Source: Paenibacillus graminis (lineage in GTDB: Bacteria > Bacillota > Bacilli > Paenibacillales > Paenibacillaceae). From it: a stretch of 64,000 nt of DNA. Shown in pieces: positions 1 through 64,000 of this stretch. Both the position numbers and the translations under genes were made by a program. The stretch lies in contig NZ_CP009287.1 in NCBI RefSeq assembly GCF_000758705.1, forward strand, positions 4,774,001-4,838,000, written 5' to 3'. The stretch's first letter is position 1. Each line of letters opens with the position of its first letter. The notes under the pieces were generated by a model that saw only the letters and a list, made by a program, of their open reading frames with translations, ran no database searches and was not told where the DNA came from.

Positions 1-1279
1 CGAACAAGGCGGCAAAGCCCTCCCCGCTCAGTCCCTCCAGCAGATGGTACACCTCGATCTCTTCATAACGGGTCACTCCGCCTGTCCCCTGACCCAGGCG
101 TTTGGCGACGGACAGCGCTTTGCGGGCTTCATTGTAGCTGGTCTGAATATCCCAGAGGTATTCCGAAGTCCCTACTCCCGTCCGGAAGCCGCCCAGTCCT
201 TCTGCTTTGTCCGACAGCCAGCCTTCCAGTGTTACCCCCCAGGACGTCGCCTTGTCACCGGCAATGCCGATTTTGCGGCCTTCCGGCGTCGGCAGAAACA
301 GCACCGCCCGGTTCGAACGGAATTCCGCATGGGGGGTAACGCCGCGTTTGCGCGCTTCCTGCTCCAGCAGCCGGTTCACCGTCTCTTCATTCGGCGCAGT
401 TTCCCCTTCAATCACAGCTACCTCCCATTTGTGCTCGGGGTTCATCCCCAGCTGGCGCGCCCGCCGCTCCACTTCATGCCGGGACGGCAAAGGGGGCGTC
501 AGCAGCTCATCAATGAAGTTGCCGCGCAGCTTGAACTCCGTATCCTCGGCTACTTTTTTCCGCATCAGCTCCAGGGCGAACACCAGCCGGGCCTGCTCAA
601 TCCCGACCTCCTCCATATCATCCAGCTGTTCTTTATCCACCAGCAGCCTCGCTACTGTCCGCCGGTCGACATGAATGTTCCAGCTCAGCGGCTGCACCGC
701 CTGCGTCCAGTCGAACTGGGACGGCGAAGAAACGATGATGTTCCGCTCCGGATCAACCAGAGCGACGGGCGCTTTTAAGAAATCAGCCACATTGTCACTG
801 ACGGCCTGTATCCCGCTGTTTTCGAGCACCATCGTGGTCAGGGTCCGGTAGACTTCCTCCGCACGGCGCAGAAGCATGGCTTGGCGGCCCAGCAGCAGCT
901 CCATAACTGGCTGTGTGATATCCGTATAGGGAATTTCGGGCGGAATCTCCACAATCGGCAGTCCGCAGTCATTGCTCGCCTCAATCGCCCCCTGCGGAAT
1001 TTCCTTCAGGAACCGCGCCGGCTTAATTGCCAGCGCCGCTGCGCCTAATTGGTCCAAGGTGTAGATCAGCTCGGTCAGCAGTGAAGGATCATGGCGGATA
1101 GAATACGCTGTGGTCAGCAGCATCACGCCTTCGCTGATCCAGCCCTTCAGATCAGGAACCTCCATAACATCTACAAATCTCACCACCCGGTCCAGCCCCT
1201 GCACGCCGCTGATCACGGTCGCTTTGGACAGAATCGGAAGCTGCATCAGCTCTCTTAAGGTTATGCCCCGAGTATTCAT
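1..1279 (-). CDS. PucR-family transcriptional regulator (partial, C-terminus outside window)
   Basis: The minus-strand frame opens with ATG at 1279, preceded by a GGAGAGGAT ribosome site, and runs off the left edge after about 426 codons. The N-terminus (MNTRGITLRELMQLP) with the following DVMEVPDLKGWI and GVMLLTTAYSIR segments is typical of the PucR domain (residues about 1-125). A CdaR-like GGDEF-related region follows at about 280-420. The C-terminal helix-turn-helix expected in this family would lie outside the window. PucR-type proteins are ligand-responsive activators of purine, amino-acid or other nitrogen catabolism genes. It lies downstream of, and in the same orientation as, the catabolic-looking operon at 1610-4956, so it is a plausible regulator of it. 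That link is inference; the ligand is unknown. Confidence 0.88.
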   Translation of the reverse strand, partial: MNTRGITLRELMQLPILSKATVISGVQGLDRVVRFVDVMEVPDLKGWISEGVMLLTTAYSIRHDPSLLTELIYTLDQLGAAALAIKPARFLKEIPQGAIEASNDCGLPIVEIPPEIPYTDITQPVMELLLGRQAMLLRRAEEVYRTLTTMVLENSGIQAVSDNVADFLKAPVALVDPERNIIVSSPSQFDWTQAVQPLSWNIHVDRRTVARLLVDKEQLDDMEEVGIEQARLVFALELMRKKVAEDTEFKLRGNFIDELLTPPLPSRHEVERRARQLGMNPEHKWEVAVIEGETAPNEETVNRLLEQEARKRGVTPHAEFRSNRAVLFLPTPEGRKIGIAGDKATSWGVTLEGWLSDKAEGLGGFRTGVGTSEYLWDIQTSYNEARKALSVAKRLGQGTGGVTRYEEIEVYHLLEGLSGEGFAALF

Positions 1280-1538
1280 TGATCCTCTCCCCCTTCTGCT
1301 GTCTTTAGCATTTCATGAATTTTCCTGAAGTATGCCAAACCTCAACTTCCGAATATTTTATCAGAATTTGTCGAATTACCACAACCAGAATCGGCTTTGC
1401 CCTTCCCCATCATTGTAGTTACATGGGAAAAGGAGAGATCCCGTGGAGGCCATTAGGAATTGGGACAACGGTACCCGTTTCAGCGAGAAATAGAAGGATA
1501 AAATGTAGAGTGTGAAGCATTTAGATTCTATCAAAAAA

Positions 1539-1576
1539 AAGCAGATACCCTCCTTAGACTAAGAAGGTATCTGCTT
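1539..1576 (-). terminator. Rho-independent terminator after the DUF1177/AroM/racemase operon
   Basis: Arms AAGCAGATACC (1539-1549) and GGTATCTGCTT (1566-1576) pair perfectly. Read on the minus strand the hairpin is followed by a run of T (1533-1540). It closes the operon ending at 1610 and separates it from the PucR gene. Apart from this hairpin the 1280-1609 gap shows no gene. Confidence 0.85.
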
Positions 1577-1609
1577 TTGCACATCATATCAAGACATTCC
1601 AGATTCCGG

Positions 1610-2266
1610 CTATTGCCGCCGGAGCAGCTCCGGCAGTATTGCCGCAGATGCAGCCATCGCGCCGAGCGACAGGATCGGGTCCAGCGCGCGGACACCGAGC
1701 TTCTCCTCCAGCTCTGCCGCCAGGCCGATGGTGGCGAAGCCGGTGCAGGCCAGGACAATGGCCTCCGCTCCGCGCTCCTTGAGCCGCGCTGCGGCAGTGA
1801 GTGCACCGGCCCGTCCGCCGGGCGTGTTCAGATCCAGCGTCGCCCGGACTCCGTCCGGACGGTCCATGCCCACGTAAGCCTCTCCGAGTATGCTACGGAT
1901 CAAGGGTGGAACCTCTGTGAGGATGGTCAGCACCCCCACCCGTGTGGAATACGCCATCGCTGCATGAGCAGCACAGGAGCCGGCACCCAGCACGGGCACC
2001 CGGACCGCGGCTCTGGCCTCCTCCAGCGCGGGATCTGCCGCGCAGCTGATCCCGATAGCGGTGCAGCCGCTGCGCTCCAGCTCGCGGGCAAGGGCAATAA
2101 TTTTGGGGACGGATCGTGCTTCCGTCTCCTCATCGAATACCCCCTGAGGCTGATCCTGAATGCAGCGGCTCATGACGGGCAGTCCGAAGCGGCGCTCAAT
2201 CAGCGCTCCGTGCAAATGAACCGCAGCTTCCTCTTCCAGTGTAATGACGCGTATGATTCCCAGCAT
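1610..2266 (-). CDS. Asp/Glu/hydantoin racemase family protein
   Basis: A 218-residue cytoplasmic protein of the aspartate/glutamate/hydantoin racemase superfamily. The two half-site cysteine regions expected for this fold are visible: IGISCAADPA at about residues 72-81 and IVLACTGFA at about 171-179. These are the two catalytic Cys that abstract and donate the alpha proton. The start is ATG 2266, with AGGAGGGATAAGG just upstream. It is the last gene of a four-gene minus-strand run (DUF1177, AroM, M29 peptidase, racemase), 50 bp after the peptidase gene, and is followed by a strong terminator. The context suggests racemisation of an amino acid, a hydantoin or a related intermediate. The substrate cannot be told from sequence; murI-type glutamate racemase is less likely because of the operon context. 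Confidence 0.8.
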   Translation of the reverse strand: MLGIIRVITLEEEAAVHLHGALIERRFGLPVMSRCIQDQPQGVFDEETEARSVPKIIALARELERSGCTAIGISCAADPALEEARAAVRVPVLGAGSCAAHAAMAYSTRVGVLTILTEVPPLIRSILGEAYVGMDRPDGVRATLDLNTPGGRAGALTAAARLKERGAEAIVLACTGFATIGLAAELEEKLGVRALDPILSLGAMAASAAILPELLRRQ

Positions 2267-2316
2267 CCTTATCCCTCCTGTCCGGCAGCCGTACCTTGTT
2301 TGCCGCTATTTCAATC

Positions 2317-3261
2317 CTACAGCAGTTCTCCGCCACGCATAATCAGCTTGTCATCCAGGTAGACATCCGGCTTCATCACAACAGCATCGATGTGCACCCC
2401 TGCGGCCACCACTCCGCCGAAGGTATTGTTGCTGCCAAAAGCCACATGAATCGTCCCGTATACCTTCTCATCCTCCAGCACAACGCCGGTAATCCGCGCT
2501 TTATTGTTTGTGCCGATCCCGAATTCCCCGAGCAGCCGGCCATCACCTGCACCCAGCATCTCCAGCAGCCGGTCTCCGCCTTCACCTTCAGCTGCAGTCA
2601 GGCGGCCCTGCTCCACTGTAAGCACCATCGGACTGCGCAGCGCACCGATTCCGGCAACAGAGCCGTCTACCCTGATGCTCCCAGAAGCAGTGCCTTCCAG
2701 CGGTGCAATATAGCCTTCACCCGAAGGCAGATTGCCGGATTCCCCGGGATTCAGATAAAGACCGGTACTAAGGATGCCTTCCCGTCCCTCAGTGGAGAAA
2801 GATAAGCTTAATCCATCCTTCTCAATACGGACATTGCGGCTGCCGGACAAAAGTGCGGCTACCTGCTCGGTCAAGATTTTGACCTGCCCATAGTCCGCCG
2901 TAATCGCCCCTTGACTGAACATATCATCGGTCATCCCCGGCATTGTAGCTACCCGGGTACCAGCGGCTGCCGCCTTTTTGCGTGCTGCCGTATGGGTCAT
3001 CGAATGAGTCGTAATGCATACCGCTACATCCGATTTGGCCATCGCTTCGGCAATAGCGGCCGGCGGTTCTTCACCGGACCGGGTCCGCTCTTTCATAATC
3101 ATCAGCACTGTCTCGGCACCAAGACGTTTGCCTGCTTCGTAGACCGATTCTGCAAGCTCCCGCTTGTCGTCATCCGCTACTACAACCAGCTGTTCATGGC
3201 TGCCAAGCCCCAGACAGTCCTTCAGGACATTCATACTGATTGTGATCCGTTGTTCACTCAT
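2317..3261 (-). CDS. M29-type aminopeptidase-like / NicX-like metalloprotein
   Basis: A 314-residue protein resembling the C-terminal part of thermophilic M29 aminopeptidases and the related ring-cleaving enzyme NicX. Metal-ligand-like motifs are seen in order: GEFGIGTN (about 244-251), then the TIHVAFGSNNTFGG region (about 271-284) and GVHIDAVV (about 288-295). The family uses Glu, His and Asp side chains at such positions. The start ATG 3261 has AGGAGG 9 bp upstream. It lies 16 bp downstream of aroM and 50 bp upstream of the racemase gene, clearly the same operon. The activity could be peptide or amide hydrolysis, or oxidative ring cleavage; the sequence alone does not decide. Confidence 0.75.
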   Translation of the reverse strand: MSEQRITISMNVLKDCLGLGSHEQLVVVADDDKRELAESVYEAGKRLGAETVLMIMKERTRSGEEPPAAIAEAMAKSDVAVCITTHSMTHTAARKKAAAAGTRVATMPGMTDDMFSQGAITADYGQVKILTEQVAALLSGSRNVRIEKDGLSLSFSTEGREGILSTGLYLNPGESGNLPSGEGYIAPLEGTASGSIRVDGSVAGIGALRSPMVLTVEQGRLTAAEGEGGDRLLEMLGAGDGRLLGEFGIGTNNKARITGVVLEDEKVYGTIHVAFGSNNTFGGVVAAGVHIDAVVMKPDVYLDDKLIMRGGELL

Positions 3262-3277
3262 GTTAACTTCCTCCTGA

Positions 3278-3946
3278 TTACACCATTTCGGCGATCAGCT
3301 TCCCCATCAGCGCATTGGACAGCACGACAGGGAGCCCGGCTGATGCCGCCCACTGTCTATGCTGCTCCAGATAGCCCATACAGTCAAGCACAATCATATC
3401 CGCCCGATCCTTCAGCTTCTCCGCTGCTGCACGAAAATCGGCTTCACTTCCGGTATACGGGGAGACGGCGGCAAAGGGCAAAGCGCTGCCTGATGCGGCA
3501 AACTTCTCGTTCAGGTTCTGCTCCTGCTCGGGCAAGGGACCGATCAGGCCCAGGCGGCGCTTGCCGGTCAAAGCCTGCACTACCGGAGGAATAATCCGGT
3601 CCGGCTCGATCAAATGCGCCCGGACTGTGCGCAGACCGGGGAACTCCCCGGTACAAAGCAGCAGAATCGTCTTAATTCCTGACGCTTCCATGGCATCAAT
3701 TTTCCCTTGGAGAACGGACTTTATCCGTTCTCTGGAGACAACGGCGGCCGAGCCGTCGGCCATTCGGGAGGTCAGGACATATTCTCCCTCGCCCGGAGCG
3801 TAGTTCTCCCGCACCTGTGCCGGAGTGAAACCGTCCAGCACCCCGGACTGGACCAGTTCCGCACGTCCCTCCAGATATTTTTCCAGAATGGGTGCCACAT
3901 CGGTCCTTGGGGCTTGCCCAATCGTAATCAGCCCTATTTGCTTCAA
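3278..3946 (-). CDS. AroM family protein (TTG start)
   Basis: The 222-residue product begins LKQIGLITIGQAPRTD, the hallmark N-terminus of AroM proteins, which belong to the Asp/Glu racemase superfamily. The TTG at 3946 is chosen as start because GAGGAGG lies at ideal distance and the alignment to the family begins there; an upstream in-frame ATG at 4006 has no ribosome site. Cys occurs in LLLCTGEF (about 98-105) and VLDCMGYLE (about 189-197), mirroring the racemase two-Cys arrangement. Despite its name, AroM has no established role in aromatic biosynthesis. It sits between DUF1177 and the M29-like gene, so it may be an isomerase or racemase partner in the same pathway. Function unknown. Confidence 0.85.
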   Translation of the reverse strand: MKQIGLITIGQAPRTDVAPILEKYLEGRAELVQSGVLDGFTPAQVRENYAPGEGEYVLTSRMADGSAAVVSRERIKSVLQGKIDAMEASGIKTILLLCTGEFPGLRTVRAHLIEPDRIIPPVVQALTGKRRLGLIGPLPEQEQNLNEKFAASGSALPFAAVSPYTGSEADFRAAAEKLKDRADMIVLDCMGYLEQHRQWAASAGLPVVLSNALMGKLIAEMV

Positions 3947-4005
3947 CCTGGTTCCCTCCTCACGCCTCTCCGGCCCATCATGGCTCAGAATGGATGCGCA
4001 CCACA

Positions 4006-4956
4006 TCAGGCAGTTGGGACTGCCGGTTTGCCGGAAGTCTGCAGTACTTTCATTGAGCCGTACAGCTCTGTAATGCGCTTGAATTCGGCAGGATTATAGA
4101 ACGAGCACAGGCCTTGGGTGAATTCCTTCGCCGTCTCAATGGCAAAACGGACCGCCGACGCGATGTCGACCTCATGGCTCGCACCGGTTCCGCATCCCGG
4201 AACCATGGACTGGGCGGTAACCGCCAGACCGACCACCGGAGCATCCGTAGCCACGGCGGGCTGAAGAATCGAATTAATATGGTAGAGGTCATTGCCGTAT
4301 GGCGTGATGTCCTGGGTCGTCACCGGAAATGTCACCGGAAGCCGGCCGGTCGTCATTTCCAGAAGACGCAGCAGGTCTTCGCTCACCCGCAGGATGTAGC
4401 CTTCCTTGACGGTAGGCGAAATCGCAATTCCCTTATGATTGATCACGCGGTTGCCTTTGGTGGTGTCAATGGACAGAACCGCTTCCATCTCCGGGAGTAC
4501 CTCATGCTCATTCATCTGCAGAATATCGACCGGAGAGTCCATGAAATCCACCGGCTCATGCGGCAGTGTCGGCGCATCCGGGCAGATATGGGTCGTGACC
4601 AGCACATCGCCCTTCAGAACATCTCCTTTGGACTGCATATCGGCCAGCTTCAGCGCTGAAGCTACGGCTGCCACCGCTCCGTCCGCATCCGAGACAATCC
4701 CGATCCGTCCGGGGCGCGCCCCGATCCCGCCCAGTCTGCCCACAATGCCAAACGTTGGCGCCTTGCCGCCTGCTCCCTTGCCGTCACTGCCCGGGATTGT
4801 CATTTTCACGAATTCTGTGCTGCCTTTATCGCCTTCCACCTTCTTCACTTCTACCTGAACCGCAGGATACGCAGCGAACAACTGCCTGATCTGCTCCCCA
4901 TTTACATAAGCGCTGTCCATCGTGTTCAAAACCGTTATCGTCTGATGAAGTGCCAT
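4006..4956 (-). CDS. DUF1177 family protein
   Basis: A 316-residue protein matching DUF1177 in overall composition: MALHQTITVLNTMDSAYVNG at the start, GIVGRLGGIGARPGRIG (about 71-87), THICPDAPTLPHEPVDFMD (about 122-140) and MVPGCGTGASHEVDIA (about 250-265). It is the first gene of the four-gene operon; ATG 4956 is preceded by GGGGAGGA. The two His/Asp-rich blocks could hold a metal, but this is inference. From memory, DUF1177 genes often accompany aroM and oligopeptide (OPT) transporters in other bacteria; no transporter is present here within the window. No enzymatic activity is known to me. Confidence 0.82.
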   Translation of the reverse strand: MALHQTITVLNTMDSAYVNGEQIRQLFAAYPAVQVEVKKVEGDKGSTEFVKMTIPGSDGKGAGGKAPTFGIVGRLGGIGARPGRIGIVSDADGAVAAVASALKLADMQSKGDVLKGDVLVTTHICPDAPTLPHEPVDFMDSPVDILQMNEHEVLPEMEAVLSIDTTKGNRVINHKGIAISPTVKEGYILRVSEDLLRLLEMTTGRLPVTFPVTTQDITPYGNDLYHINSILQPAVATDAPVVGLAVTAQSMVPGCGTGASHEVDIASAVRFAIETAKEFTQGLCSFYNPAEFKRITELYGSMKVLQTSGKPAVPTA

Positions 4957-5344
4957 TTATAATTCCTCCCCGGATGTGCTTTCTCTCAATCTGTTAGAGT
5001 TATACTATCTTAAATTCCAAACGCTCCACAATGTACCGCCCTGCCAAAACTGCGCTGCTTTTCTTGTCCTTTGCAGATAAACCTTACGCGAGGCGTACGC
5101 TCTGCACCGGACAGCATGTGATTAGGAACAAACCGGGAGCATACGGGAAAACACAAGGAATAAACCATTCTAAAAGAAGTCGGCATATCCGCTCAGCAGG
5201 CATCATGTTATCGTGAATATGAAGCAAACGGACAACTCCTTTAATTCACTGAAATGACAATCTATTGCACTCTCTGCTGCAAATCATACAACCACGCCAA
5301 CTTTGTCAGACAAGGAAGCGGAAGATTATCAGGAGGACAACATC
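4957..5344. other. Divergent intergenic region between DUF1177 operon and serine hydrolase gene
   Basis: About 390 bp without a supported gene. It should carry the promoters of both flanking transcripts and probably the operator of the catabolic operon. I see no confident sigma-A box, hairpin or repeat; an AT-rich patch at 5000-5020 is the likeliest promoter region for the minus-strand operon. Confidence 0.4.
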
Positions 5345-6382
5345 ATGACGCAGGAACAACTTCACACCACCATTCAATCTGAGGCTGAAGCAGCAGGCTT
5401 TTCGGGAACCGTACTTGTAAAAAGCGGTACCCAGGCTGCAGCCTCCGGCGCATATGGCTACGCCGACAAAGCAAACACAAGACCCAACCGTCCGGACACA
5501 AGGTATGGCAATGCTTCCGGCTCCAAGCTGTTCACAGCGATTGCCGTCTGCCAGTTGGTAGAGCAGGGCAGGCTTGCACTGGACAGCAAAGTCATGAATA
5601 TTCTGGAGCAGTCAGAGTTTCCCCAGTTCAGCACTGACATCACTGTTCATCACCTGCTGACCCATAGCTCGGGCATTCCCGATTATTTTGATGAAGAGAC
5701 GATGGATGATTTCGCCTCGCTGTGGGCAACACGGCCGATGTACCAGGTTCGGGAGCTTAAGGACTTCCTGCCGATGTTTCAAAAGCTGCCGATGAAATTC
5801 ACGCCAGGGACCAGATTCCATTACAATAACGCGGGGTACATTCTGCTCGGGCTGCTTGTGGAGAAGCTAGGCGGGATGGCATTCACGGATGTTGTGGAAC
5901 AGTATGTCTTTAAGGCTAGCGGGATGGCAGACTCGGGGTATTTTACACTGGATGCACTCCCTGCCAATACGGCCCATGGATACATAGTGAAAGAAGACGG
6001 AACCTGGACCACCAACATCTACTCTATTCCGGTAAAAGGAGGCGCCGACGGCGGCGCGTTCGTTACTGCTCCGGATATGCTGCTGCTGTGGGAAGGGCTG
6101 CTCCAGCATAAGCTGCTGGGACCGGAGCTGACTGCCCTGCTGCTTACCCCTCACATTCATGAGGACAAAGAAGAATATTACGGCTACGGGGTGTGGATTA
6201 CAAAACGCGGCGGCGGGGTCTACAAATACCATGTGATGGGCTACGACCCCGGCGTATCCTTCCACTCTGCTTACTATCCGGCCAGCGGCATTGCCACTGC
6301 CGTTCTCTGCAACCACAGCCGGGGCGCATACCGGATGATGCGGGCGATTGAGGATTGCTTGGACTCATATACGGATATATAA
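5345..6382 (+). CDS. Beta-lactamase family serine hydrolase
   Basis: A 345-residue class C beta-lactamase/DD-peptidase-fold hydrolase. The nucleophile motif SGSK (Ser58-x-x-Lys61) and the YNN triad (HYNNAGY, about 160) are visible, and HVMGYDPG near the C-terminus probably replaces the KTG box. No signal peptide or membrane segment is seen, so it is likely cytoplasmic, unlike secreted penicillin-binding proteins. The start is ATG 5345 because AGGAGG lies at 5331-5336; an upstream ATG at 5303 has none. Such proteins act as esterases, D-amino-peptidases or amide hydrolases. It is a single gene, divergent from the DUF1177 operon; a shared role is possible but unsupported. Confidence 0.87.
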   Translation: MTQEQLHTTIQSEAEAAGFSGTVLVKSGTQAAASGAYGYADKANTRPNRPDTRYGNASGSKLFTAIAVCQLVEQGRLALDSKVMNILEQSEFPQFSTDITVHHLLTHSSGIPDYFDEETMDDFASLWATRPMYQVRELKDFLPMFQKLPMKFTPGTRFHYNNAGYILLGLLVEKLGGMAFTDVVEQYVFKASGMADSGYFTLDALPANTAHGYIVKEDGTWTTNIYSIPVKGGADGGAFVTAPDMLLLWEGLLQHKLLGPELTALLLTPHIHEDKEEYYGYGVWITKRGGGVYKYHVMGYDPGVSFHSAYYPASGIATAVLCNHSRGAYRMMRAIEDCLDSYTDI

Positions 6383-6502
6383 CACGGGCAGAATTCGAAC
6401 ACCGGTTTTACATTTAATTATAAAAGATGGGTTGTTTTTCATTTTAAAGCATCATAAGATGGGTTCAGGCATCGATGTACTCTAAATGAAAGAGAAGATA
6501 AT

Positions 6503-6958
6503 ATGAACGTAAACATTGAAGAAATACCATCCTGTAAAATTGTATATATGAGACAGACGGGTCCTTATGGAATGGCCAACTTACAGTTAATGGATAAATT
6601 TAAAGGCTGGGTAGAATCTGATTCAGTTACTAGTAGTCTGTCTGTTATCCTCGGGATTGCCCAAGACAATCCGGCATGGGTGAAACCGGAAAATTGCCGC
6701 TACGATGCATGTCTGGTAGTTCCAGAAGATTACTGTGTACATTCTGATGAAGTCAGCGTGGGTAATATTAGCGGAGGAAGCTACGCTGTATTTATGATCC
6801 CTCATACCGCAGAAGCTGTGCAAAAGGCTTGGGATGAAATATTCATGGAGGTTAAGCGCGGAGGGCTCAGTCTGGATGAGACAAGACCCATCCTGGAGCG
6901 GTACACCGTTGAACTTGTGAATCATCATTATTGCGAAATTTGCGTGCCTGTTCAATAA
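6503..6958 (+). CDS. GyrI-like small-molecule-binding domain protein
   Basis: A 151-residue stand-alone GyrI-like / AraC effector-binding domain. The typical beta-strand start VNIEEIPSCKIVYMRQTGPYG and the later ACLVVPEDYCV, GGSYAVFMIPHT and WDEIFM segments fit the fold. No DNA-binding domain is attached. Proteins of this type bind or hydrolyse hydrophobic small molecules, or inhibit gyrase (SbmC-like). ATG 6503 follows an AGAGAAG site. It lies 120 bp after the serine hydrolase gene and is followed by intergenic repeats. A role in drug sensing or detoxification is the usual inference, not shown here. Confidence 0.8.
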   Translation: MNVNIEEIPSCKIVYMRQTGPYGMANLQLMDKFKGWVESDSVTSSLSVILGIAQDNPAWVKPENCRYDACLVVPEDYCVHSDEVSVGNISGGSYAVFMIPHTAEAVQKAWDEIFMEVKRGGLSLDETRPILERYTVELVNHHYCEICVPVQ

Positions 6959-6989
6959 GAACCAAAGATACATGGCAGTTCAAGAACAA

Positions 6990-7222
6990 AGCAGCTGCGC
7001 CGTCCTTCACTGGACCTTCATGAATCCGGCGGCAATGCCAAGTGAAAAAAAGATCACTAATTCGCCACAGCACACTGCTCTCCGCAGTCTAAGTTGGAAA
7101 AAGGATCACTAACTCAGCTCATTCCGCTCCTGAAGAAGTATTATTGCCCAATTAAGTTTACTTTTTCCACTTAAATCTCTCATTTGGTGATTTTGGAGGG
7201 GAAATAAGTTCCCTTTTTCCAA
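6990..7222. repeat. Intergenic converging repeat element, TGGAAAAAG family, copy 1
   Basis: Four units of about 51-52 bp. Two face forward (around 7041 and 7093) and two face backward (CTTTTTCC at 7161 and 7213), so the unit heads converge on a centre near 7130. The inner pair forms a long imperfect inverted repeat, 66 bp between TGG 7095 and CTTTTTCC 7161, the same distance as in copies at 25957 and 42387. A left flank containing GCTGCGCCGTCCTTCACTGG (from about 6993) resembles flanks at about 25820 and 42030. No gene is supported in 6959-7496. Confidence 0.8.
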
Positions 7223-7301
7223 CTAGCGGTTGTTCATCTGCTTCTTCGCCAGCGAGAGGTGGCAAGAGGCAATTGAATCCGGCTGGATACGACCCTGCTG
7301 G

Positions 7302-7386
7302 GTGAATTCGCTGAATTCGCGTCTACTTAGCCCAAATTTCATGCATATGATATACACAGGCGAAAGAAATCATCATTTCCTAATCA
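7302..7386. repeat. Dispersed intergenic repeat module (copy at 7.3 kb)
   Basis: GAATTCGCGTCTACTTA followed by CCCAA, TTT, GCA and AAATCATCATTT matches 26440-26520 in order and spacing, with scattered substitutions. In both places it lies downstream of a TGGAAAAAG element, so it looks like the right end of a larger composite intergenic element. Confidence 0.6.
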
Positions 7387-7391
7387 ATAAA

Positions 7392-7447
7392 AACAGCGGC
7401 AGTTCAGGACTTTTTCCCGTCCATGGCTGCCGCTGTTGCTTATTTTC
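7392..7447 (-). terminator. Terminator of the deoB-pnp-pnp-pdp operon
   Basis: Arms AACAGCGGCAG (7392-7402) and CTGCCGCTGTT (7437-7447) are perfect complements. On the minus strand the hairpin is followed by TTTTATTG. It lies 50 bp beyond the pdp stop codon. Confidence 0.88.
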
Positions 7448-7496
7448 GGGTCCGTCAATGACGGATCCCTTATGCTGCTTTACAAACCAAGTCTTA

Positions 7497-8828
7497 TTAA
7501 TACCGCGTTACCCCATCCTTGGTTACCAGCGCGAACACCAGCGGCTGCGGCGGCACCGGCTCGGCGGAAATCAGGTAGGCTTCCAGCACCTTGGCCTCCG
7601 CCTCCTGCACCTTGTCCGCTCCAGCGTCGTTCACATGCAGCACTGCTATCGTTTCACCTGCGACTACGGCGGCGCCGACTTTCTTGGACAACTGAATGCC
7701 TACAGCCAGATCGATGGCCGATTCCTTTGTTTCGCGTCCAGCCCCCAGCAGCATGGCCGCGATGCCGATTTTTTCGGCCTGGATGCTTTCCACGTACCCG
7801 GCAGTTACCGCCTTCACTTCAATGAAGGCCCGCGCAGTCGGCAGCGTACCGGGAGACTCCACCTGAGAGACATCTCCCCCCTGTGCCTCAACGATCTGCT
7901 TGAACTTAGCCAGCGCGCTGCCGTCCTCGATGTGGGACTTCAGAATCGCGCGTGCCTCCGTTTCGTCCTTTGCTTTGCCGCCGAGGACGAGCATCTGGCT
8001 GCCCAGAATCAGGCAGACTTCCTCCAGGTCAGCCGGCCCTTGTCCCTTCAAGGTTTCGATGCCTTCCTTGATTTCCAGGGCATTGCCGATGCCGTATCCA
8101 AGCGGCTGGTCCATGTCGCTGATGACGGCCACCGTGTTGCGGCCAAGATGCGTGCCGATATCGACCATGGCCTGCGCCAGCGCAATGGAATCGTCCAGCG
8201 TCTTCATGAACGCGCCGCTGCCGGTTTTGACATCGAGCACAATGGCGTCCGCACCAGCAGCGATTTTTTTGCTCATGACGGAGCTTGCGATCAGCGGAAT
8301 CGATTCCACTGTAGCCGTCACATCGCGCAGCGCGTACAGCTTTTTGTCCGCAGGTGTAATGTTGCCCGATTGTCCGATCACCGCTGCCCCGATTTCGCCG
8401 ACCTGGGTGAAGAAGCGTTCCCGGTCCATCTCAATGGAGAAGCCGCTGATGGATTCCAGCTTGTCGAGTGTGCCTCCGGTATGCCCCAGTCCGCGGCCGG
8501 ACATTTTGGCGACCGGGACGCCGGCGGAGGCAACAAGCGGTGCAAGCACAACTGTCGTTTTATCGCCCACACCACCGGTAGAGTGTTTATCCACCTTAAT
8601 GCCCGCAATCGGGCTAAGGTCAACCTGATCGCCGGACATTGCCATTTCCAGCGTCAGGTCGCCGGTTTCGCGTGCGTTCATCCCCTGGAAGTAGACTGCC
8701 ATCGCCCAAGCGGAGATCTGATAATCCGGAATTTCGCCCTTGCTGTAGCCCTGGATCAGGTAGGCAATTTCTTCACGGCTTAATTCTCCGCCGTCTCTCT
8801 TTTTCTGAATCAGGTCAACTGCCCGCAT
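7497..8828 (-). CDS. pdp: Pyrimidine-nucleoside phosphorylase
   Basis: The 443-residue protein has the full thymidine/pyrimidine phosphorylase layout: an N-terminal helical domain ([17 protein letters not shown]), the phosphate-binding [15 protein letters not shown] (about 79-93), the signature [19 protein letters not shown] (about 108-126), and a C-terminal barrel-sandwich domain. It cleaves uridine, deoxyuridine or thymidine with phosphate, giving (deoxy)ribose-1-phosphate, which the phosphopentomutase encoded upstream converts to the 5-phosphate. It is the last gene of a four-gene salvage operon and its ATG at 8828 overlaps the stop of the preceding pnp gene by one base, indicating translational coupling. 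Length and motifs are normal; confidence is high. Confidence 0.96.
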
Positions 8829-9694
8829 TACGCCTCTACCTCACGCACAAATGCACGCACCAGGCCGATAAATTTCGGCTTCGTGAGGTTGGCTACCTTC
8901 ACCACCTGCTCATGCGTCAGCGGCTCCAGCTCATCTCCAATCGCCATATCGGTAATGCAGGTAATGCCGAGCACACGCAATCTGCTGTGGCTGGCCACAA
9001 TGACTTCCGGCACGGTGGACATCCCAACAGCATCTCCGCCGAGGTAGGCGAGCATTTTCAGCTCAGCCGGTGTTTCGTAGGTTGGGCCGCTGATTCCGGC
9101 ATAGACGCCTTCCTGCAGCACCAGCGTTTCGCCGTTCACTCCTTTTACTTCACCTGCCAGCTTCTTGGCCAGAGCAATATATTCAGGGTCATACGCACGG
9201 GACATGTCCGGGAACCGCACACCCAGCTCCGGATCATTGGGTCCGATCAGCGGGTTGTCGCCGGTCATGTTGAGATGGTCGGTAATCAGCATCAGGTCAC
9301 CGGCCTTGAACGAACGGTTCATGCCGCCGCCCGCATTGGTAATCACCAGCGTACCGATGCCGAGCTTGGCCATTACATATACAGGCAATACAACCTTGCG
9401 CATAGCGTAGCCTTCATAGTAGTGGAAACGGCCCTGCATAATCATAACGTCCTTGCCTTCCAGCTTCCCGATCACGAACCGCCCGGCATGGCCTTCCACC
9501 GTCGAACGCGGAAAGTGGGGAATCTCCTCATAGGGCAAGTAAACCGCATCTTCAATCTGATCGCCCAGATCGCCAAGTCCCGAACCCAGAATCAGCCCGA
9601 TTTTTGGAGCGTAGGCTCCCAGTTTGGCTTGAATATACTCAGCAGCTTCTTTAACCTGCATGCCATAAGGGCTACTAGCGTGTTGTTGTGTCAT
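8828..9694 (-). CDS. Purine-nucleoside phosphorylase, paralog 1 (Asp at the base-specificity position)
   Basis: A 288-residue trimeric-type PNP (human PNP/PunA family). Visible motifs: [12 protein letters not shown] (phosphate loop), [30 protein letters not shown] (the purine-binding Glu) and AVGMSTVPE. Two departures from the usual pattern stand out. TNAAGG is TNAGGG here, and the purine-contacting Asn of the ITN motif is Asp (CITDMA). In human PNP, Asn-to-Asp at that site (N243) shifts activity toward adenosine, and MTA phosphorylases also carry Asp. Start ATG 9694 is set by GGGAGG 9 bp upstream; an ATG three codons earlier overlaps that site. It lies between the second pnp and pdp. Altered purine specificity is inferred. 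Confidence 0.93.
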
Positions 9695-9757
9695 CAGTAA
9701 CATCCTCCCGGATTCAATTGTGTATGGTTAAAAGTTAGTTCAGCCGAATGCTCTGGC

Positions 9758-10582
9758 CTACATCTTCGGGATCAACGCCAGCACCAGCTTCAAAAAGTGC
9801 TCACGCACACGATCCGCCGTCTCCATAACCTCTGCATGGTTCAGCGGCTGATCCAGAATCCCGGCAGCCATGTTGGTGATGCAGGAGATCCCCAGCACTT
9901 CAATACCGGCATGACGGGCAACAATCGTCTCCGAAACCGTAGACATCCCCACCGCGTCCGCTCCCTGGCGGCGCAGCATTACGATCTCAGCCGGTGTTTC
10001 ATAGCAAGGGCCAAGCAGACCGGCATAGACACCTTCCTTGAACTCAAAACCCTGCGCTGCCGCAGCTTCCTTGGCTACCGCAATCAGACGGGGGCTGTAG
10101 GCGGTAGACATGTCAGGGAACCGCACGCCCAGCGCATTGTCATTAGGTCCGGTCAGCGGATTGCGTCCGGTGAGGTTCAGATGATCGGTAATCAGCATCA
10201 GATCGCCGGGTGTGAAGTCCGTATTCACGCCGCCGGCGGCATTGGTGACCAGCAGGCTGGCTACGCCCAGCTCCTTCATCACGCGAACCGGAAAAGCCGT
10301 TGTCTCCGGTCCATAGCCTTCATACATGTGGAAGCGGCCTTTCATCATCACCACACGGCGCCCCTCGATCATGCCGATCAGCAGTTCCCCCTCATGCCCT
10401 TCTACCGTGGACACAGGGAAATGCGGGATTTCGTGATAAGGAATGACCACCTCATCCGTGATCAGATCCGCCAGGACACCAAGGCCCGAACCGAGAATCA
10501 GGCCGATCTCCGGGGCGACGGGACATTTATCTTTGATATAGATGGCTGCTTCCTGAATGTTGCTCTGGGTTACTGCGTTCAT
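9758..10582 (-). CDS. punA: Purine-nucleoside phosphorylase, paralog 2 (canonical)
   Basis: A 274-residue trimeric purine-nucleoside phosphorylase with canonical motifs: [59 protein letters not shown] and CITNMAAG. The Glu and Asn of the last motifs hold 6-oxopurines, so inosine and guanosine are the expected substrates. ATG 10582 is preferred because GGAGG lies about 10 bp upstream. It is the second gene of the operon, between deoB and the divergent paralog. Its leader contains TTTAGGAGGC, resembling a leader motif found before several other genes here. In B. subtilis the corresponding punA follows drm (deoB), so this copy is probably the ancestral one. Confidence 0.95.
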   Translation of the reverse strand: MNAVTQSNIQEAAIYIKDKCPVAPEIGLILGSGLGVLADLITDEVVIPYHEIPHFPVSTVEGHEGELLIGMIEGRRVVMMKGRFHMYEGYGPETTAFPVRVMKELGVASLLVTNAAGGVNTDFTPGDLMLITDHLNLTGRNPLTGPNDNALGVRFPDMSTAYSPRLIAVAKEAAAAQGFEFKEGVYAGLLGPCYETPAEIVMLRRQGADAVGMSTVSETIVARHAGIEVLGISCITNMAAGILDQPLNHAEVMETADRVREHFLKLVLALIPKM

Positions 10583-10620
10583 GGTTATATTGCCTCCTAA
10601 AGAGTTTGTCAGGGACTTCA

Positions 10621-11799
10621 TTACTTCAATTCCGCCAAAAAGCTTGTCCCGTACTGCGGTGCCTTCGCCCCGAAGTTATCGGCAATCGTCGCGGCCACAT
10701 CGGAAAAGGTCTGGCGGATGCCCAGGCTGTCCGGATGCTTGAATCTTGGACTGTAGACCAGCAGCGGTACATATTCACGCGTATGATCCGTTCCGCTGTG
10801 GATCGGGTCGTTCCCATGGTCTGCCGAGATAATCAGAAGATCATCTTCCGTCAGCGTGGAGAGCAGCTCTGGCAGCGCCTGATCAAACACCTCCAGCGCG
10901 TGTCCATAACCCTCGGGGTCGCGGCGGTGGCCGTACAGGGAGTCGAAGTCTACCAGATTGGTGAACAAAAAGCCGTCAAACGGCTTGCGCAGCTCCGCAA
11001 TCGTAATTTCGATACCATGCTCATTGCTTTTGGTCGGGTAGGTTGCCGTAACCCCTTCCCCCGTAAAAATATCGTTAATCTTGCCGACGGCAATCACGTC
11101 CTTGCCGATATCCTTCAGCGCGTTCATGATCGTTGGCTCCGGCGGCTTCACGGCGTAGTCATGACGGTTCGGCGTACGTACGAATTTCCCCGGTTCGCCG
11201 ATATAAGGGCGGGCAATCACGCGGCCTACCGAAAATTCGGGAGCCATCGTCAGCTCGCGGGCGATTTTGCAGGCGCGGTACAGCTCTTCCAGCGGGATAA
11301 TATCTTCATGCGCAGCAAGCTGGAACACGCTGTCTGCGGAAGTATAGACAATCCAGGCTCCGGTCTTCATCTGCTCCTCACCATATTCCACCAGAATCTC
11401 GGTGCCGGAGGCCGGCTTGTTGCCAATCACCTTGCGGCCGGTAGCCGCTTCAAATTTCCCGATCAGTTCAGTCGGGAAGCCGTCCGGGTAGGTATTGAAG
11501 GGAATCTCAATTTTGAGTCCCATCAGCTCCCAGTGGCCGGTCATCGTATCCTTGCCGACAGAGACCTCCTGCATTTTACCGTAATATCCGGTTGGGGCAG
11601 CGACTGGCTCAAGCGGCGGCAGCGGTGCGATATTCGCAAGGCCGAGCTGCTGCAGATTAGGAAGCTTAAGACCCGGCACCCGCTCTAATATATGACCCAG
11701 GGTATGGGCCCCTTTATCTCCAAACCCCTCAGCATCCGGCGCTTCGCCGATACCTACACTGTCCAGTACAATAAATCCGATTCGTTTAAATGAGGACAT
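10621..11799 (-). CDS. deoB: Phosphopentomutase
   Basis: The 392-residue product interconverts (deoxy)ribose-1- and 5-phosphate in nucleoside salvage. Alkaline-phosphatase-fold metal sites are visible: [13 protein letters not shown] near the N-terminus, [10 protein letters not shown] with the phosphorylated Thr at about residue 85, and SADHGNDP plus TDHTREYVP near the C-terminus. ATG 11799 is chosen because AAAGGAGTG precedes it and length then equals the family norm; an in-frame ATG at 11853 would add 18 unsupported residues. It heads the operon deoB-punA-pnp-pdp and lies downstream of xerD, as in B. subtilis. Confidence 0.96.
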
Positions 11800-11857
11800 T
11801 GCCGTCTTCACTCCTTTGATAGTATGCAAGTCTTTGGGGCACAGATCAAACAAGAGA

Positions 11858-11874
11858 GCTCCACCAAGTGGAGC
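11858..11874 (-). terminator. Small hairpin between xerD and deoB
   Basis: GCTCCAC and GTGGAGC pair perfectly around a 3-nt loop. On the minus strand TCTCTTGTTTG follows. It may be a weak terminator for the xerD transcript or an RNA structure in the deoB leader. Confidence 0.4.
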
Positions 11875-11989
11875 CTTAGGTTTCAGTATGATTCCATCAT
11901 AGCGATCTTACTCACAAAAAGCATCTTTTGCACCTGCTAAGCATGTATAGGGTTAGCGGTATGTTTTTCTATCCGGCCACTGAAACCGG

Positions 11990-12883
11990 CTATCTTGCCC
12001 GCGGATGATGGTTCTCATAGACTTCCTTCATATTCTTGCGGGCAATTCCGCTATAAATCTGGGTAGTCGAAATGTCGGAATGTCCAAGCATCTGCTGCAC
12101 GGAACGCAGATCTGCTCCGCCCTCCAGCAAGTGCGCCGCAAACGAATGTCTTAAAGTATGCGGTGTAATATCCTGCTCAATCTGGGCTTCCCGGGCGTAT
12201 TTCTTAATAATCTTCCAGAACCCCTGGCGGGTCAGCCTTCCGCCCAGACTGTTCAGGAATAAGGCCGATTCCTTCTGATTGCCGCGCAGCAGCTTCTCCC
12301 GCATGCCAGCGGCATACTGGGCTACACTTTCAGCCGCCATCGCGCCAATGGGAACGATCCGCTCCTTGCCGGAAGCTCCGGTGCAGCGGACATACTTCAT
12401 TTCCGTGTGCACATCCTCCACGTTCAGCGAGATCAGCTCGGAGACACGGATGCCCGTAGCATAGAGCAGCTCCAGCATCGCCTTATCGCGTCTGCCCTGG
12501 GGAGTGTCGTCGCCCGGTGCATTCAGCAGCCGCTCCATCTCTTCCACACTCAGCACCATAGGCGGCTTGCTGCTTGGTTTGATTTTGTCCATATCCAGCG
12601 TCGGGTCCTGCCCGATCAAGCGTTCCCTCAGCAAATAATGAAAAAAAGCCCGGAGTGACACCGTATTGCGGTTCACCGTTGCGGCTGCGCGCCCTGCTCC
12701 GCGCTGTGCCGCGAGATAGAGCATAATATGTGATCTTTTGATGTCTTCCGGAGAGGACAACCCCCGCTCATCGGCAAAATCCATAAACTGCGAGATATCC
12801 CGCCCGTAGGACTCAAGTGTGCTTGGCGATAAGCCTTTGTCCTCGGACAAATACTGCATAAACGGCTGCAAATGTGACCTCAT
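11990..12883 (-). CDS. xerD: Tyrosine recombinase XerD
   Basis: A 297-residue chromosome-dimer-resolution recombinase. The N-terminal SAM-like DNA-binding domain spans about 1-85. The catalytic domain shows Arg in ATGIRVSEL, His and Arg in HTLRHSFAAH, the second His in QMLGHSDIS and the nucleophilic Tyr in TQIYSGI. XerD works with XerC at dif sites, activated by the FtsK/SpoIIIE translocase. ATG 12883 follows AGGAGCG; one TTG codon lies immediately upstream. Its position between yqzK and deoB matches B. subtilis ripX, which supports XerD over a mobile integrase. Confidence 0.94.
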   Translation of the reverse strand: MRSHLQPFMQYLSEDKGLSPSTLESYGRDISQFMDFADERGLSSPEDIKRSHIMLYLAAQRGAGRAAATVNRNTVSLRAFFHYLLRERLIGQDPTLDMDKIKPSSKPPMVLSVEEMERLLNAPGDDTPQGRRDKAMLELLYATGIRVSELISLNVEDVHTEMKYVRCTGASGKERIVPIGAMAAESVAQYAAGMREKLLRGNQKESALFLNSLGGRLTRQGFWKIIKKYAREAQIEQDITPHTLRHSFAAHLLEGGADLRSVQQMLGHSDISTTQIYSGIARKNMKEVYENHHPRAR

Positions 12884-13036
12884 CAATCCACGCTCCTGTC
12901 TTACTCAGGCTGCTCGGCATTCTGCTGCATATTAATGTGGGGGCCTAGGCCGTACTTATGTAAAAGCAGGCCATGCCGGGTCCCGTCTTAGCATTTTCGA
13001 CAGACTCACAGCCATTTCCTGCTTGCGGCACATTCC

Positions 13037-13270
13037 TCACTCTCCGTACCAGTAATAAAACCGCAGCCTCTCCCCAGAACTCAGCCCTTCGGGGGAATGC
13101 GGAACCTCCTGGAATGCCCGGATTGCCGTGCCTTCGGGGATTTCACTCTGTTCATAAGGATTGATCCAGCTGCCGATCCAGCTCATCGCATAATAAGCAA
13201 GACAGCTCAAGGTCACCAGCATTGTCATAAAATACAGCCGGCGCATGGTTTTGGGCACAGAGACGATCAT
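13037..13270 (-). CDS. yqzK: DUF4227 (YqzK-like) small membrane protein
   Basis: A 77-residue protein with one hydrophobic segment at about residues 12-34 (LYFMTMLVTLSCLAYYAM) and a polar C-terminal tail ending RFYYWYGE. ATG 13270 has GGAGG 10 bp upstream. The gene lies between fur and xerD exactly like yqzK of B. subtilis, and the sequence fits DUF4227. Function is unknown. The 13271-13432 gap carries no gene. Confidence 0.82.
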   Translation of the reverse strand: MIVSVPKTMRRLYFMTMLVTLSCLAYYAMSWIGSWINPYEQSEIPEGTAIRAFQEVPHSPEGLSSGERLRFYYWYGE

Positions 13271-13432
13271 GGGAATTCCTCCTAAAAAAAGTGGGAATCA
13301 ATAACGGCATTAGGCTGCTCCGTACTCTTAGACAAGCAACTGCAAAAAAACGCAGCCGTCCGCTCCGCTGACTCGTCCTACACTGTATGCGCCGGGGGCT
13401 CCCTTTATGTATAAAGCCTCTGTAAATCATTT

Positions 13433-13470
13433 AAAAAGCCCCCTCCGGCAAATCGTACCGGGGAGAGCTT
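13433..13470 (-). terminator. Probable terminator downstream of fur
   Basis: An imperfect G/C-rich hairpin (AAGCCCCCTCCGG with CCGGGGAGAGCTT) is followed on the minus strand by TTTTTAAATG. It lies about 90 bp beyond the fur stop. Confidence 0.6.
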
Positions 13471-13556
13471 ATGCGGTAATCCTCATCTACACAAGATGAA
13501 CTTCAGAATGAAGAAGTGAAGTATGTAGCATTCTTAAGTTCACGCTCTATATAAGC

Positions 13557-14024
13557 TTATTCGGAAGCATTGCTGTCTGTGTTGTTCTTGTCCTTGCAGC
13601 GGTAGCAGATTCCGTGAAAATCAAGTCTATGATCAAGTACCGTAAAATTATATTCCTTCTCAAGCCGTTCTTCCAGCGGTCCAAGCCAATCCTCGCGGAT
13701 CTCATCCATCGTGCCGCATTGCACGCAGATCAAATGATGATGATGATGTTTCGCTGTATCTGTCCGCAGATCGTAACGGGCCACGCCGTCTCCGAAATTG
13801 ATCTTCTCCACAACATGAAGCTCGCTGAGCAGCTCCAAGGTACGATAAACAGTAGCAAGACCGATCTCCGGAGCTTTCTCCTTCACCAGCATGAAGACGT
13901 CTTCTGCGCTCAAATGATCTTCCTCATTCTCCAGCAGTACTCTTAAAGTGGCTTCCCGTTGGGGTGTGAGCTTATATCCTTGGGATTGTAGCTGTTGCTT
14001 AATCTTATCTATCCGGGCTTCCAT
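13557..14024 (-). CDS. fur: Ferric uptake regulator Fur
   Basis: A 155-residue Fur-family metalloregulator. The winged helix occupies about 1-85 (GYKLTPQREATLRVL, GLATVYRTLELL). The regulatory metal site includes the KHHHHHLICVQCG block (about 91-103), and a second CxxC (GICYRCKDK) completes the structural zinc site. Fur represses iron-uptake genes when loaded with iron. ATG 14024 follows GGGGGAGG. The order spoIIM-fur-yqzK-xerD is the B. subtilis order, which favours true Fur over PerR or Zur. The five consecutive His make a dense metal-binding patch. Confidence 0.92.
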   Translation of the reverse strand: MEARIDKIKQQLQSQGYKLTPQREATLRVLLENEEDHLSAEDVFMLVKEKAPEIGLATVYRTLELLSELHVVEKINFGDGVARYDLRTDTAKHHHHHLICVQCGTMDEIREDWLGPLEERLEKEYNFTVLDHRLDFHGICYRCKDKNNTDSNASE

Positions 14025-14153
14025 TGTCTGCCTCCCCCTTGGAAAATTACCGCACCGGGCTTCAAATCACTTCTTCCATTATAGGGTGAGTGCCTTTGAG
14101 AAGTCAAACGCTTTTAGAACAGGGCTTACACGGATAGAAATTGGGCAAACCGC

Positions 14154-14786
14154 TTATCCTTTTGGAACCAGCATGGGTGTAACCCAGCGCATCATCGTTG
14201 GTGAAACCCAGGCCTCGAAGCCGGAAATCCCCAGTACAAGCACTGCCAGCCCAAATGATAACATCGTATACATAACAAAAGGGCGGGTAACCGGAGAACG
14301 CCGCTGGCCCAGTACCCGGCTGCGGATCATCAGCAGGGAAAAGGCTATCGCTGCAGCGCTGCCTACCAGGAGTACAGGAATCAGCACGAGATTATGCGGG
14401 GCAACTGAGACCAGCGCGAACAGCATGCCATGCCAGGAATATTCGCTGACCATACAGCCGACGGTAAAGCCGATTAGCACGCCTTTGAGAAAATCAAGGA
14501 TCAGAATGCCCGGCAGGCCGATCACAGACAGTCCCAAAATCCAAATCAGGCCAATCCATTTCAGATTCAACGCAGCAATTTCCCAGTAGGAATCCGGCGC
14601 TGCAGGCAGACCCTGCTGATCCACGGTGACGAAGAAATTCCCCAGGTAATCGCTAAGCTCCTGCTGCTGATCCAGCGTCAGCGCACTTACGATCAAGGCC
14701 CCGAAAACGACCCCAACCAAAAATAATACCGCGACAAAAATATAAAGAGGCGTCTGTTCCTTCATCATCAGCCGCAAACTGCGCAT
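14154..14786 (-). CDS. spoIIM: Stage II sporulation protein M
   Basis: A 210-residue polytopic membrane protein with about five hydrophobic segments (about 12-32, 72-95, 98-120, 125-150 and 175-198). It matches SpoIIM of the SpoIIDMP complex that remodels septal peptidoglycan during engulfment in the mother cell. ATG 14786 is preferred to the one at 14810 because AAAGGAGA lies just upstream; the resulting length is close to the B. subtilis 214. It lies upstream of fur in the same orientation. Mother-cell sigma-E control is expected from the family; I did not identify a convincing promoter. Confidence 0.93.
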   Translation of the reverse strand: MRSLRLMMKEQTPLYIFVAVLFLVGVVFGALIVSALTLDQQQELSDYLGNFFVTVDQQGLPAAPDSYWEIAALNLKWIGLIWILGLSVIGLPGILILDFLKGVLIGFTVGCMVSEYSWHGMLFALVSVAPHNLVLIPVLLVGSAAAIAFSLLMIRSRVLGQRRSPVTRPFVMYTMLSFGLAVLVLGISGFEAWVSPTMMRWVTPMLVPKG

Positions 14787-14950
14787 CGGGACGTTCTCCT
14801 TTCCGGTCATATGTTACACCATATGAGGAAACCTCCCGCTCTATGACTTGTCCTTGCTGGCCTGAACCACAGTCCAGGTTAATGCAGGAGTGCAACGGCG
14901 GTTCTGCCGATGCTTCGTGGCCGCCAGTGCAGGCTAACCGTCTGCCGGCC

Positions 14951-15205
14951 GAAATCAGAGGTGTTTTTACCTCTTATTTCCTCCTATAACCCACTTCACG
15001 CCAAATCAGAGGTATTTTTACCTCTCATTCCCTCCTATAGCCCACTTCATGCCAAATGAGAGGTACTTTTACCTCTCATTTCCTCCTATAGCCCACTTCA
15101 TGCCAAATGAGAGGTACTTTTACCTCTCATTTCCTCCTACAGCTCGCTTCCCGCCAGTTGAGAGGTACTTTTACCTCTCATTCCCACTTACAGCCCACCT
15201 GCTCA
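14951..15205. repeat. Tandem array of five 51-bp hairpin units
   Basis: The GAGGTR landmark recurs at 14958, 15009, 15060, 15111 and 15162, exactly 51 bp apart. The best unit holds a perfect 11-bp stem, AATGAGAGGTA and TACCTCTCATT, around loop CTTT, followed by a 25-nt spacer CCTCCTATAGCCCACTTCAT plus a few bases. Because 51 is a multiple of three the array reads as 17-codon repeats, but no ribosome site or clear gene is present. It fills the spoIIM to EndoQ-like gene gap (14787-15220). Confidence 0.93.
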
Positions 15206-15220
15206 TAAGACAGCTCCGTC

Positions 15221-16414
15221 CTACCCTTTTACTACCTTGCCATAAGTCCCGCCACCACCGGACGACAGCTCCAGCGTGCCGGAGCGGGCTTTTACGATTT
15301 GAGCAGCCAGCTCCGCTCCGGCAACAGCAGCCAGCTCCGCCTCACCGGCAGCGTGCAGGATTCTCATCTCCGTACCAAAAGCCGCCAGCAGCGCCTCCAG
15401 CTTACGCTTGCCTAGCCCCGGAATAAATTCCAGCGGCACCTGGTAGTGGTACGGTGGCCGGTGTGCCGGAATCAAAGGCTGCTCGCGGTCGGCGATGGCC
15501 AGAATCCGGTCGAATACACCCTGGACCAGCTTCTGGCTGCCGCAATACGGGCAGCGCTCCGATGTAGCATACGCTTCATCGGCTATGCTGCCGCAGCCCG
15601 CACAATAGGTGCGGTGATATTTGCCCAGCCGGGGATTCAGCCCGAAGTTGCCGCTGACCCTGCGTCCTTCCTGCCTCGCGAGGGCGAGCTTCAGCTCATG
15701 GAACGAAGGTTGTGCCATTTCGAGCACATTATACTCACGGCCGATCTTGCCAAGCGAATGAGCATCGGAGTTCGTCAAGAAGGTAAAGGGATCAAGCTCT
15801 GAGATATACCCGGCCATTTCCGAATCGGAGCTCAGTCCAAGTTCAACCGCAGCAATCCGCGCCAGATCAAACAAATCGGCCATCCGCTCGGCTGCACAGC
15901 CGTACAGTCCTTTGTGTGGCGTAAAAATATGTGCCGGAATCAGAATCCCGCCCCGGCCGCAGATCTCATCCTGCAGCTCCCGGGCCGGAACATACAGCCG
16001 CTGGGAGCTCAGATTAATATTCCGCATATGCTTGCCCATCCAGCTGCTGAAATCCTCCATGGCCGCAAGGTCCGGCAGGAAGGCCAGGACATGGCACTCT
16101 TTTCGTCCTGGCTCGCGGATTTCAATCTCTGTCCCCAGCACAATAGTCGTTCCCTGGTAGGCAATTCCGCCACCCTCCGCTTCGCTCATCTCGCCGGAGG
16201 CGAGCAGGGCGCGGATATCCGCCAGCACTCCCGGGGCGTGGCTGTCGATGATGCCGATCAGCTCCATCCCTTTGCGCTGCGCGGCCTCTTTGGCGATTCC
16301 GGCGAAGGTGAGGCTGCTGCTGCCGCTGATTTTGACAGTTTGTCCTGCCGATGTCCGCCCGATATGCACATGCAGATCACAATAATAACTCCGCAGCTTA
16401 GCCCCTAGTGCCAT
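15221..16414 (-). CDS. EndoQ-like PHP-domain endonuclease (YqxK-like)
   Basis: A 397-residue protein with an N-terminal PHP phosphoesterase domain (YYCDLHVHIGRTSAG; GIIDSHAPGV; LIPAHIFTPHKGLYG; FLTNSDAHSLGKIGRE), a four-Cys zinc-ribbon (CAGCG ... CPYCG, about 271-293) and a C-terminal helix-hairpin-helix (EFIPGLGKRKLEALL, about 332-346). This is the domain order of endonuclease Q, which nicks DNA 5' of deaminated bases; characterised homologs occur in archaea and a few bacilli. The His/Asp metal ligands look intact. ATG 16414 overlaps the nudF stop by 10 bp. The pairing with nudF and spoIIM matches B. subtilis yqxK context. DNA-repair function is inferred. Confidence 0.85.
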   Translation of the reverse strand: MALGAKLRSYYCDLHVHIGRTSAGQTVKISGSSSLTFAGIAKEAAQRKGMELIGIIDSHAPGVLADIRALLASGEMSEAEGGGIAYQGTTIVLGTEIEIREPGRKECHVLAFLPDLAAMEDFSSWMGKHMRNINLSSQRLYVPARELQDEICGRGGILIPAHIFTPHKGLYGCAAERMADLFDLARIAAVELGLSSDSEMAGYISELDPFTFLTNSDAHSLGKIGREYNVLEMAQPSFHELKLALARQEGRRVSGNFGLNPRLGKYHRTYCAGCGSIADEAYATSERCPYCGSQKLVQGVFDRILAIADREQPLIPAHRPPYHYQVPLEFIPGLGKRKLEALLAAFGTEMRILHAAGEAELAAVAGAELAAQIVKARSGTLELSSGGGGTYGKVVKG

Positions 16415-16977
16415 TGGCCTGTAAGCGTATATAGGTGCCAGGCGTAGACCGCCATCATTGTTTTGGCGTCGGCAATGCGCCCATCCGCAATATATTGATA
16501 CGCTTCCTCCAGGGTAAGCTCGGAAACCTCCAGGAACTCATCCTCATCCAGCGCCATATCCCCAGACTGGGCATTATCTGTCACATATAAGTGAATGATT
16601 TCATCGGCAAAGCCGGGAGAGGTGTAGAATGACTTCAGCAGCTTCAGCTCCCCGCTGTGAAAACCGGTCTCTTCCTGAAGCTCGCGCCCGGCCGCAGCCA
16701 GCGGGTCTTCGCCCGGGTCCAGCTTGCCAGCGGGAATCTCCACTTCCGTGCGGTGCATCGGCTGGCGGTACTGCTCAACAACCAGCATTTTGCCCTGGTT
16801 CAGCGCTAATACGGCCACAGCCCCCGGATGCTTCACGACCTCGCGTGTTGCCGTATTGCCGTCAGGCAGCTTGACCGTATCCACCTGCAGCGAAATAATT
16901 TTGCCCTCAAAAATGTGCTGTGTGGACAAGGTTTCTTCATCCAGTGCGGGGTTGCGGTTAATTTCATCTTTTTTCAT
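16405..16977 (-). CDS. nudF: ADP-ribose pyrophosphatase (Nudix)
   Basis: A 190-residue Nudix hydrolase. The Nudix box is complete: GKLDPGEDPLAAAGRELQEE followed by TGF, at about residues 97-119. The upstream EIPAGK and the PGFADE motif just downstream are typical of ADP-ribose pyrophosphatases. It splits ADP-ribose to AMP and ribose-5-phosphate. ATG 16977 follows AAAGGAGA, whereas an in-frame ATG at 17085 lacks a site. The gene overlaps the EndoQ-like gene and is divergent from mciZ, as in Bacillus. Confidence 0.93.
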   Translation of the reverse strand: MKKDEINRNPALDEETLSTQHIFEGKIISLQVDTVKLPDGNTATREVVKHPGAVAVLALNQGKMLVVEQYRQPMHRTEVEIPAGKLDPGEDPLAAAGRELQEETGFHSGELKLLKSFYTSPGFADEIIHLYVTDNAQSGDMALDEDEFLEVSELTLEEAYQYIADGRIADAKTMMAVYAWHLYTLTGQWH

Positions 16978-17054
16978 AGGTTTATGGTCTCCTTTAGCTT
17001 CGGTATGCATAGGGTGTATTATAGCAAACTTAAGAGGAAAGAAGGAATGCAGGC

Positions 17055-17228
17055 ATGAATAACATCCTTGTCCATACAGGCTCATCCGCCGTCACAATGG
17101 TAGGCAAACCGGAAGAAATAAGGGCCGTCATCGCCGGGTGGATCAAGCAATATGGACGTGATATGCCTCTGGCCTACATCCTGATGCTGCACTCCGAATC
17201 GCGGAACAGTGCCACTAAAGCCGGATAG
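17055..17228 (+). CDS. mciZ: Z-ring formation inhibitor MciZ
   Basis: A 57-residue ORF starting ATG 17055 with GAAGGA 8 bp upstream. The segment VTMVGKPEEIRAVI (about 13-26) and then QYGRDMPLAYIL (about 32-43) matches B. subtilis MciZ, which has VVLVGKAWEIRAKL and EYGRTFQYVKDW. MciZ binds the C-terminal face of FtsZ and blocks polymerisation in the mother cell during sporulation. The gene is divergent from nudF, the position expected. The C-terminal tail (residues 44-57) is longer than in B. subtilis, whose protein has 40 residues. Identification rests on the VGK..EIRA and YGR motifs plus context. Confidence 0.85.
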   Translation: MNNILVHTGSSAVTMVGKPEEIRAVIAGWIKQYGRDMPLAYILMLHSESRNSATKAG

Positions 17229-17275
17229 TCTACCGCTTGGCACCCGCCTTGATATTCTTCAAGCCGCGTAAACAT

Positions 17276-17314
17276 AAGGAGCTGTTCCCGGGAATCTACC
17301 GGAGACAGCTCCTT
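17276..17314. terminator. Hairpin between convergent mciZ and peptidase gene
   Basis: AAGGAGCTGT (17276-17285) pairs with ACAGCTCCTT around an 18-nt loop. T-runs are modest on either side. It lies between two convergent genes, so it could serve both. Confidence 0.65.
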
Positions 17315-17352
17315 CATACATTTTACAGCAGCAGCATAGGCCGCCTACAGGG

Positions 17353-18480
17353 TTAGCCTTTTACACTTTCTTTTACAATCGCTACAACGAGTTCGGCTAC
17401 CTTGACGATATCCCCGGCCTTGATCCGTTCTTTGGTAGTATGAATATTCTCATAGCCGACCGCCAGATTTACCGTTGGCACCTTCAACCCGTTGAACACG
17501 TTGGCATCACTGCCGCCGCCGGACGGAAATAGCCGCGGGGTCAGCCCCAGAGAGGTAATCGCTCGTTCCGCCAGCTGCACCACGGGATCATGCTCGTTAA
17601 AACTGAACGCCGGATAGATGATCTCACTGCGGAATTCACTCTCTGCGCCGTAGTCACGGGCCGTAGTCTCCAGCGCTTCACGCATGGAAGCGATCTGCAG
17701 CTCCACCTTCTCCTGCACAATGCTCCGTGCTTCCGCATCCAGCTGCACATGGTCACAGACCACATTCGTCGGGCCGCCGCCGGCAAATTTGCCGATATTG
17801 GCTGTCGTTTCATTGTCGATGCGTCCAAGCTTCATCGCCGAAATCGCCTTGCTGGCGACTTGAATAGCGCTGATTCCATCCTCGGGATTGACACCCGCAT
17901 GAGCGGATTTACCAAAAATCTGCATCGTCACCTTCGCCTGAGTCGGCGCAGCTACAGCAATGGCGCCTACCTCGCCGTTGGAATCCAACGCAAAACCAAA
18001 CTCGGCATCCAGATGGGACGGGTCCATGTTCCGGGCACCCAGCAGCCCCGACTCTTCTCCTGCGGTAATGACAAACTGAATTTGTCCGTGCGCCAGCTTC
18101 TGCTCCTGAATTACACGGATGGCTTCGAACAGGGCTGCGAGTCCCGCCTTGTCATCCGAGCCGAGAATCGTGCTGCCGTCACTGGTAATCCAGCCGTCTT
18201 CACCAAGGGAAGGCTGAATATTTTTGCCGGGAACAACGGTATCCATATGGCAAGTGAAGAGCAGCTTAGGCGCAGCCGTTCCTCCTTCGGCAGGCCAGGT
18301 CACAAACAGATTGCCCGCCCCATGTCCCGTGCGTTCCTTGGAATCATCTTCAATGGCGGTAAGGCCCAGGGCGCTGAATTTTGCGATTAGCACGTCGGCA
18401 ATCTGCCGTTCGTTCCCTGTTTCGCTATCTACACGGACAAGCTCCATGAATTCCTGAATCAAGCGTTCTTGTGAGATCAT
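17353..18480 (-). CDS. M20 peptidase, peptidase T-like (YqjE-like)
   Basis: A 375-residue dinuclear-zinc aminoacyl peptidase. M20 metal ligands are visible: TCHMDTVVPG (His and Asp, about 75-84), GSDDKAG (bridging Asp), TAGEESGLLG (general base Glu and ligand Glu) and a distal His in ENIHTTKER. The lid domain lies between about 180 and 290 (KSAHAGVNPEDG). B. subtilis YqjE, annotated as a peptidase T-like enzyme, is the closest type I recall. ATG 18480 follows GAGAGGGA. It is convergent with mciZ and divergent from prli42. Confidence 0.9.
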   Translation of the reverse strand: MISQERLIQEFMELVRVDSETGNERQIADVLIAKFSALGLTAIEDDSKERTGHGAGNLFVTWPAEGGTAAPKLLFTCHMDTVVPGKNIQPSLGEDGWITSDGSTILGSDDKAGLAALFEAIRVIQEQKLAHGQIQFVITAGEESGLLGARNMDPSHLDAEFGFALDSNGEVGAIAVAAPTQAKVTMQIFGKSAHAGVNPEDGISAIQVASKAISAMKLGRIDNETTANIGKFAGGGPTNVVCDHVQLDAEARSIVQEKVELQIASMREALETTARDYGAESEFRSEIIYPAFSFNEHDPVVQLAERAITSLGLTPRLFPSGGGSDANVFNGLKVPTVNLAVGYENIHTTKERIKAGDIVKVAELVVAIVKESVKG

Positions 18481-18576
18481 CGGACTTCCCTCTCTTTCAC
18501 GGATACGTTACAATGGTAGTATTGTGCTAAACATTCTATATGCCTTTAACTTAAACTAATTTCAAAGGAGTCACTC

Positions 18577-18678
18577 ATGCAACGTCAAAAATGGTTCCGC
18601 ATCGTTATTTATGTTATGCTGCTCGCCATGATCGCCTCTACCGTGCTCTTCGTCCTGGAGCCCTTCCTGGCCGGTTAA
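18577..18678 (+). CDS. prli42: Stressosome-associated micropeptide Prli42
   Basis: A 33-residue single-pass membrane peptide starting MQRQKWFRIVIYVMLLAMIA with AAAGGAGT at ideal distance. The basic N-terminus followed by one hydrophobic helix (about 8-28) and a short tail is the pattern of Prli42, which tethers the stressosome to the membrane in Listeria. The strong ribosome site and a hairpin just downstream support a real gene despite its size. It is divergent from the YqjE-like peptidase gene. No stressosome genes are in this window. Confidence 0.8.
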   Translation: MQRQKWFRIVIYVMLLAMIASTVLFVLEPFLAG

Positions 18679-18699
18679 TTGCCGCCTGGGCCCGTTAAT

Positions 18700-18728
18700 A
18701 ATAGCGTCCGGATGCTCCGGGCGCTATT
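18700..18728. terminator. Hairpin between prli42 and convergent lipB
   Basis: AATAGCG plus CCGG pair with CCGG plus CGCTATT, giving an 11-bp stem with one bulge. It lies 21 bp after the prli42 stop and 28 bp beyond the lipB stop. Confidence 0.65.
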
Positions 18729-18756
18729 TGACTTGAGCGTACTTGCGGGAGCAGGC

Positions 18757-19479
18757 TTAATCGGTCTGCTGCACGTCCGTCTGCTCCACAGCAGCAGCCG
18801 TTTGGTAAGGAAAATGCTTAAGAAAATAAGGCACCAGCTCGCTGGCTACATCCCCCAGCTCAAAGGAACGCCCGGTACATTCCTCCAGCGAGGTAACCCC
18901 GTACTCGGCAATCCCGCAAGGAATAATCCCCTGGAATCCCTGTTCTCCGATCCCCGCGGTGACATTGAACGCGAACCCGTGGCTGGTAATGAAGCCTCTG
19001 CGGAATTTGCTCTTGTTGAACTTAACCCCAATGGCACAGATTTTCTGATCACCGACCCAGACTCCGGTATACTCCGGTTTCCGGCTGCCCTCTATGCCAT
19101 AACCTGCCAAAAAGTCAATAATGACAGCTTCCAGACGACGCAGGTAGCCATGCAAATCCACCTTGCCGTCCACCCCCAGCTTCAGCAGCGGGTAGCCAAC
19201 CAGCTGACCGGGCCCATGATATGTAATATCTCCTCCCCGGTCAATTTCAAACAGCGCAATACCTTTTTCCTTAAGCTGCCCGGCGCTGAGGAGAAGATGC
19301 TCGGGATGATGCTGCGAGCCGATGGTATAGGTTGGCGGATGCTGCAAAAGAATCAGCCGCTCCGGCTCCGTGCCGGCATCAATTGCCTGAACTGCCGCCT
19401 TTTGCAGCTCCCAGGCAGCTCCATATTCGATGAGAGGCAGATATGAAACTTCCAATAAGCTTAATTCTGTGCTGTTCAT
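18757..19479 (-). CDS. lipB: Octanoyl-[acyl-carrier-protein] transferase LipB
   Basis: A 240-residue cofactor-transferase protein. LipB signatures: QHPPTYTIGSQHHPEHLL (about 46-63), RGGDITYHGPGQLVGYP (about 80-96), IGVKFNK with the catalytic Lys (about 149-155) and IIPCGI with the acyl-accepting Cys (about 186-191). It moves octanoyl from ACP to lipoyl domains, after which LipA inserts sulfur. The gene follows bkdB by 53 bp, fitting its need to modify the E2 lipoyl domain encoded there. B. subtilis uses the LipM/LipL relay instead, so the LipB route here is a point of difference. Start ATG 19479 follows AAGGGG. Confidence 0.93.
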   Translation of the reverse strand: MNSTELSLLEVSYLPLIEYGAAWELQKAAVQAIDAGTEPERLILLQHPPTYTIGSQHHPEHLLLSAGQLKEKGIALFEIDRGGDITYHGPGQLVGYPLLKLGVDGKVDLHGYLRRLEAVIIDFLAGYGIEGSRKPEYTGVWVGDQKICAIGVKFNKSKFRRGFITSHGFAFNVTAGIGEQGFQGIIPCGIAEYGVTSLEECTGRSFELGDVASELVPYFLKHFPYQTAAAVEQTDVQQTD

Positions 19480-19532
19480 GCTTACAGGTCCCCTTTGTAT
19501 TACAGTCTCCTGTTACAGGGTTATACCATTCC

Positions 19533-20975
19533 TTAATACAGTTTCGTATCCGGCGTATAGCCTTCCACATTATCCTTGATGCGCTGCAAAAAGCGGCCGC
19601 AAATCACGCCGTCCAGAATCCGGTGGTCCAGCGACAGACAGATATTGGCCATGGAACGCACGGCGATCATATCGTTGATGACTACAGGCTTTTTGACGAT
19701 GGATTCAAAGGTCAGAATAGCTGCCTGAGGATAGTTAATAATCGGGTAAGACAGAATCGAGCCAAAAGAGCCGGTGTTGTTCACCGTAAAGGTTCCGCCC
19801 TGCATATCCTCCAGGCGCAGCTTGCCTTCGCGGGTCTTCATAGCCAACTCGTCGATTTCGCGGGCCAGCCCCGCGACATTCTTCTGGTCCGCCTTTTTGA
19901 TGACCGGCGTCATAACCGAATCCTCGGTGCCGACTGCCAGGGATATGTTGATTTCGCGTTTGACGATAATCTTATCAACAGCCCAGACCGAGTTCATGAT
20001 CGGATAATCCTTAATGGCACTGACGACAGCTTTCATCAGAAAAGCCAGATATGTCAGGTTAATGCCTTCCTTGCGCTTGAACTCATCCTTCAGCTTGTTG
20101 CGCAGGATAACCAGATTGGTCACATCGACTTCAATCATCGTCCAGGCATGCGGAATTTCCGAGACACTCTGGCGCATCCTTGTCGCAATGGTGTTGCGGA
20201 TTGGCGTTACGTCTATCAGATATTCCGAGCTGCTTCCCCGCCCGCCCTCTACTTCTATTGTAGGGATACGCGGAGTTTCGCTGAGGTGCAGGCCGGAATG
20301 GCGAACCGGCTCCAGCGCTTCCTGCACTTCTTCCTGAATCGCCTGGACAGCAGGCTGCTGCAAAGCTTCCGGTGCCTGCTGTCCGGCTGCACGAGCCGGT
20401 GCTGCGGTGGCTCCGGCTGCTGCGCCGCCGTTGTCGAGGTACGTCAGCACGTCCTTGCGTGTGATACGGCCGCCCAGACCAGTCCCCGGCACAGCCGTGA
20501 GATCGATGCCATGCTCCGCGGCAAGCGTCTGCACCGCCGGGGAATACCGGGAGCGCATCGGTGCCGATGCGTCAAAGGCGGCGGCAGGTGCTGCCGGTCT
20601 GCCCGCTGCCGGAGCTTGGGCAGGCACAGCCGGGCGGGACACAGCCTGCGCCGCAGGCACAGTGTCCGCCGCTGGCGCGCCAGCGGCTGTTTGAGCGGAC
20701 GGCGCGCTTGGCGCAGCCGGAGCCGCTACGGCAATGCGGGCGATCACTTCGCCCACGCTGACAGTCTGGCCTTCTTCGGCCAGCAGTTCTACCAGTGTGC
20801 CGTCCACAGTGGCCGGCAGCTCCGCATTCACTTTATCCGTAATCAGATCACAGAGCGGTTCGTACTGCTCGATGGAATCTCCGGGCTGCTTCAGCCATTT
20901 GCCGATCGTTGCCGACACCAGCGACTCTGCCAGCTGGGGCATGATCACATCAGTCAGCTTTGTGTTGTCAGACAT
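19533..20975 (-). CDS. bkdB: Branched-chain 2-oxoacid dehydrogenase E2 (lipoamide acyltransferase)
   Basis: A 480-residue E2 subunit. The N-terminal lipoyl domain (1-80) carries the lipoylated Lys in ITDKVNAELP. A long Ala/Pro-rich linker (about 85-140) is followed by the E1/E3-binding domain (RYSPAVQTLAAEHGIDL and GTGLGGRITRKDVLTYL), a second flexible linker, and the trimeric catalytic domain with SLDHRILDG near the C-terminus. It transfers branched acyl groups to CoA for iso/anteiso fatty-acid primers. ATG 20975 follows AAGGAGTG. The gene is separated from bkdAB by 637 bp containing dispersed repeats, an unusual interruption of the operon. Confidence 0.94.
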   Translation of the reverse strand: MSDNTKLTDVIMPQLAESLVSATIGKWLKQPGDSIEQYEPLCDLITDKVNAELPATVDGTLVELLAEEGQTVSVGEVIARIAVAAPAAPSAPSAQTAAGAPAADTVPAAQAVSRPAVPAQAPAAGRPAAPAAAFDASAPMRSRYSPAVQTLAAEHGIDLTAVPGTGLGGRITRKDVLTYLDNGGAAAGATAAPARAAGQQAPEALQQPAVQAIQEEVQEALEPVRHSGLHLSETPRIPTIEVEGGRGSSSEYLIDVTPIRNTIATRMRQSVSEIPHAWTMIEVDVTNLVILRNKLKDEFKRKEGINLTYLAFLMKAVVSAIKDYPIMNSVWAVDKIIVKREINISLAVGTEDSVMTPVIKKADQKNVAGLAREIDELAMKTREGKLRLEDMQGGTFTVNNTGSFGSILSYPIINYPQAAILTFESIVKKPVVINDMIAVRSMANICLSLDHRILDGVICGRFLQRIKDNVEGYTPDTKLY

Positions 20976-20984
20976 AATGTCACT

Positions 20985-21074
20985 CCTTAAAGTTTTGTAA
21001 GCGATGCTTACAGTATTACTTTCGTACAAAACTTGCTTCGGAAGCATACGCTTGAGTTTTGTAAGCAATGCTTA
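20985..21074 (-). promoter_or_regulatory. Structured bkdB leader with repeated GTTTTGTAAGC motif
   Basis: On the plus strand GTTTTGTAAGCGATGCTTA (20992-21010) recurs with one change at 21056-21074, and GTACAAAAC lies between them in inverted orientation. In the transcript this gives ACAAAACTTTAAGGAG directly at the bkdB ribosome site and alternative stem pairings. Related leaders precede bkdAA, spoIIIAF, spoIIIAH, accC and punA. Confidence 0.5.
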
Positions 21075-21099
21075 TCTATATTGAGTCATCAGGAACTGA

Positions 21100-21335
21100 A
21101 ACTAGGTGGAAAAAGTATAACTAATCCGCCGAAATCCTGGCCGTAAAAGGATTTAGTGGGATTTTGTACACTTAATTCCTGCATATTCATCCCATATACC
21201 TATTTCCAGCCGAAATAGTGGTACTTTTTCCAACATAGAGTATTCCTTAAGCAAAATAAGCTCGATTAAAGATACTTTTTCCAACATAAGCTTCTTCATA
21301 AGCCGAATGAGCTCGGTTAGTGGTCCTTTTTCCAC
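21100..21335. repeat. Converging TGGAAAAAG-family element, copy 2
   Basis: One forward unit (21100) faces three reverse units with CTTTTTC at 21224, 21275 and 21326, exactly 51 bp apart, plus a degenerate reverse unit near 21170. It closely resembles the copy at 36599-36796, including GTACACTTAATT and GCATATTCATCCCA. It lies inside the bkd gene cluster. Confidence 0.88.
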
Positions 21336-21605
21336 TATATAAACTGAGATTTAGCGGGTTGGGACTGACCGTGACTACGGAGAGTATTTGGATTTCCGGC
21401 CGCTGCCCGTCTCGCAGATTGCCTGGCAGATTCCCGGATTGTATACGCTGTTCGCGGTTTAAATCCGCAGACTGCCGCTGCTTCCGGTGCAGTTTTCCTG
21501 CGGAAAGCATTCGGGGGGACGCCCCCGCTCCTGCCGTTCCAGCCGCTCCACCGCTCCTGCCGTTCCAGACTTCTCCTCGGCCATTCCCCCCCTTATTCTG
21601 GCCCA
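21336..21605. repeat. Dispersed intergenic module (paired with 26086-26330)
   Basis: Starts ACTATATAAACTGA and shares ordered blocks with 26083-26330, including CGCTGCC, the identical AAATCCGCAGACTGCC, CGAAAGC-like sequence and TTCTCCTC followed by a TTATTCT end. Both copies directly follow a TGGAAAAAG element. No gene is supported here. Confidence 0.7.
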
Positions 21606-21612
21606 AGTAAAA

Positions 21613-22599
21613 TCAGTACTGCGCCAGACGCAGCATTTCGGCTTTCACTTTATCCTTGCTCAGCATAAAAAATTTCTCCATCGGCGGGCTGATCGGCATC
21701 GCGGGCACATCGGGACCACAGAGGCGGAAGATGGGCGCATCCAGCTCAAACAGGCAATGTTCAGCAATGATCGCTGCCACTTCGCCGCCAATGCCTCCGG
21801 TCTTGTTGTCCTCGTGGACAATCAGCACCTTGCCGGTCTGGCGGGCGGCGGCAATGATAGCCTCGCGGTCCAGCGGCTGCAGGGTGCGCAAATCAAGGAT
21901 ATGCGCAGTAATGCCTTCCTCGCGCTCCAGCTCCTCCGCTGCCTGCATGGCAAAATGCAGAGGCAGACTGTACCCGATCACTGTAATATCGCTGCCTTCC
22001 CGCAGCAGATTCGCTTCGCCAATCGGAACCGTGTAGTCCCCTTCCGGGACATCCTCCTTGATCAGCTTATAGCATTTTTTGTTCTCGAAGAAGAGGACCG
22101 GATCAGGGTCACGCACGGCTGCCTTCAGCAGCCCTTTGGCATCATAGGCCGAATACGGAGCTACAATCTTCAGTCCCGGCGTGCCAAAAAAAATCGATTC
22201 CGGGCACTGGGAGTGATACAGCCCGCCGAAGATCCCCCCGCCGATCGGCGCGCGGATCACCACCGGACAGCTCCAGTCGTTATTGGAGCGGTAACGGATT
22301 TTGGCTGCTTCGCTGATAATCTGGTTAGTCGCCGGAAGCATGAAATCCGAGTACTGCATTTCGGCAATCGGCTTCATGCCATACATGGCTGCACCGATAG
22401 CCACCCCGGCTATCGCAGACTCCGCCAGCGGCGTATCCATCACACGTTCTTCCCCGAACTGCTCCTGCAGCCCTTTGGTGGTGGTGAAGACACCGCCCTT
22501 GACGCCAACATCCTCTCCTAGCACGAATACCGATTCATCGCGCTCCATTTCTTCCTTCATTGCCAGCCGGATGGCATCGATATATTCCATAATGGCCAT
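21613..22599 (-). CDS. bkdAB: Branched-chain 2-oxoacid dehydrogenase E1 beta
   Basis: A 328-residue transketolase-like beta subunit: GEDVGVKGGVFTTTKGLQ (about 28-45), DTPLAESAIAGVAIGAAMYG (about 55-74), PIGGGIFGGLYHSQCPE (about 117-133) and a C-terminal transketolase domain with HEDNKTGGIGGEVAA. With the alpha subunit it decarboxylates valine-, leucine- and isoleucine-derived 2-oxoacids using thiamine diphosphate. It starts 3 bp after bkdAA (ATG 22599 after GGGAGGAG), clearly cotranscribed. The next gene, bkdB, lies unusually far away (637 bp). Confidence 0.93.
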   Translation of the reverse strand: MAIMEYIDAIRLAMKEEMERDESVFVLGEDVGVKGGVFTTTKGLQEQFGEERVMDTPLAESAIAGVAIGAAMYGMKPIAEMQYSDFMLPATNQIISEAAKIRYRSNNDWSCPVVIRAPIGGGIFGGLYHSQCPESIFFGTPGLKIVAPYSAYDAKGLLKAAVRDPDPVLFFENKKCYKLIKEDVPEGDYTVPIGEANLLREGSDITVIGYSLPLHFAMQAAEELEREEGITAHILDLRTLQPLDREAIIAAARQTGKVLIVHEDNKTGGIGGEVAAIIAEHCLFELDAPIFRLCGPDVPAMPISPPMEKFFMLSKDKVKAEMLRLAQY

Positions 22600-22602
22600 G
22601 GG

Positions 22603-23634
22603 TTAGGCTCCTCCCTTGAGGTCAGATTCACTGTATACATGCAGCAGCGTATCTTCCGGTTTCGGAAACGGCGCATTTTCAGCGTATTCAATCGCAGCCT
22701 TGAGCTCCAGATTGTATTCTGCAGCCAGATCGCGTTCCTGCTCGTCGCTCCAAAGCCCGAGTTCAATCAGGTAGGTGCGGAAAGCGGCAATGCCGTCTTT
22801 TGCCCAATTGGCATCGACTTCTTCCTTCGTCCGGTAAGCCAGATCATTATCCGAGGTGGAGTGGGGCGACAGGCGGTACATCATCGCTTCAATCAGGGTC
22901 GGCCCTTCACCGGCGAGTGCACGCTCCCGTGCTTCCTTCACCACGCGGTATACCTCCAGCGGATCATTCCCGTCTACCCGGACGCCCGGGAAGCCGTAGC
23001 CCAGGGCACGGTCACTGACTTTGCCTCCAAGCTGCTTATGGGCTGGTACAGAAATCGCATATTGGTTGTTCTGGCAGAAAATAATGACCGGCAGCTTATT
23101 CACACCGGCGAAATTGCACGCTTCATGGAAATCCCCCTGGTTGCTGGAGCCTTCCCCGAACGTGACGAAGGAAACAAATTTCTTCTTCTGCATTTTGGCT
23201 GCCAGGGCAAAACCCACGGCATGCGGAACCTGCGTTGTCACCGGACTGGACCCGGTCACGATCCGCAGACGTTTGCTTCCGAAATGGCCTGGCATCTGCC
23301 GCCCGCCGCTGTTGGGGTCTTCCGCCTTGGCGAAGACAGAGAGCATCAGCTCACGCGTAGTCATGCCCACAGTCAGCACAAAGGCATAGTCGCGGTAATA
23401 CGGTAAAAAATAATCGTTCTCCCGGTCCAGCGCAAAAGCCGCCCCCACCTGGGCTGCCTCCTGTCCAATGCCCGAGACATGGAAGTTGATCTTCCCGGCC
23501 CGCTGCAGCAGCAGGCTGCGCTCATCGTATTTCCGTCCGAGCTGCATATATCTGTACATATCGATGACCTGGCCGTCACTAAGTCCAAGCGGCTTGTGTC
23601 TGTTAACGGTTTCTACAGTACCTTGCGATTCCAT
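22603..23634 (-). CDS. bkdAA: Branched-chain 2-oxoacid dehydrogenase E1 alpha
   Basis: A 343-residue E1 alpha subunit. The thiamine-diphosphate/Mg motif appears as FGEGSSNQGDFHEACNFAGV (about 158-177) rather than the textbook GDG, as is common in Bkd alpha chains. Other signatures are YYRDYAFVLTVGM and the phospho-loop region YRLSPHSTSDND. ATG 23634 has AGGAGG upstream. It heads the bkdAA-bkdAB unit, 238 bp downstream of lpd, from which a terminator-like structure separates it. Pyruvate dehydrogenase is the main alternative, but the missing internal GDG and operon context favour branched-chain substrates. Confidence 0.9.
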   Translation of the reverse strand: MESQGTVETVNRHKPLGLSDGQVIDMYRYMQLGRKYDERSLLLQRAGKINFHVSGIGQEAAQVGAAFALDRENDYFLPYYRDYAFVLTVGMTTRELMLSVFAKAEDPNSGGRQMPGHFGSKRLRIVTGSSPVTTQVPHAVGFALAAKMQKKKFVSFVTFGEGSSNQGDFHEACNFAGVNKLPVIIFCQNNQYAISVPAHKQLGGKVSDRALGYGFPGVRVDGNDPLEVYRVVKEARERALAGEGPTLIEAMMYRLSPHSTSDNDLAYRTKEEVDANWAKDGIAAFRTYLIELGLWSDEQERDLAAEYNLELKAAIEYAENAPFPKPEDTLLHVYSESDLKGGA

Positions 23635-23642
23635 ATGAGGTA

Positions 23643-23700
23643 CCTCCTAAAAGTTTTGTCAGTATACGCTTCCTTAAATCACTTCGAACAAAACCCGCAT
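23643..23700 (-). promoter_or_regulatory. bkdAA leader with ACAAAACTTTTAGGAGG motif
   Basis: The coding-strand leader ends ACAAAACTTTTAGGAGG, overlapping the ribosome site (plus-strand 23643-23659). A further inverted GAACAAAAC lies at about 23685. It belongs to the same recurrent leader class as the bkdB one. Confidence 0.5.
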
Positions 23701-23776
23701 TAAAAGCGTATTCTTGCCCTGATCTTAAAACCAGGTACTAAATCGTGCTCCAATTCATTATAATCCCTTTCCCGTG

Positions 23777-23866
23777 AAAAAGAAAAGCCACGAAAAGCCG
23801 GTATGCAGCTGTTTTGACGCCTAAGGCGCCTTCAGCTCCGCCCGGCATTCCCGTGGAGGCTTTCAA
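23777..23866 (-). terminator. Probable terminator after lpd
   Basis: A long stem-loop: AAAGCC/GGCTTT and CACG/CGTG arms with an inner AAGCCGG/CCGGC pairing. On the minus strand it is followed by the T-rich TTTTCTTTTTC. It separates lpd from bkdAA. Confidence 0.65.
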
Positions 23867-23872
23867 CGTTAA

Positions 23873-25294
23873 CTAGAATCCGATTGCTCTTCCGTCCACG
23901 GCGAGCATCGCTTCGCCGATGATCTCGGATAGCGTCGGATGAGCGTGAACCGCTTCCCCGATCTCCCAGGGAGTGGCATCCAGCAGCTGTGCCAGCGCCG
24001 CCTCCCCGATCAGATCCGTAACATGGGGGCCGATCATCTGCACACCGAGAATATCGCCGCTGCTGCGGTCGGCAACCACTTTGACGAAACCGTCCTTCAT
24101 CCCGTAGACAATCGCTTTGCCGATGGCTGAAAAAGGAAATTTACCCGTAACCACATCCGCGCCAAGCGCCTTGGCTTCTTTCTCGGTATATCCTACACTC
24201 GCTACCTCCGGCCGTGTGTAGACGCAGCGCGGCACCAGATGCGGGTGGTAGGGATGGAGCGTCTCACCTGCCAGATGGTTCACCGCCCGGATGCCTTCGT
24301 GGCTCGCGGCGTGAGCCAGCTGCAGCCCGCCGATGCAGTCGCCAATCGCATAAATATGCGGCTCATTCGTCTGCATATTCCCATTGACCTCAATAACACC
24401 CTTGTCAAAATGAATATCAGTATTTTCAAGTCCGATGTTCTCTATATTGGCTACTCTGCCTACGGATACCAGCAGCTTCTGGGCAGACAGGCTCTGGCTC
24501 TGTTCGCCCTTGCGGGCTTCGATAGTCACTCCAGATTCCGTAATCGCACAGGTCTCTGCATCTACGGTTGTCCCTGTCAGAACCTTGACGCCGCGCTTCT
24601 TCAGCAGCCGCAGCAGCTCGCGGGCAATCTCTTCGTCCTCAAGCGGCAGCAGCTGGCTTGCGGCTTCTACCACCGTAACCTGCACGCCGAAGTCCGCCAG
24701 CATGGAGGCCCATTCCACACCAATGACCCCGCCGCCCACAATAATAATAGAAGCCGGCAGCTCTTCCAGCGTCAACGCTTCCTCACTGCTCAGAATCACC
24801 TTGCCATCCGGCTTCAGGCCGGGCAGCACACGGGGGCGCGATCCGGTTGCCACAATGAGATGCCCGGAGACCACGGTCTCCATCTCGCCATTGTCCAGCT
24901 CTACAGCCACCGCGCCGCTGCGCGGAGAGAAAATCGAAGGGCCGATGATGCGCCCTTTTCCCTTCAGCACCTGGATTTTATTTTTGCGCATCAGAAACTG
25001 TACGCCCTGATGAAGCTGCTCGACTACCGCCTCCTTGCGGGCCTGCACCTTCGGGAACACCAGCTGCACCCCAGTAGTTTCAATGCCGTAACTCTCGCTC
25101 TCTTGTATTTCAGCGTATACCTCCGCACTGCGCAGCAGCGATTTGCTCGGAATGCAGCCGCGGTGCAGACAGGTTCCGCCCAGCTTGTCCATTTCTATGA
25201 CAACAACAGATTTCCCCAGTTGGGCCGCGCGGATCGCCGCCACGTACCCCCCGGTACCTCCGCCAAGTATGGCAACGTCACATGAAATTGTCAT
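23873..25294 (-). CDS. lpdV: Dihydrolipoyl dehydrogenase (E3)
   Basis: A 473-residue FAD-dependent disulfide reductase. It has the FAD dinucleotide fold GGGTGGYVAAIRAAQLG (about 11-27), the redox disulfide GGTCLHRGCIPSK (about 39-51), the NAD fold IIVGGGVIGVEWASMLADFG (about 182-201), AIGDC at about 320, and the C-terminal HAHPTLSE with the catalytic His. It reoxidises dihydrolipoyl groups of BkdB. ATG 25294 follows GGAGGATAC. The symbol lpdV assumes the Bkd-linked paralog; assignment to Bkd rests on the adjacent bkdAA/bkdAB. Confidence 0.92.
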   Translation of the reverse strand: MTISCDVAILGGGTGGYVAAIRAAQLGKSVVVIEMDKLGGTCLHRGCIPSKSLLRSAEVYAEIQESESYGIETTGVQLVFPKVQARKEAVVEQLHQGVQFLMRKNKIQVLKGKGRIIGPSIFSPRSGAVAVELDNGEMETVVSGHLIVATGSRPRVLPGLKPDGKVILSSEEALTLEELPASIIIVGGGVIGVEWASMLADFGVQVTVVEAASQLLPLEDEEIARELLRLLKKRGVKVLTGTTVDAETCAITESGVTIEARKGEQSQSLSAQKLLVSVGRVANIENIGLENTDIHFDKGVIEVNGNMQTNEPHIYAIGDCIGGLQLAHAASHEGIRAVNHLAGETLHPYHPHLVPRCVYTRPEVASVGYTEKEAKALGADVVTGKFPFSAIGKAIVYGMKDGFVKVVADRSSGDILGVQMIGPHVTDLIGEAALAQLLDATPWEIGEAVHAHPTLSEIIGEAMLAVDGRAIGF

Positions 25295-25460
25295 GTATGT
25301 ATCCTCCAGTCATTACTCTTGTTCTGAATTAACCTATTACATTGTACTCTCTTTTATGTGTATTACAAAACTTACAAACGTCATATATCCATGGACTTTT
25401 CCCCGTTGAAGCGTTATCATATGGGTGAATTCAAAGGGATTATGGACAAGGGGGACACTC

Positions 25461-25766
25461 ATGAAACTGTTGACCACACGCTTCATTGCCATCCTGATTC
25501 TGGTTGTGCCCGGCCTCCTGGCGATGAATGGCTTCCTGATGATGAAAGATGATATCTTCAATTATATTTCCATGCATGGCGACGAGACGGCCACTCCGGT
25601 TTTTGCCTGGCTGCATTTTGGCGGGGGGCTGCTCCTGTTCCTGGCAGGCATGACTTTTCTTGGCGGCTGGATTCTGACCCGTGACCGGAAGCGCAATTAT
25701 GTGGGACCCAGATTCAGAGAGAAGCACAAGACCCAGCAGCCTCCCTCGCCGGATGCCTCCAGCTAA
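25461..25766 (+). CDS. DUF2627 (YqzF-like) membrane protein
   Basis: A 101-residue protein with two transmembrane segments: about 6-26 (TRFIAILILVVPGLLAMNGF) and about 48-70 (WLHFGGGLLLFLAGMTFLGG). A basic, Pro/Ser-rich tail follows. It fits DUF2627, whose B. subtilis member YqzF also lies near the bkd genes. ATG 25461 with GGGGAC upstream is preferred over ATG 25425, which lacks a site. It is divergent from lpd. Function unknown. Confidence 0.78.
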   Translation: MKLLTTRFIAILILVVPGLLAMNGFLMMKDDIFNYISMHGDETATPVFAWLHFGGGLLLFLAGMTFLGGWILTRDRKRNYVGPRFREKHKTQQPPSPDASS

Positions 25767-25814
25767 CCGGTTAATCTCCAGCGGGATGGTCTTAATCACT
25801 CCACCTTTCAAGCA

Positions 25815-26082
25815 GAAACGGCTGCGCAGTCCTTCACCGGACAACGTAGCCGTTTTGGATTTCAGCGTCGTGTCACCTGGAGAACGCCTTTGGTCATTCC
25901 AAGCGGAAAAAGGATAACTATTTCGCCGCATTCCCCCCTATCCACCGCATGCGAAGTGGAAAAAGGGAAACTAATTCAGCTCATTTCACTCCTGACGAGG
26001 GAATATGGCCCTATTAAGTTTCCTTTTTCCACTCCAATCCACAAATTGCTGATTTCGGGAGAAATAAGCTCCCTTTTTCCAA
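25815..26082. repeat. Converging TGGAAAAAG-family element, copy 3
   Basis: Two forward units (GGAAAAAG at 25905 and 25958) face two reverse units (CTTTTTCC at 26023 and 26073). The inner inverted pair spans 66 bp, equal to copies at 7095 and 42387. The left flank GGCTGCGCAGTCCTTCACCG (about 25818) is shared with the copies at 7.0 and 42.0 kb. No gene is supported in 25767-26677; the rest of the gap is covered by the two repeat modules that follow. Confidence 0.85.
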
Positions 26083-26330
26083 CTATATAAACTGAACTTG
26101 AGCTTTTTCGATTTTGGGATGGGCCGTGGCTACAGAGAATGTTTGGACTTCCAGCCGCTGCCGTCTGCAGATTTCCTGATGGTGTCTGGCGCTGTTTGCA
26201 GTTGAAATCCGCAGACTGCCTATGCTTCCTGATGCGGGCTTTCCTGCCGAAAGCCTTCAGGCAGACGCTACCGCTCCGTAAGTATCCAAACTTCTCCTCC
26301 GCCGCTTTTCCCTTTATTCTTAATTGTTCA
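26083..26330. repeat. Dispersed intergenic module (paired with 21336-21605)
   Basis: Homologous to 21336-21605: ACTATATAAACTGA start, CCGCTGCCGTCT, identical AAATCCGCAGACTGCC, GAAAGCCTTC and a CAAACTTCTCCTC then TTATTCTT end. Substitutions and small indels separate the copies, suggesting age rather than a recent duplication. Confidence 0.7.
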
Positions 26331-26439
26331 GGTTCAATCTATATAGCTACCCTCACTTGCTTCTTCGAATGACGCGATTTGGAAAAAGGCTTAATAAGGG
26401 CTATCAAATTCGACGGCCCCCTTTTGCGTAAAACCACTG

Positions 26440-26525
26440 AATTCACTTCTACTTATCCCAACTTTGTGCACATCATCTCCATAAGAAACGGAAATCATCA
26501 TTTTCGCAACAATCAAATAACCCCA
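26440..26525. repeat. Dispersed intergenic module (paired with 7302-7386)
   Basis: GAATTCACTTCTACTTA, then CCCAA, TTT, GCA, CATA and GGAAATCATCATTT, in the same order and spacing as at 7302-7386. It ends about 150 bp before the exporter gene stop. Confidence 0.6.
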
Positions 26526-26677
26526 CAATGCGGGGGCATGAGCTGGAAACTGATTCTGGTACTTTACGGGGATCTCCTGTGGCATCCTTAGCAGGGAAGC
26601 CGACTCAGGTACATTGCGTGGACTCCAGTATCGAACAATAGCAGCTCCGAAGCTGCTCGGGGCTGCCTTTACTAATG

Positions 26678-28525
26678 CTATCCTGCCGCTGAATCCGAAG
26701 AACCCCGCACCAGTTCGCTGTACAATCCGCCCTCCTGCAGCAGCTCTTCATGTGATCCCTGCTGCACCAGCCGCCCGCCCTGGAGCACCAGAATGCGGTC
26801 TGCCGCGCGGATGGTGCCCAGCCGGTGGGCGATCACGAAGCTGGTCCGGCCTTTCATCAGCGCCTGCAGCCCCTCCTGGATCTTGATCTCTGTCACGGTA
26901 TCTATGCTGCTGGTCGCTTCATCCAGCACCAGCATGGACGGATCCGCAAGGATGGCGCGCGCGATGGCGAGCAGCTGCTTCTGCCCCTGGCTGATGCCGC
27001 TGCCGTCAACCGACAGCATCCGCCCGTAGCCGCCCTTCATCCGCATAATAAATGAATGGGCGTTAGCCAGCTTCGCTGCCGCCTCCACTTCCTCGTCGCT
27101 GGCATCCAGCCTTCCGTAGCGGATATTGTCGCGGATTGTTCCCTTGAACAGGAATGAATCCTGGAGCACAAAGGCCATATGGCTGCGCAGGCTCTCCCGG
27201 CGGATCGAAGACAGGTCCCTGCCATCCAGCGTAATGCTGCCCTTGCCGGGATCGTAGAAGCGGGACAGCAGCCCGATCAGAGTGGTTTTGCCTGCTCCGG
27301 TAGGTCCGACCAGCGCGATCATCTCGCCGGGCTTAGCCTCAAAGCTGATATCCTGCAGTGTGTCCGCCCCGCCGTCATACGAGAAGGACACTCCGAGGAA
27401 CTTCACCGTGCCTTCCACATGATCCAGCGGCACCGCAGCCTCTTCATCCTTCGCCTCCGCTCCCTCATCCAGCACCTCGAATACCCTCTCCGCACCGGCA
27501 ATCGCCGACAGCAGCGTATTCCACTGGTTCGCGAGATCGTTCAGCGGCCGCGTGAACTGGCGCGTATATTCCACGAATGCGATAATTACACCTACCGTGA
27601 CCAACCCCCGGATCGCCAGCAGACCGCCGACACCGGCAACAATTGCAAAGCTCAGATTGTTCAAGCCGTTCATCAGCTTCGGGATGAAGCCGGAGATCGC
27701 CTGGGCCCAGTAGCCCGACAGCATGATCCGCGTATTGCGCTCCCGGAAGCCGTTAATAACCCGTTCCTCCTGTGAAAAAGCCTTGATGATCCGCTGGCCG
27801 GACAACGTCTCCTCAATGAAGCCGTTCAGTTCGCCCATGTTGCGCTGGCGTTCCTTGAACAGCGGTCCGGTACGCCGTGTAATCCAGCGCATGCCGAGGA
27901 TCATCAGCGGAACCACAATGAAGGTTAACAGTGTGAGCAGCGGGCTGAGCCACAGCATCACCCCCACGGTGCCCAGCAGGGTCAGCACACTGGAGAAAAT
28001 CTGGATCGCCGAACTGTTCAGCGTAGAACTGATATTCTCAATATCATTCGTCAGACGGCTCATAATTTCACCTTGCTGCCTGCGGTTGAAGAACGATATC
28101 GGCAGCCGGTGAAGGTGCGTGAACAGGTCCGTGCGCATCCGGTATACCGTCTCCTGGGCAATTTCGATCATCCAGATGTTCTGCAGCCAGGAAGTCAGGG
28201 AATTCAGCACATAGACAACGGCAAGCGTGACCAGGAAGATTGCCCAGGTTCTGCCCCCGTCCCCCTCCAGATAATGGTCCACTGCCCTGCTGATCAGATA
28301 AGGTCCAAGCAGCGCAAGCCCGGAGCTGAGAAGCACCATGACCAGCACAAGAACCAGCTTCGCCTTGCGTTTCGCCAGATAACTCCAGATTCGGCGGAGC
28401 GTGGCGGACCAGTCCTTGGCCTTAGCCTTCGGCTTGCGCCCTCCCGGCGAGCCGAAGCTAGCCGGGACTCCAAGCCCTACATTCAGCTTCGGATGGCGAA
28501 AAGGCTCAAGTAATGCTTTGAACAT
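26678..28525 (-). CDS. ABC exporter half-transporter, canonical Walker B, degenerate signature (YheH-like)
   Basis: A 615-residue half-transporter: a cytoplasmic N-terminal extension (about 1-45), a six-helix ABC exporter domain (about 50-340) and a nucleotide-binding domain with GPTGAGKTT, a non-canonical signature ISQGQKQLL, and Walker B VLDEATSS retaining the catalytic Glu. Together with the upstream gene it forms an asymmetric heterodimer. Size and order recall B. subtilis YheH/YheI, implicated in multidrug efflux and sporulation signalling. ATG 28525 follows GGGAGGGGG and overlaps the partner stop by 20 bp, indicating coupling. The substrate is unknown. Confidence 0.9.
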   Translation of the reverse strand: MFKALLEPFRHPKLNVGLGVPASFGSPGGRKPKAKAKDWSATLRRIWSYLAKRKAKLVLVLVMVLLSSGLALLGPYLISRAVDHYLEGDGGRTWAIFLVTLAVVYVLNSLTSWLQNIWMIEIAQETVYRMRTDLFTHLHRLPISFFNRRQQGEIMSRLTNDIENISSTLNSSAIQIFSSVLTLLGTVGVMLWLSPLLTLLTFIVVPLMILGMRWITRRTGPLFKERQRNMGELNGFIEETLSGQRIIKAFSQEERVINGFRERNTRIMLSGYWAQAISGFIPKLMNGLNNLSFAIVAGVGGLLAIRGLVTVGVIIAFVEYTRQFTRPLNDLANQWNTLLSAIAGAERVFEVLDEGAEAKDEEAAVPLDHVEGTVKFLGVSFSYDGGADTLQDISFEAKPGEMIALVGPTGAGKTTLIGLLSRFYDPGKGSITLDGRDLSSIRRESLRSHMAFVLQDSFLFKGTIRDNIRYGRLDASDEEVEAAAKLANAHSFIMRMKGGYGRMLSVDGSGISQGQKQLLAIARAILADPSMLVLDEATSSIDTVTEIKIQEGLQALMKGRTSFVIAHRLGTIRAADRILVLQGGRLVQQGSHEELLQEGGLYSELVRGSSDSAAG

Positions 28526-30251
28526 GCTGCACCCCCTCCCTGTGCTGAGATTCATTGATTTTGCGGTACAGCTCCGAACTTTCCATAAGCTCTTCATGTG
28601 TACCCTGTGCAATCAGTCTGCCCTCATCCAGCAGCAGGATAAGGTCGGCGGATACGGTCGAGCTGATTTTTTGCGTGATTAGAAAAGTAGTGCAGGACAT
28701 CCGTTTCAGCTCCGCCAGCAGCCGGCCTTCGGTAACAGCATCCAGCGCACTGGTGCTGTCATCCAGAATCAGAATAGCAGGCTTTCTTACCAGTGCTCTG
28801 GCTATCGTCAGCCGCTGCTTCTGTCCACCGGACAGATTGACTCCCCGCTGTCCCAGCATGGTGTCGTAGCCATGCGGCAGCTCTTTTACCGTCTCATGAA
28901 TTTGCGCGGCCATGGCCGCCTGTTCGATCTCCTCCTGGGTCGCCAGCGGATTGCCCCAGGCAATGTTCTCCCGCACAGTGCCGCTAAACAGCAGAACCTC
29001 TTGAGGCACATAACCAATAGCTCCGCGCAGCCTGGATATTTCCATTTCCGCGCTTGGCCTTCCGTCGACCAGGATAACACCGCTGCTCTGCTCATATAGA
29101 CGGGGGATCAGTCCCACCAGCGAGGATTTGCCTGAGCCGGTTGCCCCCATAACCGCTACCCGTTCTCCGGGCTGCACCGCAAAGGTAATGTCCTCGAGCA
29201 CGGCAATGTCACTCTGCGGATAACGGAAGCTGACCTGCTGAAAATCAACCCTGCCCCGGACCGGAGCAACCTTCCTTGCAGTAACCGCTGCCATTTCCTT
29301 GGCTTCCAGTTCATCTGCCGACATTACTTCCTGAATCCGCTGTGAAGAAGCCCGGGCCCGGGAAAAGGTCGCCATAATCCAGGACAGCGCCGACAAAGCT
29401 CCGATCGTACGCAGGGAATAATTAATGACTGCGACCGTCTGCCCCAGTGTGGCATTACCGGTTGAAATTTCGATACGCCCAAACCACAGCACTAGCATAA
29501 TTCCGGCATTTACAATCAGCATAATGAGCGGGGCAGAGGTTTCTGTGAGCCGCAAGGCACCGACCGTAGACTTCATCAGCTCCCCGCTGGATGCGGCGAA
29601 CCGGGCAATCTCATGGTTCATGCGCACAAACACCCGAATCAGCCGGATGCCGGTGAGATTCTCCTGAATCACACTGTTGACTCCGTCCAGACGGATCTGC
29701 ACACTGCGGAATAACACCGCTGCCTTTTTCATCACCCAGAGGAGAAATACAATAAGTACCGGAAGGGTCAGCGCCAGCAGCAGTCCCAGCTTCACATGTA
29801 CAACCAGCGCCATAATCACACTGCCCGCTACCACGAGCGGCACACGGGTCATAAAGCGGAGCCCCATGAAGATCGTATCCTGCAGCTGCGACACATCCGC
29901 GGTAAGGCGGGTGATTAAGGAAGAGGTCGGAAAACGGCTGAACACGGCATAGGCGAAGGACTGGACCTTTTCATACAACTGATCCCGCAGATCAAAAGCA
30001 AACCCCTGGCTCGCATGGGACGCAAAAAAAGAGCTTAGCACGCCCGCAATAAACGCTATAGCCGCGCTTACCACCAGCACACCGCCCCACAGCCAGACGA
30101 TCCGGTTGTCTTGTTCCCTGATTCCGTCATCAATAATTTTGGAGATCAGCAGAGGCTGGGACAGCTCCACCGCAAGTTCGATCACCATCATCAGAAGTGC
30201 AGCGATTGCTGCGGTCCTATATGTTTTGAGATAGGAAAAAATGATGTTCAT
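28506..30251 (-). CDS. ABC exporter half-transporter, degenerate Walker B, canonical signature (YheI-like)
   Basis: A 581-residue half-transporter: six transmembrane helices (about 15-310), then an NBD with GATGSGKSS, a canonical LSGGQKQR signature and Walker B ILDDSTSALD, where Asp replaces the catalytic Glu. In a heterodimer the degenerate ATP site is built from this Walker B and the partner's ISQGQ, while the active site pairs this LSGGQ with the partner's Glu. This matches the TM287/288 and BmrCD-type arrangement. ATG 30251 follows GGGGTAACG; the gene lies 18 bp after a small ORF. Confidence 0.91.
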   Translation of the reverse strand: MNIIFSYLKTYRTAAIAALLMMVIELAVELSQPLLISKIIDDGIREQDNRIVWLWGGVLVVSAAIAFIAGVLSSFFASHASQGFAFDLRDQLYEKVQSFAYAVFSRFPTSSLITRLTADVSQLQDTIFMGLRFMTRVPLVVAGSVIMALVVHVKLGLLLALTLPVLIVFLLWVMKKAAVLFRSVQIRLDGVNSVIQENLTGIRLIRVFVRMNHEIARFAASSGELMKSTVGALRLTETSAPLIMLIVNAGIMLVLWFGRIEISTGNATLGQTVAVINYSLRTIGALSALSWIMATFSRARASSQRIQEVMSADELEAKEMAAVTARKVAPVRGRVDFQQVSFRYPQSDIAVLEDITFAVQPGERVAVMGATGSGKSSLVGLIPRLYEQSSGVILVDGRPSAEMEISRLRGAIGYVPQEVLLFSGTVRENIAWGNPLATQEEIEQAAMAAQIHETVKELPHGYDTMLGQRGVNLSGGQKQRLTIARALVRKPAILILDDSTSALDAVTEGRLLAELKRMSCTTFLITQKISSTVSADLILLLDEGRLIAQGTHEELMESSELYRKINESQHREGVQHVQSIT

Positions 30252-30269
30252 CAGCGTTACCCCATTTGT

Positions 30270-30476
30270 CTATTCGTAGAGCGCATCCCGTAAGCGGGTG
30301 GACATCGACGAGGATTGCCCCTTCAAAATCACCCGGCGCAGCGCTTTGTTGCTGCGGTTCATTTCCGCCATTTCGTCCAGCATTTCCATCAGGAGACTCA
30401 ACGTTTCCGCAGTAAGCTCCCCCTTTTCCTGCAGAGCCGCAATTTTTTCCTTGTAGTCTTCCATCTTGTCCGTCAA
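30270..30476 (-). CDS. Small helical protein upstream of the ABC exporter genes
   Basis: A 68-residue charged, probably helical or coiled-coil protein (KIAALQEKGELTAETLSLLM ... RSNKALRRVILKGQ). I do not recognise a family. The TTG at 30476 is chosen because AAGAAGGC lies 6 bp upstream; the longer ATG reading (30521) would begin only a few bases after a TATAAT box at 30532-30537 and has no ribosome site. It lies 18 bp upstream of the exporter gene and is probably its operon leader gene. It could modulate the exporter, which is speculative. Confidence 0.6.
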   Translation of the reverse strand: MTDKMEDYKEKIAALQEKGELTAETLSLLMEMLDEMAEMNRSNKALRRVILKGQSSSMSTRLRDALYE

Positions 30477-30531
30477 CTGTAAGCCTTCTTTCTGTAAACG
30501 TTCTCCTGTATAAATACACATAACCGCGTTA

Positions 30532-30537
30532 ATTATA
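30532..30537 (-). promoter_or_regulatory. Probable -10 box for the small ORF / ABC exporter operon
   Basis: Perfect TATAAT on the minus strand within TGTTATAATTA. The -35 region (around 30555-30560) is weak. Its place implies transcription starts near 30525, which argues against the ATG at 30521. Confidence 0.5.
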
Positions 30538-30660
30538 ACATTCTTTCTCCCTTACCCGAAATGTTTTCACTGGCTACTTTTACTGAGTATATGCTACTCT
30601 AATAAAGTCGCATTTTTCGGAAAGAACTCATCAGGCTGATTAACGAAAGGATAGATGGAC

Positions 30661-31230
30661 GTGGCACAGTTGTTTTTCAAATACGGGGCAATGAACAGCG
30701 GCAAATCCATTGAGATACTCAAGGTTGCGCATAATTACGAGGAGCAGGGCAAGTCCGTGCTCATTTTCACTCCTTCCCTTGACGACAGGGACGAAGTGGG
30801 ATATATTTCCTCCCGCATCGGACTGCGCAAGCAGGCCATCCCTATCGATGAGAATACAGATATCTTCAGCATTGTCAGCAGCAACCTGCCGAAGCCTCAT
30901 TGTGTGCTGATTGATGAATGCCAATTCTTAAGCAAGGACTGCATTCTCCAGCTGGTGCGGATCGTCGACGAGCTGAACATTCCGGTGATGGCCTTTGGGC
31001 TCAAAAATGATTTTCAGAACAATCTGTTCGAAGGCAGCAAATATATGCTGATCTATGCAGATAAAATTGAAGAAATGAAGACGATCTGCTGGTTCTGCGA
31101 ACGGAAAGCCACGATGGCGCTCCGCGTCGAGAACGGCAAGCCCGTCTACAGCGGCAAGCAGATCCAGATCGGCGGCAATGAAGCCTACTACCCGGTATGC
31201 CGCAAATGCCATAAGAATCCGCCGCTCTAA
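30661..31230 (+). CDS. tdk: Thymidine kinase (type II)
   Basis: The 189-residue product phosphorylates thymidine and deoxyuridine. It has the P-loop GAMNSGKS near the N-terminus, VLIDECQFL with the Walker B Asp-Glu, the lasso region, and zinc-binding Cys pairs CWFCERKA and CRKCHKNPP. The GTG at 30661 is preferred over ATG 30655 because the AAGGA site lies only 3 bp from the ATG but 9 bp from the GTG, and the protein then begins like other [12 protein letters not shown] kinases. It is followed by a strong bidirectional terminator. It complements the phosphorylases at 7.5-11.8 kb in nucleoside salvage. Confidence 0.93.
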
Positions 31231-31300
31231 AAGAGAAGAACAGCTTCACCCCACTGAAGTAATCCCACTGCTCCTGCACGGCCAACAACGGATTCGGTCA

Positions 31301-31356
31301 CAAAAAAAGCACACATTGCGGAATCGCAGATTGCGCGTTAATGTGTGCTTTTGTCT
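31301..31356. terminator. Bidirectional terminator between tdk and the small ORF at 31376
   Basis: AGCACACATT (31308-31317) pairs with AATGTGTGCT (31340-31349). A run of seven A to the left serves the minus strand and TTTTG to the right serves the plus strand. Confidence 0.88.
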
Positions 31357-31375
31357 GCAAGAATAAACGTTTCCT

Positions 31376-31630
31376 CTAATGAATCACCTTCGCTGCACGG
31401 TACTCATCTTCCTTGCGCACGTAGAGATCATGCTGAACAGAAGCTTTTCCGCCATATTGGGCACGCTGCCCCAGGGCTTTCATGCCCCCGTTGATTTTGG
31501 AACGGTGAGGAATTCCTGCGGCACTTAGGCGGCTTTTTATTTTGAAATACTGGGTCTGGTCAAATGTTGTGTATATCAGCGTGCGTTCTCCAGGAATGAA
31601 AAAGCGCAGTATGCCTTTTAAAAAACCCAT
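31376..31630 (-). CDS. Hypothetical 84-residue protein
   Basis: The short basic protein starts MGFLKGILRFFIPGERTLIY with GGGGGAGG well placed upstream. The TLIYTTFDQTQYFKIKSRL segment followed by AGIPHRSK and LYVRKEDEYRAAKVI resembles small putative signal-transducing proteins of the DUF2007 type. The match is by pattern only. It is convergent with tdk and shares its terminator; 47 bp separate it from the DinB gene upstream, so the two may be cotranscribed. Confidence 0.65.
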   Translation of the reverse strand: MGFLKGILRFFIPGERTLIYTTFDQTQYFKIKSRLSAAGIPHRSKINGGMKALGQRAQYGGKASVQHDLYVRKEDEYRAAKVIH

Positions 31631-31677
31631 CCGCGGACCTCCCCCTTTAATAGAAGTTCCAATAATTGCTGCAGAAG

Positions 31678-32196
31678 CTACTTCAAATAACGTTCCTTCA
31701 AGACACCCAGATGATGCAGCTCATGTCCAATAATTACACAGGCTATGGCTCTTACGGAAATCGGATTATCGCTGGCTGTGCCCATCCGGGTCCAAGCCTC
31801 CTCCGGCAGACTCTCCAGCAGAGCAATCGTAGATTGGCGTACCAGCTTATAATGCTGCACCATTTCACTGAGCGTAAACCGCTCGAACTTTCCTGCCTCC
31901 GCATAGTCATTCTCCTCATATCCGGGCAGCGGAGCTTTCTCCCCTCTGGCAATAGCAAGCAATCGGTAGGACATAATGCGGTCATTATCCGTGAGGTGTC
32001 CAAGCAACTGCTTGATGCTCCATTTGCCTTCTGCATAGCGGTAACTTCCCTGCTCCTCGCTCAGCCCGTCCAACAGTTCATACATCAGACTGGATTGTTC
32101 CCTAAGCACAGCCGCAAGCTCCCCTTCAGGGGGGACCAAAGAAATGTAACGGGCCGGAAATTCACTATACTCTCCTGGTTGTGGACGCTGGTTCAT
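31678..32196 (-). CDS. DinB family protein
   Basis: A 172-residue four-helix DinB/YfiT-like protein. Typical features are GKWSIKQLLGHLTDNDRIM (about 58-76) with the first metal His, and the C-terminal GHELHHLGVLKERY (about 156-169) giving the His pair. Members bind a metal and often act as thiol transferases or damage-associated proteins of unclear role. ATG 32196 follows GAAAGGGG. Transcription is divergent from the Agr-like cassette. Confidence 0.85.
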   Translation of the reverse strand: MNQRPQPGEYSEFPARYISLVPPEGELAAVLREQSSLMYELLDGLSEEQGSYRYAEGKWSIKQLLGHLTDNDRIMSYRLLAIARGEKAPLPGYEENDYAEAGKFERFTLSEMVQHYKLVRQSTIALLESLPEEAWTRMGTASDNPISVRAIACVIIGHELHHLGVLKERYLK

Positions 32197-32252
32197 AAGA
32201 CTGCCCCTTTCAACTGTTTTTTCAAAAAATTGCCGAATAGTGTAAAATGCTG

Positions 32253-32281
32253 TTGTTGTATTTTAGTACATTATGTATAAT
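32253..32281 (+). promoter_or_regulatory. Sigma-A-type promoter of the Agr-like cassette
   Basis: TTGTTG (32253-32258) and TATAAT (32276-32281) are 17 bp apart. The spacer contains GTATTTTAGTAC, a near-palindrome that could be an operator. The promoter lies about 50 bp upstream of the first cassette gene. Confidence 0.7.
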
Positions 32282-32329
32282 ATTTGCAAGAATACAAGTT
32301 TGGTGATCCTGAGCTTCGGGAGTGTAAGC

Positions 32330-32995
32330 ATGCTGGAATTTGTGCTGTTTATGGTGTTTTCGGTACTGGAGACCTATGCCATGTTTTATTTGGCTTTCAA
32401 GGTATTCAAGATTGATTTTTACCACAAAGAGATGATATTTGCAGGTTGTATAATGGGCTTTTTCTCATATGTCATACGTGTGGAATATCACCTGGTGGAA
32501 ATAGATATTATCGTTCAGTATCTCTTAATTTTCTGTTTCTTTTGGATGCTTTTCCGAATTCACTTTTTCTACGCAGCTATTCTTACAGGAATGACTTACC
32601 AAGCTTACACGTTCATTCAACTGATGTATATTGTTATCCTGGATAAAGCCGGCTTATTCTCAGCCCAAGCCTTTTACGGAATAGACATCGACACTAATCT
32701 GCTACAAATCCTATCATCTACTACTGCCTTAGGTATTGGTTACTACAGTGGACGTAGACGCAAAGGTTTCGATTTTATTCCAGACAAACCCAATGGCTTA
32801 ATTAAGACAACAAAGCGTGAGAAATTCCTCTTTGTTCTTAACCTGCCTACTGCCGGGCTTATAATCTTTATCATGCATCTTTTTAACTCCAATTACTTTT
32901 TAGCTGCACCGCTAATATACGCTTTTCTATTGTTTTGTTACATATATTTAGCCTATTCAAAGGATAGAAGCGGACATGAATATATTAAGTTATAA
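32330..32995 (+). CDS. Polytopic membrane protein of Agr-like cassette (kinase-less receptor candidate)
   Basis: A 221-residue membrane protein with about six hydrophobic segments and a basic cytosolic loop (GRRRKGFDF ... KTTKREKF, about 143-170). Its size and topology resemble the N-terminal sensor domain of AgrC-type kinases, but no HisKA or HATPase domain follows: the ORF ends at 32995, inside the start of agrB. ATG 32330 is chosen for the GGGAG site; a start at 32273 lacks one and overlaps the promoter. It overlaps agrB by 20 bp. Its role as peptide receptor or anti-regulator is inferred from context only. The region is visibly more AT-rich than its flanks. Confidence 0.7.
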   Translation: MLEFVLFMVFSVLETYAMFYLAFKVFKIDFYHKEMIFAGCIMGFFSYVIRVEYHLVEIDIIVQYLLIFCFFWMLFRIHFFYAAILTGMTYQAYTFIQLMYIVILDKAGLFSAQAFYGIDIDTNLLQILSSTTALGIGYYSGRRRKGFDFIPDKPNGLIKTTKREKFLFVLNLPTAGLIIFIMHLFNSNYFLAAPLIYAFLLFCYIYLAYSKDRSGHEYIKL

Positions 32996-33500
32996 GATCG
33001 CATCTAGGATTAAGCAATCCAACCCTCAAGAGACTAGCTCTATTGAGATTATGCAATATGCCTTGAATATTATACTTAACAGTCTGTTGATTATCTCAGC
33101 ATCATTTTTAATTGGCTGGTTGACCGGGAGTTTCGCAGATACTGCTGTCTCATTATTCAGCTTCGCAATTCTGAGATTTTTCTCTGGTGGCAAACATCTA
33201 AAAACTGCTACTGCCTGCAATATCTTTTCCATTCTGTTATGCTCATCCATTCCGCATCTATCCTTTTTAATCAAAGATCATCTTTTGATCATTAATGGAT
33301 TATGCATAGTTATAATGTTGTTGTTCGCACCTAATCCAGATGTGAATGCACAAGTTTCAATACGCTGGTATCCTTGGATGAAAGCCACTTCTGTAACCTT
33401 AGTAGCTCTTAATTTTTTTATTCACTCGCCTGTCCTTGGATTAGCTTTTTTAGCTCAATCCTTAACAGTAATTTCCAAGCAAGGGAGGAACTCCTTATGA
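32976..33500 (+). CDS. agrB: AgrB-like peptide-processing membrane endopeptidase
   Basis: A 174-residue AgrB-family cysteine endopeptidase with about five membrane segments. The catalytic signature RFFSGGKHLKTATAC (about 69-83) contains the conserved His and Cys. AgrB cleaves the C-terminal tail of AgrD and forms the cyclic (thio)lactone. ATG 32976 follows AAAGGATAG. The stop overlaps the agrD start in ATGA, implying coupled translation. Length is near the family norm of about 190. Confidence 0.9.
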   Translation: MNILSYKIASRIKQSNPQETSSIEIMQYALNIILNSLLIISASFLIGWLTGSFADTAVSLFSFAILRFFSGGKHLKTATACNIFSILLCSSIPHLSFLIKDHLLIINGLCIVIMLLFAPNPDVNAQVSIRWYPWMKATSVTLVALNFFIHSPVLGLAFLAQSLTVISKQGRNSL

Positions 33501-33616
33501 AAAAGAACATTGCCCGTATTACCTCAAAGGCTTTGACTTCATCCGCTCGTCTATTCGCAGCTGTACTGAAACCTTGGGCCCACAGCCCAGAAGTACCAAA
33601 AGAATTGCGGAAGTAA
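33497..33616 (+). CDS. agrD: AgrD-like cyclic-peptide precursor without Cys
   Basis: A 39-residue peptide: amphipathic, basic N-terminus (MKKNIARITSKALTSSARLF), a short core (about 24-30, LKPWAHS) and the conserved processing tail PEVPKELRK. AGGGAGG lies 9 bp upstream. The PEVPKEL tail and position after agrB identify it as the signal precursor. Oddly there is no Cys at all, and the residue where Cys or Ser normally closes the ring appears to be Leu; the only core Ser is directly before the PEVP tail. The ring chemistry is therefore unclear: a serine lactone formed elsewhere, a linear peptide, or a degenerate signal. Confidence 0.85.
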   Translation: MKKNIARITSKALTSSARLFAAVLKPWAHSPEVPKELRK

Positions 33617-33634
33617 TTAAAGGATGGGGAGAAC

Positions 33635-33970
33635 ATGCGAGTCTTGCTAAATGACGGGTCCTCCCGGAATATTGGGGAAGAAGATATATTGTATTTCTCC
33701 AGTTATAAGAATACAATATTCGTCCATACCAAAGAAGGCGAGTTTGTTCTCCCTACCACGCTTTCCGATCTGTTTGCAGCTTATAAGTGCAAAAACTTCG
33801 AACGCCTGGACCGCAGCAATGTAGTAAGTCTCAACCAAGTTGAAAGTTATGATTCCGAACGTAAGATTGTTACGTTTCAAGAGGGAGAACAATTCGCTAC
33901 AGTATCAGAACCCAATGAAACCAGGCTAAGAAGATATTTAGCTTCAAGGAAAAACAATTCCGAATCCTAA
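33635..33970 (+). CDS. Stand-alone LytTR DNA-binding protein
   Basis: A 111-residue protein consisting only of a LytTR domain: DILYFSSYKNTIFVHTKEG, then LSDLFAAYKCKNFERLDRSN and VSLNQVESYD. No receiver domain precedes it, unlike AgrA. ATG 33635 follows AAGGATGGGGAG and lies 18 bp after agrD, so it is the last cassette gene. LytTR proteins bind direct repeats at target promoters. Stand-alone LytTR proteins in streptococcal LytTR regulatory systems (HdrR, BrsR) are held inactive by an adjacent membrane protein; the same could apply here with the 32330 gene product (inference). Confidence 0.88.
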   Translation: MRVLLNDGSSRNIGEEDILYFSSYKNTIFVHTKEGEFVLPTTLSDLFAAYKCKNFERLDRSNVVSLNQVESYDSERKIVTFQEGEQFATVSEPNETRLRRYLASRKNNSES

Positions 33971-33984
33971 CTTTTATCCAAAAA

Positions 33985-34030
33985 AACAACCATCCCCAAG
34001 CTTTACAGCTAGCGGGTGGTTGTTTTTATT
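33985..34030 (+). terminator. Terminator of the Agr-like cassette
   Basis: AACAACCATCCCC pairs with GGGTGGTTGTT, followed by TTTTTATTT. It lies 15 bp beyond the LytTR stop. Confidence 0.9.
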
Positions 34031-34192
34031 TAATCCAGTATTTAGTAAACAAATATTATCCCATATGTTGCCTTTCTTGTAAAGAATATTTCACCCGGCG
34101 AATGACAGGAGACGGGTTACCTTCCAAATGGTACCATTTAAATAGACTTGTAGTATTATTACAACCTACTAAATAACCGATGGAGGAATCTA

Positions 34193-34372
34193 ATGGATTA
34201 TTACTTTCATCCTTCTCCGCGCCCCTCATCCTTAGAACTATTGTCTGACGAACAATTGTTGAACATCTACGATTTAGCGGTGGAGGCTAAAGCTTCACCC
34301 GATTTCATTGAGATTATTCAAACTGTTCTGACCGAGAGAAACATAAGCAGTCCTAACCGTTCTGAGAATTGA
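34193..34372 (+). CDS. sda: Sporulation histidine kinase inhibitor Sda
   Basis: A 59-residue protein whose core LLSDEQLLNIYDLAVEAKAS then PDFIEIIQTVL matches Sda (LSDELLIESY ... DFIELIENEI in B. subtilis). Sda binds the dimerisation domain of KinA-type kinases and blocks phosphate flow to Spo0A when replication is perturbed. ATG 34193 has GGAGG 6 bp upstream. An N-terminal extension of about 16 residues (DYYFHPSPRPSS) precedes the core. It lies about 2.5 kb from spo0A, an apt neighbour. A terminator follows. Confidence 0.88.
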   Translation: MDYYFHPSPRPSSLELLSDEQLLNIYDLAVEAKASPDFIEIIQTVLTERNISSPNRSEN

Positions 34373-34416
34373 TCTCGTTATTATTTCAGCCATTCAACAT
34401 ATAAAACCGGCTACAA

Positions 34417-34465
34417 AAATAAAGAAGCCACCTCCACTAATATGAGGTCGGCTTCTTATTTTTAT
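34417..34465. terminator. Terminator after sda
   Basis: AATAAAGAAGCC plus ACCTC pair with GAGGT plus GGCTTCTTATT, followed by TTTTATTC. It may also terminate the minus-strand debris beyond it. Confidence 0.88.
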
Positions 34466-34475
34466 TCATTTTATA

Positions 34476-34715
34476 TTAGAGTATGGCCGGCTGGTTAGCC
34501 AGAATGCTTTTTCCAGTCAAATCATAGAGCGACCAGGAATTAGCGAACACATCCTTAACATAAAGTTGTGAACCATAAAGCTCACTTTCCCAGCCGGAAG
34601 CTGTGCCGTAATTTTCTTCAAACTTACCGTTCAACATGACCTTAGAAGTCGCAGTGGATAAATCAATCAGGCTGAGCAGCGGCTGCGTCCTGGTGGAGTC
34701 CGAGACAATGAAGAA
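34476..34715 (-). pseudogene. C-terminal gene remnant
   Basis: An open minus-strand reading of 79 codons bounded upstream by an in-frame TAG (34716-34718) and lacking any start. It encodes a protein-like sequence (LSLIDLSTATSKVMLNGKF; GWESELYGSQLYVKDVFANS; LYDLTGKSIL). I recognise no family. It looks like the tail of a larger exported or repeat-type protein left after deletion, next to sda. Confidence 0.5.
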
Positions 34716-34719
34716 CTAA

Positions 34720-35028
34720 CTACTCAATAAACTCCGTCTTAAAGACATTCTCCAGCTTGCCGCCCAGTCTTTTTTTGAGGGGAACCTTGATGTCCCGGCT
34801 CAGTTCCTTAAAAAAAGTATCCACATCACATTTCACATTCTGTGCCATCGCAACAACGGTTCCGTCGTTCACGATATTCTGGTTCACTTCAAGAGGGACA
34901 TCCACTTCAATGTCGTATTTCTTGGTCAATGTTTTGATGTATCTAGCAAAGATTTCCAGTAATTCTTCGTTGTTGAAATTCTCAATTGCGGCTTTGCCCT
35001 TGGCGGTAAATTTCATGTTAACTCTCAT
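34720..35028 (-). CDS. Hypothetical 102-residue protein
   Basis: A small protein, KFTAKGKAAIENFNNEELLE at its start and VPLKKRLGGKLENVFKTEF at its end, mixed helix and strand by eye. ATG 35028 is chosen because AAAGGGG lies 9 bp upstream; ATG 35052 has no site. It follows the XRE gene by 115 bp in the same orientation, in an AT-richer accessory stretch. No recognisable domain; no function is proposed. Confidence 0.6.
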   Translation of the reverse strand: MRVNMKFTAKGKAAIENFNNEELLEIFARYIKTLTKKYDIEVDVPLEVNQNIVNDGTVVAMAQNVKCDVDTFFKELSRDIKVPLKKRLGGKLENVFKTEFIE

Positions 35029-35143
35029 TGTAGATTTCCCCTTTTCTGTCATACCATTTGGTTGTTGGTTTATGGTTCAAGATGAATAGATGGCTGCAAG
35101 AAAAGGCAACATTATTCATTGTTGAAAACAGATGAAGCCGGTG

Positions 35144-35803
35144 CTATTTAAATGCTCCCTTAACCTGTAACACTTTAAACTGGACAAATTCCTTAAGGGC
35201 TTGAATGACCTGATCCTGATCGTCGTCTTTCAGTTCGTAGATACATTCCTGCAGCCACTCTCCGAACAGATATGCCTGCCTGCCTTGGCGGGGCTGCTTG
35301 CGGAGGGAATCCAGACTGCCTTCAAATTTATCGTTCAGTACATCGCTAAGGTTATATTTCTCAATTTTCTCTATTACCATTCCTGCCCCATATTCCGTTT
35401 CATAAACGATTACCTCGTTTGCATCAAAAGAAACATAGGAGGTTTCTTTACCTTCTTTCGCCCGGAACGCCTTCAGCTTATTGAACGCCGTCCCGTAGAT
35501 ATAGTCCTGCGACTGATTATGCTGCGGTCGCTTATATCCCTGCTTGAGTGTCTTAATATATTCTAGATCAGGCATATAATCTGCCAGATCATACATCCGG
35601 TTCTTGAGGTCCGTTCCAAGCGCCTCGATAATCTTATCCAGATTGTCTTTTAGCGGAATGCTCTCTCCCCGTTCAATCTTGCTAAGCTGGGAATAGCTGA
35701 TACCGCTCTTCTCTTCCAGCCCTCTTAAGGTCAACCCGCGCGCTTTTCTGATGTGCCGGATAAAGTTCCCCAGCTCATCTGGGTAGTTACCAGAATCGTT
35801 CAT
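35144..35803 (-). CDS. XRE-family helix-turn-helix regulator
   Basis: A 219-residue protein. An N-terminal HTH_XRE domain spans about 8-65 (NFIRHIRKARGLTLRGLEEK, SGISYSQLSKIERGESIP). The 150-residue C-terminal part has no motif I can name. ATG 35803 follows GAGGTGA. The leader at 35815-35865 contains repeated ATAACA units that could be its own operator. It sits in a small accessory cluster with a P-loop kinase gene upstream and an unknown gene downstream, suggestive of phage-like or defence-type origin but without proof. Confidence 0.82.
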   Translation of the reverse strand: MNDSGNYPDELGNFIRHIRKARGLTLRGLEEKSGISYSQLSKIERGESIPLKDNLDKIIEALGTDLKNRMYDLADYMPDLEYIKTLKQGYKRPQHNQSQDYIYGTAFNKLKAFRAKEGKETSYVSFDANEVIVYETEYGAGMVIEKIEKYNLSDVLNDKFEGSLDSLRKQPRQGRQAYLFGEWLQECIYELKDDDQDQVIQALKEFVQFKVLQVKGAFK

Positions 35804-35814
35804 AGGAGTCACCT

Positions 35815-35865
35815 CTGTTATATCATAACACAACATAACAATTTGTGTTTCATTATAACAATTAA
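35815..35865. promoter_or_regulatory. ATAACA repeat cluster upstream of the XRE gene
   Basis: CATAACA occurs at about 35826 and 35835 and TATAACA at about 35856, with ACAATTTGTGTT between. Such short repeats directly upstream of an XRE regulator suggest an autoregulatory operator. Confidence 0.4.
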
Positions 35866-36005
35866 TACCGGAAATAGTTTGGCTGAAGGTGGCGAATGAC
35901 TTATTTTCCTTACGCTCATGCCGATATATAACTTTGTATGGAAACTGATCAACCAGAAAAGGAACGTGTACAAGACCGTCGAATGATGTTGGGGTTAACA
36001 TTGAA

Positions 36006-36440
36006 CTACACCCTTTCCACCACAAACTTCTCTTCTGCCGTTCTCACTACAAACAAATCGTCAAATCCTTCAGAATAGGAAGGGCGCTGCAGCTTTTTCA
36101 TGGTGCTTTTGATGCCAGTCTCCGGCACCTTTTCTCTACCCGTTCGCTTCTCATTTCTCGCTATCGACAATTCAAAATCAGGCTCGAAGAAATAACCGAT
36201 AACCTTGAATTTATGCTTTTTAGCCAGATCAATATACTTGCGCCTGTCTTCTATGGATGGATTCGTATTGTCAACCACGAACGGCTGCAATGCTGTGATC
36301 GAAGCCGCCAGGAACAGATCCTTCCGATGCCTTGTCCTCAGCATATCCAGGTTAATGCGCATATGGGTTTTCAAGAAGGTTTGCTGATAAAATGTCGTCT
36401 TCCCCGAACCCTGTATCCCAATAAAAATTACACATTCCAT
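36006..36440 (-). CDS. P-loop kinase / AAA-type ATPase (T4 polynucleotide kinase-like fold)
   Basis: A 144-residue compact kinase: Walker A GIQGSGKTTF (about 7-16), RINLDMLRTRHR (about 28-39), VVDNTNPSIEDRRKYIDLAK (about 54-73) and GYFFEPDFELSIARNEKR with the lid Arg. This pattern is common in polynucleotide-kinase-like and zeta-type P-loop kinases. ATG 36440 follows AAAGGATG at 8 bp. It is probably expressed with the XRE gene 203 bp downstream. The substrate (nucleic acid 5' end, nucleotide or small molecule) cannot be told. No antitoxin-like partner is evident. Confidence 0.75.
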   Translation of the reverse strand: MECVIFIGIQGSGKTTFYQQTFLKTHMRINLDMLRTRHRKDLFLAASITALQPFVVDNTNPSIEDRRKYIDLAKKHKFKVIGYFFEPDFELSIARNEKRTGREKVPETGIKSTMKKLQRPSYSEGFDDLFVVRTAEEKFVVERV

Positions 36441-36598
36441 CTTACTCATCCTTTTGCGGCAATAATAATTGTGTGCTGCTAGTACACATAACAAATCACT
36501 CCTCCATTGGATTGTTCTTACCCAACAAAGGAGTGAAGTATATAATATATAAGTTGATCTAAGCCTCTGAAAGTTTGGGGAACCCAACAAAGCTCATC

Positions 36599-36796
36599 AG
36601 GAACTGAAGCTAAGTGGAAAAAGTAAAACTAATTCGCAGAAATCCGGGCTACAGCAGGTTTTAGTTGGATTGTGTACACCTAATTGGTGCATATTCATCC
36701 CAAATGGCCATTTTCAGCCGGATTAGTGATACTTTTTCCAACATAAGCTACTTGACATGCCGATTGAGTTCGATTAGTGGTACTTTTTCCACTAAC
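36599..36796. repeat. Converging TGGAAAAAG-family element, copy 4
   Basis: A forward unit at about 36614 faces reverse units at 36732 and 36783 (51 bp apart) and a degenerate one near 36675 (GTGTACACCTAATT). Closest to the copy at 21100-21335. It fills the gap between the kinase gene and the spo0A stop; no gene is supported in 36441-36863. Confidence 0.87.
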
Positions 36797-36863
36797 GATA
36801 GCTGCCCCTTCGACTTTTGCATGAATTTATAATCACATATCACGTATCCTAATCCTTACCCCT

Positions 36864-37679
36864 TCAAGAAACCTTATGCTCAATCCGCAGCTTGTCAGCT
36901 ACCATGGCAATAAATTCTGAGTTAGTCGGCTTGGATTTGGAGATATTAATGGTATAGCCGAACAGGTGGCTGATGCTGTCAATGTTGCCACGGGTCCAGG
37001 CGACTTCGATAGCGTGGCGGATAGCCCGCTCTACACGTGATGGTGTTGTCTTGAATTTCTCGGCGATGGCCTGATACAGGGTCTTGGTGATGGCGCCCAG
37101 GATCTCGATGTTGTTATACACCATCGTAATGGCTTCCCGCAGATATTGATAACCCTTGATATGTGCAGGTACACCGATTTCATGAATGATTGAGGTGATA
37201 TTGGCATCCAGGTTTTTGCCCTTGGACAGCGGCACTACATTGTTCGATCTGGAACCCGAATAATTGGACATGCTTGAGGAAGTGCTCATACTGCCCTGTG
37301 TTCCAACGAGCTGACGCACGCGGTTGGCCAGAACCTCCATATCGAATGGCTTCAAAATATAATAAGAGGCGCCAAGCTGCACAGCACGCTGAGTGATGTT
37401 CTCCTGGCCAAAAGCGGTTAGCATGATGATCTTGGGTTCAGGCTTCAGATCCATATCGCGGAGGCGCTCCAGGACACCCAAACCGTCCAGGTGCGGCATA
37501 ATGATATCAAGAATAAGTACATCGGGAATTTTGCGGGCTTCGCTCAGCATTTGAAGCACCTCTTCCCCATTGTAGGCGATGCCCGTTACTGTCATATCTT
37601 CTTGTTCCGTAATGTACTCGGCAAGCAAATTCGTAAACTCCCTGTTGTCATCGGCCAACAACACTTCAATATTCTGCAC
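36864..37679 (-). CDS. spo0A: Sporulation master regulator Spo0A
   Basis: A 271-residue response regulator. In the receiver domain (1-125) Asp-Asp lies at [10 protein letters not shown], the phosphorylated Asp in [15 protein letters not shown], and Thr and Lys in MLTAFGQ and YILKPFDM. A Ser/Asn-rich hinge (about 130-150) leads to the Spo0A C-terminal DNA-binding domain ([57 protein letters not shown]). The start is GTG 37679 with GGAGG 9 bp upstream. It lies downstream of spoIVB as in all Bacillales. Upstream 0A boxes and a sigma-H-like promoter support positive autoregulation. Confidence 0.98.
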
Positions 37680-37744
37680 TGGCTGCTTCCTCCTTATTTA
37701 TATCTGCTATTCGAAAATAATCATTTATCTTCGCTCCTTTACAG

Positions 37745-37778
37745 TTTCGACATCCCAATTCAATATCCTTCTGTCGAA
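37745..37778 (-). promoter_or_regulatory. spo0A control region: sigma-H-like promoter with overlapping 0A boxes
   Basis: On the minus strand AAGGATATT (37762-37770) and CGAAA (37745-37749), 13 bp apart, fit a sigma-H -35/-10 pair. TGTCGAA 0A boxes occur at 37746-37752 (minus) and 37772-37778 (plus), and a third, TTCGACA, at 37858-37864 near the spoIVB end. The arrangement mirrors the sporulation promoter of B. subtilis spo0A. Confidence 0.65.
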
Positions 37779-37863
37779 AATTATTTTTCTTTATTTTTTT
37801 TCGGTGTTGGCTTATAATTAAATATTTTATTTCAAGGTTCGATGTTTCTCGTTATGCTTCGAC

Positions 37864-37895
37864 AAAAAAATCTTAAGGCTAAACCGCCTTAAGAT
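37864..37895 (-). terminator. Terminator overlapping the spoIVB stop codon
   Basis: ATCTTAAGGC and GCCTTAAGAT form a perfect 10-bp stem, followed on the minus strand by seven T. The spoIVB stop lies in the hairpin. Confidence 0.9.
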
Positions 37896-39012
37896 TATAG
37901 GGGAAGATATGCTGTTGCCCGACCACGCCGGAATCCCTAAGCATCCATTCGATAAAACAGCCATACCCGGACTTGGGATCATTGACAAATACATGGGTTA
38001 CCGCACCGATCAAACGGCCATTCTGAACAATCGGACTGCCGCTCATGCCCTGGACAATGCCGCCGGTCTTATCGATCAGACGGGGGTCCGTAATACGCAG
38101 CACCATCCCTTTGGTCGCCGGTGTATCCTGATGAGCTACATGAATAATGTCTACGTCGAAACGTTCCACCCGCTGCCCGTCAACAACCGTCAGTATTTGC
38201 GCCGGACCTTCCTTCACTTCATCGCTCATGGCAACCGGAATCGGCTTCTGGTAGAGGCTGTGTTCCGGGTTGCGGGTCATTTTGCCGAAGATTCCGAAAT
38301 CCGTATTGCTTTCCACATTCCCCAGAACCTGGCTCTCTTTATAAAAGCTTGCCCGCTTCTCGCCGGGATCGCCGTCCTGGCTTTTGGAAATAGAGGTTAC
38401 GCTGGATTGCACAATGTGTCCACTGCCGACAACGATAGGTGTACCGGTGTTCATGTCAGTGATGACATGACCAAGTGCGCCATATACTCCCTGCTCCGGC
38501 GCATAGAAGGTTAAGGTGCCTACACCCGCAGCAGAATCGCGGATATACAGCCCTAGCCGCCATACTTTGTCATTGCGGTCGTAGGCCGGCGTCAGCTTGG
38601 CTGTATGCTCTTTGCCGCCGCGTTTGAACACAATGGTCAGCGGTTCGCGGGCTTTGCCTGCACGCTCCACCAGCCTAGCCACCTTGGATACCTCGTCCAG
38701 CTTCACTCCATCGATCGAGATCATCAAATCTCCAGGGAGGAGTCCGCTTTTCTCGCCGGGTGAAAGCTTGGACTGCTGCGATACTTCAATCAGATGATGG
38801 CCAACAACAAGCACGCCTGCGGACTTCACTTTTACACCAATCGTCTGGCCCCCCGGTATTACCTTGAGATCCCGGTTTTCTCCCTGAACGGCCTGGTCAG
38901 GCGGGTTATCCTGAGGCGAGGCATAGCTCTGAGAAGGTCCCGTTATGCCCGATAAGCTGAGAAAAAAGGCAAATAAAAGGCCGGGCATTAACTTCCTGAG
39001 GTTCGGCTTCAA
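37879..39012 (-). CDS. spoIVB: SpoIVB serine peptidase
   Basis: A 377-residue S55-family peptidase made in the forespore that crosses the membrane to trigger pro-sigma-K processing. A signal or anchor segment lies at about 8-31, a PDZ domain at about 60-150 (GLLPGDLMISIDGVKL) and the peptidase domain follows, with catalytic His in YGALGHVITD and Ser in QGMSGSPIVQNG. Start ATG 39012 follows GGGAGCG. The order recN-spoIVB-spo0A is conserved in Bacillales. Forespore sigma-F/G control is expected; I did not locate the boxes. Confidence 0.96.
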   Translation of the reverse strand: MKPNLRKLMPGLLFAFFLSLSGITGPSQSYASPQDNPPDQAVQGENRDLKVIPGGQTIGVKVKSAGVLVVGHHLIEVSQQSKLSPGEKSGLLPGDLMISIDGVKLDEVSKVARLVERAGKAREPLTIVFKRGGKEHTAKLTPAYDRNDKVWRLGLYIRDSAAGVGTLTFYAPEQGVYGALGHVITDMNTGTPIVVGSGHIVQSSVTSISKSQDGDPGEKRASFYKESQVLGNVESNTDFGIFGKMTRNPEHSLYQKPIPVAMSDEVKEGPAQILTVVDGQRVERFDVDIIHVAHQDTPATKGMVLRITDPRLIDKTGGIVQGMSGSPIVQNGRLIGAVTHVFVNDPKSGYGCFIEWMLRDSGVVGQQHIFPYNLKAV

Positions 39013-39126
39013 TGGCTGTCACGCTCCCTTTTGCTTCTTTCGCTTGACGAAAAAGGTGGTCGCCAATTGCGTACCTATAAGATAACCTTGCCCCCAGGCT
39101 TTTATTACTGTTAATCATTGTTCCGC

Positions 39127-40854
39127 TTACCCTGCAGCCGCCTTGCTGGCCTCGGCCAGACCGAGCATTTCCTGTGCGTGGTGCAAGGTTTTTTCGGTTA
39201 TTTCCACACCGCCCAGCATTCGGGCCAGCTCCATGACCCGGCCTTCGGCGGTCAGTGACTCCACTTCAGTCATCGTTCGCCCGTCTTCAACCTTTTTACG
39301 GATAAGGTACTGGTGATCGGCCATGCAGGCCACCTGCGGCAGGTGGGTAATGGAGAACACCTGACAGGTGGACGAAAGCTTGTACAGCTTGTCTGCAATC
39401 GACTGGGCGGCCCGTCCGCTGACGCCGGTATCCACCTCATCGAAGATCAGAACAGGGATCGCGTCATGGCGGGCAAAAATGCTCTTCATCGCCAGCATAA
39501 GCCGCGACAGCTCGCCGCCGGAGGCGATTTTGCCGAGCGGACGCAGCGGCTCACCGGGATTCGGGGAGATCATGAACTCCGCACTGTCGATTCCCTGCCG
39601 GGTCAGCCGGTAACGGCGGTCCTGATATTCAACGCCGCGCGGGTCCTCAAGAATGTCCATCTTGACTTGAAGCGAGGTCCGTTCCATCTGCAGGTCCTTC
39701 AGCTCACCCTCTACCTGAGTGGCCAGTTCAGCCGCACACTGCCGCCGGGCCTGGCTCAGCGCTTCTGCCGCTTGCATAAGAATGCTCAGCAGACCATCGC
39801 GTTTTACCGTCAGCTTCTCGATGTATTCATCCTTATTCTCCAGCAAATCCGTCTCATGGCTAATTTGTTCATAATAAGCAAGGATCTGCTCTACACTCTC
39901 GCCATATTTGCGCCGAAGCCCGGAAATCAGGTCCAGACGGTTCTCAATATCCTCCAGCCTGGCCGGGTTGAATTCAATCTCCTCACGGTAATCGCGAAGC
40001 TGAAATGCGGCATCCTCCAGCTGGTAATACGAGGACTGCAGCTGGTCGAGCACGCCTTTCAGACCTTTTTCGTCATATCGCACCGCATCCTCCAGCCGGG
40101 AAATTACATTGCCGATGGATTCCAGCCCCTGTCTGTCATAGAGCAGCTCGTATGCGCCGGATACGGAATCCATCATTTTCTCGCTGTGGGATAGTTTGAC
40201 CCTTTCTTCGGCAAGTAATTCATCTTCGCCCGGTTTTAGTCCTGCAGAAGAAATTTCCTCTAGTTGGAAGCGGTATAAATCCAGCATTTGATAAGCCTTT
40301 TGGCTCGTTTCCTGCAGCTCGCGGAGTTCTTTTTCCACCTTGGCAAACGCGGTATATTTCTCTTGATAATCGGCCTTGAGCGGACCAATCACAGCTTCGC
40401 CGTAAGTATCCAGCAAGCCCAGGTGCCGCTCTGCCTTCAGCAGATTCTGATGTTCATGCTGGCCATGAATATTCACCAGCTGCTCGCCGATTTCCCGCAG
40501 CATGCTGAGATTGACCATTTGCCCGTTGACGCGGGACGTGCTTTTGCCCTGGGAGGTGATCTCACGGCGGATAATCAGATGCTCCTCCGGATCTGCCGTG
40601 ATGCCAAGGCGCTCCAGTGTCTCCCATACCGGATGCGAAACGGGCAGACTGAAGAGCGCTTCCATCTCGGCTTTGTCCGTACCATAACGGATGGAATCTG
40701 CTGAGCCCCGGCCTCCGACTACCAGCCCAAGAGCATCAATAATAATTGATTTGCCTGCACCGGTTTCCCCTGTAAGCACATGAAAACCGGGATAAAAATG
40801 CACATCCACCGCTTCAACCACGGCAAGATTGCGGATCGACAACGTTTCTAACAC
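39127..40854 (-). CDS. recN: DNA repair protein RecN
   Basis: A 575-residue SMC-like ATPase of double-strand-break repair. Walker A GETGAGKS (about 29-36), a long central coiled coil (about 150-370), and near the C-terminus ASGGELSRLMLA (ABC signature), FDEVDTGVSG (Walker B) and ITHLPQVA (H-loop). The start is GTG 40854 after GGAGG. It lies between argR and spoIVB, the usual place, and may be cotranscribed with argR (44 bp gap). Confidence 0.96.
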   Translation of the reverse strand: MLETLSIRNLAVVEAVDVHFYPGFHVLTGETGAGKSIIIDALGLVVGGRGSADSIRYGTDKAEMEALFSLPVSHPVWETLERLGITADPEEHLIIRREITSQGKSTSRVNGQMVNLSMLREIGEQLVNIHGQHEHQNLLKAERHLGLLDTYGEAVIGPLKADYQEKYTAFAKVEKELRELQETSQKAYQMLDLYRFQLEEISSAGLKPGEDELLAEERVKLSHSEKMMDSVSGAYELLYDRQGLESIGNVISRLEDAVRYDEKGLKGVLDQLQSSYYQLEDAAFQLRDYREEIEFNPARLEDIENRLDLISGLRRKYGESVEQILAYYEQISHETDLLENKDEYIEKLTVKRDGLLSILMQAAEALSQARRQCAAELATQVEGELKDLQMERTSLQVKMDILEDPRGVEYQDRRYRLTRQGIDSAEFMISPNPGEPLRPLGKIASGGELSRLMLAMKSIFARHDAIPVLIFDEVDTGVSGRAAQSIADKLYKLSSTCQVFSITHLPQVACMADHQYLIRKKVEDGRTMTEVESLTAEGRVMELARMLGGVEITEKTLHHAQEMLGLAEASKAAAG

Positions 40855-40898
40855 GGATACAGCACCTCCGAAAAGATGATTGCTTAGGAATCTATGCT

Positions 40899-41348
40899 CT
40901 AGGATATATATCCCATAATTTGCGAAATGACGTCTTTGCTGTCTTCCGGCTGCCGGCAGATAATCAGGATCGTATCATCACCGGAAATGGTGCCCATAAT
41001 CTGCGGCCAATCAATATTGTCGATCAGAGCAGCTACAGAGTTAGCAGTCCCCGGGAGACATTTCATGACCACAAGGTTGGCGGAGGAATCAATATGCACA
41101 AAATTGTCCACCAGCACACGCTTCAGCTTCTGGGTCGGATTGTAACGCTGATCTGTAGGAAGGGAATATTTATATCTGCCGTCGTCCATAGGGACTTTAA
41201 TAAGTAAAAGCTCCTTAATATCCCGTGACACGGTGGCCTGGGTGACCTGAAAACCAGCCTCGCGCAGCGCCTCGACCAAATCATCCTGTGTCTCAATTTC
41301 CTGCTGTGTTATGATTTCACGTATCTTAATGTGTCTGTGACCTTTCAT
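40899..41348 (-). CDS. argR: Arginine repressor ArgR/AhrC
   Basis: A 149-residue hexameric repressor/activator of arginine genes. Its N-terminal winged helix is [20 protein letters not shown] with [15 protein letters not shown]. Its C-terminal arginine-binding core is [34 protein letters not shown] and [14 protein letters not shown], where GDD contacts arginine. ATG 41348 follows GGGAGG. It also controls recombination at cer/Xer-type sites in some species. The gene is followed by recN; upstream synteny with tlyA is interrupted here by about 3 kb of repeats. Confidence 0.96.
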
Positions 41349-41378
41349 TGTTGCCTCCCAAATTTGTAAGTATACTTC

Positions 41379-41849
41379 TTAAGTAGATTCCCCGTCGTCC
41401 TTGCCCAGCCGGATCTCATGAATGGCAGACGTGACGGTGTTGACATACAGCACCCCGCTGCATTCCGGATAAATCAGCAAATAGGGCAGAAGTGTATCCC
41501 GGAGGCTGCTTCCGGTGAATTCCAGCGTTTTGCGGGGGCGGGAGAGGATCACCAAATAGAACGAGTCCTCTTCCTTGCTCGCGACATAATCGATGAACAG
41601 CCTGCTGTACATGGAAGACCCATCGACTGTAAAGGCCAACGGTATCTTCAGCTTGCCGCCGATCACCTCATAACCTGCCTCTTCCAGCAAATCGATGGAG
41701 GGGTGAGGCAAAATGACTGTATTGAGCGGCAGCTTGTCCTTGATGAACGAACGCGGGGAGTTTTGCAGCCATATGTAAATCCGGTAAATGACAAATATTG
41801 CGGCTGCCAGTCCAATTAACGCCATAACGGCCTTATCAGAGCTCGCCAA
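41379..41849 (-). CDS. Conserved hypothetical membrane-anchored protein
   Basis: A 156-residue protein with one N-terminal transmembrane segment (about 9-28, LIGLAAAIFVIYRIYIWL) and a mixed alpha/beta cytosolic or extracellular domain (KLPLNTVILPHPSIDLLEEA; FYLVILSRPRKTLEF; LLPYLLIYPECSGVLYV). The TTG at 41849 is preferred because GAGGTGAT, a near-perfect anti-16S match, lies 8 bp upstream; GTG/ATG codons at 41858 and 41855 overlap that site. It lies 30 bp upstream of argR, likely cotranscribed. I do not recognise a named family. Confidence 0.7.
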   Translation of the reverse strand: MASSDKAVMALIGLAAAIFVIYRIYIWLQNSPRSFIKDKLPLNTVILPHPSIDLLEEAGYEVIGGKLKIPLAFTVDGSSMYSRLFIDYVASKEEDSFYLVILSRPRKTLEFTGSSLRDTLLPYLLIYPECSGVLYVNTVTSAIHEIRLGKDDGEST

Positions 41850-42019
41850 TTCCATCACCTCGGTGAATAATTCGCGCGCAGCCCCGTGAAATCCTGCTTT
41901 TGCCGCCGAAATCCAGCCGAACCTGACAGTTACGAATGGCTTCTGGAGGAAGTTAAGGATAGACTAACTTATTCCTTGTGATTTTGCAAAAAAGGACGCA
42001 AACCCTCTATGATAACAGA

Positions 42020-42512
42020 ATGAAACCGCTGCGCCGTCTCTCGCCGGACAGTCCAGCCGTCTTAAGAATCGAACTTGGTGTTATAGTGAACCCTTTGGCT
42101 CACAAGGTTGTCACCGGTCATCCTGGCACCATTCTTAAGTTCAGCATGCCCATGCAACGACTCCCCATGTCCTGCAGCAACTCCAAGTGGAAAAAGGGTA
42201 ACTCACTTGCTCATGCGCGCAGTTCTCCGCAGGTCAAGGGAAAAAGGGTAACAGTTGGTTTGCACCCTAATCTCTGCTGGTTTAGTGGAAAAAGGGTAAC
42301 TCAGTTGGCTTGCACCCTATTCTCTGAAGGTTAAGTGGAAAAAGAGTAACTAATCTGCTCGGATCCCCTGTTCTCCGCAGACAAGGCGGAAAAAGATACA
42401 CTAATTCAGCTCATTTCGCCATTAGAAGTGGAAAATAACCCAATTAAGTTTTCTTTTTCCACTTAAATCCCATTATTTTGAATTTTCGGTAAAATAAGCT
42501 CCCTTTTTCCAA
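42020..42512. repeat. Converging TGGAAAAAG-family element, copy 5 (longest)
   Basis: Five forward units with the A-run beginning at 42191, 42241, 42289, 42339 and 42390 (48-51 bp steps) plus a degenerate one at 42432 face two reverse units (CTTTTTCC at 42453 and 42503). Forward units read AAAAAGGGTAACTC. The left flank at about 42030 shares CGCTGCGCCGTC and CCGGACA with copies 1 and 3. It directly abuts the 30-unit array. 41850-42020 shows nothing else. Confidence 0.87.
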
Positions 42513-42559
42513 TTAACAACCTGCAATGGAGCTCGTAAGCAGGCGTTCGTTGAAATATG

Positions 42560-44110
42560 GGCACCACACGGCCTCCAATGCTCTAACATCAGCATTTCTG
42601 CCGTTGTTTCCAGACAAAACGGCCTCCAATGCTCTAACAACAGCAATTCTGCCGTTGTTTCCAGACAAAACGGCCTCCAATGCTCTAACAACAGCAATTC
42701 TGCCGTTGTTTGCAGGCAAAGCGGCCTCCGACGCTCCAACAACAGCAATTCTGCCGTTGTTTGCAGGCAAAGCGGCCTCCGACGCTCCAACAACAGCAAT
42801 TCTGCCGTTGTTTGCAGGCAAAGCGGCCTCCGACGCTCCAACAACAGCAATTCTGCCGTTGTTTGCAGGCAAAGCGGCCTCCGACGCTCCAACAACAGCA
42901 ATTCTGCCGTTGTTTCCAGACCAAACGGCCTCCAATGCTCTAACAGCAGCAATTCTGCCGTTGTTTGCAGGCAAAGCGGCCTCCGACGCTCCAACAACAG
43001 CAATTCTGCCGTTGTTTGCAGGCAAAGCGGCCTCCGACGCTCCAACATCAGCAATTCTGCCGTTGTTTGCAGGCAAAGCGGCCTCCGACGCTCCAACAAC
43101 AGCAATTCTGCCGTTGTTTGCAGGCAAAGCGGCCTCCGATGCTCTAACAACAGCAATTCTGCCGTTGTTTGCAGGCAAAGCGGCCTCCGACGCTCCAACA
43201 ACAGCAATTCTGCCGTTGTTTCCAGACAAAACGGCCTCCAATGCTCTAACAACAGCAATTCTGCCGTTGTTTGCAGGCAAAGCGGCCTCCGACGCTCCAA
43301 CAACAGCAATTCTGCCGTTGTTTGCAGGCAAAGCGGCCTCCGACGCTCCAACAACAGCAATTCTGCCGTTGTTTCCAGACCAAACGGGCTTCAATGCTCT
43401 AACAGCAGCAATTCTGCCGTTGTTTGCAGGCAAAGCGGCCTCCGACGCTCCAACAACAGCAATTCTGCCGTTGTTTGCAGGCAAAGCGGCCTCCGACGCT
43501 CCAACATCAGCAATTCTGCCGTTGTTTGCAGGCAAAGCGGCCTCCGACGCTCCAACAACAGCAATTCTGCCGTTGTTTCCAGACCAAACGGCCTCCGACG
43601 CTCCAACAACAGCAATTCTGCCGTTGTTTCCAGACCAAACGGCCTCCAATGCTCTAACAACAGCAATTCTGCCGTTGTTTGCAGGCAAAGCGGCCTCCGA
43701 CGCTCCAACATCAGCAATTCTGCCGTTGTTTGCAGGCAAAGCGGCCTCCGACGCTCCAACAACAGCAATTCTGCCGTTGTTTGCAGGCAAAGCGGCCTCC
43801 GACGCTCCAACAACAGCAATTCTGCCGTTGTTTCCAGACCAAACGGCCTCCGACGCTCCAACAACAGCAATTCTGCCGTTGTTTCCAGACAAAACGGCCT
43901 CCAATGCTCTAACAACAGCAATTCTGCCGTTGTTTGCAGGCAAAGCGGCCTCCGACGCTCCAACAACAGCAATTCTGCCGTTGTTTGCAGGCAAAGCGGC
44001 CTCCGACGCTCCAACAACAGCAATTCTGCCGTTGTTTCCAGACCAAACGGCCTCCGACGCTCCAACAACAGCAATTCTGCCGTTGTTTCCAGACCAAACG
44101 GCCTCTGCAC
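42560..44110. repeat. Thirty-unit 51-bp tandem array with a hairpin in every unit
   Basis: The landmark CCGTTGTTT recurs every 51 bp from 42601 to 44080, giving exactly 30 units. Each contains AACAACAGCA, loop ATTC, TGCCGTTGTT; on the minus strand this is a complete 10-bp stem (AACAACGGCA with TGCTGTTGTT, one G-U pair) around GAAT. The 27-nt spacer exists in two main versions (GCAGGCAAAGCGGCCTCCGA and CCAGACAAAACGGCCTCCAA types) and recombinants. Blocks of units recur in the same order (for example from about 42920 and about 43380), showing expansion by segmental duplication. Long open frames on both strands follow from 51 being divisible by three; no ribosome site supports any of them. Confidence 0.96.
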
Positions 44111-44472
44111 GCTTGCCTGCATTGCGCATGGTTAGAACATCCATTGTTGCCTGTGCGATTTCACGCTGGTTCATTCTGTCGGACTCGATAAGCGCCCTTC
44201 ACGTCGCTCTGCTGCTTATGCGGACAGGAAAGACGTTATTCAGGAAGGATTTGTCCATTCCGCAGGACAAACCGGACTGAAGCTCCCTATTTGTCCTTTC
44301 CCCCTTATTCCAGGCTGGAAACAAACGAGATAACGGCTCCAAGTTTGAATTCGTCAGGAATGCAAGCGCCTTTTCGCAAAATGATTGCTTCTCTGTCCGC
44401 TTCAGTCTGCTGGTGAAGCCAATGCTCCTGCACCGCCTATATCAGCCTATATCAGTTCAAACTTCTAAATTG

Positions 44473-44571
44473 CCCACTAAGATAACAGAAAAAGTGTACT
44501 TGCACATCACAGAATCGAGAAGAAAAGAGCACGTCGAAAAGTTAGACAACCTAATGGATGGATTACTATAA
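44473..44571 (+). pseudogene. C-terminal remnant of a tyrosine recombinase/integrase
   Basis: In one frame the DNA reads TEKVYLHITESRRKEHVEKL then DNLMDGLL and a stop. The V/I-Y-x-H-I/V-T/S box followed by a charged helix is the end of phage-type tyrosine recombinases, where Tyr is the nucleophile. Upstream codons (from about 44440) are open but lack the other catalytic residues. It is a degraded fragment lying between tlyA and the repeat array, hinting at a past insertion here. 44110-44472 shows no other supported feature. Confidence 0.5.
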
Positions 44572-44630
44572 TGCTATTTGTGGGAAGCGTTTGGGAAGGC
44601 ACCCAGTAATACCGCTACCTATAAGCAAAA

Positions 44631-44655
44631 GAAACTCATCGCTTCGATGAGTTTC
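44631..44655 (-). terminator. Terminator overlapping the tlyA stop
   Basis: GAAACTCATCG and CGATGAGTTTC form a perfect 11-bp stem around CTT. On the minus strand TTTTGCTTAT follows. The tlyA stop lies inside. Confidence 0.88.
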
Positions 44656-45514
44656 CAGGGTTACTGACTTTAAAGGTCGCTGCCGCTTCCTTAATCACGG
44701 TATCGGCGAGCGCCGCGAAATCTTCGGCCTTAGGCGGTTCAGGCTGGGATGCGCCGGTCTCCGCAGCTTCAGGAAGCAGCTTCCAGTGCGCCAAAAACTC
44801 GATGTTCCCTTCACCCCCGGTAATCGGGGAGAAGGTTAAGCCTTCCAGCCGGTAGCCCAGCCCGGAAGCCATGCCAAGCACACTCACCAGCACCTCTTTG
44901 TGGACAGCAGGTTCACGGACCACACCGGACTTTCCCACCTTTTCCCGCCCAGCTTCGAACTGCGGTTTGATCAGTGCAGCGATATCGGCGGGACGTTCAA
45001 GCAGGGCGATAAGCGGCGGCAGAATAATCTTCAATGATATAAAAGACACATCAATGCTGGCAAAGTCGGGAACCGGCCCCTGCAAGTCCGGCGGGGTCAT
45101 ATAACGGAAATTCGTCTGCTCCATCACGCTTACCCGCTCATCCTTGCGCAGTCTCCAGTCCAGCTGGTTGTAGCCGACATCAATCGCGTAGACATGGCTT
45201 GCTCCGTTCTGGAGGGCGCAATCGGTGAAGCCTCCTGTAGAAGAGCCTATATCCAGCATCACGCGCCCGTTCAGATCAATGCCGAACTGCCGCAGCGCCT
45301 TCTCCAGCTTCAGGCCGCCCCGGCTGACATAAGGGTGCACAGCGCCTTTTACCCTCAAAACCGCGCTGCGCGGCACCTTCATGCCTGCCTTCTCGATCCG
45401 TTCCTCATCCGCAAGCACCAGCCCGGCCATAATGGCCGCCTTGGCCTTCTCGCGGCTCTCAAAAAATCCTTGTTCCACTAACAGTACATCGATCCGTTCC
45501 TTAGGGTGTTCCAT
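44636..45514 (-). CDS. tlyA: TlyA-family rRNA 2'-O-methyltransferase / hemolysin A
   Basis: A 292-residue protein: N-terminal S4 RNA-binding domain (RIDVLLVEQGFFESREKAKA), then VSRGGLKLEKAL and a FtsJ/RrmJ-like methyltransferase domain with MLDIGSSTGGFTDCALQNGA (SAM site) and the KDKE-type Lys in ALIKPQFEAGR. Homologs methylate 16S and 23S rRNA. The C-terminus has a Pro/Glu/Ala tail not typical of the core family. ATG 45514 follows GGGAG; upstream ATGs lack sites. It follows dxs by 46 bp, as in Bacillales. Confidence 0.93.
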   Translation of the reverse strand: MEHPKERIDVLLVEQGFFESREKAKAAIMAGLVLADEERIEKAGMKVPRSAVLRVKGAVHPYVSRGGLKLEKALRQFGIDLNGRVMLDIGSSTGGFTDCALQNGASHVYAIDVGYNQLDWRLRKDERVSVMEQTNFRYMTPPDLQGPVPDFASIDVSFISLKIILPPLIALLERPADIAALIKPQFEAGREKVGKSGVVREPAVHKEVLVSVLGMASGLGYRLEGLTFSPITGGEGNIEFLAHWKLLPEAAETGASQPEPPKAEDFAALADTVIKEAAATFKVSNPGNSSKR

Positions 45515-45560
45515 GGTCATCTCCCGATTGTTCTTAGGGTTACCGCTCCGACTATCCTGT

Positions 45561-47465
45561 TCAGGAGGTTGAAGTCGTCTTGTAGGCAAAAGCGCTCGAT
45601 GCCTTCATCGCTTTGACGCGGCTGATTACCGCTTCAACGGTCAGTCCGGTTTGCTGGCGCTGCTCTTTGATCGAGCCATGCTCCACAAAGATATCCGGCA
45701 CGCCCATCAAATGGACCCTGGCGTCATAAATTTCATGCTCCGCATAATATTCAAGCACTGCGCTGCCCAAACTTCCGGCCTCACAGGCTTCCTCCAGCAC
45801 AATCATCCCTGTTCCCGCATGGGCCAGGTCCAGCAGCATGGAGCTGTCCAGCGGCTTCAGGAACCGGGCGTTGACAACCCCTACCTGAATGCCTTCACGC
45901 TTCAGCAGCTCCGCCGCTTCTTCAGCCACCTGAACCATCGGCCCGCAGGCCAGCACAGCGTAATCATCGCCTGAACGCAGCCGCTCCCAGGAGCCGATAG
46001 GCAGGGATTTCAGCTCGGCGTCCAGTGCCACGCCAGTGCCGTCAATGCGCGGATACCGGTAGGCAATCGGCCCGTCATTATATTCAAGCGCCGTCTTCAT
46101 CATGTGGCGCAGCTCATTCTCATCCTTCGGCATCATCATTACCATATTCGGGATGTGGCGCATAAAAGCAATATCGTATACCCCTTGATGCGTTTCACCG
46201 TCAGCACCCACAAAGCCTGCACGGTCTATGGCGAACATGACATTAGCATTATGGCGGCAAATATCATGCACAATCTGATCGTATGCCCGCTGCATAAAGG
46301 TGGAGTAGACGGCATAGACCGGCTTCATTCCCTCCATGGCCAGCGCTGCGCAGAGCGTTGCCGCATGCTGCTCAGCAATGCCGACATCGATCATCCGGTC
46401 GGGAAACTCCTTAGCGAACGGGAACAAGCCTGATCCGCCGGGCATTGCCGGTGTAACGGCGATCAGCCGTTTGTCCTCACGGCCCAGCTCAATCAGCGTC
46501 TCGCCGAACACTTCGGTGTACATCGGATTGCCGACAGCCTTCAGAGACTGGCCGGACTCAATTTTGTAGGGTGAAATGGCATGTGACTTATAGAAATCGG
46601 TTTCAGCCGGTTTATACCCTTTGCCTTTGGTAGTCAGAACATGCACAAATACAGGTCCGGACACATTATCCGCCTGATGGAAGGTATCGATCAGCTTCTC
46701 TACGTCATGGCCGTCAACCGGGCCAAGGTAAGTAAAGCCAAGCTCTTCGAACAGCACACCGGGCACCATCATATATTTGAGGCTGTCCTTTACATTCTGT
46801 GCTGTCTTGGCGAGTCTTCCGCCGATGGCCGGAATCTTCTTGAGCAGCCCCTCCACTTCATCCTTGGCGCGCAGATAATGGCGGTCCGAGCGGATTTTGC
46901 TCAGATAATTATGCATTGCCCCTACGTTCGGAGCGATGGACATTTCGTTATCATTGAGGATAACCATCAGCTTGCGGCGTTCATGGCCGATATGGTTAAG
47001 CGCTTCAAACGCCATCCCGCCGGTAAGCGCTCCGTCCCCGATTACAGCGATAACCTTGTTGTCTTCGCCTTTGAGATCACGGGCCACCGCCATTCCCATG
47101 GCCGCAGACAGGGAGGTGCTGCTGTGTCCGGCTTCCCAGACATCATGCTCGCTCTCCGCACGTTTCACAAAACCGCACAACCCGTCCTTCTTGCGCAGTG
47201 TGTCAAAACGGTCCTGGCGGCCGGTAAGGATTTTGTGGACATATGCCTGATGCCCTACGTCGTATATCATTTTGTCCCGGGGACTGTCATAACAGTAGTG
47301 CAGGGCCAGCGTGAGCTCCACTACCCCCAGATTGGAGCCGAGGTGCCCGCCGGTAACCGTAAGCTTTTCGATCAGAAACCGGCGGATCTCCTCCGCAAGG
47401 GTAGCCAGCTCCTCGACTGACAAAGCTTTAAGTTGCTGAGGATCATTTATTTGTGGAAGCAGCAC
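45561..47465 (-). CDS. dxs: 1-deoxy-D-xylulose-5-phosphate synthase
   Basis: The 634-residue enzyme makes DXP from pyruvate and glyceraldehyde-3-phosphate, first step of the MEP isoprenoid pathway. Thiamine-diphosphate features: [31 protein letters not shown] and [13 protein letters not shown]; the transketolase middle domain has [20 protein letters not shown] 47465 is taken as start (GGGGA 7 bp upstream); the frame extends further with ATG 47513 but without a ribosome site. It lies between ispA and tlyA in one long operon. Confidence 0.96.
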
Positions 47466-47563
47466 GAGTATTCCCCGCTTTCCTAGATGTTGTAAAATAT
47501 ATATAAACCCCATTATAACACAAACGAAACGGCTGTCGAAACACAGCCGCTCCAGAATTTGCT

Positions 47564-48511
47564 CTAATGATCTCGCTTCATCAGGTAGTCCGCAATGTCT
47601 AACAAACGCGTATTGTCCTGAAAACCGCCTTCAAGGACAGCGCTGCGGGCAGCTTCCGTCAGCCGCTTCACCTCATCGCGGGAGGCGTCCAGCCCGATAA
47701 AATACGGGTAAGTGACCTTTTGCTGCTTGAGGTCGCTGCCTGTTTTTTTGCCGAGCTTGCCTTCGTCCCCGACCAGATCCAGGATATCATCCTGAATCTG
47801 AAAGGCCAGGCCGATATGCGTACCGAAATCGCGCAGCGCCTCCAGCTGCCTGCTGTCCGCCCCGGCAATACGTCCCCCGGCCACCAGGGAGAAAATAATC
47901 AGATCCCCCGTCTTGTGGCGGTGGATGTATTGAAGCTGCTCCAGATTGGTAAGTCCCTGCTCGCCTTCCATATCGGCGATCTGCCCGCCGACCATCCCTC
48001 TCGGGCCTGCCATTTCCGCCAGGTCCTCCACCACGGAGAGCGCGTGTTCTGCGGGCACGCCATGCTTCCGCGAAGCCTGAACAACACTGTAGAACGCATG
48101 GGTGAGCAGCGCATCTCCGGCCAGTATGGCCGTAGCCTCGCCGTATACCTTGTGATTGGTAAGTTTGCCGCGCCGGTAATCATCATTATCCATAGCGGGC
48201 AGATCATCGTGGATCAGCGAGTAGGTATGTACCATTTCAATGGCAGCCGCTACCGGCAGCGCCGCCTGGCGGCTGCCGCCCAGCGCTTCGCAGGCGGCGA
48301 TGACCAGCAGCGGGCGCAGACGTTTGCCGCCCGCCTGCAGCGAGTAGTTCATCGCGTCCTTAAGGTTGCCGGGAACGCTCCAATCTCCGGGCAAGGCCGC
48401 CTCCAGCTCACTCATGACCAGGCTGCTGATCTCCGCTATATATTCGTTCAGCGGCTGACGCAAAGATGTCCCGGCAGGCTCCGTTTCCTGCTTCGGATCA
48501 AACGGGCTCAT
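47564..48511 (-). CDS. ispA: Farnesyl/geranyl diphosphate synthase
   Basis: A 315-residue short-chain prenyl transferase. The first Asp-rich motif is [17 protein letters not shown] (about 104-120) and the second [13 protein letters not shown] (about 243-255). The residues preceding the first motif (HTYS) fit a C15 product. It supplies farnesyl diphosphate for quinones and undecaprenyl phosphate. ATG 48511 follows AAGGTGAC and overlaps the end of xseB by 14 bp. Its 20-residue N-terminal lead is longer than in B. subtilis. Confidence 0.94.
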
Positions 48512-48761
48512 CACTGTCACCTTCCAGCCGGGCACCGAACGGTTTCTTGCGCAGCTCGCCGTCCATCTCGGTGATCATTTCGATTTTGCGTTCTACCTGT
48601 TCCAGCTTGCTCCCGCACAGCTGGGAGAGCTTCATGCCCTGCTGAAACAAATCGATTGCCTTCTCCAGGGGAACGTCGCCGTGCTCCAGCTCCCGCACGA
48701 TTTCTTCCAGCCGCTCCATAGCTCCTTCAAAATCCAATTCCAATTCAGCTTCCTTCGCCAT
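48498..48761 (-). CDS. xseB: Exodeoxyribonuclease VII small subunit
   Basis: The 87-residue three-helix protein has the XseB core LDFEGAMERLEEIVRELEHG (about 8-27) and LEKAIDLFQQGMKLSQLC. It associates with XseA to give exonuclease VII. ATG 48761 with GGAGG upstream overlaps the xseA stop by 17 bp, and its own end overlaps ispA, indicating tight translational coupling. Confidence 0.94.
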   Translation of the reverse strand: MAKEAELELDFEGAMERLEEIVRELEHGDVPLEKAIDLFQQGMKLSQLCGSKLEQVERKIEMITEMDGELRKKPFGARLEGDSDEPV

Positions 48762-50118
48762 TCGTTATGCCATCCTCCTTCATTCCCCACACCTGGCAGC
48801 TTAGCTGTCCGTCATTCAGCTTGATGTTGACCACATCGCCGAGTTCTACTTCCTTCAGCGATTTGATTAAATGCTCTTCCTTCTCATCGTAGACGAGGCT
48901 GTAGCCCCGCGACATGACCTTAAGCGGGCTGAGCGCATCGAGATGGCGCAGCTCGGCGGCGAAGCGCGAGCGCTTCTCCTGCAGGCGCACCTGCATGGCA
49001 CCCGCGAGTTCGCGGGTGATGCTCTCGGTGCGCCGCCGCGCAGCGCTGACACTCGCCTGCGGGTGGAAGCGCTGCAGGCTGTGGTGCAGCACGGCCCGCT
49101 GCTCCCGCGCGCGGCCGTGCCGGTCCCTCGCTGCGCGGAGCAGCCCGGCGCGCAGCATGTCCAGCCGCTGCGTGTGCTGGGCCAGCTGGCGGCGCGGGCC
49201 GACCAGCGCCAGCGAGCGCTGCAGCGAGGCCAGGCGCTCGCCCCCGCGCTGCGAGCGGCGCAGCAGCCCTTGGTGCAGGCGCTGCTGCGCCGTGCGGAGC
49301 TGCGCCGCCAGCTCGGCGGCGTGCGGCACGGCCAGCTCGGCCGCCGCCGTCGGGGTCGCCGCCCGAAGATCGGCGGCGAAGTCGGCGATCGTGAAGTCGG
49401 TCTCGTGGCCCACGGCCGAGATGACCGGGATTCCGGAGGCCGCGATCGCCCGGGCGACGGCCTCCTCGTTGAAGGCCCACAGCTCCTCCAGGGAGCCGCC
49501 TCCGCGGCCGACGATAAGCACATCGGCTTCGCCCATCGCGTTCAGATTCTCAATGGCCTTCACAATGGACGGCCCTGCACCTTTGCCTTGCACCAGGACA
49601 GGATACAGCACCACCGCCACCTGCGGAAACCGCCGCTGCAGCGTGATGATAATATCACGCACCGCCGCGCCGGTCGGGGAGGTGACGACCCCGATGCAGC
49701 GCGGGAACCGCGGAAGCGGCCGCTTGCGCGCCGCCGCGAACAGCCCTTCCAGCTCCAGCTTGTTCTTCAGCTGTTCATACGCCAGGTACAGGCTGCCTAT
49801 TCCGTCAGGCTGCATATGCGTAGCATAGAACTGGTACTGCCCGTCCCGTTCGTAGACGGTCACATTGCCTCTGGCGATGACCTTCGTGCCTTCCTTCGGA
49901 ACAAAAGGCAGCCGCTGGTTATGCGAGGCGAACATGATCGACTTGATCCGGCTGCTCTCATCCTTCAGCGTAAAATACATATGACCGCTGCCATGGTGGG
50001 TGAAATTGGAGATTTCCCCGCGAACCCATACATCGGAGAGTACCACATCCGAATCCAGCTTCATGCGGATATAACGGTTAAGCTCCTTTATCGAGTAGAC
50101 CTGCCGTTCTGCCGCCAT
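48745..50118 (-). CDS. xseA: Exodeoxyribonuclease VII large subunit
   Basis: The 457-residue subunit has an N-terminal OB fold (about 1-105, VWVRGEISNFTHHGSGHMYF), a catalytic domain (GVVTSPTGAAVRDIIITLQR; IVGRGGGSLEELWAFNEEAV; SAVGHETDFTIADFAADLRA) and a C-terminal coiled-coil segment. The coiled-coil part, encoded roughly at 48950-49400, is extremely G+C rich and Arg/Ala/Gln rich compared with neighbours, giving long spurious frames on both strands. The enzyme degrades single-stranded DNA to oligonucleotides. ATG 50118 follows AAAGGAAT; the gene starts 9 bp after folD ends. Confidence 0.95.
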   Translation of the reverse strand: MAAERQVYSIKELNRYIRMKLDSDVVLSDVWVRGEISNFTHHGSGHMYFTLKDESSRIKSIMFASHNQRLPFVPKEGTKVIARGNVTVYERDGQYQFYATHMQPDGIGSLYLAYEQLKNKLELEGLFAAARKRPLPRFPRCIGVVTSPTGAAVRDIIITLQRRFPQVAVVLYPVLVQGKGAGPSIVKAIENLNAMGEADVLIVGRGGGSLEELWAFNEEAVARAIAASGIPVISAVGHETDFTIADFAADLRAATPTAAAELAVPHAAELAAQLRTAQQRLHQGLLRRSQRGGERLASLQRSLALVGPRRQLAQHTQRLDMLRAGLLRAARDRHGRAREQRAVLHHSLQRFHPQASVSAARRRTESITRELAGAMQVRLQEKRSRFAAELRHLDALSPLKVMSRGYSLVYDEKEEHLIKSLKEVELGDVVNIKLNDGQLSCQVWGMKEDGITNGEGS

Positions 50119-50127
50119 GAACGCTGC

Positions 50128-50991
50128 CTATTCCTTTTCCAGGCCGCGGCGGCGTTTGGCGGCAATCAGCGTGTTGCCCATCAGCATGGTAATAGTCATC
50201 GGTCCGACGCCACCCGGTACAGGGGTGATATATCCGGCAACTTCCTTCGCGCTTTCATAATCCACGTCCCCGGCCAGCTTGCCGTTATCGAGGCGGTTCA
50301 TTCCGACATCGATCACCACCGCGCCCGGCTTCACAAAAGAGCCGTCAATAAAGTTGGCCCGGCCAATCGCCACCACCAGAATATCCGCCTGGCGGCTAAG
50401 CTCGGCGATATTTGCGGTCCGTGAATGACACATAGTCACTGTTGCGTTTTCGCGCTGGAGCAGCAGAGATACCGGTTTGCCGACAATGTTGCTGCGTCCG
50501 ATAACGACTGCGTGCTTGCCGGACATACCGGTACCTGTGCGTTTGATCAGCTCGATGACACCTGCAGGCGTGCAGGGCAGTAGACTGTCATCCCCGATGA
50601 CCAGGTTCCCCACATTGATCGGATGGAAGCCGTCCACATCTTTTTCTACAGCAATGGCATTAATTACAGCCTTCTCGTCAATGTGCTTCGGAAGCGGTAG
50701 CTGAACCAGGATTCCATCAATTTCATCCCGGCGGTTCAGTTCGGCCACGAGCGCCAGCAAATCCTCCTGGCTAGTTGCAGCATCCAGTCTGTGCACTTCG
50801 GAATGGAACCCGAGCTCAGTACTGGATTTCTCTTTGTTGCGCACATAGACCTGAGAAGCCGGATCTTCACCGACCAGCACAACAGCAAGCCCAGGCTTTA
50901 CACCCCGTTCGGCCAGTTGGGCAACTTCCCGGGCAATGTCGATACGAATTTCGTCAGATACTTGTTTACCGCTGATGATTGCTGCTGTCAT
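50128..50991 (-). CDS. folD: Bifunctional methylenetetrahydrofolate dehydrogenase/cyclohydrolase
   Basis: A 287-residue FolD. The catalytic Lys lies in [12 protein letters not shown] (about 51-62), with [10 protein letters not shown] (about 98-107), the [24 protein letters not shown]-site (about 158-177) and [14 protein letters not shown] near the C-terminus. It interconverts 5,10-methylene- and 10-formyl-tetrahydrofolate. ATG 50991 follows GGGGAGAC. It is between nusB and xseA in the operon, the standard place. Confidence 0.97.
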
Positions 50992-51084
50992 GTCATTGTC
51001 TCCCCTTTGATCTGCTTTGAAAGTTGGACTAAAGATGGTACTTCATATCTTGGTCATGCATAAACACATACTTCGGCTGCTCTG

Positions 51085-51534
51085 TTACTGTTCTGTCTTA
51101 AGCGTATCAAGCTCCTGAATCATCTTGCCAAGCACACCGTTGACGAACTTGCCGGAATCATCGGTACCAAAATGTTTGGCCAGGTCGATGGCTTCATTGA
51201 CGGCAACCTTGGCCGGCACATCATCCGCAAAGACCATCTCGAAGGTGGCAAGACGGAGAATCTGGCGGTCCACCCGTGAGAGGCGGCTCATCTGCCAGCC
51301 CTTCAGGTAATGCTCCAGCATATCGTCAATCGCCGTCTTATGCTCCCACACGCCGTTGACATGTGCCACTACATAAGCCTTCAACTCGATTTCGTCTGTA
51401 ATCACATGCTCGGATTCATTCTCATCTGCCGCTTCGGCAATGAGCATCTCCACCGCATCCGCGCTTTCCACATCATTCATTTCCATCTGATACAGGCTTT
51501 GGACAATAATTTCTCTTGCTAAACGTCTTTTCAT
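51085..51534 (-). CDS. nusB: Transcription antitermination factor NusB
   Basis: A 149-residue helical protein. Core features: RREIVQSLYQMEMND-like start (RLAREIIVQSLYQMEM), LKGWQMSRLSRVDRQILRLA (about 93-112), and VAVNEAIDLAKHFGTDDSGK then FVNGVLGKM. With NusE it binds boxA RNA to promote rRNA antitermination. ATG 51534 follows AGGAGG. It lies 93 bp upstream of folD in the same orientation. Confidence 0.95.
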   Translation of the reverse strand: MKRRLAREIIVQSLYQMEMNDVESADAVEMLIAEAADENESEHVITDEIELKAYVVAHVNGVWEHKTAIDDMLEHYLKGWQMSRLSRVDRQILRLATFEMVFADDVPAKVAVNEAIDLAKHFGTDDSGKFVNGVLGKMIQELDTLKTEQ

Positions 51535-51604
51535 ATATTTCCTCCTACAATCTTATCTCGCATACTTTATCAGGTGTATCATTGTTTCCTAGGATCAGGC
51601 AAAA

Positions 51605-51690
51605 GCCGCTAATTGTATTTCATGCAATTATTTTCAGCTTAAAGGAGCAAGTTCTATCCCTAATTGTATTCCGTACATTTAAAAATCTTA
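51605..51690. repeat. Two-unit 51-bp hairpin repeat
   Basis: CTAATTGTATT begins at 51609 and again at 51660, exactly 51 bp apart. The first copy forms TAATTGTA/TGCAATTA around TTTCA; the second TAATTGTA/TACATTTA with one mismatch around TTCCG. It resembles the two larger arrays in period and architecture but not in sequence. The remainder of 51535-51887 shows no supported gene. Confidence 0.5.
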
Positions 51691-51887
51691 ATTGCACAAA
51701 CTGCAGCTACAACACATTCGCTCCGTAATACAAGCTGTATTACCGGACTCCGCACTGCACTTAACGAAATATTTGCCCAGCAAAGCTGGCGTTCTATCGC
51801 ATTTTGGCAGCGTAGAGAACCGGCAATTCAGGTTTGTACACTCAAAAGCGAAAGTTTCAGAAACCCGTACAATATAGCGGACAGCAG

Positions 51888-51970
51888 CAAAAAACCGCGC
51901 AGCCCTTCTCCAGGCATTAGGAAACTCATAAGTATGGGTTCCAGGCTCCGGGAGAAAAGCTATCGCGGTT
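51888..51970 (-). terminator. Long terminator hairpin after the asp23-amaP-DUF2273 genes
   Basis: Arms 51893-51911 and 51951-51970 pair over about 19 positions with a one-base bulge and wobble pairs. Read on the minus strand the hairpin ends GCGCGGTT followed by TTTTGC. It begins at the DUF2273 stop codon. Confidence 0.75.
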
Positions 51971-52203
51971 CATTTGAAGGGACGCCAGCGCCCGGACAGC
52001 CGCTGGACCAGCTCCTGCCACTGGAACAGCGGCGGCTGGGCGGTATCCTTTCTTTGGCCAAGCGTATATCCTATGAACACAACCAGTGCAAAGAACAGCA
52101 TATCCCAAAAACCGCTAATCAGATAAATCAACCCGAGAACGACACCGAAGGTGACTCCGGCAATCCTACCTCCGTGACTTTCCCATATTGCTTTCCAGAA
52201 CAT
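51970..52203 (-). CDS. DUF2273 family membrane protein
   Basis: A 77-residue protein with two hydrophobic segments (about 12-31, GRIAGVTFGVVLGLIYLIS; about 33-48, WDMLFFALVVFIGYTLG) and a basic Trp-rich tail. DUF2273 proteins regularly occur with Asp23 and AmaP in envelope-stress loci of Gram-positive bacteria. ATG 52203 follows GAGGTGA and lies 15 bp after amaP, so it is the last gene of that transcript. Confidence 0.85.
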   Translation of the reverse strand: MFWKAIWESHGGRIAGVTFGVVLGLIYLISGFWDMLFFALVVFIGYTLGQRKDTAQPPLFQWQELVQRLSGRWRPFK

Positions 52204-52218
52204 AAGGGAAACTCACCT

Positions 52219-52767
52219 CTATTCCACTCGACTTTTGAAGCTTGGAGACTGTGTGAGGTTAGCAATGTATACAGAGACGTCCGCTACAGGAATTCCGGTC
52301 GTTTCCTGCACAAATTCATGCACCTGGCGCTGAACCTCGGTCGTCAGCAGCGGCAGGGAATGCTCCCCGTCGACAACGGCCCGGATCATAATCTCAAGAC
52401 CTGCCTGGGAGACGCGGATACGCGACTTGAGATCCCGGATGCCTTTGACTTTGCCGGCAGCCTTCAGGCTCAGATTCTCAATCGTTTCCATGGAGATTTG
52501 AATGTCTCCATATTCTGTTCGCTGATCGACCGAAGGCAGGGAAGCTCGGTCACGGCGCAGCGAAATGTAGAAGAAACGGATGCTGAGCAGGAACAGGATA
52601 ACGGCCACAGCAATCGCAGCTATATACGCCTCTGGTCTGTCCAGCGCTTCATAGGAGTCCGGAATGGCACCGCTTAACAGGAGGATGGCAATTACAGATA
52701 ATATTCCGATGCATAAGCTGTAGAGGAACAGCAAAAGCCTGTCCAAAATTTTGGCCACGAGTCTCAT
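52219..52767 (-). CDS. amaP: Alkaline shock response membrane anchor protein AmaP
   Basis: A 182-residue protein with two N-terminal transmembrane segments (about 10-32 and 48-70) and a cytosolic domain (about 85-182; TEYGDIQISMETIENLSLKA, RIRVSQAGLEIMIRAVV). AmaP anchors Asp23 at the membrane in Staphylococcus. ATG 52767 is only 2 bp from AGGAGG, so GTG 52758 may be the real start. It lies between asp23 and DUF2273 genes and after an intervening hairpin. Confidence 0.88.
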   Translation of the reverse strand: MRLVAKILDRLLLFLYSLCIGILSVIAILLLSGAIPDSYEALDRPEAYIAAIAVAVILFLLSIRFFYISLRRDRASLPSVDQRTEYGDIQISMETIENLSLKAAGKVKGIRDLKSRIRVSQAGLEIMIRAVVDGEHSLPLLTTEVQRQVHEFVQETTGIPVADVSVYIANLTQSPSFKSRVE

Positions 52768-52786
52768 AACCTCCTTAAATTAGAGT

Positions 52787-52814
52787 AAACCCTCGACGGT
52801 GCTGTCGGGGGTTT
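52787..52814 (-). terminator. Hairpin between asp23 and amaP
   Basis: AAACCC plus CGAC pair with GTCG plus GGGTTT around GGTGCT with one mismatch. The T-run after it is weak, so it may attenuate or stabilise rather than fully terminate. Confidence 0.5.
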
Positions 52815-52832
52815 ATGGATGAACTGCTCGCT

Positions 52833-53249
52833 TTATTTCACGCGGAGAACCGCATCCGTCTCTTCGGTCTTCTCTACAGTATTGTTGCTGCGGAACTGCA
52901 CATCATGGATATGCACGTTCACTTCAACAACAGTCAAGCCCGTCATCGTTTCGATCGAACGCTTCACGTTGCGCTGAATTTCAGCCGCCACTTCCGGGAG
53001 ACGGTTGCCGTATTCGATGATCACAGACACATCCACCGCTGCCTCGCGTTGTCCAACCTCTACCTTTACGCCTTTGGACAGGTTCTTGCGGCCAAGAAGC
53101 TCAACGATGCCGCCGGCGAATCCGCCGCTCATTCCTGCCACGCCCTTAACTTCCACGGTTGCCAAACCTGCGATAACCTCAATCACCTCTGGAGCGATCT
53201 GGATTTCACCGATTTCCGTACGTTCATATTCTGTCGGCAATGTACTCAT
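52833..53249 (-). CDS. Asp23/Gls24 family envelope stress protein (YqhY-like)
   Basis: A 138-residue cytosolic Asp23/Gls24 protein: YERTEIGEIQIAPEVIEVIA (about 8-27), VEVKGVAGMSGGFAGGIVE, GVKVEVGQREAAVDVSVIIE and VVEVNVHIHDVQF. B. subtilis YqhY, encoded at the same place beside accB-accC, affects acetyl-CoA carboxylase activity, so a link to fatty-acid synthesis is plausible. ATG 53249 follows GAGG at 6 bp; ATG 53270 has no spacing for a site. It is followed by amaP. Confidence 0.92.
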   Translation of the reverse strand: MSTLPTEYERTEIGEIQIAPEVIEVIAGLATVEVKGVAGMSGGFAGGIVELLGRKNLSKGVKVEVGQREAAVDVSVIIEYGNRLPEVAAEIQRNVKRSIETMTGLTVVEVNVHIHDVQFRSNNTVEKTEETDAVLRVK

Positions 53250-53366
53250 TGTGGTCCTCACACCTTTCAAAGAAAAAGTTGTTCAATAATTCAAGCGCAA
53301 AGCACGTCTCTTATTAAACATACTATATCATTTGGCGAACTTTATGACAAACAAAGCAAAGTCGTC

Positions 53367-54710
53367 CTAAATTTCATACTCTTCCAGGAATTTAATGTCA
53401 AAATTGCCATTTAAAAACACCGGATGCTCCAGCAATTTCTGGTGGAATGAAATCGTGGTATGTATGCCTTCCACAGCAAATTCGGAGAGCGCCCGCTTCA
53501 TTTTGGCGATAGCTTCCTGGCGGGTAGGAGCCCATACAATCAGCTTGGCAATCATGGAGTCATAAAAAGGAGAGATCGTGTATCCCGGATATGCCGCGCT
53601 GTCCACCCGCACCCCGAGTCCTCCCGGCGGCAGATAAAAGCCGATTTTGCCCGGTGAAGGCATGAAATTCCGCTCCGGATCTTCCGCATTGATGCGGCAT
53701 TCAATCGACCAGCCATTGATCGTGATGTCTTCCTGGGTAAACGACAACGGATTGCCTTCCGCCACGGAAATCATTTCTTTGATCAGATCAACGCCGGTGA
53801 CCATCTCTGTTACCGGATGCTCGACCTGAATCCGGGTATTCATTTCCATAAAATAAAATTGACCGTCCGGTCCAAGCAAAAATTCAAGCGTCCCTGCGCC
53901 AGAGTAATTCACAGCCTGCGCGGCACGAACGGCAGCTTGGCCCATCGCTTCGCGGATCTCCGGGGTCAGCACGGAGCAGGGTGCTTCTTCAATGAGCTTC
54001 TGGCGGCGGCGCTGCACGGAGCAGTCCCGTTCTCCCAGATGAACCACATTGCCGTGATTGTCAGCAATAATCTGTATCTCCACATGCTTCATGCCGGTCA
54101 GGAATTTCTCCAGGTATACCCCGGCATTGCCGAAGGCTTTTTGCGCCTCCTGCTGCGCAGCGGTAATCTGCTTCACCAGGGATTCCTCATCCTCGGCAAT
54201 GCGGATTCCCTTGCCTCCGCCGCCTGCTGTAGCCTTGACGATTATCGGGTAGCCGATATCTCGGCCCAGCATGACAGCCTCCTCCACATCGCCTACAAGC
54301 CCGTCAGAGCCTGGAATGATCGGGACCCCAGCCAGCTTCATCGTTTCCTTCGCCACAGCCTTGTCGCCCATTCGGGTGATGGCATCCGGCGACGGTCCGA
54401 TAAAGGTAATGTTGCAGGATTCGCAGATCTCCGCGAAATCTGCATTCTCAGCCAGAAATCCGTAGCCGGGATGCACGGCATCGCATTCGGTCAATGTAGC
54501 AACGCTCATAATATTAGTAAAGTTCAGATAGCTGTCCTTGGACGGCATCGGGCCGATGCAATACGCTTCATCAGCCAGCCGGACATGCAGTGAATCCCGG
54601 TCAGGCTCTGAGTATACCGCAACGGTGGATATGCCCAGTTCACGGCAGGCTCTGATAATGCGGACTGCAATTTCGCCGCGGTTGGCAATCAACACTTTTT
54701 GAATGTTCAT
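53367..54710 (-). CDS. accC: Acetyl-CoA carboxylase, biotin carboxylase subunit
   Basis: A 447-residue ATP-grasp enzyme: N-terminal [35 protein letters not shown], glycine-rich [12 protein letters not shown] (about 159-170), catalytic [14 protein letters not shown] (about 288-301) and a C-terminal biotin carboxylase domain. It carboxylates biotin on AccB for malonyl-CoA synthesis. ATG 54710 follows GGGAGG, within a leader of the AAAACTTTGGGAGG type. It lies 61 bp after accB and 117 bp upstream of asp23. Confidence 0.97.
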
Positions 54711-54771
54711 GCGTTTCCTCCCAAAGTTTTACGAAGCTTGCTAGCTCCTCATCTCATGATTCTCGCGGCTG

Positions 54772-55281
54772 TTATTCCGGTTTCACCAGAAACAGCGGCT
54801 GGCCGTACTCCACCAGCTGGCCATTCTCTGCAAGTACGGAGACGATTTCGCCTCTCACTTCCGCTTCCAGCTCATTCATCAGCTTCATCGCTTCAATGAT
54901 GCAGACTGTTGATTTTTCGCTGACCCGGTCCCCTACATTGACAAAGGAAGGGGTTTCCGGAGAAGCGGCACTATAGAAGGTCCCAACCATGGGAGAAACA
55001 ATTTTATGCAATGCGCCTTCATTGGACGCCGGCTGCTGCGAGGCTGCCGGAATTTCGGTAACAACCACCGGTGCAGCATGCTGCTGCGGGGTTTGCGGCT
55101 GCGGGGCTGGCGTAAAGGGATAGGCATAAGGAGTCGCCTGAATTGCCATACCGTCAGCCTCGGCGCGATCCGGTTTGCGGATAGCCAGCTTCATTCCTTC
55201 GCTTTCAATCTCCAGTTCATGTACGGAGGAGGTTTGGTCCAGCAATTTAATCAATTCCTTAATCTCGCTTAACTTGAACAT
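54772..55281 (-). CDS. accB: Acetyl-CoA carboxylase, biotin carboxyl carrier protein
   Basis: A 169-residue BCCP. The N-terminal dimerisation part (FKLSEIKELIKLLDQTSSVH) is followed by an Ala/Pro/Gln linker (about 45-85) and the biotinyl domain, with biotinylated Lys in EAMKLMNELEAE (about 133). ATG 55281 follows GAAGGAGTG. It lies after the spoIIIA operon, separated by a hairpin at 55401-55428, and precedes accC. Confidence 0.97.
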   Translation of the reverse strand: MFKLSEIKELIKLLDQTSSVHELEIESEGMKLAIRKPDRAEADGMAIQATPYAYPFTPAPQPQTPQQHAAPVVVTEIPAASQQPASNEGALHKIVSPMVGTFYSAASPETPSFVNVGDRVSEKSTVCIIEAMKLMNELEAEVRGEIVSVLAENGQLVEYGQPLFLVKPE

Positions 55282-55400
55282 TTAATAGTTCACTCCTTCA
55301 GCTTTCTCTCGAAGCCACAAGCAAAAAAGGCTTCTCCGTTCTTCTCAGGAAGCGTATTCCAAGATAACTTTATGTATTATATCATAAACGCTAGAAATGG

Positions 55401-55428
55401 AAAGAGCCCGGGACAACCCGAGCTCTTT
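55401..55428 (-). terminator. Hairpin between spoIIIAH and accB
   Basis: AAAGAGC plus CGGG pair with CCCG plus GCTCTTT around ACAA, with one mismatch. The following minus-strand sequence is moderately T-rich. It probably ends the spoIIIA transcript. Confidence 0.75.
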
Positions 55429-55463
55429 CGTCATTTTCTGCTATTTTTCTCTTATCGCAGATA

Positions 55464-56387
55464 TTACTGCTCGGAAACATATTGAACTCTGATCTTATCC
55501 TGAGTCACGCTGAGTTCCTTCATGACGAGGTCCACAATGCCAACCGCCTGCTTCACATCCAGCTTGTCGCTGAGGACAACAACGGTATAGTTTTCGCCGG
55601 CTTCCTCTTTCACAATCGCTTCACCGTACTTTTGCTGCAGCTGTTCTTCGATGCCTGTGATTTTCGATTCCTTCTCCTCCAGCTTGCTCAGCTGCTCTTT
55701 GGCTACTGCATTCTCGGCAGGAGTCTTATCCATATCATTGATTAATGCGAGCAGATCGTTCTGGTCTTTCAGGTTCTTCTGCTCACGTTCATAAAGATAG
55801 TTGGTGAACAGGCTGCTGGCCGATACACTCTGTGACGCGACTTCATCCAGAATGGCAGCATCGTCTTTGGCCGGAGTTTTCTCTGTGATGGCTGCTGCAG
55901 TGTCTTTGTCTGCCTTCGTGTCGTCTTTGGCCGCTTTGGACGCATCAGCAGTTTGGTCTGCATCGCTGCCGGTTTCTGCTGTAACCTTATTGGCTGCGGC
56001 ATCGCCGGTACCAGCGGCGGAGCTGTCTTCGCTTGTACCTGCAGCGGCAGTCTTGTCTTCTGTTTCCGCTTTTTTATCGTCCGTTCCTGCCTTGCCCTTG
56101 TCGCTGTCTGCTGTAACGGCAGCTGCACTGCTGTCCTCATTCACAGCGGCTTTGCCGGAGTCCGCAGCAATGTCTTGTGTAGAGACTTCGTTAATGACAA
56201 GTCCGCTGTCCAGAGCGGGGGATTGTGCCCCGTCAGCTCCGCTTTTTATATTGTCCACCTGAACACTGCCCGCTGTTTCCTTAGGAATAGACGCTCCCGA
56301 GTCTTCAGTAAATAAATAGTAAGCGGAAAGGACCACCATCAAGCTGAGCATGGAAACCAACCAAATCGTTTGTCTTTTGCCCTTCAT
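55464..56387 (-). CDS. spoIIIAH: Stage III sporulation protein AH (extended linker)
   Basis: A 307-residue protein: one N-terminal transmembrane helix (about 8-27), then an intermembrane region that in the forespore-facing complex binds SpoIIQ. The YscJ-like C-terminal domain spans about 190-305 (LFTNYLYEREQKNLKDQNDL; QLQQKYGEAIVKEEAGENYT; DKLDVKQAVGIVDLVMKEL). Between helix and domain lies about 130 residues of Ala/Asp/Lys/Thr/Glu low complexity. The B. subtilis protein is about 218 residues, so the extra length is essentially this linker. ATG 56387 follows AGGAGG. Last gene of the spoIIIA operon. Confidence 0.93.
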   Translation of the reverse strand: MKGKRQTIWLVSMLSLMVVLSAYYLFTEDSGASIPKETAGSVQVDNIKSGADGAQSPALDSGLVINEVSTQDIAADSGKAAVNEDSSAAAVTADSDKGKAGTDDKKAETEDKTAAAGTSEDSSAAGTGDAAANKVTAETGSDADQTADASKAAKDDTKADKDTAAAITEKTPAKDDAAILDEVASQSVSASSLFTNYLYEREQKNLKDQNDLLALINDMDKTPAENAVAKEQLSKLEEKESKITGIEEQLQQKYGEAIVKEEAGENYTVVVLSDKLDVKQAVGIVDLVMKELSVTQDKIRVQYVSEQ

Positions 56388-56446
56388 TTTTAATTCCTCC
56401 TAAAGTTTTATTACATACCCTTCTTAAAAAAAAGAATCTGAGTCTG

Positions 56447-57091
56447 CTATTCCTGCTTGCGCGGAACCACGGAAATGCGGTAACCCGGCACGTTCAAGCC
56501 TTTTTCGATCGCTTCTTCAATGAGCCCCCGGACGATTTTGTTCTCCGCCCCTTTGGCGACAACCAGCACCCCGCGCACCTGCGGTTTGATCCGCTTGGTT
56601 ATGATCGGGGTTTCATCGCCCGACTGGCTGTAGGTAACGATTTCGCCATCCCTTGTGTACTGTGTGGTATGACGCTTGCCGCCGCTGGCATCGGTTTCTT
56701 CGCTCTGCTGCTGGGAGTCGTTCATATTGCGCTGCACAACGATTTCCTCTGTAGAATCCACTGTGACCATGATATCCACCGTGCCGACACCGACGATTTT
56801 CTCCAGAATCTCTTTGGTCCGGTCTTCCAGTGCCTGCTCAATGCCGTCAAAAGAATTCGGGGCAGCCTCATTTCCCTGCTGCAGGGCTGCCTGCGAGCTT
56901 TCCGCCTGAGGCGGCTCACGCCCCGTATTCTCGCTGTCCAGCTTCTTCACATTCACAAAGGAGTTGAACAGCATGATCGCTGCGCCGAGCAGCCCGAGTA
57001 TGATCAGCCAGCGGAAGGTATGACTCCGCTTCGGGCTGCCCGAACCTCCGCCCCCGGCCCATTGCTCCAGCTTTTTCAGCCAGTTGCCCAT
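56447..57091 (-). CDS. spoIIIAG: Stage III sporulation protein AG
   Basis: A 214-residue protein with a short cytosolic N-terminus, one transmembrane helix (about 27-46, FRWLIILGLLGAAIMLFNSF) and an extracytoplasmic ring-building domain (EKIVGVGTVDIMVTVDSTEE; KRIKPQVRGVLVVAKGAENK; IEKGLNVPGYRISVVPR). SpoIIIAG forms the large oligomeric ring of the mother cell-forespore channel. ATG 57091 follows GGGAGG. Between AF and AH as in the standard operon. Confidence 0.95.
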   Translation of the reverse strand: MGNWLKKLEQWAGGGGSGSPKRSHTFRWLIILGLLGAAIMLFNSFVNVKKLDSENTGREPPQAESSQAALQQGNEAAPNSFDGIEQALEDRTKEILEKIVGVGTVDIMVTVDSTEEIVVQRNMNDSQQQSEETDASGGKRHTTQYTRDGEIVTYSQSGDETPIITKRIKPQVRGVLVVAKGAENKIVRGLIEEAIEKGLNVPGYRISVVPRKQE

Positions 57092-57132
57092 CTCTTATCC
57101 CTCCCGCTGTTTTGAATTCCACTTCTGGATTT

Positions 57133-57930
57133 CTATAATTTCTCTGCTCCGGCACCGCTAGTCTGTACCTGAATGACCTCCCGGCTCAGATTCCAGTTCT
57201 GCTCCAGCAGCCTGATGACCGATTCCACAACCTCTTTATCTGCCCCTTTTCCCGCATCGGACCTGCTGCCATCGGGTGTTCCGGGCGCAGCTGCCGCAGT
57301 TCCGGCTGCCGCAGCCTCTTCCTGGCCGGTACCCAGGCTAACCTGCACCGGTTCCACAGGTGTAATTACAATCGGCTCCGAAGCCGTGCCGGCGGCTGTC
57401 CCCGCCGCCGGGTTGGCTCCGCTGCCTGCTCCTGCAGCCGGGGCAGCCGCCGGGAGGGCAACCGTCACCGAGGAAATCACAGGCACTGCCCCGTCCCCAG
57501 GACTCCCGGAGGCACTGCCCATGCCCAGCTTCACGGTAACCTTGGCTCCCTGCAGACCGGTGCTGCCGGCGATCTGGTCACGCATCTGTCCGGCCACCTC
57601 CCCGGCAGCGAGCTTCAGGCTCTGCTCCTGTGCCCCTGCGGCCAACATCCGGCCGTCTGCCAGAATCTTCTCCAGAGAGCCGGCCCCTTTTCCTGCTCCT
57701 GTGAGTACACTGCCATCCTGCTCCTGCTGATCCATGGCCAGGCTAAGCGCCCCGGTCGCATCACCCTTCAGCATGGACACGATCGGACTCAGCATGGTCA
57801 GCAGGACCAACAGGCTGAGCACCAGCCTGGCATACCGCTCCATGGATTTGCTCGGCAGGAGCATTTCCACAAAAGCGGCGAGCAGCACCACCAGAATGAG
57901 CTCCCGCAGCCAATCCCCCAACCAGGTCAT
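57133..57930 (-). CDS. spoIIIAF: Stage III sporulation protein AF (extended)
   Basis: A 265-residue protein with two N-terminal transmembrane helices (about 5-25 and 33-50, LREL-ILVVLLAAFVEMLLP; YARLVLSLLVLLTMLSPIV) and a ring-like C-terminal domain (SLKLAAGEVAGQMRDQIAGS ... ESVIRLLEQNWNLSREVIQV). A long Ala/Pro/Gly-rich insertion at about 145-225 makes it longer than the B. subtilis protein of about 206 residues. ATG 57930 is preceded by ACAAAACTTTTAGGAGG, the recurrent leader motif. Part of the SpoIIIA feeding-tube complex. Confidence 0.92.
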   Translation of the reverse strand: MTWLGDWLRELILVVLLAAFVEMLLPSKSMERYARLVLSLLVLLTMLSPIVSMLKGDATGALSLAMDQQEQDGSVLTGAGKGAGSLEKILADGRMLAAGAQEQSLKLAAGEVAGQMRDQIAGSTGLQGAKVTVKLGMGSASGSPGDGAVPVISSVTVALPAAAPAAGAGSGANPAAGTAAGTASEPIVITPVEPVQVSLGTGQEEAAAAGTAAAAPGTPDGSRSDAGKGADKEVVESVIRLLEQNWNLSREVIQVQTSGAGAEKL

Positions 57931-58010
57931 CGCTTACCTCCTAAAAGTTTTGTGAGACATGCTGCTCTGAGTTCACTTCAGGCAAAGCCTGCTTTGGAAG
58001 CATAGGCGCC

Positions 58011-59261
58011 TTACCTCATCATGACGGTGACGTTTCCGGCGGTCAGCATAATTGTGACAGCCAGAAAGAACATCAGCGATACGGCGGCCAGAGCCGCGAA
58101 TACGTAGATCATGCTTTTACCGACCGTCTGCAGGCAGACTACAATCGGTGTCTCGCCCAAGGGCTGCATTACGGCGGCAGCCACGTTGTAGATCAGGGCA
58201 AGGACGAGTATTTTAATCGCCGGAAATGCGCAGAGGAACAAGATGATAATGACACCCGATAACCCGATGGCGTTCTTCACCAGGAGCGATGCAGAAATCA
58301 CCGTATCCGTGGCATCCGCGAACATTTTCCCGATCACCGGCACGAAATTCCCTGTAATGTATTTCGCGGCGCGGAGGGTCACTCCGTCCGTCACAGAGCT
58401 GGTTATTCCCCTGACAGAGATCACGCCAAGAAACACAGTCAGCAGCACGCCCAGCAGTCCGGCACCCACATTCCGCAGCAGGTTTGCCAGTTGGGTCAGC
58501 TTGTATTTGTCCGACATGGCGCTCACCAGATGCAGCACCGCCGAGAAGAAAAACAACGGGAAAACGACCGTATGAATGATCGTGCTCACCGTATGGATCA
58601 TGAACACGATCAGCGGATGGGTGACGGAGACCGTCACAATGTTTCCCATTGAAGCCAGCAATGCGAACAGCAGAGGAATCATGGCCATCATGAAGTCGGT
58701 CATGCGGTCGATGGCATCCTTCGCATAGCCGATGGCTACATTGAAACTATTGACGGCAATAACCAGTACAACCATGTAACAGAGCATATAGGCGATTTTA
58801 CTGACGGATTTCCGTTCAAAAGCGGTCTGCAGCGTCTCCAGAATCATGCTGAGCACACTGATCATCACAATCGTAACCAGCAGCTTGCCGTTGAACATCA
58901 CCTCATGCCACATAAAAGAAGTGAGTCCGGACAACACGCTTTTGAAGCTTAGGCCATTCTCGCCCGGCAGCAGCATATCCATCAGCGACGGAGTCTTGCC
59001 TTCGGGGAAAAATCCGCCATAGTCTTTCATCAGCTTATTCCAGTACGATTCCACTTCGCCTGTAGGCAGGTCCTGCACCTGCCCCTTCACCCAATGGTCT
59101 ACCGCGGAAGAGGAGCCTCCCTGGGGAGTAGACTGCGGTGGCGGAGAGGGGACTGCTCCGGCTGCGAAGGCGGTGCCTGAACACCACAGCAGCAGCAGGC
59201 AGGGCAGGAGCAGCAGAATGATTTTTAATTTTGGTGGCCGGAACACACTTCTTGCCCGCAT
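58011..59261 (-). CDS. spoIIIAE: Stage III sporulation protein AE
   Basis: A 416-residue polytopic membrane protein with an N-terminal signal segment (LKIILLLLPCLLLLWCSGT), an extracytoplasmic stretch (about 40-125) and about seven to eight transmembrane helices, with conserved GNIVTVSVTHPLIVFMIH and GVISVRGITSSVTDGVTLRA. It is the largest membrane subunit of the SpoIIIA channel. ATG 59261 follows a G-rich site (GGGGGGGAAGG). It is 80 bp upstream of spoIIIAF and 49 bp after AD. Confidence 0.95.
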   Translation of the reverse strand: MRARSVFRPPKLKIILLLLPCLLLLWCSGTAFAAGAVPSPPPQSTPQGGSSSAVDHWVKGQVQDLPTGEVESYWNKLMKDYGGFFPEGKTPSLMDMLLPGENGLSFKSVLSGLTSFMWHEVMFNGKLLVTIVMISVLSMILETLQTAFERKSVSKIAYMLCYMVVLVIAVNSFNVAIGYAKDAIDRMTDFMMAMIPLLFALLASMGNIVTVSVTHPLIVFMIHTVSTIIHTVVFPLFFFSAVLHLVSAMSDKYKLTQLANLLRNVGAGLLGVLLTVFLGVISVRGITSSVTDGVTLRAAKYITGNFVPVIGKMFADATDTVISASLLVKNAIGLSGVIIILFLCAFPAIKILVLALIYNVAAAVMQPLGETPIVVCLQTVGKSMIYVFAALAAVSLMFFLAVTIMLTAGNVTVMMR

Positions 59262-59310
59262 ACCCTTCCCCCCCGCCCGCTTTTAACATCGCCTCATGCC
59301 CCTATGCTTG

Positions 59311-59700
59311 TCAGGTTGGCAATAGCTTCATCACCGTCTCGATAATAATGCTGATAATCGGCACGGCCAGCACCATGATCAGCACCTTGCCGGCCAGTTC
59401 AATCTTGGAGGCAATCGATTCCTGTCCGGCATCGCGCACGATCTGCGCCCCGAACTCTGCGATATAGGAAATTCCGATAATTTTGAACACCGTTTTGATA
59501 TAGATCATTTCCATGCCCGAGGACTCGGCCACCCGCTCCAGCGTCCCCAGAATCGTTCCGATCTTGCCGATCAGGAACAGGAAGATCAGAATGCCTGCGG
59601 CCGTGGTCAGCAGGAAGGCGAACATCGGCTTTTGTTCCTTCAGTACGAGTATCAGGACCGTCGACAAGAGCCCAATTCCTACCACTTGAATGATTTCCAT
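59311..59700 (-). CDS. spoIIIAD: Stage III sporulation protein AD
   Basis: A 129-residue membrane protein with about four hydrophobic helices (IIQVVGIGLLSTVLILVL; FAFLLTTAAGILIFLFLIG; TVFKIIGISYIAEFGAQIV; VLIMVLAVPIISIIIETVM). AC and AD are paired small membrane subunits of the SpoIIIA channel. ATG 59700 has only a weak AAGG site and lies 9 bp after spoIIIAC, so translational coupling is likely. Confidence 0.94.
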   Translation of the reverse strand: MEIIQVVGIGLLSTVLILVLKEQKPMFAFLLTTAAGILIFLFLIGKIGTILGTLERVAESSGMEMIYIKTVFKIIGISYIAEFGAQIVRDAGQESIASKIELAGKVLIMVLAVPIISIIIETVMKLLPT

Positions 59701-59709
59701 AACCTTGGC

Positions 59710-59913
59710 CTATTGAAAAAGAAAAATCGTTTTGATTTCCTGGAGCAGGCCGTCCAGCATGCGGATGACCATAAACAGCACGATGATAAAGCCGACAATC
59801 GTTACCCAGTGGGCGATGTCTTCCTTGCCCATCTGCTTAAGCACCGTGTGGATCATGGCGATAATAATGCCGATGCCGGCAATCTGGAAGATCGCGTTGA
59901 CTTCAATATTCAT
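59710..59913 (-). CDS. spoIIIAC: Stage III sporulation protein AC
   Basis: A 67-residue protein with two transmembrane helices (AIFQIAGIGIIIAMIHTVL; VTIVGFIIVLFMVIRMLDGL). ATG 59913 is chosen for GAGGTG 6 bp upstream; ATG 59922 overlaps that site. Length equals the family norm. Between spoIIIAB and AD. Confidence 0.94.
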   Translation of the reverse strand: MNIEVNAIFQIAGIGIIIAMIHTVLKQMGKEDIAHWVTIVGFIIVLFMVIRMLDGLLQEIKTIFLFQ

Positions 59914-59926
59914 TCCTGGCACCTCG

Positions 59927-60445
59927 CTAAAAGATCAATATGACGATCAATGCTCCAAGCAGCAGACCCAGGCTTTTGCTCATTTTTTCATATTTGCCCT
60001 GATCTTCTCTGGCCACTGTCTCCTCCTGCTTCAACTGCTGCAAAGCCAGCGCGATGTGAGTGCTCTGATTCGAACGGTCGCTGGTACCCAGCGTGCAGCT
60101 TAGCTGCCGGAGTATTTCCTTCTCCGCCCCTTTCAGGGAAGCCGCCTTCCAGTGCTCCTCCATGGCCTTCGAAATGGCATCTTCGGCGCTGCGGTCCAGC
60201 GGCGGGCTCATCTCCTCGGCCGCTGTGGTGAAAAATGCCTTCAGCGGCTCCTTCGACTGCATCCCGATCCGGCGCAGCGCTTCCGGCAGCGGGGTGTAGC
60301 CATACTGGATCTCCGTCTCCAGCCGCTGCAGGGCTGCGATCAGGCCTCTGATGTGCCTGGGCCTGTCAGCATACTGGGCGGCCCGCTTGAACCCGGCCAG
60401 CGCGCCTGCCAGGACGATCAGCACCGCTCCGAAGAGCTTAAGCAT
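59927..60445 (-). CDS. spoIIIAB: Stage III sporulation protein AB
   Basis: A 172-residue protein with an N-terminal membrane segment (LKLFGAVLIVLAGALAGF), a helical cytosolic domain (RLETEIQYGYTPLPEALRRI; LSCTLGTSDRSNQSTHIALA) and a C-terminal hydrophobic segment (SLGLLLGALIVILIF). Its fold resembles type II secretion F proteins. ATG 60445 overlaps the spoIIIAA end by 8 bp; upstream ATG 60532 lies deep within AA. Confidence 0.94.
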   Translation of the reverse strand: MLKLFGAVLIVLAGALAGFKRAAQYADRPRHIRGLIAALQRLETEIQYGYTPLPEALRRIGMQSKEPLKAFFTTAAEEMSPPLDRSAEDAISKAMEEHWKAASLKGAEKEILRQLSCTLGTSDRSNQSTHIALALQQLKQEETVAREDQGKYEKMSKSLGLLLGALIVILIF

Positions 60446-61442
60446 GGCGCTCACCGCCCCGCCGTTCTTCGGGAGCGGCCAGCAGCAGGCTGCGCCTCTG
60501 CCCGTCCAATATGCGGAAGGACAGCCCCGCATCTGTCCGGTGGAGGATCACATAGCGCTCAAACATCGGGTGCTCCAGCAGTCCGCCGAGTCCGGGCCGC
60601 CGGGCCAGCTCAGACACTTCCTTGCCGTGTGCCGAAGCAATAACCGTGATCCCTGCATGCAGCGCTTCGGTGACGGCTTCGGCATCCTCCAGCCGGCCGA
60701 TCTCGTCGGCGATCAGCACATCGGGCGAGAGCGAGCGGATCATCATCATCATGCCCTCCGCTTTGGGACATCCGTCGAGGATGTCTGTCCGTGGGCCGAC
60801 ATCAAAAGCGGGAATCCCGCGGCGGCTGCCGGCGATTTCGGAGCGCTCATCGACGATGCCGACCTTCAGGCCCGGACGGCTGCCCTCGCGCCCGCTTCTT
60901 GCACCGGCCGAGATCTGCCGGGCAAGATCACGCAGCAGGGTGGTTTTGCCGTGCTGCGGAGGCGAGAGAATCAGCGTATGCATGATCCGCTGCCGCCCCT
61001 TGTCGAGCAGGTACGGCAGCACGCCGTCGGCGATGCCCGGCAGCTCACGGGCGATCCGTACATTGAAGCCGGTGATGTCGCGCAGATGCTCCACTCCTCC
61101 GCCGCTCAGCACGGTCCGGCCTGCAAGTCCAATCCTGTGCCCGCCGGGGATTGTAATGAATCCCTTGCGGAGCTCCTCCTCCATCGTATAGAGCGAATGA
61201 TTGCTGATCAGGTCCAGCAGCCGGTGCGTAACCTCCCGTTCAGGCTTGTACGCTTCTTCGGGACTCAGAGTCAGGCTGCCGCCTGCACCGAGAAAATGGT
61301 ATTTACCTCCGGAATAATTGATCTCCAGCGGGCGGCCTTCGCGGATACGGATCTCTTCCACCTTGTCGAGCAGGGGAGCGGGCAAGCCTCCCAGCAGTGC
61401 TCTTATTTGTTCAGGAAACAACAGCAGCCAGTCATTAGCCAT
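60438..61442 (-). CDS. spoIIIAA: Stage III sporulation protein AA (ATPase)
   Basis: A 334-residue secretion-type ATPase with Walker A LSPPQHGKTTLLRDLA (about 147-162), Asp/Arg-rich VGIVDERSEIAGSRRG and Walker B DVLIADEIGRLEDAEAV. It sits on the mother-cell side and energises the SpoIIIA channel. ATG 61442 follows GGGGGTA; ATG 61457 is too close to it. First gene of the eight-gene operon, preceded by a sigma-E-like promoter. Confidence 0.96.
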   Translation of the reverse strand: MANDWLLLFPEQIRALLGGLPAPLLDKVEEIRIREGRPLEINYSGGKYHFLGAGGSLTLSPEEAYKPEREVTHRLLDLISNHSLYTMEEELRKGFITIPGGHRIGLAGRTVLSGGGVEHLRDITGFNVRIARELPGIADGVLPYLLDKGRQRIMHTLILSPPQHGKTTLLRDLARQISAGARSGREGSRPGLKVGIVDERSEIAGSRRGIPAFDVGPRTDILDGCPKAEGMMMMIRSLSPDVLIADEIGRLEDAEAVTEALHAGITVIASAHGKEVSELARRPGLGGLLEHPMFERYVILHRTDAGLSFRILDGQRRSLLLAAPEERRGGERHA

Positions 61443-61486
61443 ACAGAGTACCCCCAAGTTGTCCTCTACTTAAATAGCTTTAATCC

Positions 61487-61515
61487 ATACTTATGCTTGT
61501 ACGTGTGCTTTATGA
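61487..61515 (-). promoter_or_regulatory. Sigma-E-like promoter of the spoIIIA operon
   Basis: On the minus strand TCATAAA (61509-61515) and CATAAGTAT (61487-61495) are 13 bp apart, resembling sigma-E -35 and -10 (CATA core). The location, about 45 bp before the spoIIIAA start, and expected mother-cell expression fit. Confidence 0.55.
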
Positions 61516-61525
61516 CTATCATCTA

Positions 61526-61789
61526 TCATTTTTTTAGAATCCCGATTAAGAGAAAGGCAACCCCGCAGCCAATCCAGCCCAGCTTCCCCCAGGACAGATC
61601 CTGTGCCATCCCCGTCAGCCCAACCGCTGTGGTCAGAATCAGAATGGTCGGCCCGACAAGGGCCAATCCGGAATTGACTGCCAGCGCCTTATCCACCTGG
61701 TTCAGCTTCAGCATAATCAGAGCTGCCGCTATTTCCACACTCCCGGACAGCAGCCGCAGCGCCGCCATCCAGCTCACATACTTGTCCAA
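61526..61789 (-). CDS. yqhV: YqhV family (DUF2619) membrane protein
   Basis: An 87-residue protein with about three hydrophobic helices (AALRLLSGSVEIAAALIMLK; LALVGPTILILTTAVGLTG; LGWIGCGVAFLLIGILKK). It lies directly upstream of spoIIIAA, where B. subtilis has yqhV. The TTG at 61789 is preferred since AAAGGAG lies 8 bp upstream; the GTG at 61798 overlaps that site. Function unknown. Confidence 0.85.
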   Translation of the reverse strand: MDKYVSWMAALRLLSGSVEIAAALIMLKLNQVDKALAVNSGLALVGPTILILTTAVGLTGMAQDLSWGKLGWIGCGVAFLLIGILKK

Positions 61790-62100
61790 CCCGTTCACTC
61801 CTTTTACAAATCTATTTCCGGGAATCCCGTGTTTTTCTTGCTGTTATCCATGGATATGCGGGACGGGCTTACTTTAGACAAGAAGAAAAAAGGGAATATA
61901 CCATGGAGTGTGAAAGAAATCATAGTGAACCCCTCTATAAAAAAATATCATCGGTATGATAAAATATATTTTGCGCGTTTTAAACAGGCTGCTCTGGAAA
62001 ATATAAGTGCAGGCTCTTGGATAAACTAAGGGCTCCTTATCTTTTCAGGCAGCATCCTAAAATGCAGATACAGACATCGGAAGAAGAGGGGATTTATGTC

Positions 62101-62967
62101 ATGCAAGTTCGTAATGTTGTAATGCCGCTCGTTACAGGGCCGGTTGCCAAGCAAGTGAAAGAAGTCGCCATCATTATTTTTTCGGCCTTTCTGGTCGCGA
62201 GCGGGCTGCGCCTGTTCCTCATTCCGCATCAGCTGCTCAGCGGCGGGGTTGCAGGAGCGGCATCTGTCATCGGCTATCTAACCAATCCTAAGTACATTTC
62301 GCTGTATTATTTCTCCATTAATCTGCCTATCCTGATTTGGGGTTTTGTGGCCGTGGGCAAAAAATACATCTGCTATAGCCTGCTGTCGGTCGTAACCACG
62401 ACCTGGTTCTTGAATATCATTCCGCTGATCAAGCTGACCAAAGACCCGATTCTGGCCAGTATTTTCGGGGGAGTCATCATCGCCGGGGGTGTGGGCTTCT
62501 CTCTTCGGGCCGGAGGCTCCTCCGGGGGCTTCGATATTCTGGGCTCCATCATTACACGCAAGCGTGATATTCCGATGGGCACCGTTCTGTTTGTGCTGGA
62601 TGGGCTGGTCATTCTGAGTCTGGGTTTTTTCAAAAGCTGGGATTCCGCCCTGTACGCCATGCTCTGTATTTTCGTCAAAAGCCGTGTGGTCGATATGATC
62701 CATATCCGCCACATCAAGCTGACCTGCTTCATTATCACCAAGGAGCGTGAAAAGATGCTGAACCGCCTCACCTGCCTGCCCCATGGCATCACTGTGGTTA
62801 ATGCGGAAGGCGGGTACAGCCACGAGGGGAACACCATGCTCATGACCGTAACCACCCGTTACGAGCTGGCGGAGCTGCGCAAAACGATCCTCGAAACCGA
62901 CCCCAAATCGTTCGTCAACGTGCTTGAGACGGTAGAGATCGTCGGCCGGTTCAGACGGCTGGGGTAG
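62101..62967 (+). CDS. YitT family protein (DUF161/DUF2179)
   Basis: A 288-residue protein with about five transmembrane segments in residues 15-175 (IIFSAFLVASGLRLFLIPHQ; LLSGGVAGAASVIGYLT; SIFGGVIIAGGVGFSLRAGG) and a C-terminal cytosolic DUF2179 domain (HIKLTCFIITKEREKMLNRL; HGITVVNAEGGYSHEGNTML). Several paralogs usually exist per genome; function is poorly known. ATG 62101 follows GAGGGGA; in-frame ATGs at 62017 and 62062 lack a good site. Divergent from yqhV; 61790-62100 otherwise holds only promoter sequence. Confidence 0.88.
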   Translation: MQVRNVVMPLVTGPVAKQVKEVAIIIFSAFLVASGLRLFLIPHQLLSGGVAGAASVIGYLTNPKYISLYYFSINLPILIWGFVAVGKKYICYSLLSVVTTTWFLNIIPLIKLTKDPILASIFGGVIIAGGVGFSLRAGGSSGGFDILGSIITRKRDIPMGTVLFVLDGLVILSLGFFKSWDSALYAMLCIFVKSRVVDMIHIRHIKLTCFIITKEREKMLNRLTCLPHGITVVNAEGGYSHEGNTMLMTVTTRYELAELRKTILETDPKSFVNVLETVEIVGRFRRLG

Positions 62968-63003
62968 TGTCCGCACAAAGTACCGAAATCCATACCCATA
63001 CCC

Positions 63004-63046
63004 AACAGTCCCATCCCCTGCGGCAAGCGGAGGATGGGACTGTTTT
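63004..63046 (+). terminator. Terminator of the yitT-family gene
   Basis: AACAGTCCCATCC pairs with GGATGGGACTGTT around a 15-nt loop, followed by TTGTTCC. Confidence 0.88.
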
Positions 63047-63147
63047 GTTCCTATCAAGGGATTGGGACGTCCATGAGACACCACGCGCTATAAATTGATT
63101 GAACTTAAATATTTTTTGAACAGAGCTCGTCCTCCTTAGCGGAAAAA

Positions 63148-63330
63148 ACCGAAAAGGTTCACTAATCGATGTTCGTTACGCTCATGAAGTAGCCTATGTT
63201 GGAAAAAGTACCACTAATCAGGCTGAAAGCGGCCGCATAGGCTGAATAGAGATGGATTAGGTGTACAAAATTCCACTAAAACCTTCTGTAGCGAGAATTT
63301 CAGCGATTTCGTTTTACTTTTTCCACATAG
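63148..63330. repeat. Converging TGGAAAAAG-family element, copy 6
   Basis: Forward units have CACTAAT at 63160 and 63212 (52 bp apart); they face a reverse unit with ACTTTTTCCAC near 63315 and a degenerate one (GTGTACAAAATTCCACT) near 63260. It is closest to the copies at 21.1 and 36.6 kb. It fills most of the 63047-63351 gap. Confidence 0.85.
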
Positions 63331-63351
63331 CCATCTAATGGACATAATTAG

Positions 63352-63465
63352 GACAGCAAGTTCACGGTTCCCGGAACAGCCGCTGATGATGTACAGGGCG
63401 GCGATTTAACTTTGACGGTCGTCATAACGGGAACGGTCTCCCCTGATCAAAAAACAGGACCATAG
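63352..63465 (+). pseudogene. Short C-terminal gene remnant
   Basis: Thirty-seven open codons after an in-frame TAG (63349-63351), no start, ending before the VOC gene. It encodes FTVPGTAADDVQGGDLTLTV then VITGTVSPDQKTGP, a beta-rich tail like that of secreted TasA/camelysin-type proteins. The family guess is weak. Its left edge coincides with the end of the repeat element. Confidence 0.4.
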
Positions 63466-63477
63466 GAGGTGAGAGAT

Positions 63478-63915
63478 TTGAAGATCCATAGAATAGATCA
63501 TGCGGGTATAGTCGTAAATGACCTCTCTGCGGCTAAAGCGTTTTTTCTCGATTTTGGCCTTGAGGTGCACGGGGAATGGGAAGCGGAAGGAGAGTCGTTG
63601 GACCGGATAGTGGGGCTTAATGGCGCTAAAACAGCCTGTGTAGGATTGGGAACGCCAGACGGTCAAACATGGATAGAGTTAATCCAATATATTTTGCCGT
63701 CAGATGAGCGGGGAATTCAGTTACCTTTTGCAAATACCCCCGGTATCCGGCATCTGGCATTTATTGTGGAAGCTATTGAAGCCATTGTCGCCAAATTGAA
63801 AAATAAAGGGATGGAAATCTTCAGTGAGATCCAACATTATGAAAAAAGTTATAAATTATGCTGCTGTCGCGGACCAGAGGGAATGATTATAGAGCTGGGG
63901 GAACGAATCAGATAA
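63478..63915 (+). CDS. VOC family (glyoxalase/dioxygenase superfamily) protein
   Basis: A 145-residue vicinal-oxygen-chelate protein: HRIDHAGIVVNDLSAAKAFF (first beta-alpha-beta with the metal His), FANTPGIRHLAFIVEAIEAI (second His) and GPEGMIIELGERI with the C-terminal Glu ligand. The start is TTG 63478, 8 bp after AGGAGG; the GTG at 63469 lies within the site. Members include glyoxalases and fosfomycin-type enzymes; the substrate is unknown. Nothing is seen in the final 85 bases after it. Confidence 0.87.
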   Translation: MKIHRIDHAGIVVNDLSAAKAFFLDFGLEVHGEWEAEGESLDRIVGLNGAKTACVGLGTPDGQTWIELIQYILPSDERGIQLPFANTPGIRHLAFIVEAIEAIVAKLKNKGMEIFSEIQHYEKSYKLCCCRGPEGMIIELGERIR

Positions 63916-64000
63916 TTGCGATTGCGCTAGGCTTAACCTCTTAAATATCCATCATTTCCGGTGACTTTGGCAGTTATACAATTGCAACGCAGCGAGTGAA

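Follow-up and report, generated by a model that had tools for sequence, protein, structure and literature searches.

Interspersed hairpin repeats are common, and the origin of copies without an autonomous partner is largely unsettled. A strong strand bias on both chromosome arms is a property of KOPS, and the KOPS/SRS motifs of FtsK and SpoIIIE are octamers. The MIRU of mycobacteria are interspersed intergenic tandem units, similar in length to the units described below, and are oriented with their flanking genes. REP sequences and REPINs, known together with RAYT (TnpA-REP), are short intergenic hairpins present in many copies. The REP hairpin has a 5′ GT[AG]G tetranucleotide at its foot according to part of PMC6006769, and the relevant part of PMC3116915 describes REPIN doublets as inverted repeats and reports that in P. 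fluorescens SBW25 REP sequences in tandem arrays run forward at ~2 Mb and reverse at ~4 Mb, an arm-wise opposition that is the closest precedent for the polarity reported here. IS200/IS605 elements and their non-autonomous derivatives likewise combine hairpins with fork polarity. Parts of PMC5371812 and PMC6006769 describe a known single-strand route for the IS, and the former adds that IS200-type elements use the lagging-strand template, which sets their polarity.

The window analysed here is a stretch of 64,000 nucleotides from the Paenibacillus graminis chromosome. It contains on its minus strand, at 42569..44113, an array of 30 units of 51 bp (Tandem Repeats Finder and unit listing) belonging to a repeat termed family A. 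Tandem Repeats Finder returned a period of 51, 30.3 copies, 93% match, 0% indels and a score of 2549, and a minus-strand motif search found 30 head-to-tail units with all 29 of 29 steps exactly 51 bp long, which bears out the original prediction of exactly 30 units at a strict 51-bp step. Each unit comprises a stem of 10 bp and a loop of 4 nt, as had been proposed, together with a 27-nt linker. In the sense direction the hairpin reads AACAACGGCA-GAAT-TGCTGTTGTT, where the sense strand of family A is the minus strand of the window and the direction in which the fork moves here. The commonest unit makes up half of the array (15/30) and linker variants recur blockwise, so the earlier view that spacer versions repeat in blocks and that the array grew by segmental duplication is plausible, and the absence of spacer diversity was rightly noted. 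A CRISPR was considered and rejected because the linkers recur within the array rather than standing as unique spacers between constant repeats.

Adjoining the array is an element of a second family, D (42185..42515, minus strand), which carries inverted modules with GGAAAAAGG / CCTTTTTCC and was delimited by Tandem Repeats Finder, own-genome search and copy alignment. Its 50-bp tandem units occupy 42185–42351 and its best family match is at 42430–42515. A shortened A–D spacer (42516..42568, minus strand) forms the 51-bp gap from array to D element, and a longer version is found in P. jilunlii and at other loci. The upstream flanking gene is tlyA (44636..45589, minus strand; from the list of open reading frames, with the name from the original prediction and an ortholog search in relatives). 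The intrinsic terminator of tlyA, found by terminator scan at 44630..44656 on the minus strand, lies between tlyA and the array, and by eye the same hairpin is found 3′ of tlyA in relatives. Downstream lies the gene of a conserved 159-aa protein (41379..41858, minus strand; list of open reading frames and tblastn in 20 relatives). The array had been placed between tlyA and argR, which is correct as a location, except that the 159-aa gene also lies between the array and argR. Across 20 relatives the gap from tlyA to the next gene measures 76–124 bp in 12, 263–659 bp in seven and 4.2 kb in one. At this locus P. jilunlii has D and the A–D spacer (78% over 91 bp to the copy at locus L199), and a profile search found no A hairpin there against 30 units in this genome, so the module has either expanded in one lineage or been lost in the other. 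The 4.2 kb of extra DNA in the tlyA gap of Paenibacillus sp. S150 (G027; locus L078) includes transposase-like pieces, recognised by eye, along with weak D matches and a B-like unit. The tlyA gap of a further relative, G033 (L076, ~6333–6650), holds a short array of ~52-bp units with ATACAACAAT, seen by eye, and a similar 52-bp array lies at L257 9206–9386.

Family A is dispersed across the chromosome. A query spanning two unit lengths gave 231 matches in the 7,166,464-bp chromosome, of which a part was listed. About 1.2 Mb was sampled, including the window, stretches around A matches, nine spaced 20-kb stretches, one around an IS200 distant from dnaA, and further stretches around B and D copies; most stretches were picked for holding repeats. 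The search for further arrays proposed in the original prediction proved productive, as a profile search of this ~1.2 Mb found the same hairpin, singly or arrayed, at 50 places, 33 with at least three units and 17 with one or two. An A array is present in two of the nine spaced stretches, from which a genome total of about 80 places can be extrapolated very roughly. The consensus hairpin is AACAACGGCA-GAAA-TGCCGTTGTT, and across the 312 distinct units of the 50 loci it is conserved (mean 1.83 bits per position) while the linker drifts (0.93). Units are alike inside one array and differ between arrays, their number ranges from 1 to 30 per place, and among steps of up to 60 bp the length is 51 bp in 289/312 and 50, 52 or 53 bp in the other 23. 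Across the genus, 13 of 100 genomes contain family A, seven with at least eight matches and six with one or two. They are taken to include P. jilunlii (G015), P. helianthi (G035), Paenibacillus sp. S150 and Paenibacillus sp. HW567 (G091). Seven arrays of this genome have flanks in common with 8 of 17 distinct loci in relatives, and the linkers differ there, which indicates that sites are retained while sequence changes in concert. Plasmid and phage collections gave no match to the repeat, and no report recognised as this family was found among the titles and abstract beginnings of the open-licence PMC literature.

A leader-like stretch upstream of A arrays gave 12 matches, nine of them 0–35 bp before an array (L041, L030, L045, L048, L034, L038, L035, L047 and L043) and three, comprising its first half, without an array (L020, L019 and L013). 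Given these three matches, the leader is left out of the element. A DnaA-box-like sequence was noticed by eye within the leader, but most copies lack it and the idea was discarded. At L014 9224–9842 a 20-copy tandem array of 31 bp adjoins an A array, and from L013 10348 an A array passes, by eye, into short CCTCCTCACGGC repeats.

The 51-bp period extends to families of other sequence. In the window together with the nine spaced stretches, nine of ten separate arrays with a period of at least 25 have a period of 49–51, the window array included. Family B shares the period of A and has the hairpin form AATGAGAGGTA-nAAA-TACC..., and its window array (14952..15198, minus strand; AAATGAGAGGTA-AAAG-TACCTCTCATTT; Tandem Repeats Finder, hairpin layout and own-genome search) also runs with the fork. 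Family C, with the hairpin form AATCAAAGGCA-GAAA-TACCTTTGATT, forms a 51-bp-type array like B. A short 51-bp array of 2.2 copies at 21222..21334, strand not assigned, contains TACTTTTTCCA and is D-module-like by eye (Tandem Repeats Finder). Arrays of 51 bp and other sequence also occur in G007, G022, P. tritici and P. piscarius; 100-kb samples of G001, G009, G011, G014 and G028 contained none, that of G033 had one 52-bp array, and of the 80 named loci examined around argR (1.56 Mb in all) two held a 51-bp array. The period is not genus-wide, and common descent or a shared mechanism are the sole accounts we offer for it. Alignment of 51 D copies shows a sharp 5′ end and a 3′ side that is ragged at ~140, 190 or 290 bp, and by eye the element contains internal units of 51 bp as well as inverted GTGGAAAAAGG/CCTTTTTCCAC modules, and its 3′ hairpin resembles a terminator. 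The own-genome search gave 223 first-look D candidates, of which 40 were scored and listed, and also a further copy in the window (7143..7232, minus strand, with the fork). D is possibly the most abundant of these families. A co-oriented D match lies no more than 122 bp after A at 12 A places (83–122 bp in 8 of the 12), and A, spacer and D appear to form a composite element of which A is one module. A further repeat, family F, is 65 bp long and its two halves are partly inverted; it is present in the window at 20990–21066 and at 24 places in the genome. Related 64–66-bp arrays were seen at loci of G011, G012, G022, G028 and P. monticola.

Orientation was read against the direction of the replication fork, taken from the position of dnaA (domain at 1156–1356 of the contig) and from GC skew, which changes sign between 3.57 and 3.73 Mb. 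Family A runs with the fork at 49 of 50 places, its sense sequence lying on the plus strand throughout the left arm and on the minus strand throughout the right at these places, and the better strand was ahead by at least 5 bits at every one of the 50. The same holds in two relatives among the matches listed, with 38/38 places in G033 (97 of 127 matches listed; 40 of 90 first-look candidates scored) and 40/40 in G028 (53 of 65 listed; 40 of 119 scored). The G028 count assumes a terminus beyond the midpoint; with the terminus set at the exact midpoint, the place at 4.03 Mb falls against the fork and the count becomes 39/40. GC skew in G028 changes between 3.0 and 4.5 Mb. In G033 the strand switch placed the origin near 1.9 Mb before dnaA was found at 1.871 Mb. 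Each genome was read in part, and places common to several species are non-independent. The sole A place against the fork, at 6.124 Mb with two units, is a site common to G033 and G028. A recent inversion of its neighbour gene was rejected as the cause, since the gene has the same strand in all three genomes; the hairpin relic and the leading-strand neighbour in G033 and G028 mean that the site is old.

The other families share this polarity to differing degrees. Family B is with the fork at 19 of 20 places, the exception having mixed strand calls, and at 20 of 22 in a wider profile search, with misses at 1.241 and 6.900 Mb. The best-scoring D match is with the fork at all 40 places listed of the 223 candidates, three of which have a second, weak reversed match. 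A wider profile search gave 46/54, and six of the eight misses are single hits; as D holds inverted modules, the strand of weak D matches is unsure. Further arrays were oriented by eye using their A-rich loop: the C array at 3.578 Mb runs against the fork, both arrays assessed in G022 run with it, and of six in G007 four run with it and two against. Family F had been intended as a negative control, but its strands (seven minus and five plus on the left arm, 12/12 plus on the right) are themselves biased, and strand calls are uncertain in a repeat with inverted halves, so that no repeat family provided a clean negative control.

Because genes also favour one strand, polarity was compared with gene direction. 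Of the genes called, 548/731 (75%) lie on the leading strand, these calls being hexamer-scored frames made here rather than curated annotation, and at this rate at least 49/50 with the fork has P ~1e-5. The gaps that hold A are 25 tandem leading, 17 convergent, six tandem lagging and one divergent, with one place at a stretch end left out. A copies run with the fork in all 17 convergent gaps. Where both flanking genes oppose the fork, copies still keep to it (6/6 A and 2/2 B); three of the six A cases are single units and the others are arrays of 2, 10 and 17 units, and in all six the better strand led by 18–44 bits. Divergent gaps are avoided by A (1/49, compared with 78/375 among gaps of 150 bp or more; P 7e-5, the background being drawn from the same repeat-rich sample). 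The orientation of family A thus tracks the fork and not the flanking genes.

Set beside the described systems, family A has the short, intergenic, many-copy hairpins of REP/REPIN systems and differs in its head-to-tail 51-bp units and its Gram-positive host; a Y1_Tnp search found no RAYT gene flanked by the repeats in this genome. The GT[AG]G foot is not in the A consensus unit, where ...CCGGA precedes AACAACGGCA, and inverted doublets were not seen in A, whose units lie head-to-tail in one direction. A shares the hairpins and fork polarity of IS200/IS605 elements, and differs in forming gene-free tandem arrays. MIRU orientation follows flanking genes, whereas A and B copies keep to the fork against both of them. 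With KOPS/SRS motifs the likeness seen is in strand bias; A consists of 51-bp hairpin units and is strong in one clade.

Y1 transposase genes offer a second comparison. Full-length copies are with the fork in 25 of 28 cases from six genomes (G000 1/1, G007 5/5, G014 4/5, G022 2/2, G028 6/8 and G033 7/7), a count that omits fragments and genomes without a mapped dnaA. By type, the 157-aa Y1 of G028 is with the fork in 6/6, the 136-aa type is against it in 2/2 in G028 and with it in 2/2 in G022, and one of three 137-aa copies in G014 is against it. The hairpin families resemble Y1 genes in polarity but are stricter. The Y1_Tnp searches covered this genome plus 14 more, and of 18 Y1 places in relatives, each read over 8–9 kb, 16 have no A unit within that sequence. 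The single Y1 gene of this genome is part of an IS200 whose flanking hairpin is, by eye, unrelated to A. G033 and G028 share one orthologous place where a truncated IS200-like tnpA (~residues 1–100) lies 38–39 bp before an A array (L289 3460–4009 and L290 3728–4306, respectively). As a partner relic this is suggestive but not enough, and it may be chance. No insertion boundary or target site could be resolved.

The reading we favour, and to which we give about an even chance, is that the lagging-strand template captures a non-coding, REPIN-like repeat, which is subsequently amplified in place. The window array would be one module, the 51-bp hairpin unit, of an interspersed repeat that has been tandemly amplified there. 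The polarity suggests that copies spread while fork DNA was briefly single-stranded, and capture as single-stranded DNA on the lagging-strand template, as IS200-type elements are known to undergo and REPINs are thought to, would give each copy one polarity to the fork. Tolerated copies would end up in gaps seldom between divergent genes, and slippage or unequal exchange may lengthen and homogenise arrays while preserving the 51-bp step. The agent would be a lost Y1-type enzyme or the replication machinery, and the repeat would have no host function. The polarity of the repeat families themselves, that of Y1 genes and the arm-wise directions of SBW25 REP arrays favour capture on this template, and the P. 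jilunlii locus with its spacer and D but no A hairpin is counted in favour of the reading as well. Counted against it are the failure to find a propagating enzyme or to resolve an insertion boundary, the 6.124-Mb site, the anti-fork B, C and G007 arrays and the 46/54 of D. Of the roles first offered for the array, the guesses of a replication-related array and a selfish satellite are in keeping with this reading.

Two alternatives dispense with a transposase. Tentatively, A, B, D and others might form a clade-limited superfamily of ~51-nt fork-polar modules that spread and lengthen on the lagging-strand template, for which the fork itself would be the propagator and set both polarity and module length. 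Somewhat doubtful too is the proposal that a transposase was never involved and that, where forks are close together, the growing lagging strand jumps from one repeat to another as its template, so that replication would itself seed and lengthen copies of one polarity. Template switching would account for the same polarity and similar module length in families unlike in sequence, and agrees with the failure to find a RAYT-type enzyme associated with the repeats. However, it does not by itself explain arrival at distant sites, no junction was resolved, and the truncated tnpA before an A array at one orthologous place counts against it.

A role for the host is less probable again. Here the repeats would act in a polar manner, for example as a guide for a DNA translocase or in lagging-strand priming, and their direction would be under selection. 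Polarity along whole arms in three genomes, a hairpin conserved above a drifting linker and the 8/17 relative loci with flanks common to seven arrays here would all be expected of such a role. Against it, no more than 7 of 100 genus genomes carry family A strongly, its units vary from 1 to 30, the closely related P. jilunlii has no A unit at the window locus, and an anti-fork copy has persisted in three species.

A structural RNA was one of the inferences of the original prediction, which noted that G–U pairing would make a minus-strand RNA fold better; a structural RNA whose strand is marked by G–U pairs is not supported. A transcribed hairpin ladder from the minus strand, for example in a 3′ UTR, would fit the commonest window unit, in which the A–C mismatch of the plus strand becomes a minus-strand G–U pair and RNA folding is better on the minus strand, as predicted (−19.5 versus −14.0 kcal/mol), and would also fit the avoidance of divergent gaps. 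The consensus A hairpin, however, folds about equally on its two strands (RNA −20.9 and −20.3; DNA −15.1 and −15.1), and the stems of the family hold no sense-strand wobble excess, with 71 sense G–T against 93 A–C cells in 312 units from 50 loci. Sense G–T is common at one stem pair in family B, so the wobble argument is settled for A only. Orientation tracks the fork, even at the six A and two B places where both flanking genes are opposed, the tlyA terminator precedes the array, a scan found three promoter-like sites in place of 2.2 expected with none on the minus strand, and Rfam models at gathering score had no match in the window. The proposed covariance test was run between families on 62 distinct rows and gave pairing above shuffles, in 86.6% of cells (shuffles: mean 73.4, maximum 76.9), along with 81 two-sided changes (shuffles: 35, maximum 48); slid controls had 33–60% of cells paired. 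As most of this signal is one A–B contrast, and the register is wrong in at least three of the eight rows placed by hand, it lends the stem weak support. From its sequence, a transcribed role for the array appears unlikely, and we give the structural or regulatory RNA reading little credence. A protein of 17-residue repeats can be set aside almost entirely, in agreement with the first judgement that the array is non-coding: although long open frames run through it on the minus strand (553 aa) and the plus strand (584 aa), translation is unsupported, no homologue reached E ≤ 0.001 among 8000 candidates scored, 23/312 A steps (50, 52 or 53 bp) shift the frame, and five of six frames are open in 42–48 of 50 loci, which makes openness an outcome of composition.

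The near-complete replication polarity described here is separable from transcription and is common to three families with ~51-bp modules. If capture on the lagging-strand template is the correct reading, the copies would be a natural record of the sites at which the fork's single-stranded DNA is captured, and their lagging-strand origin would be testable in a culturable soil genus.
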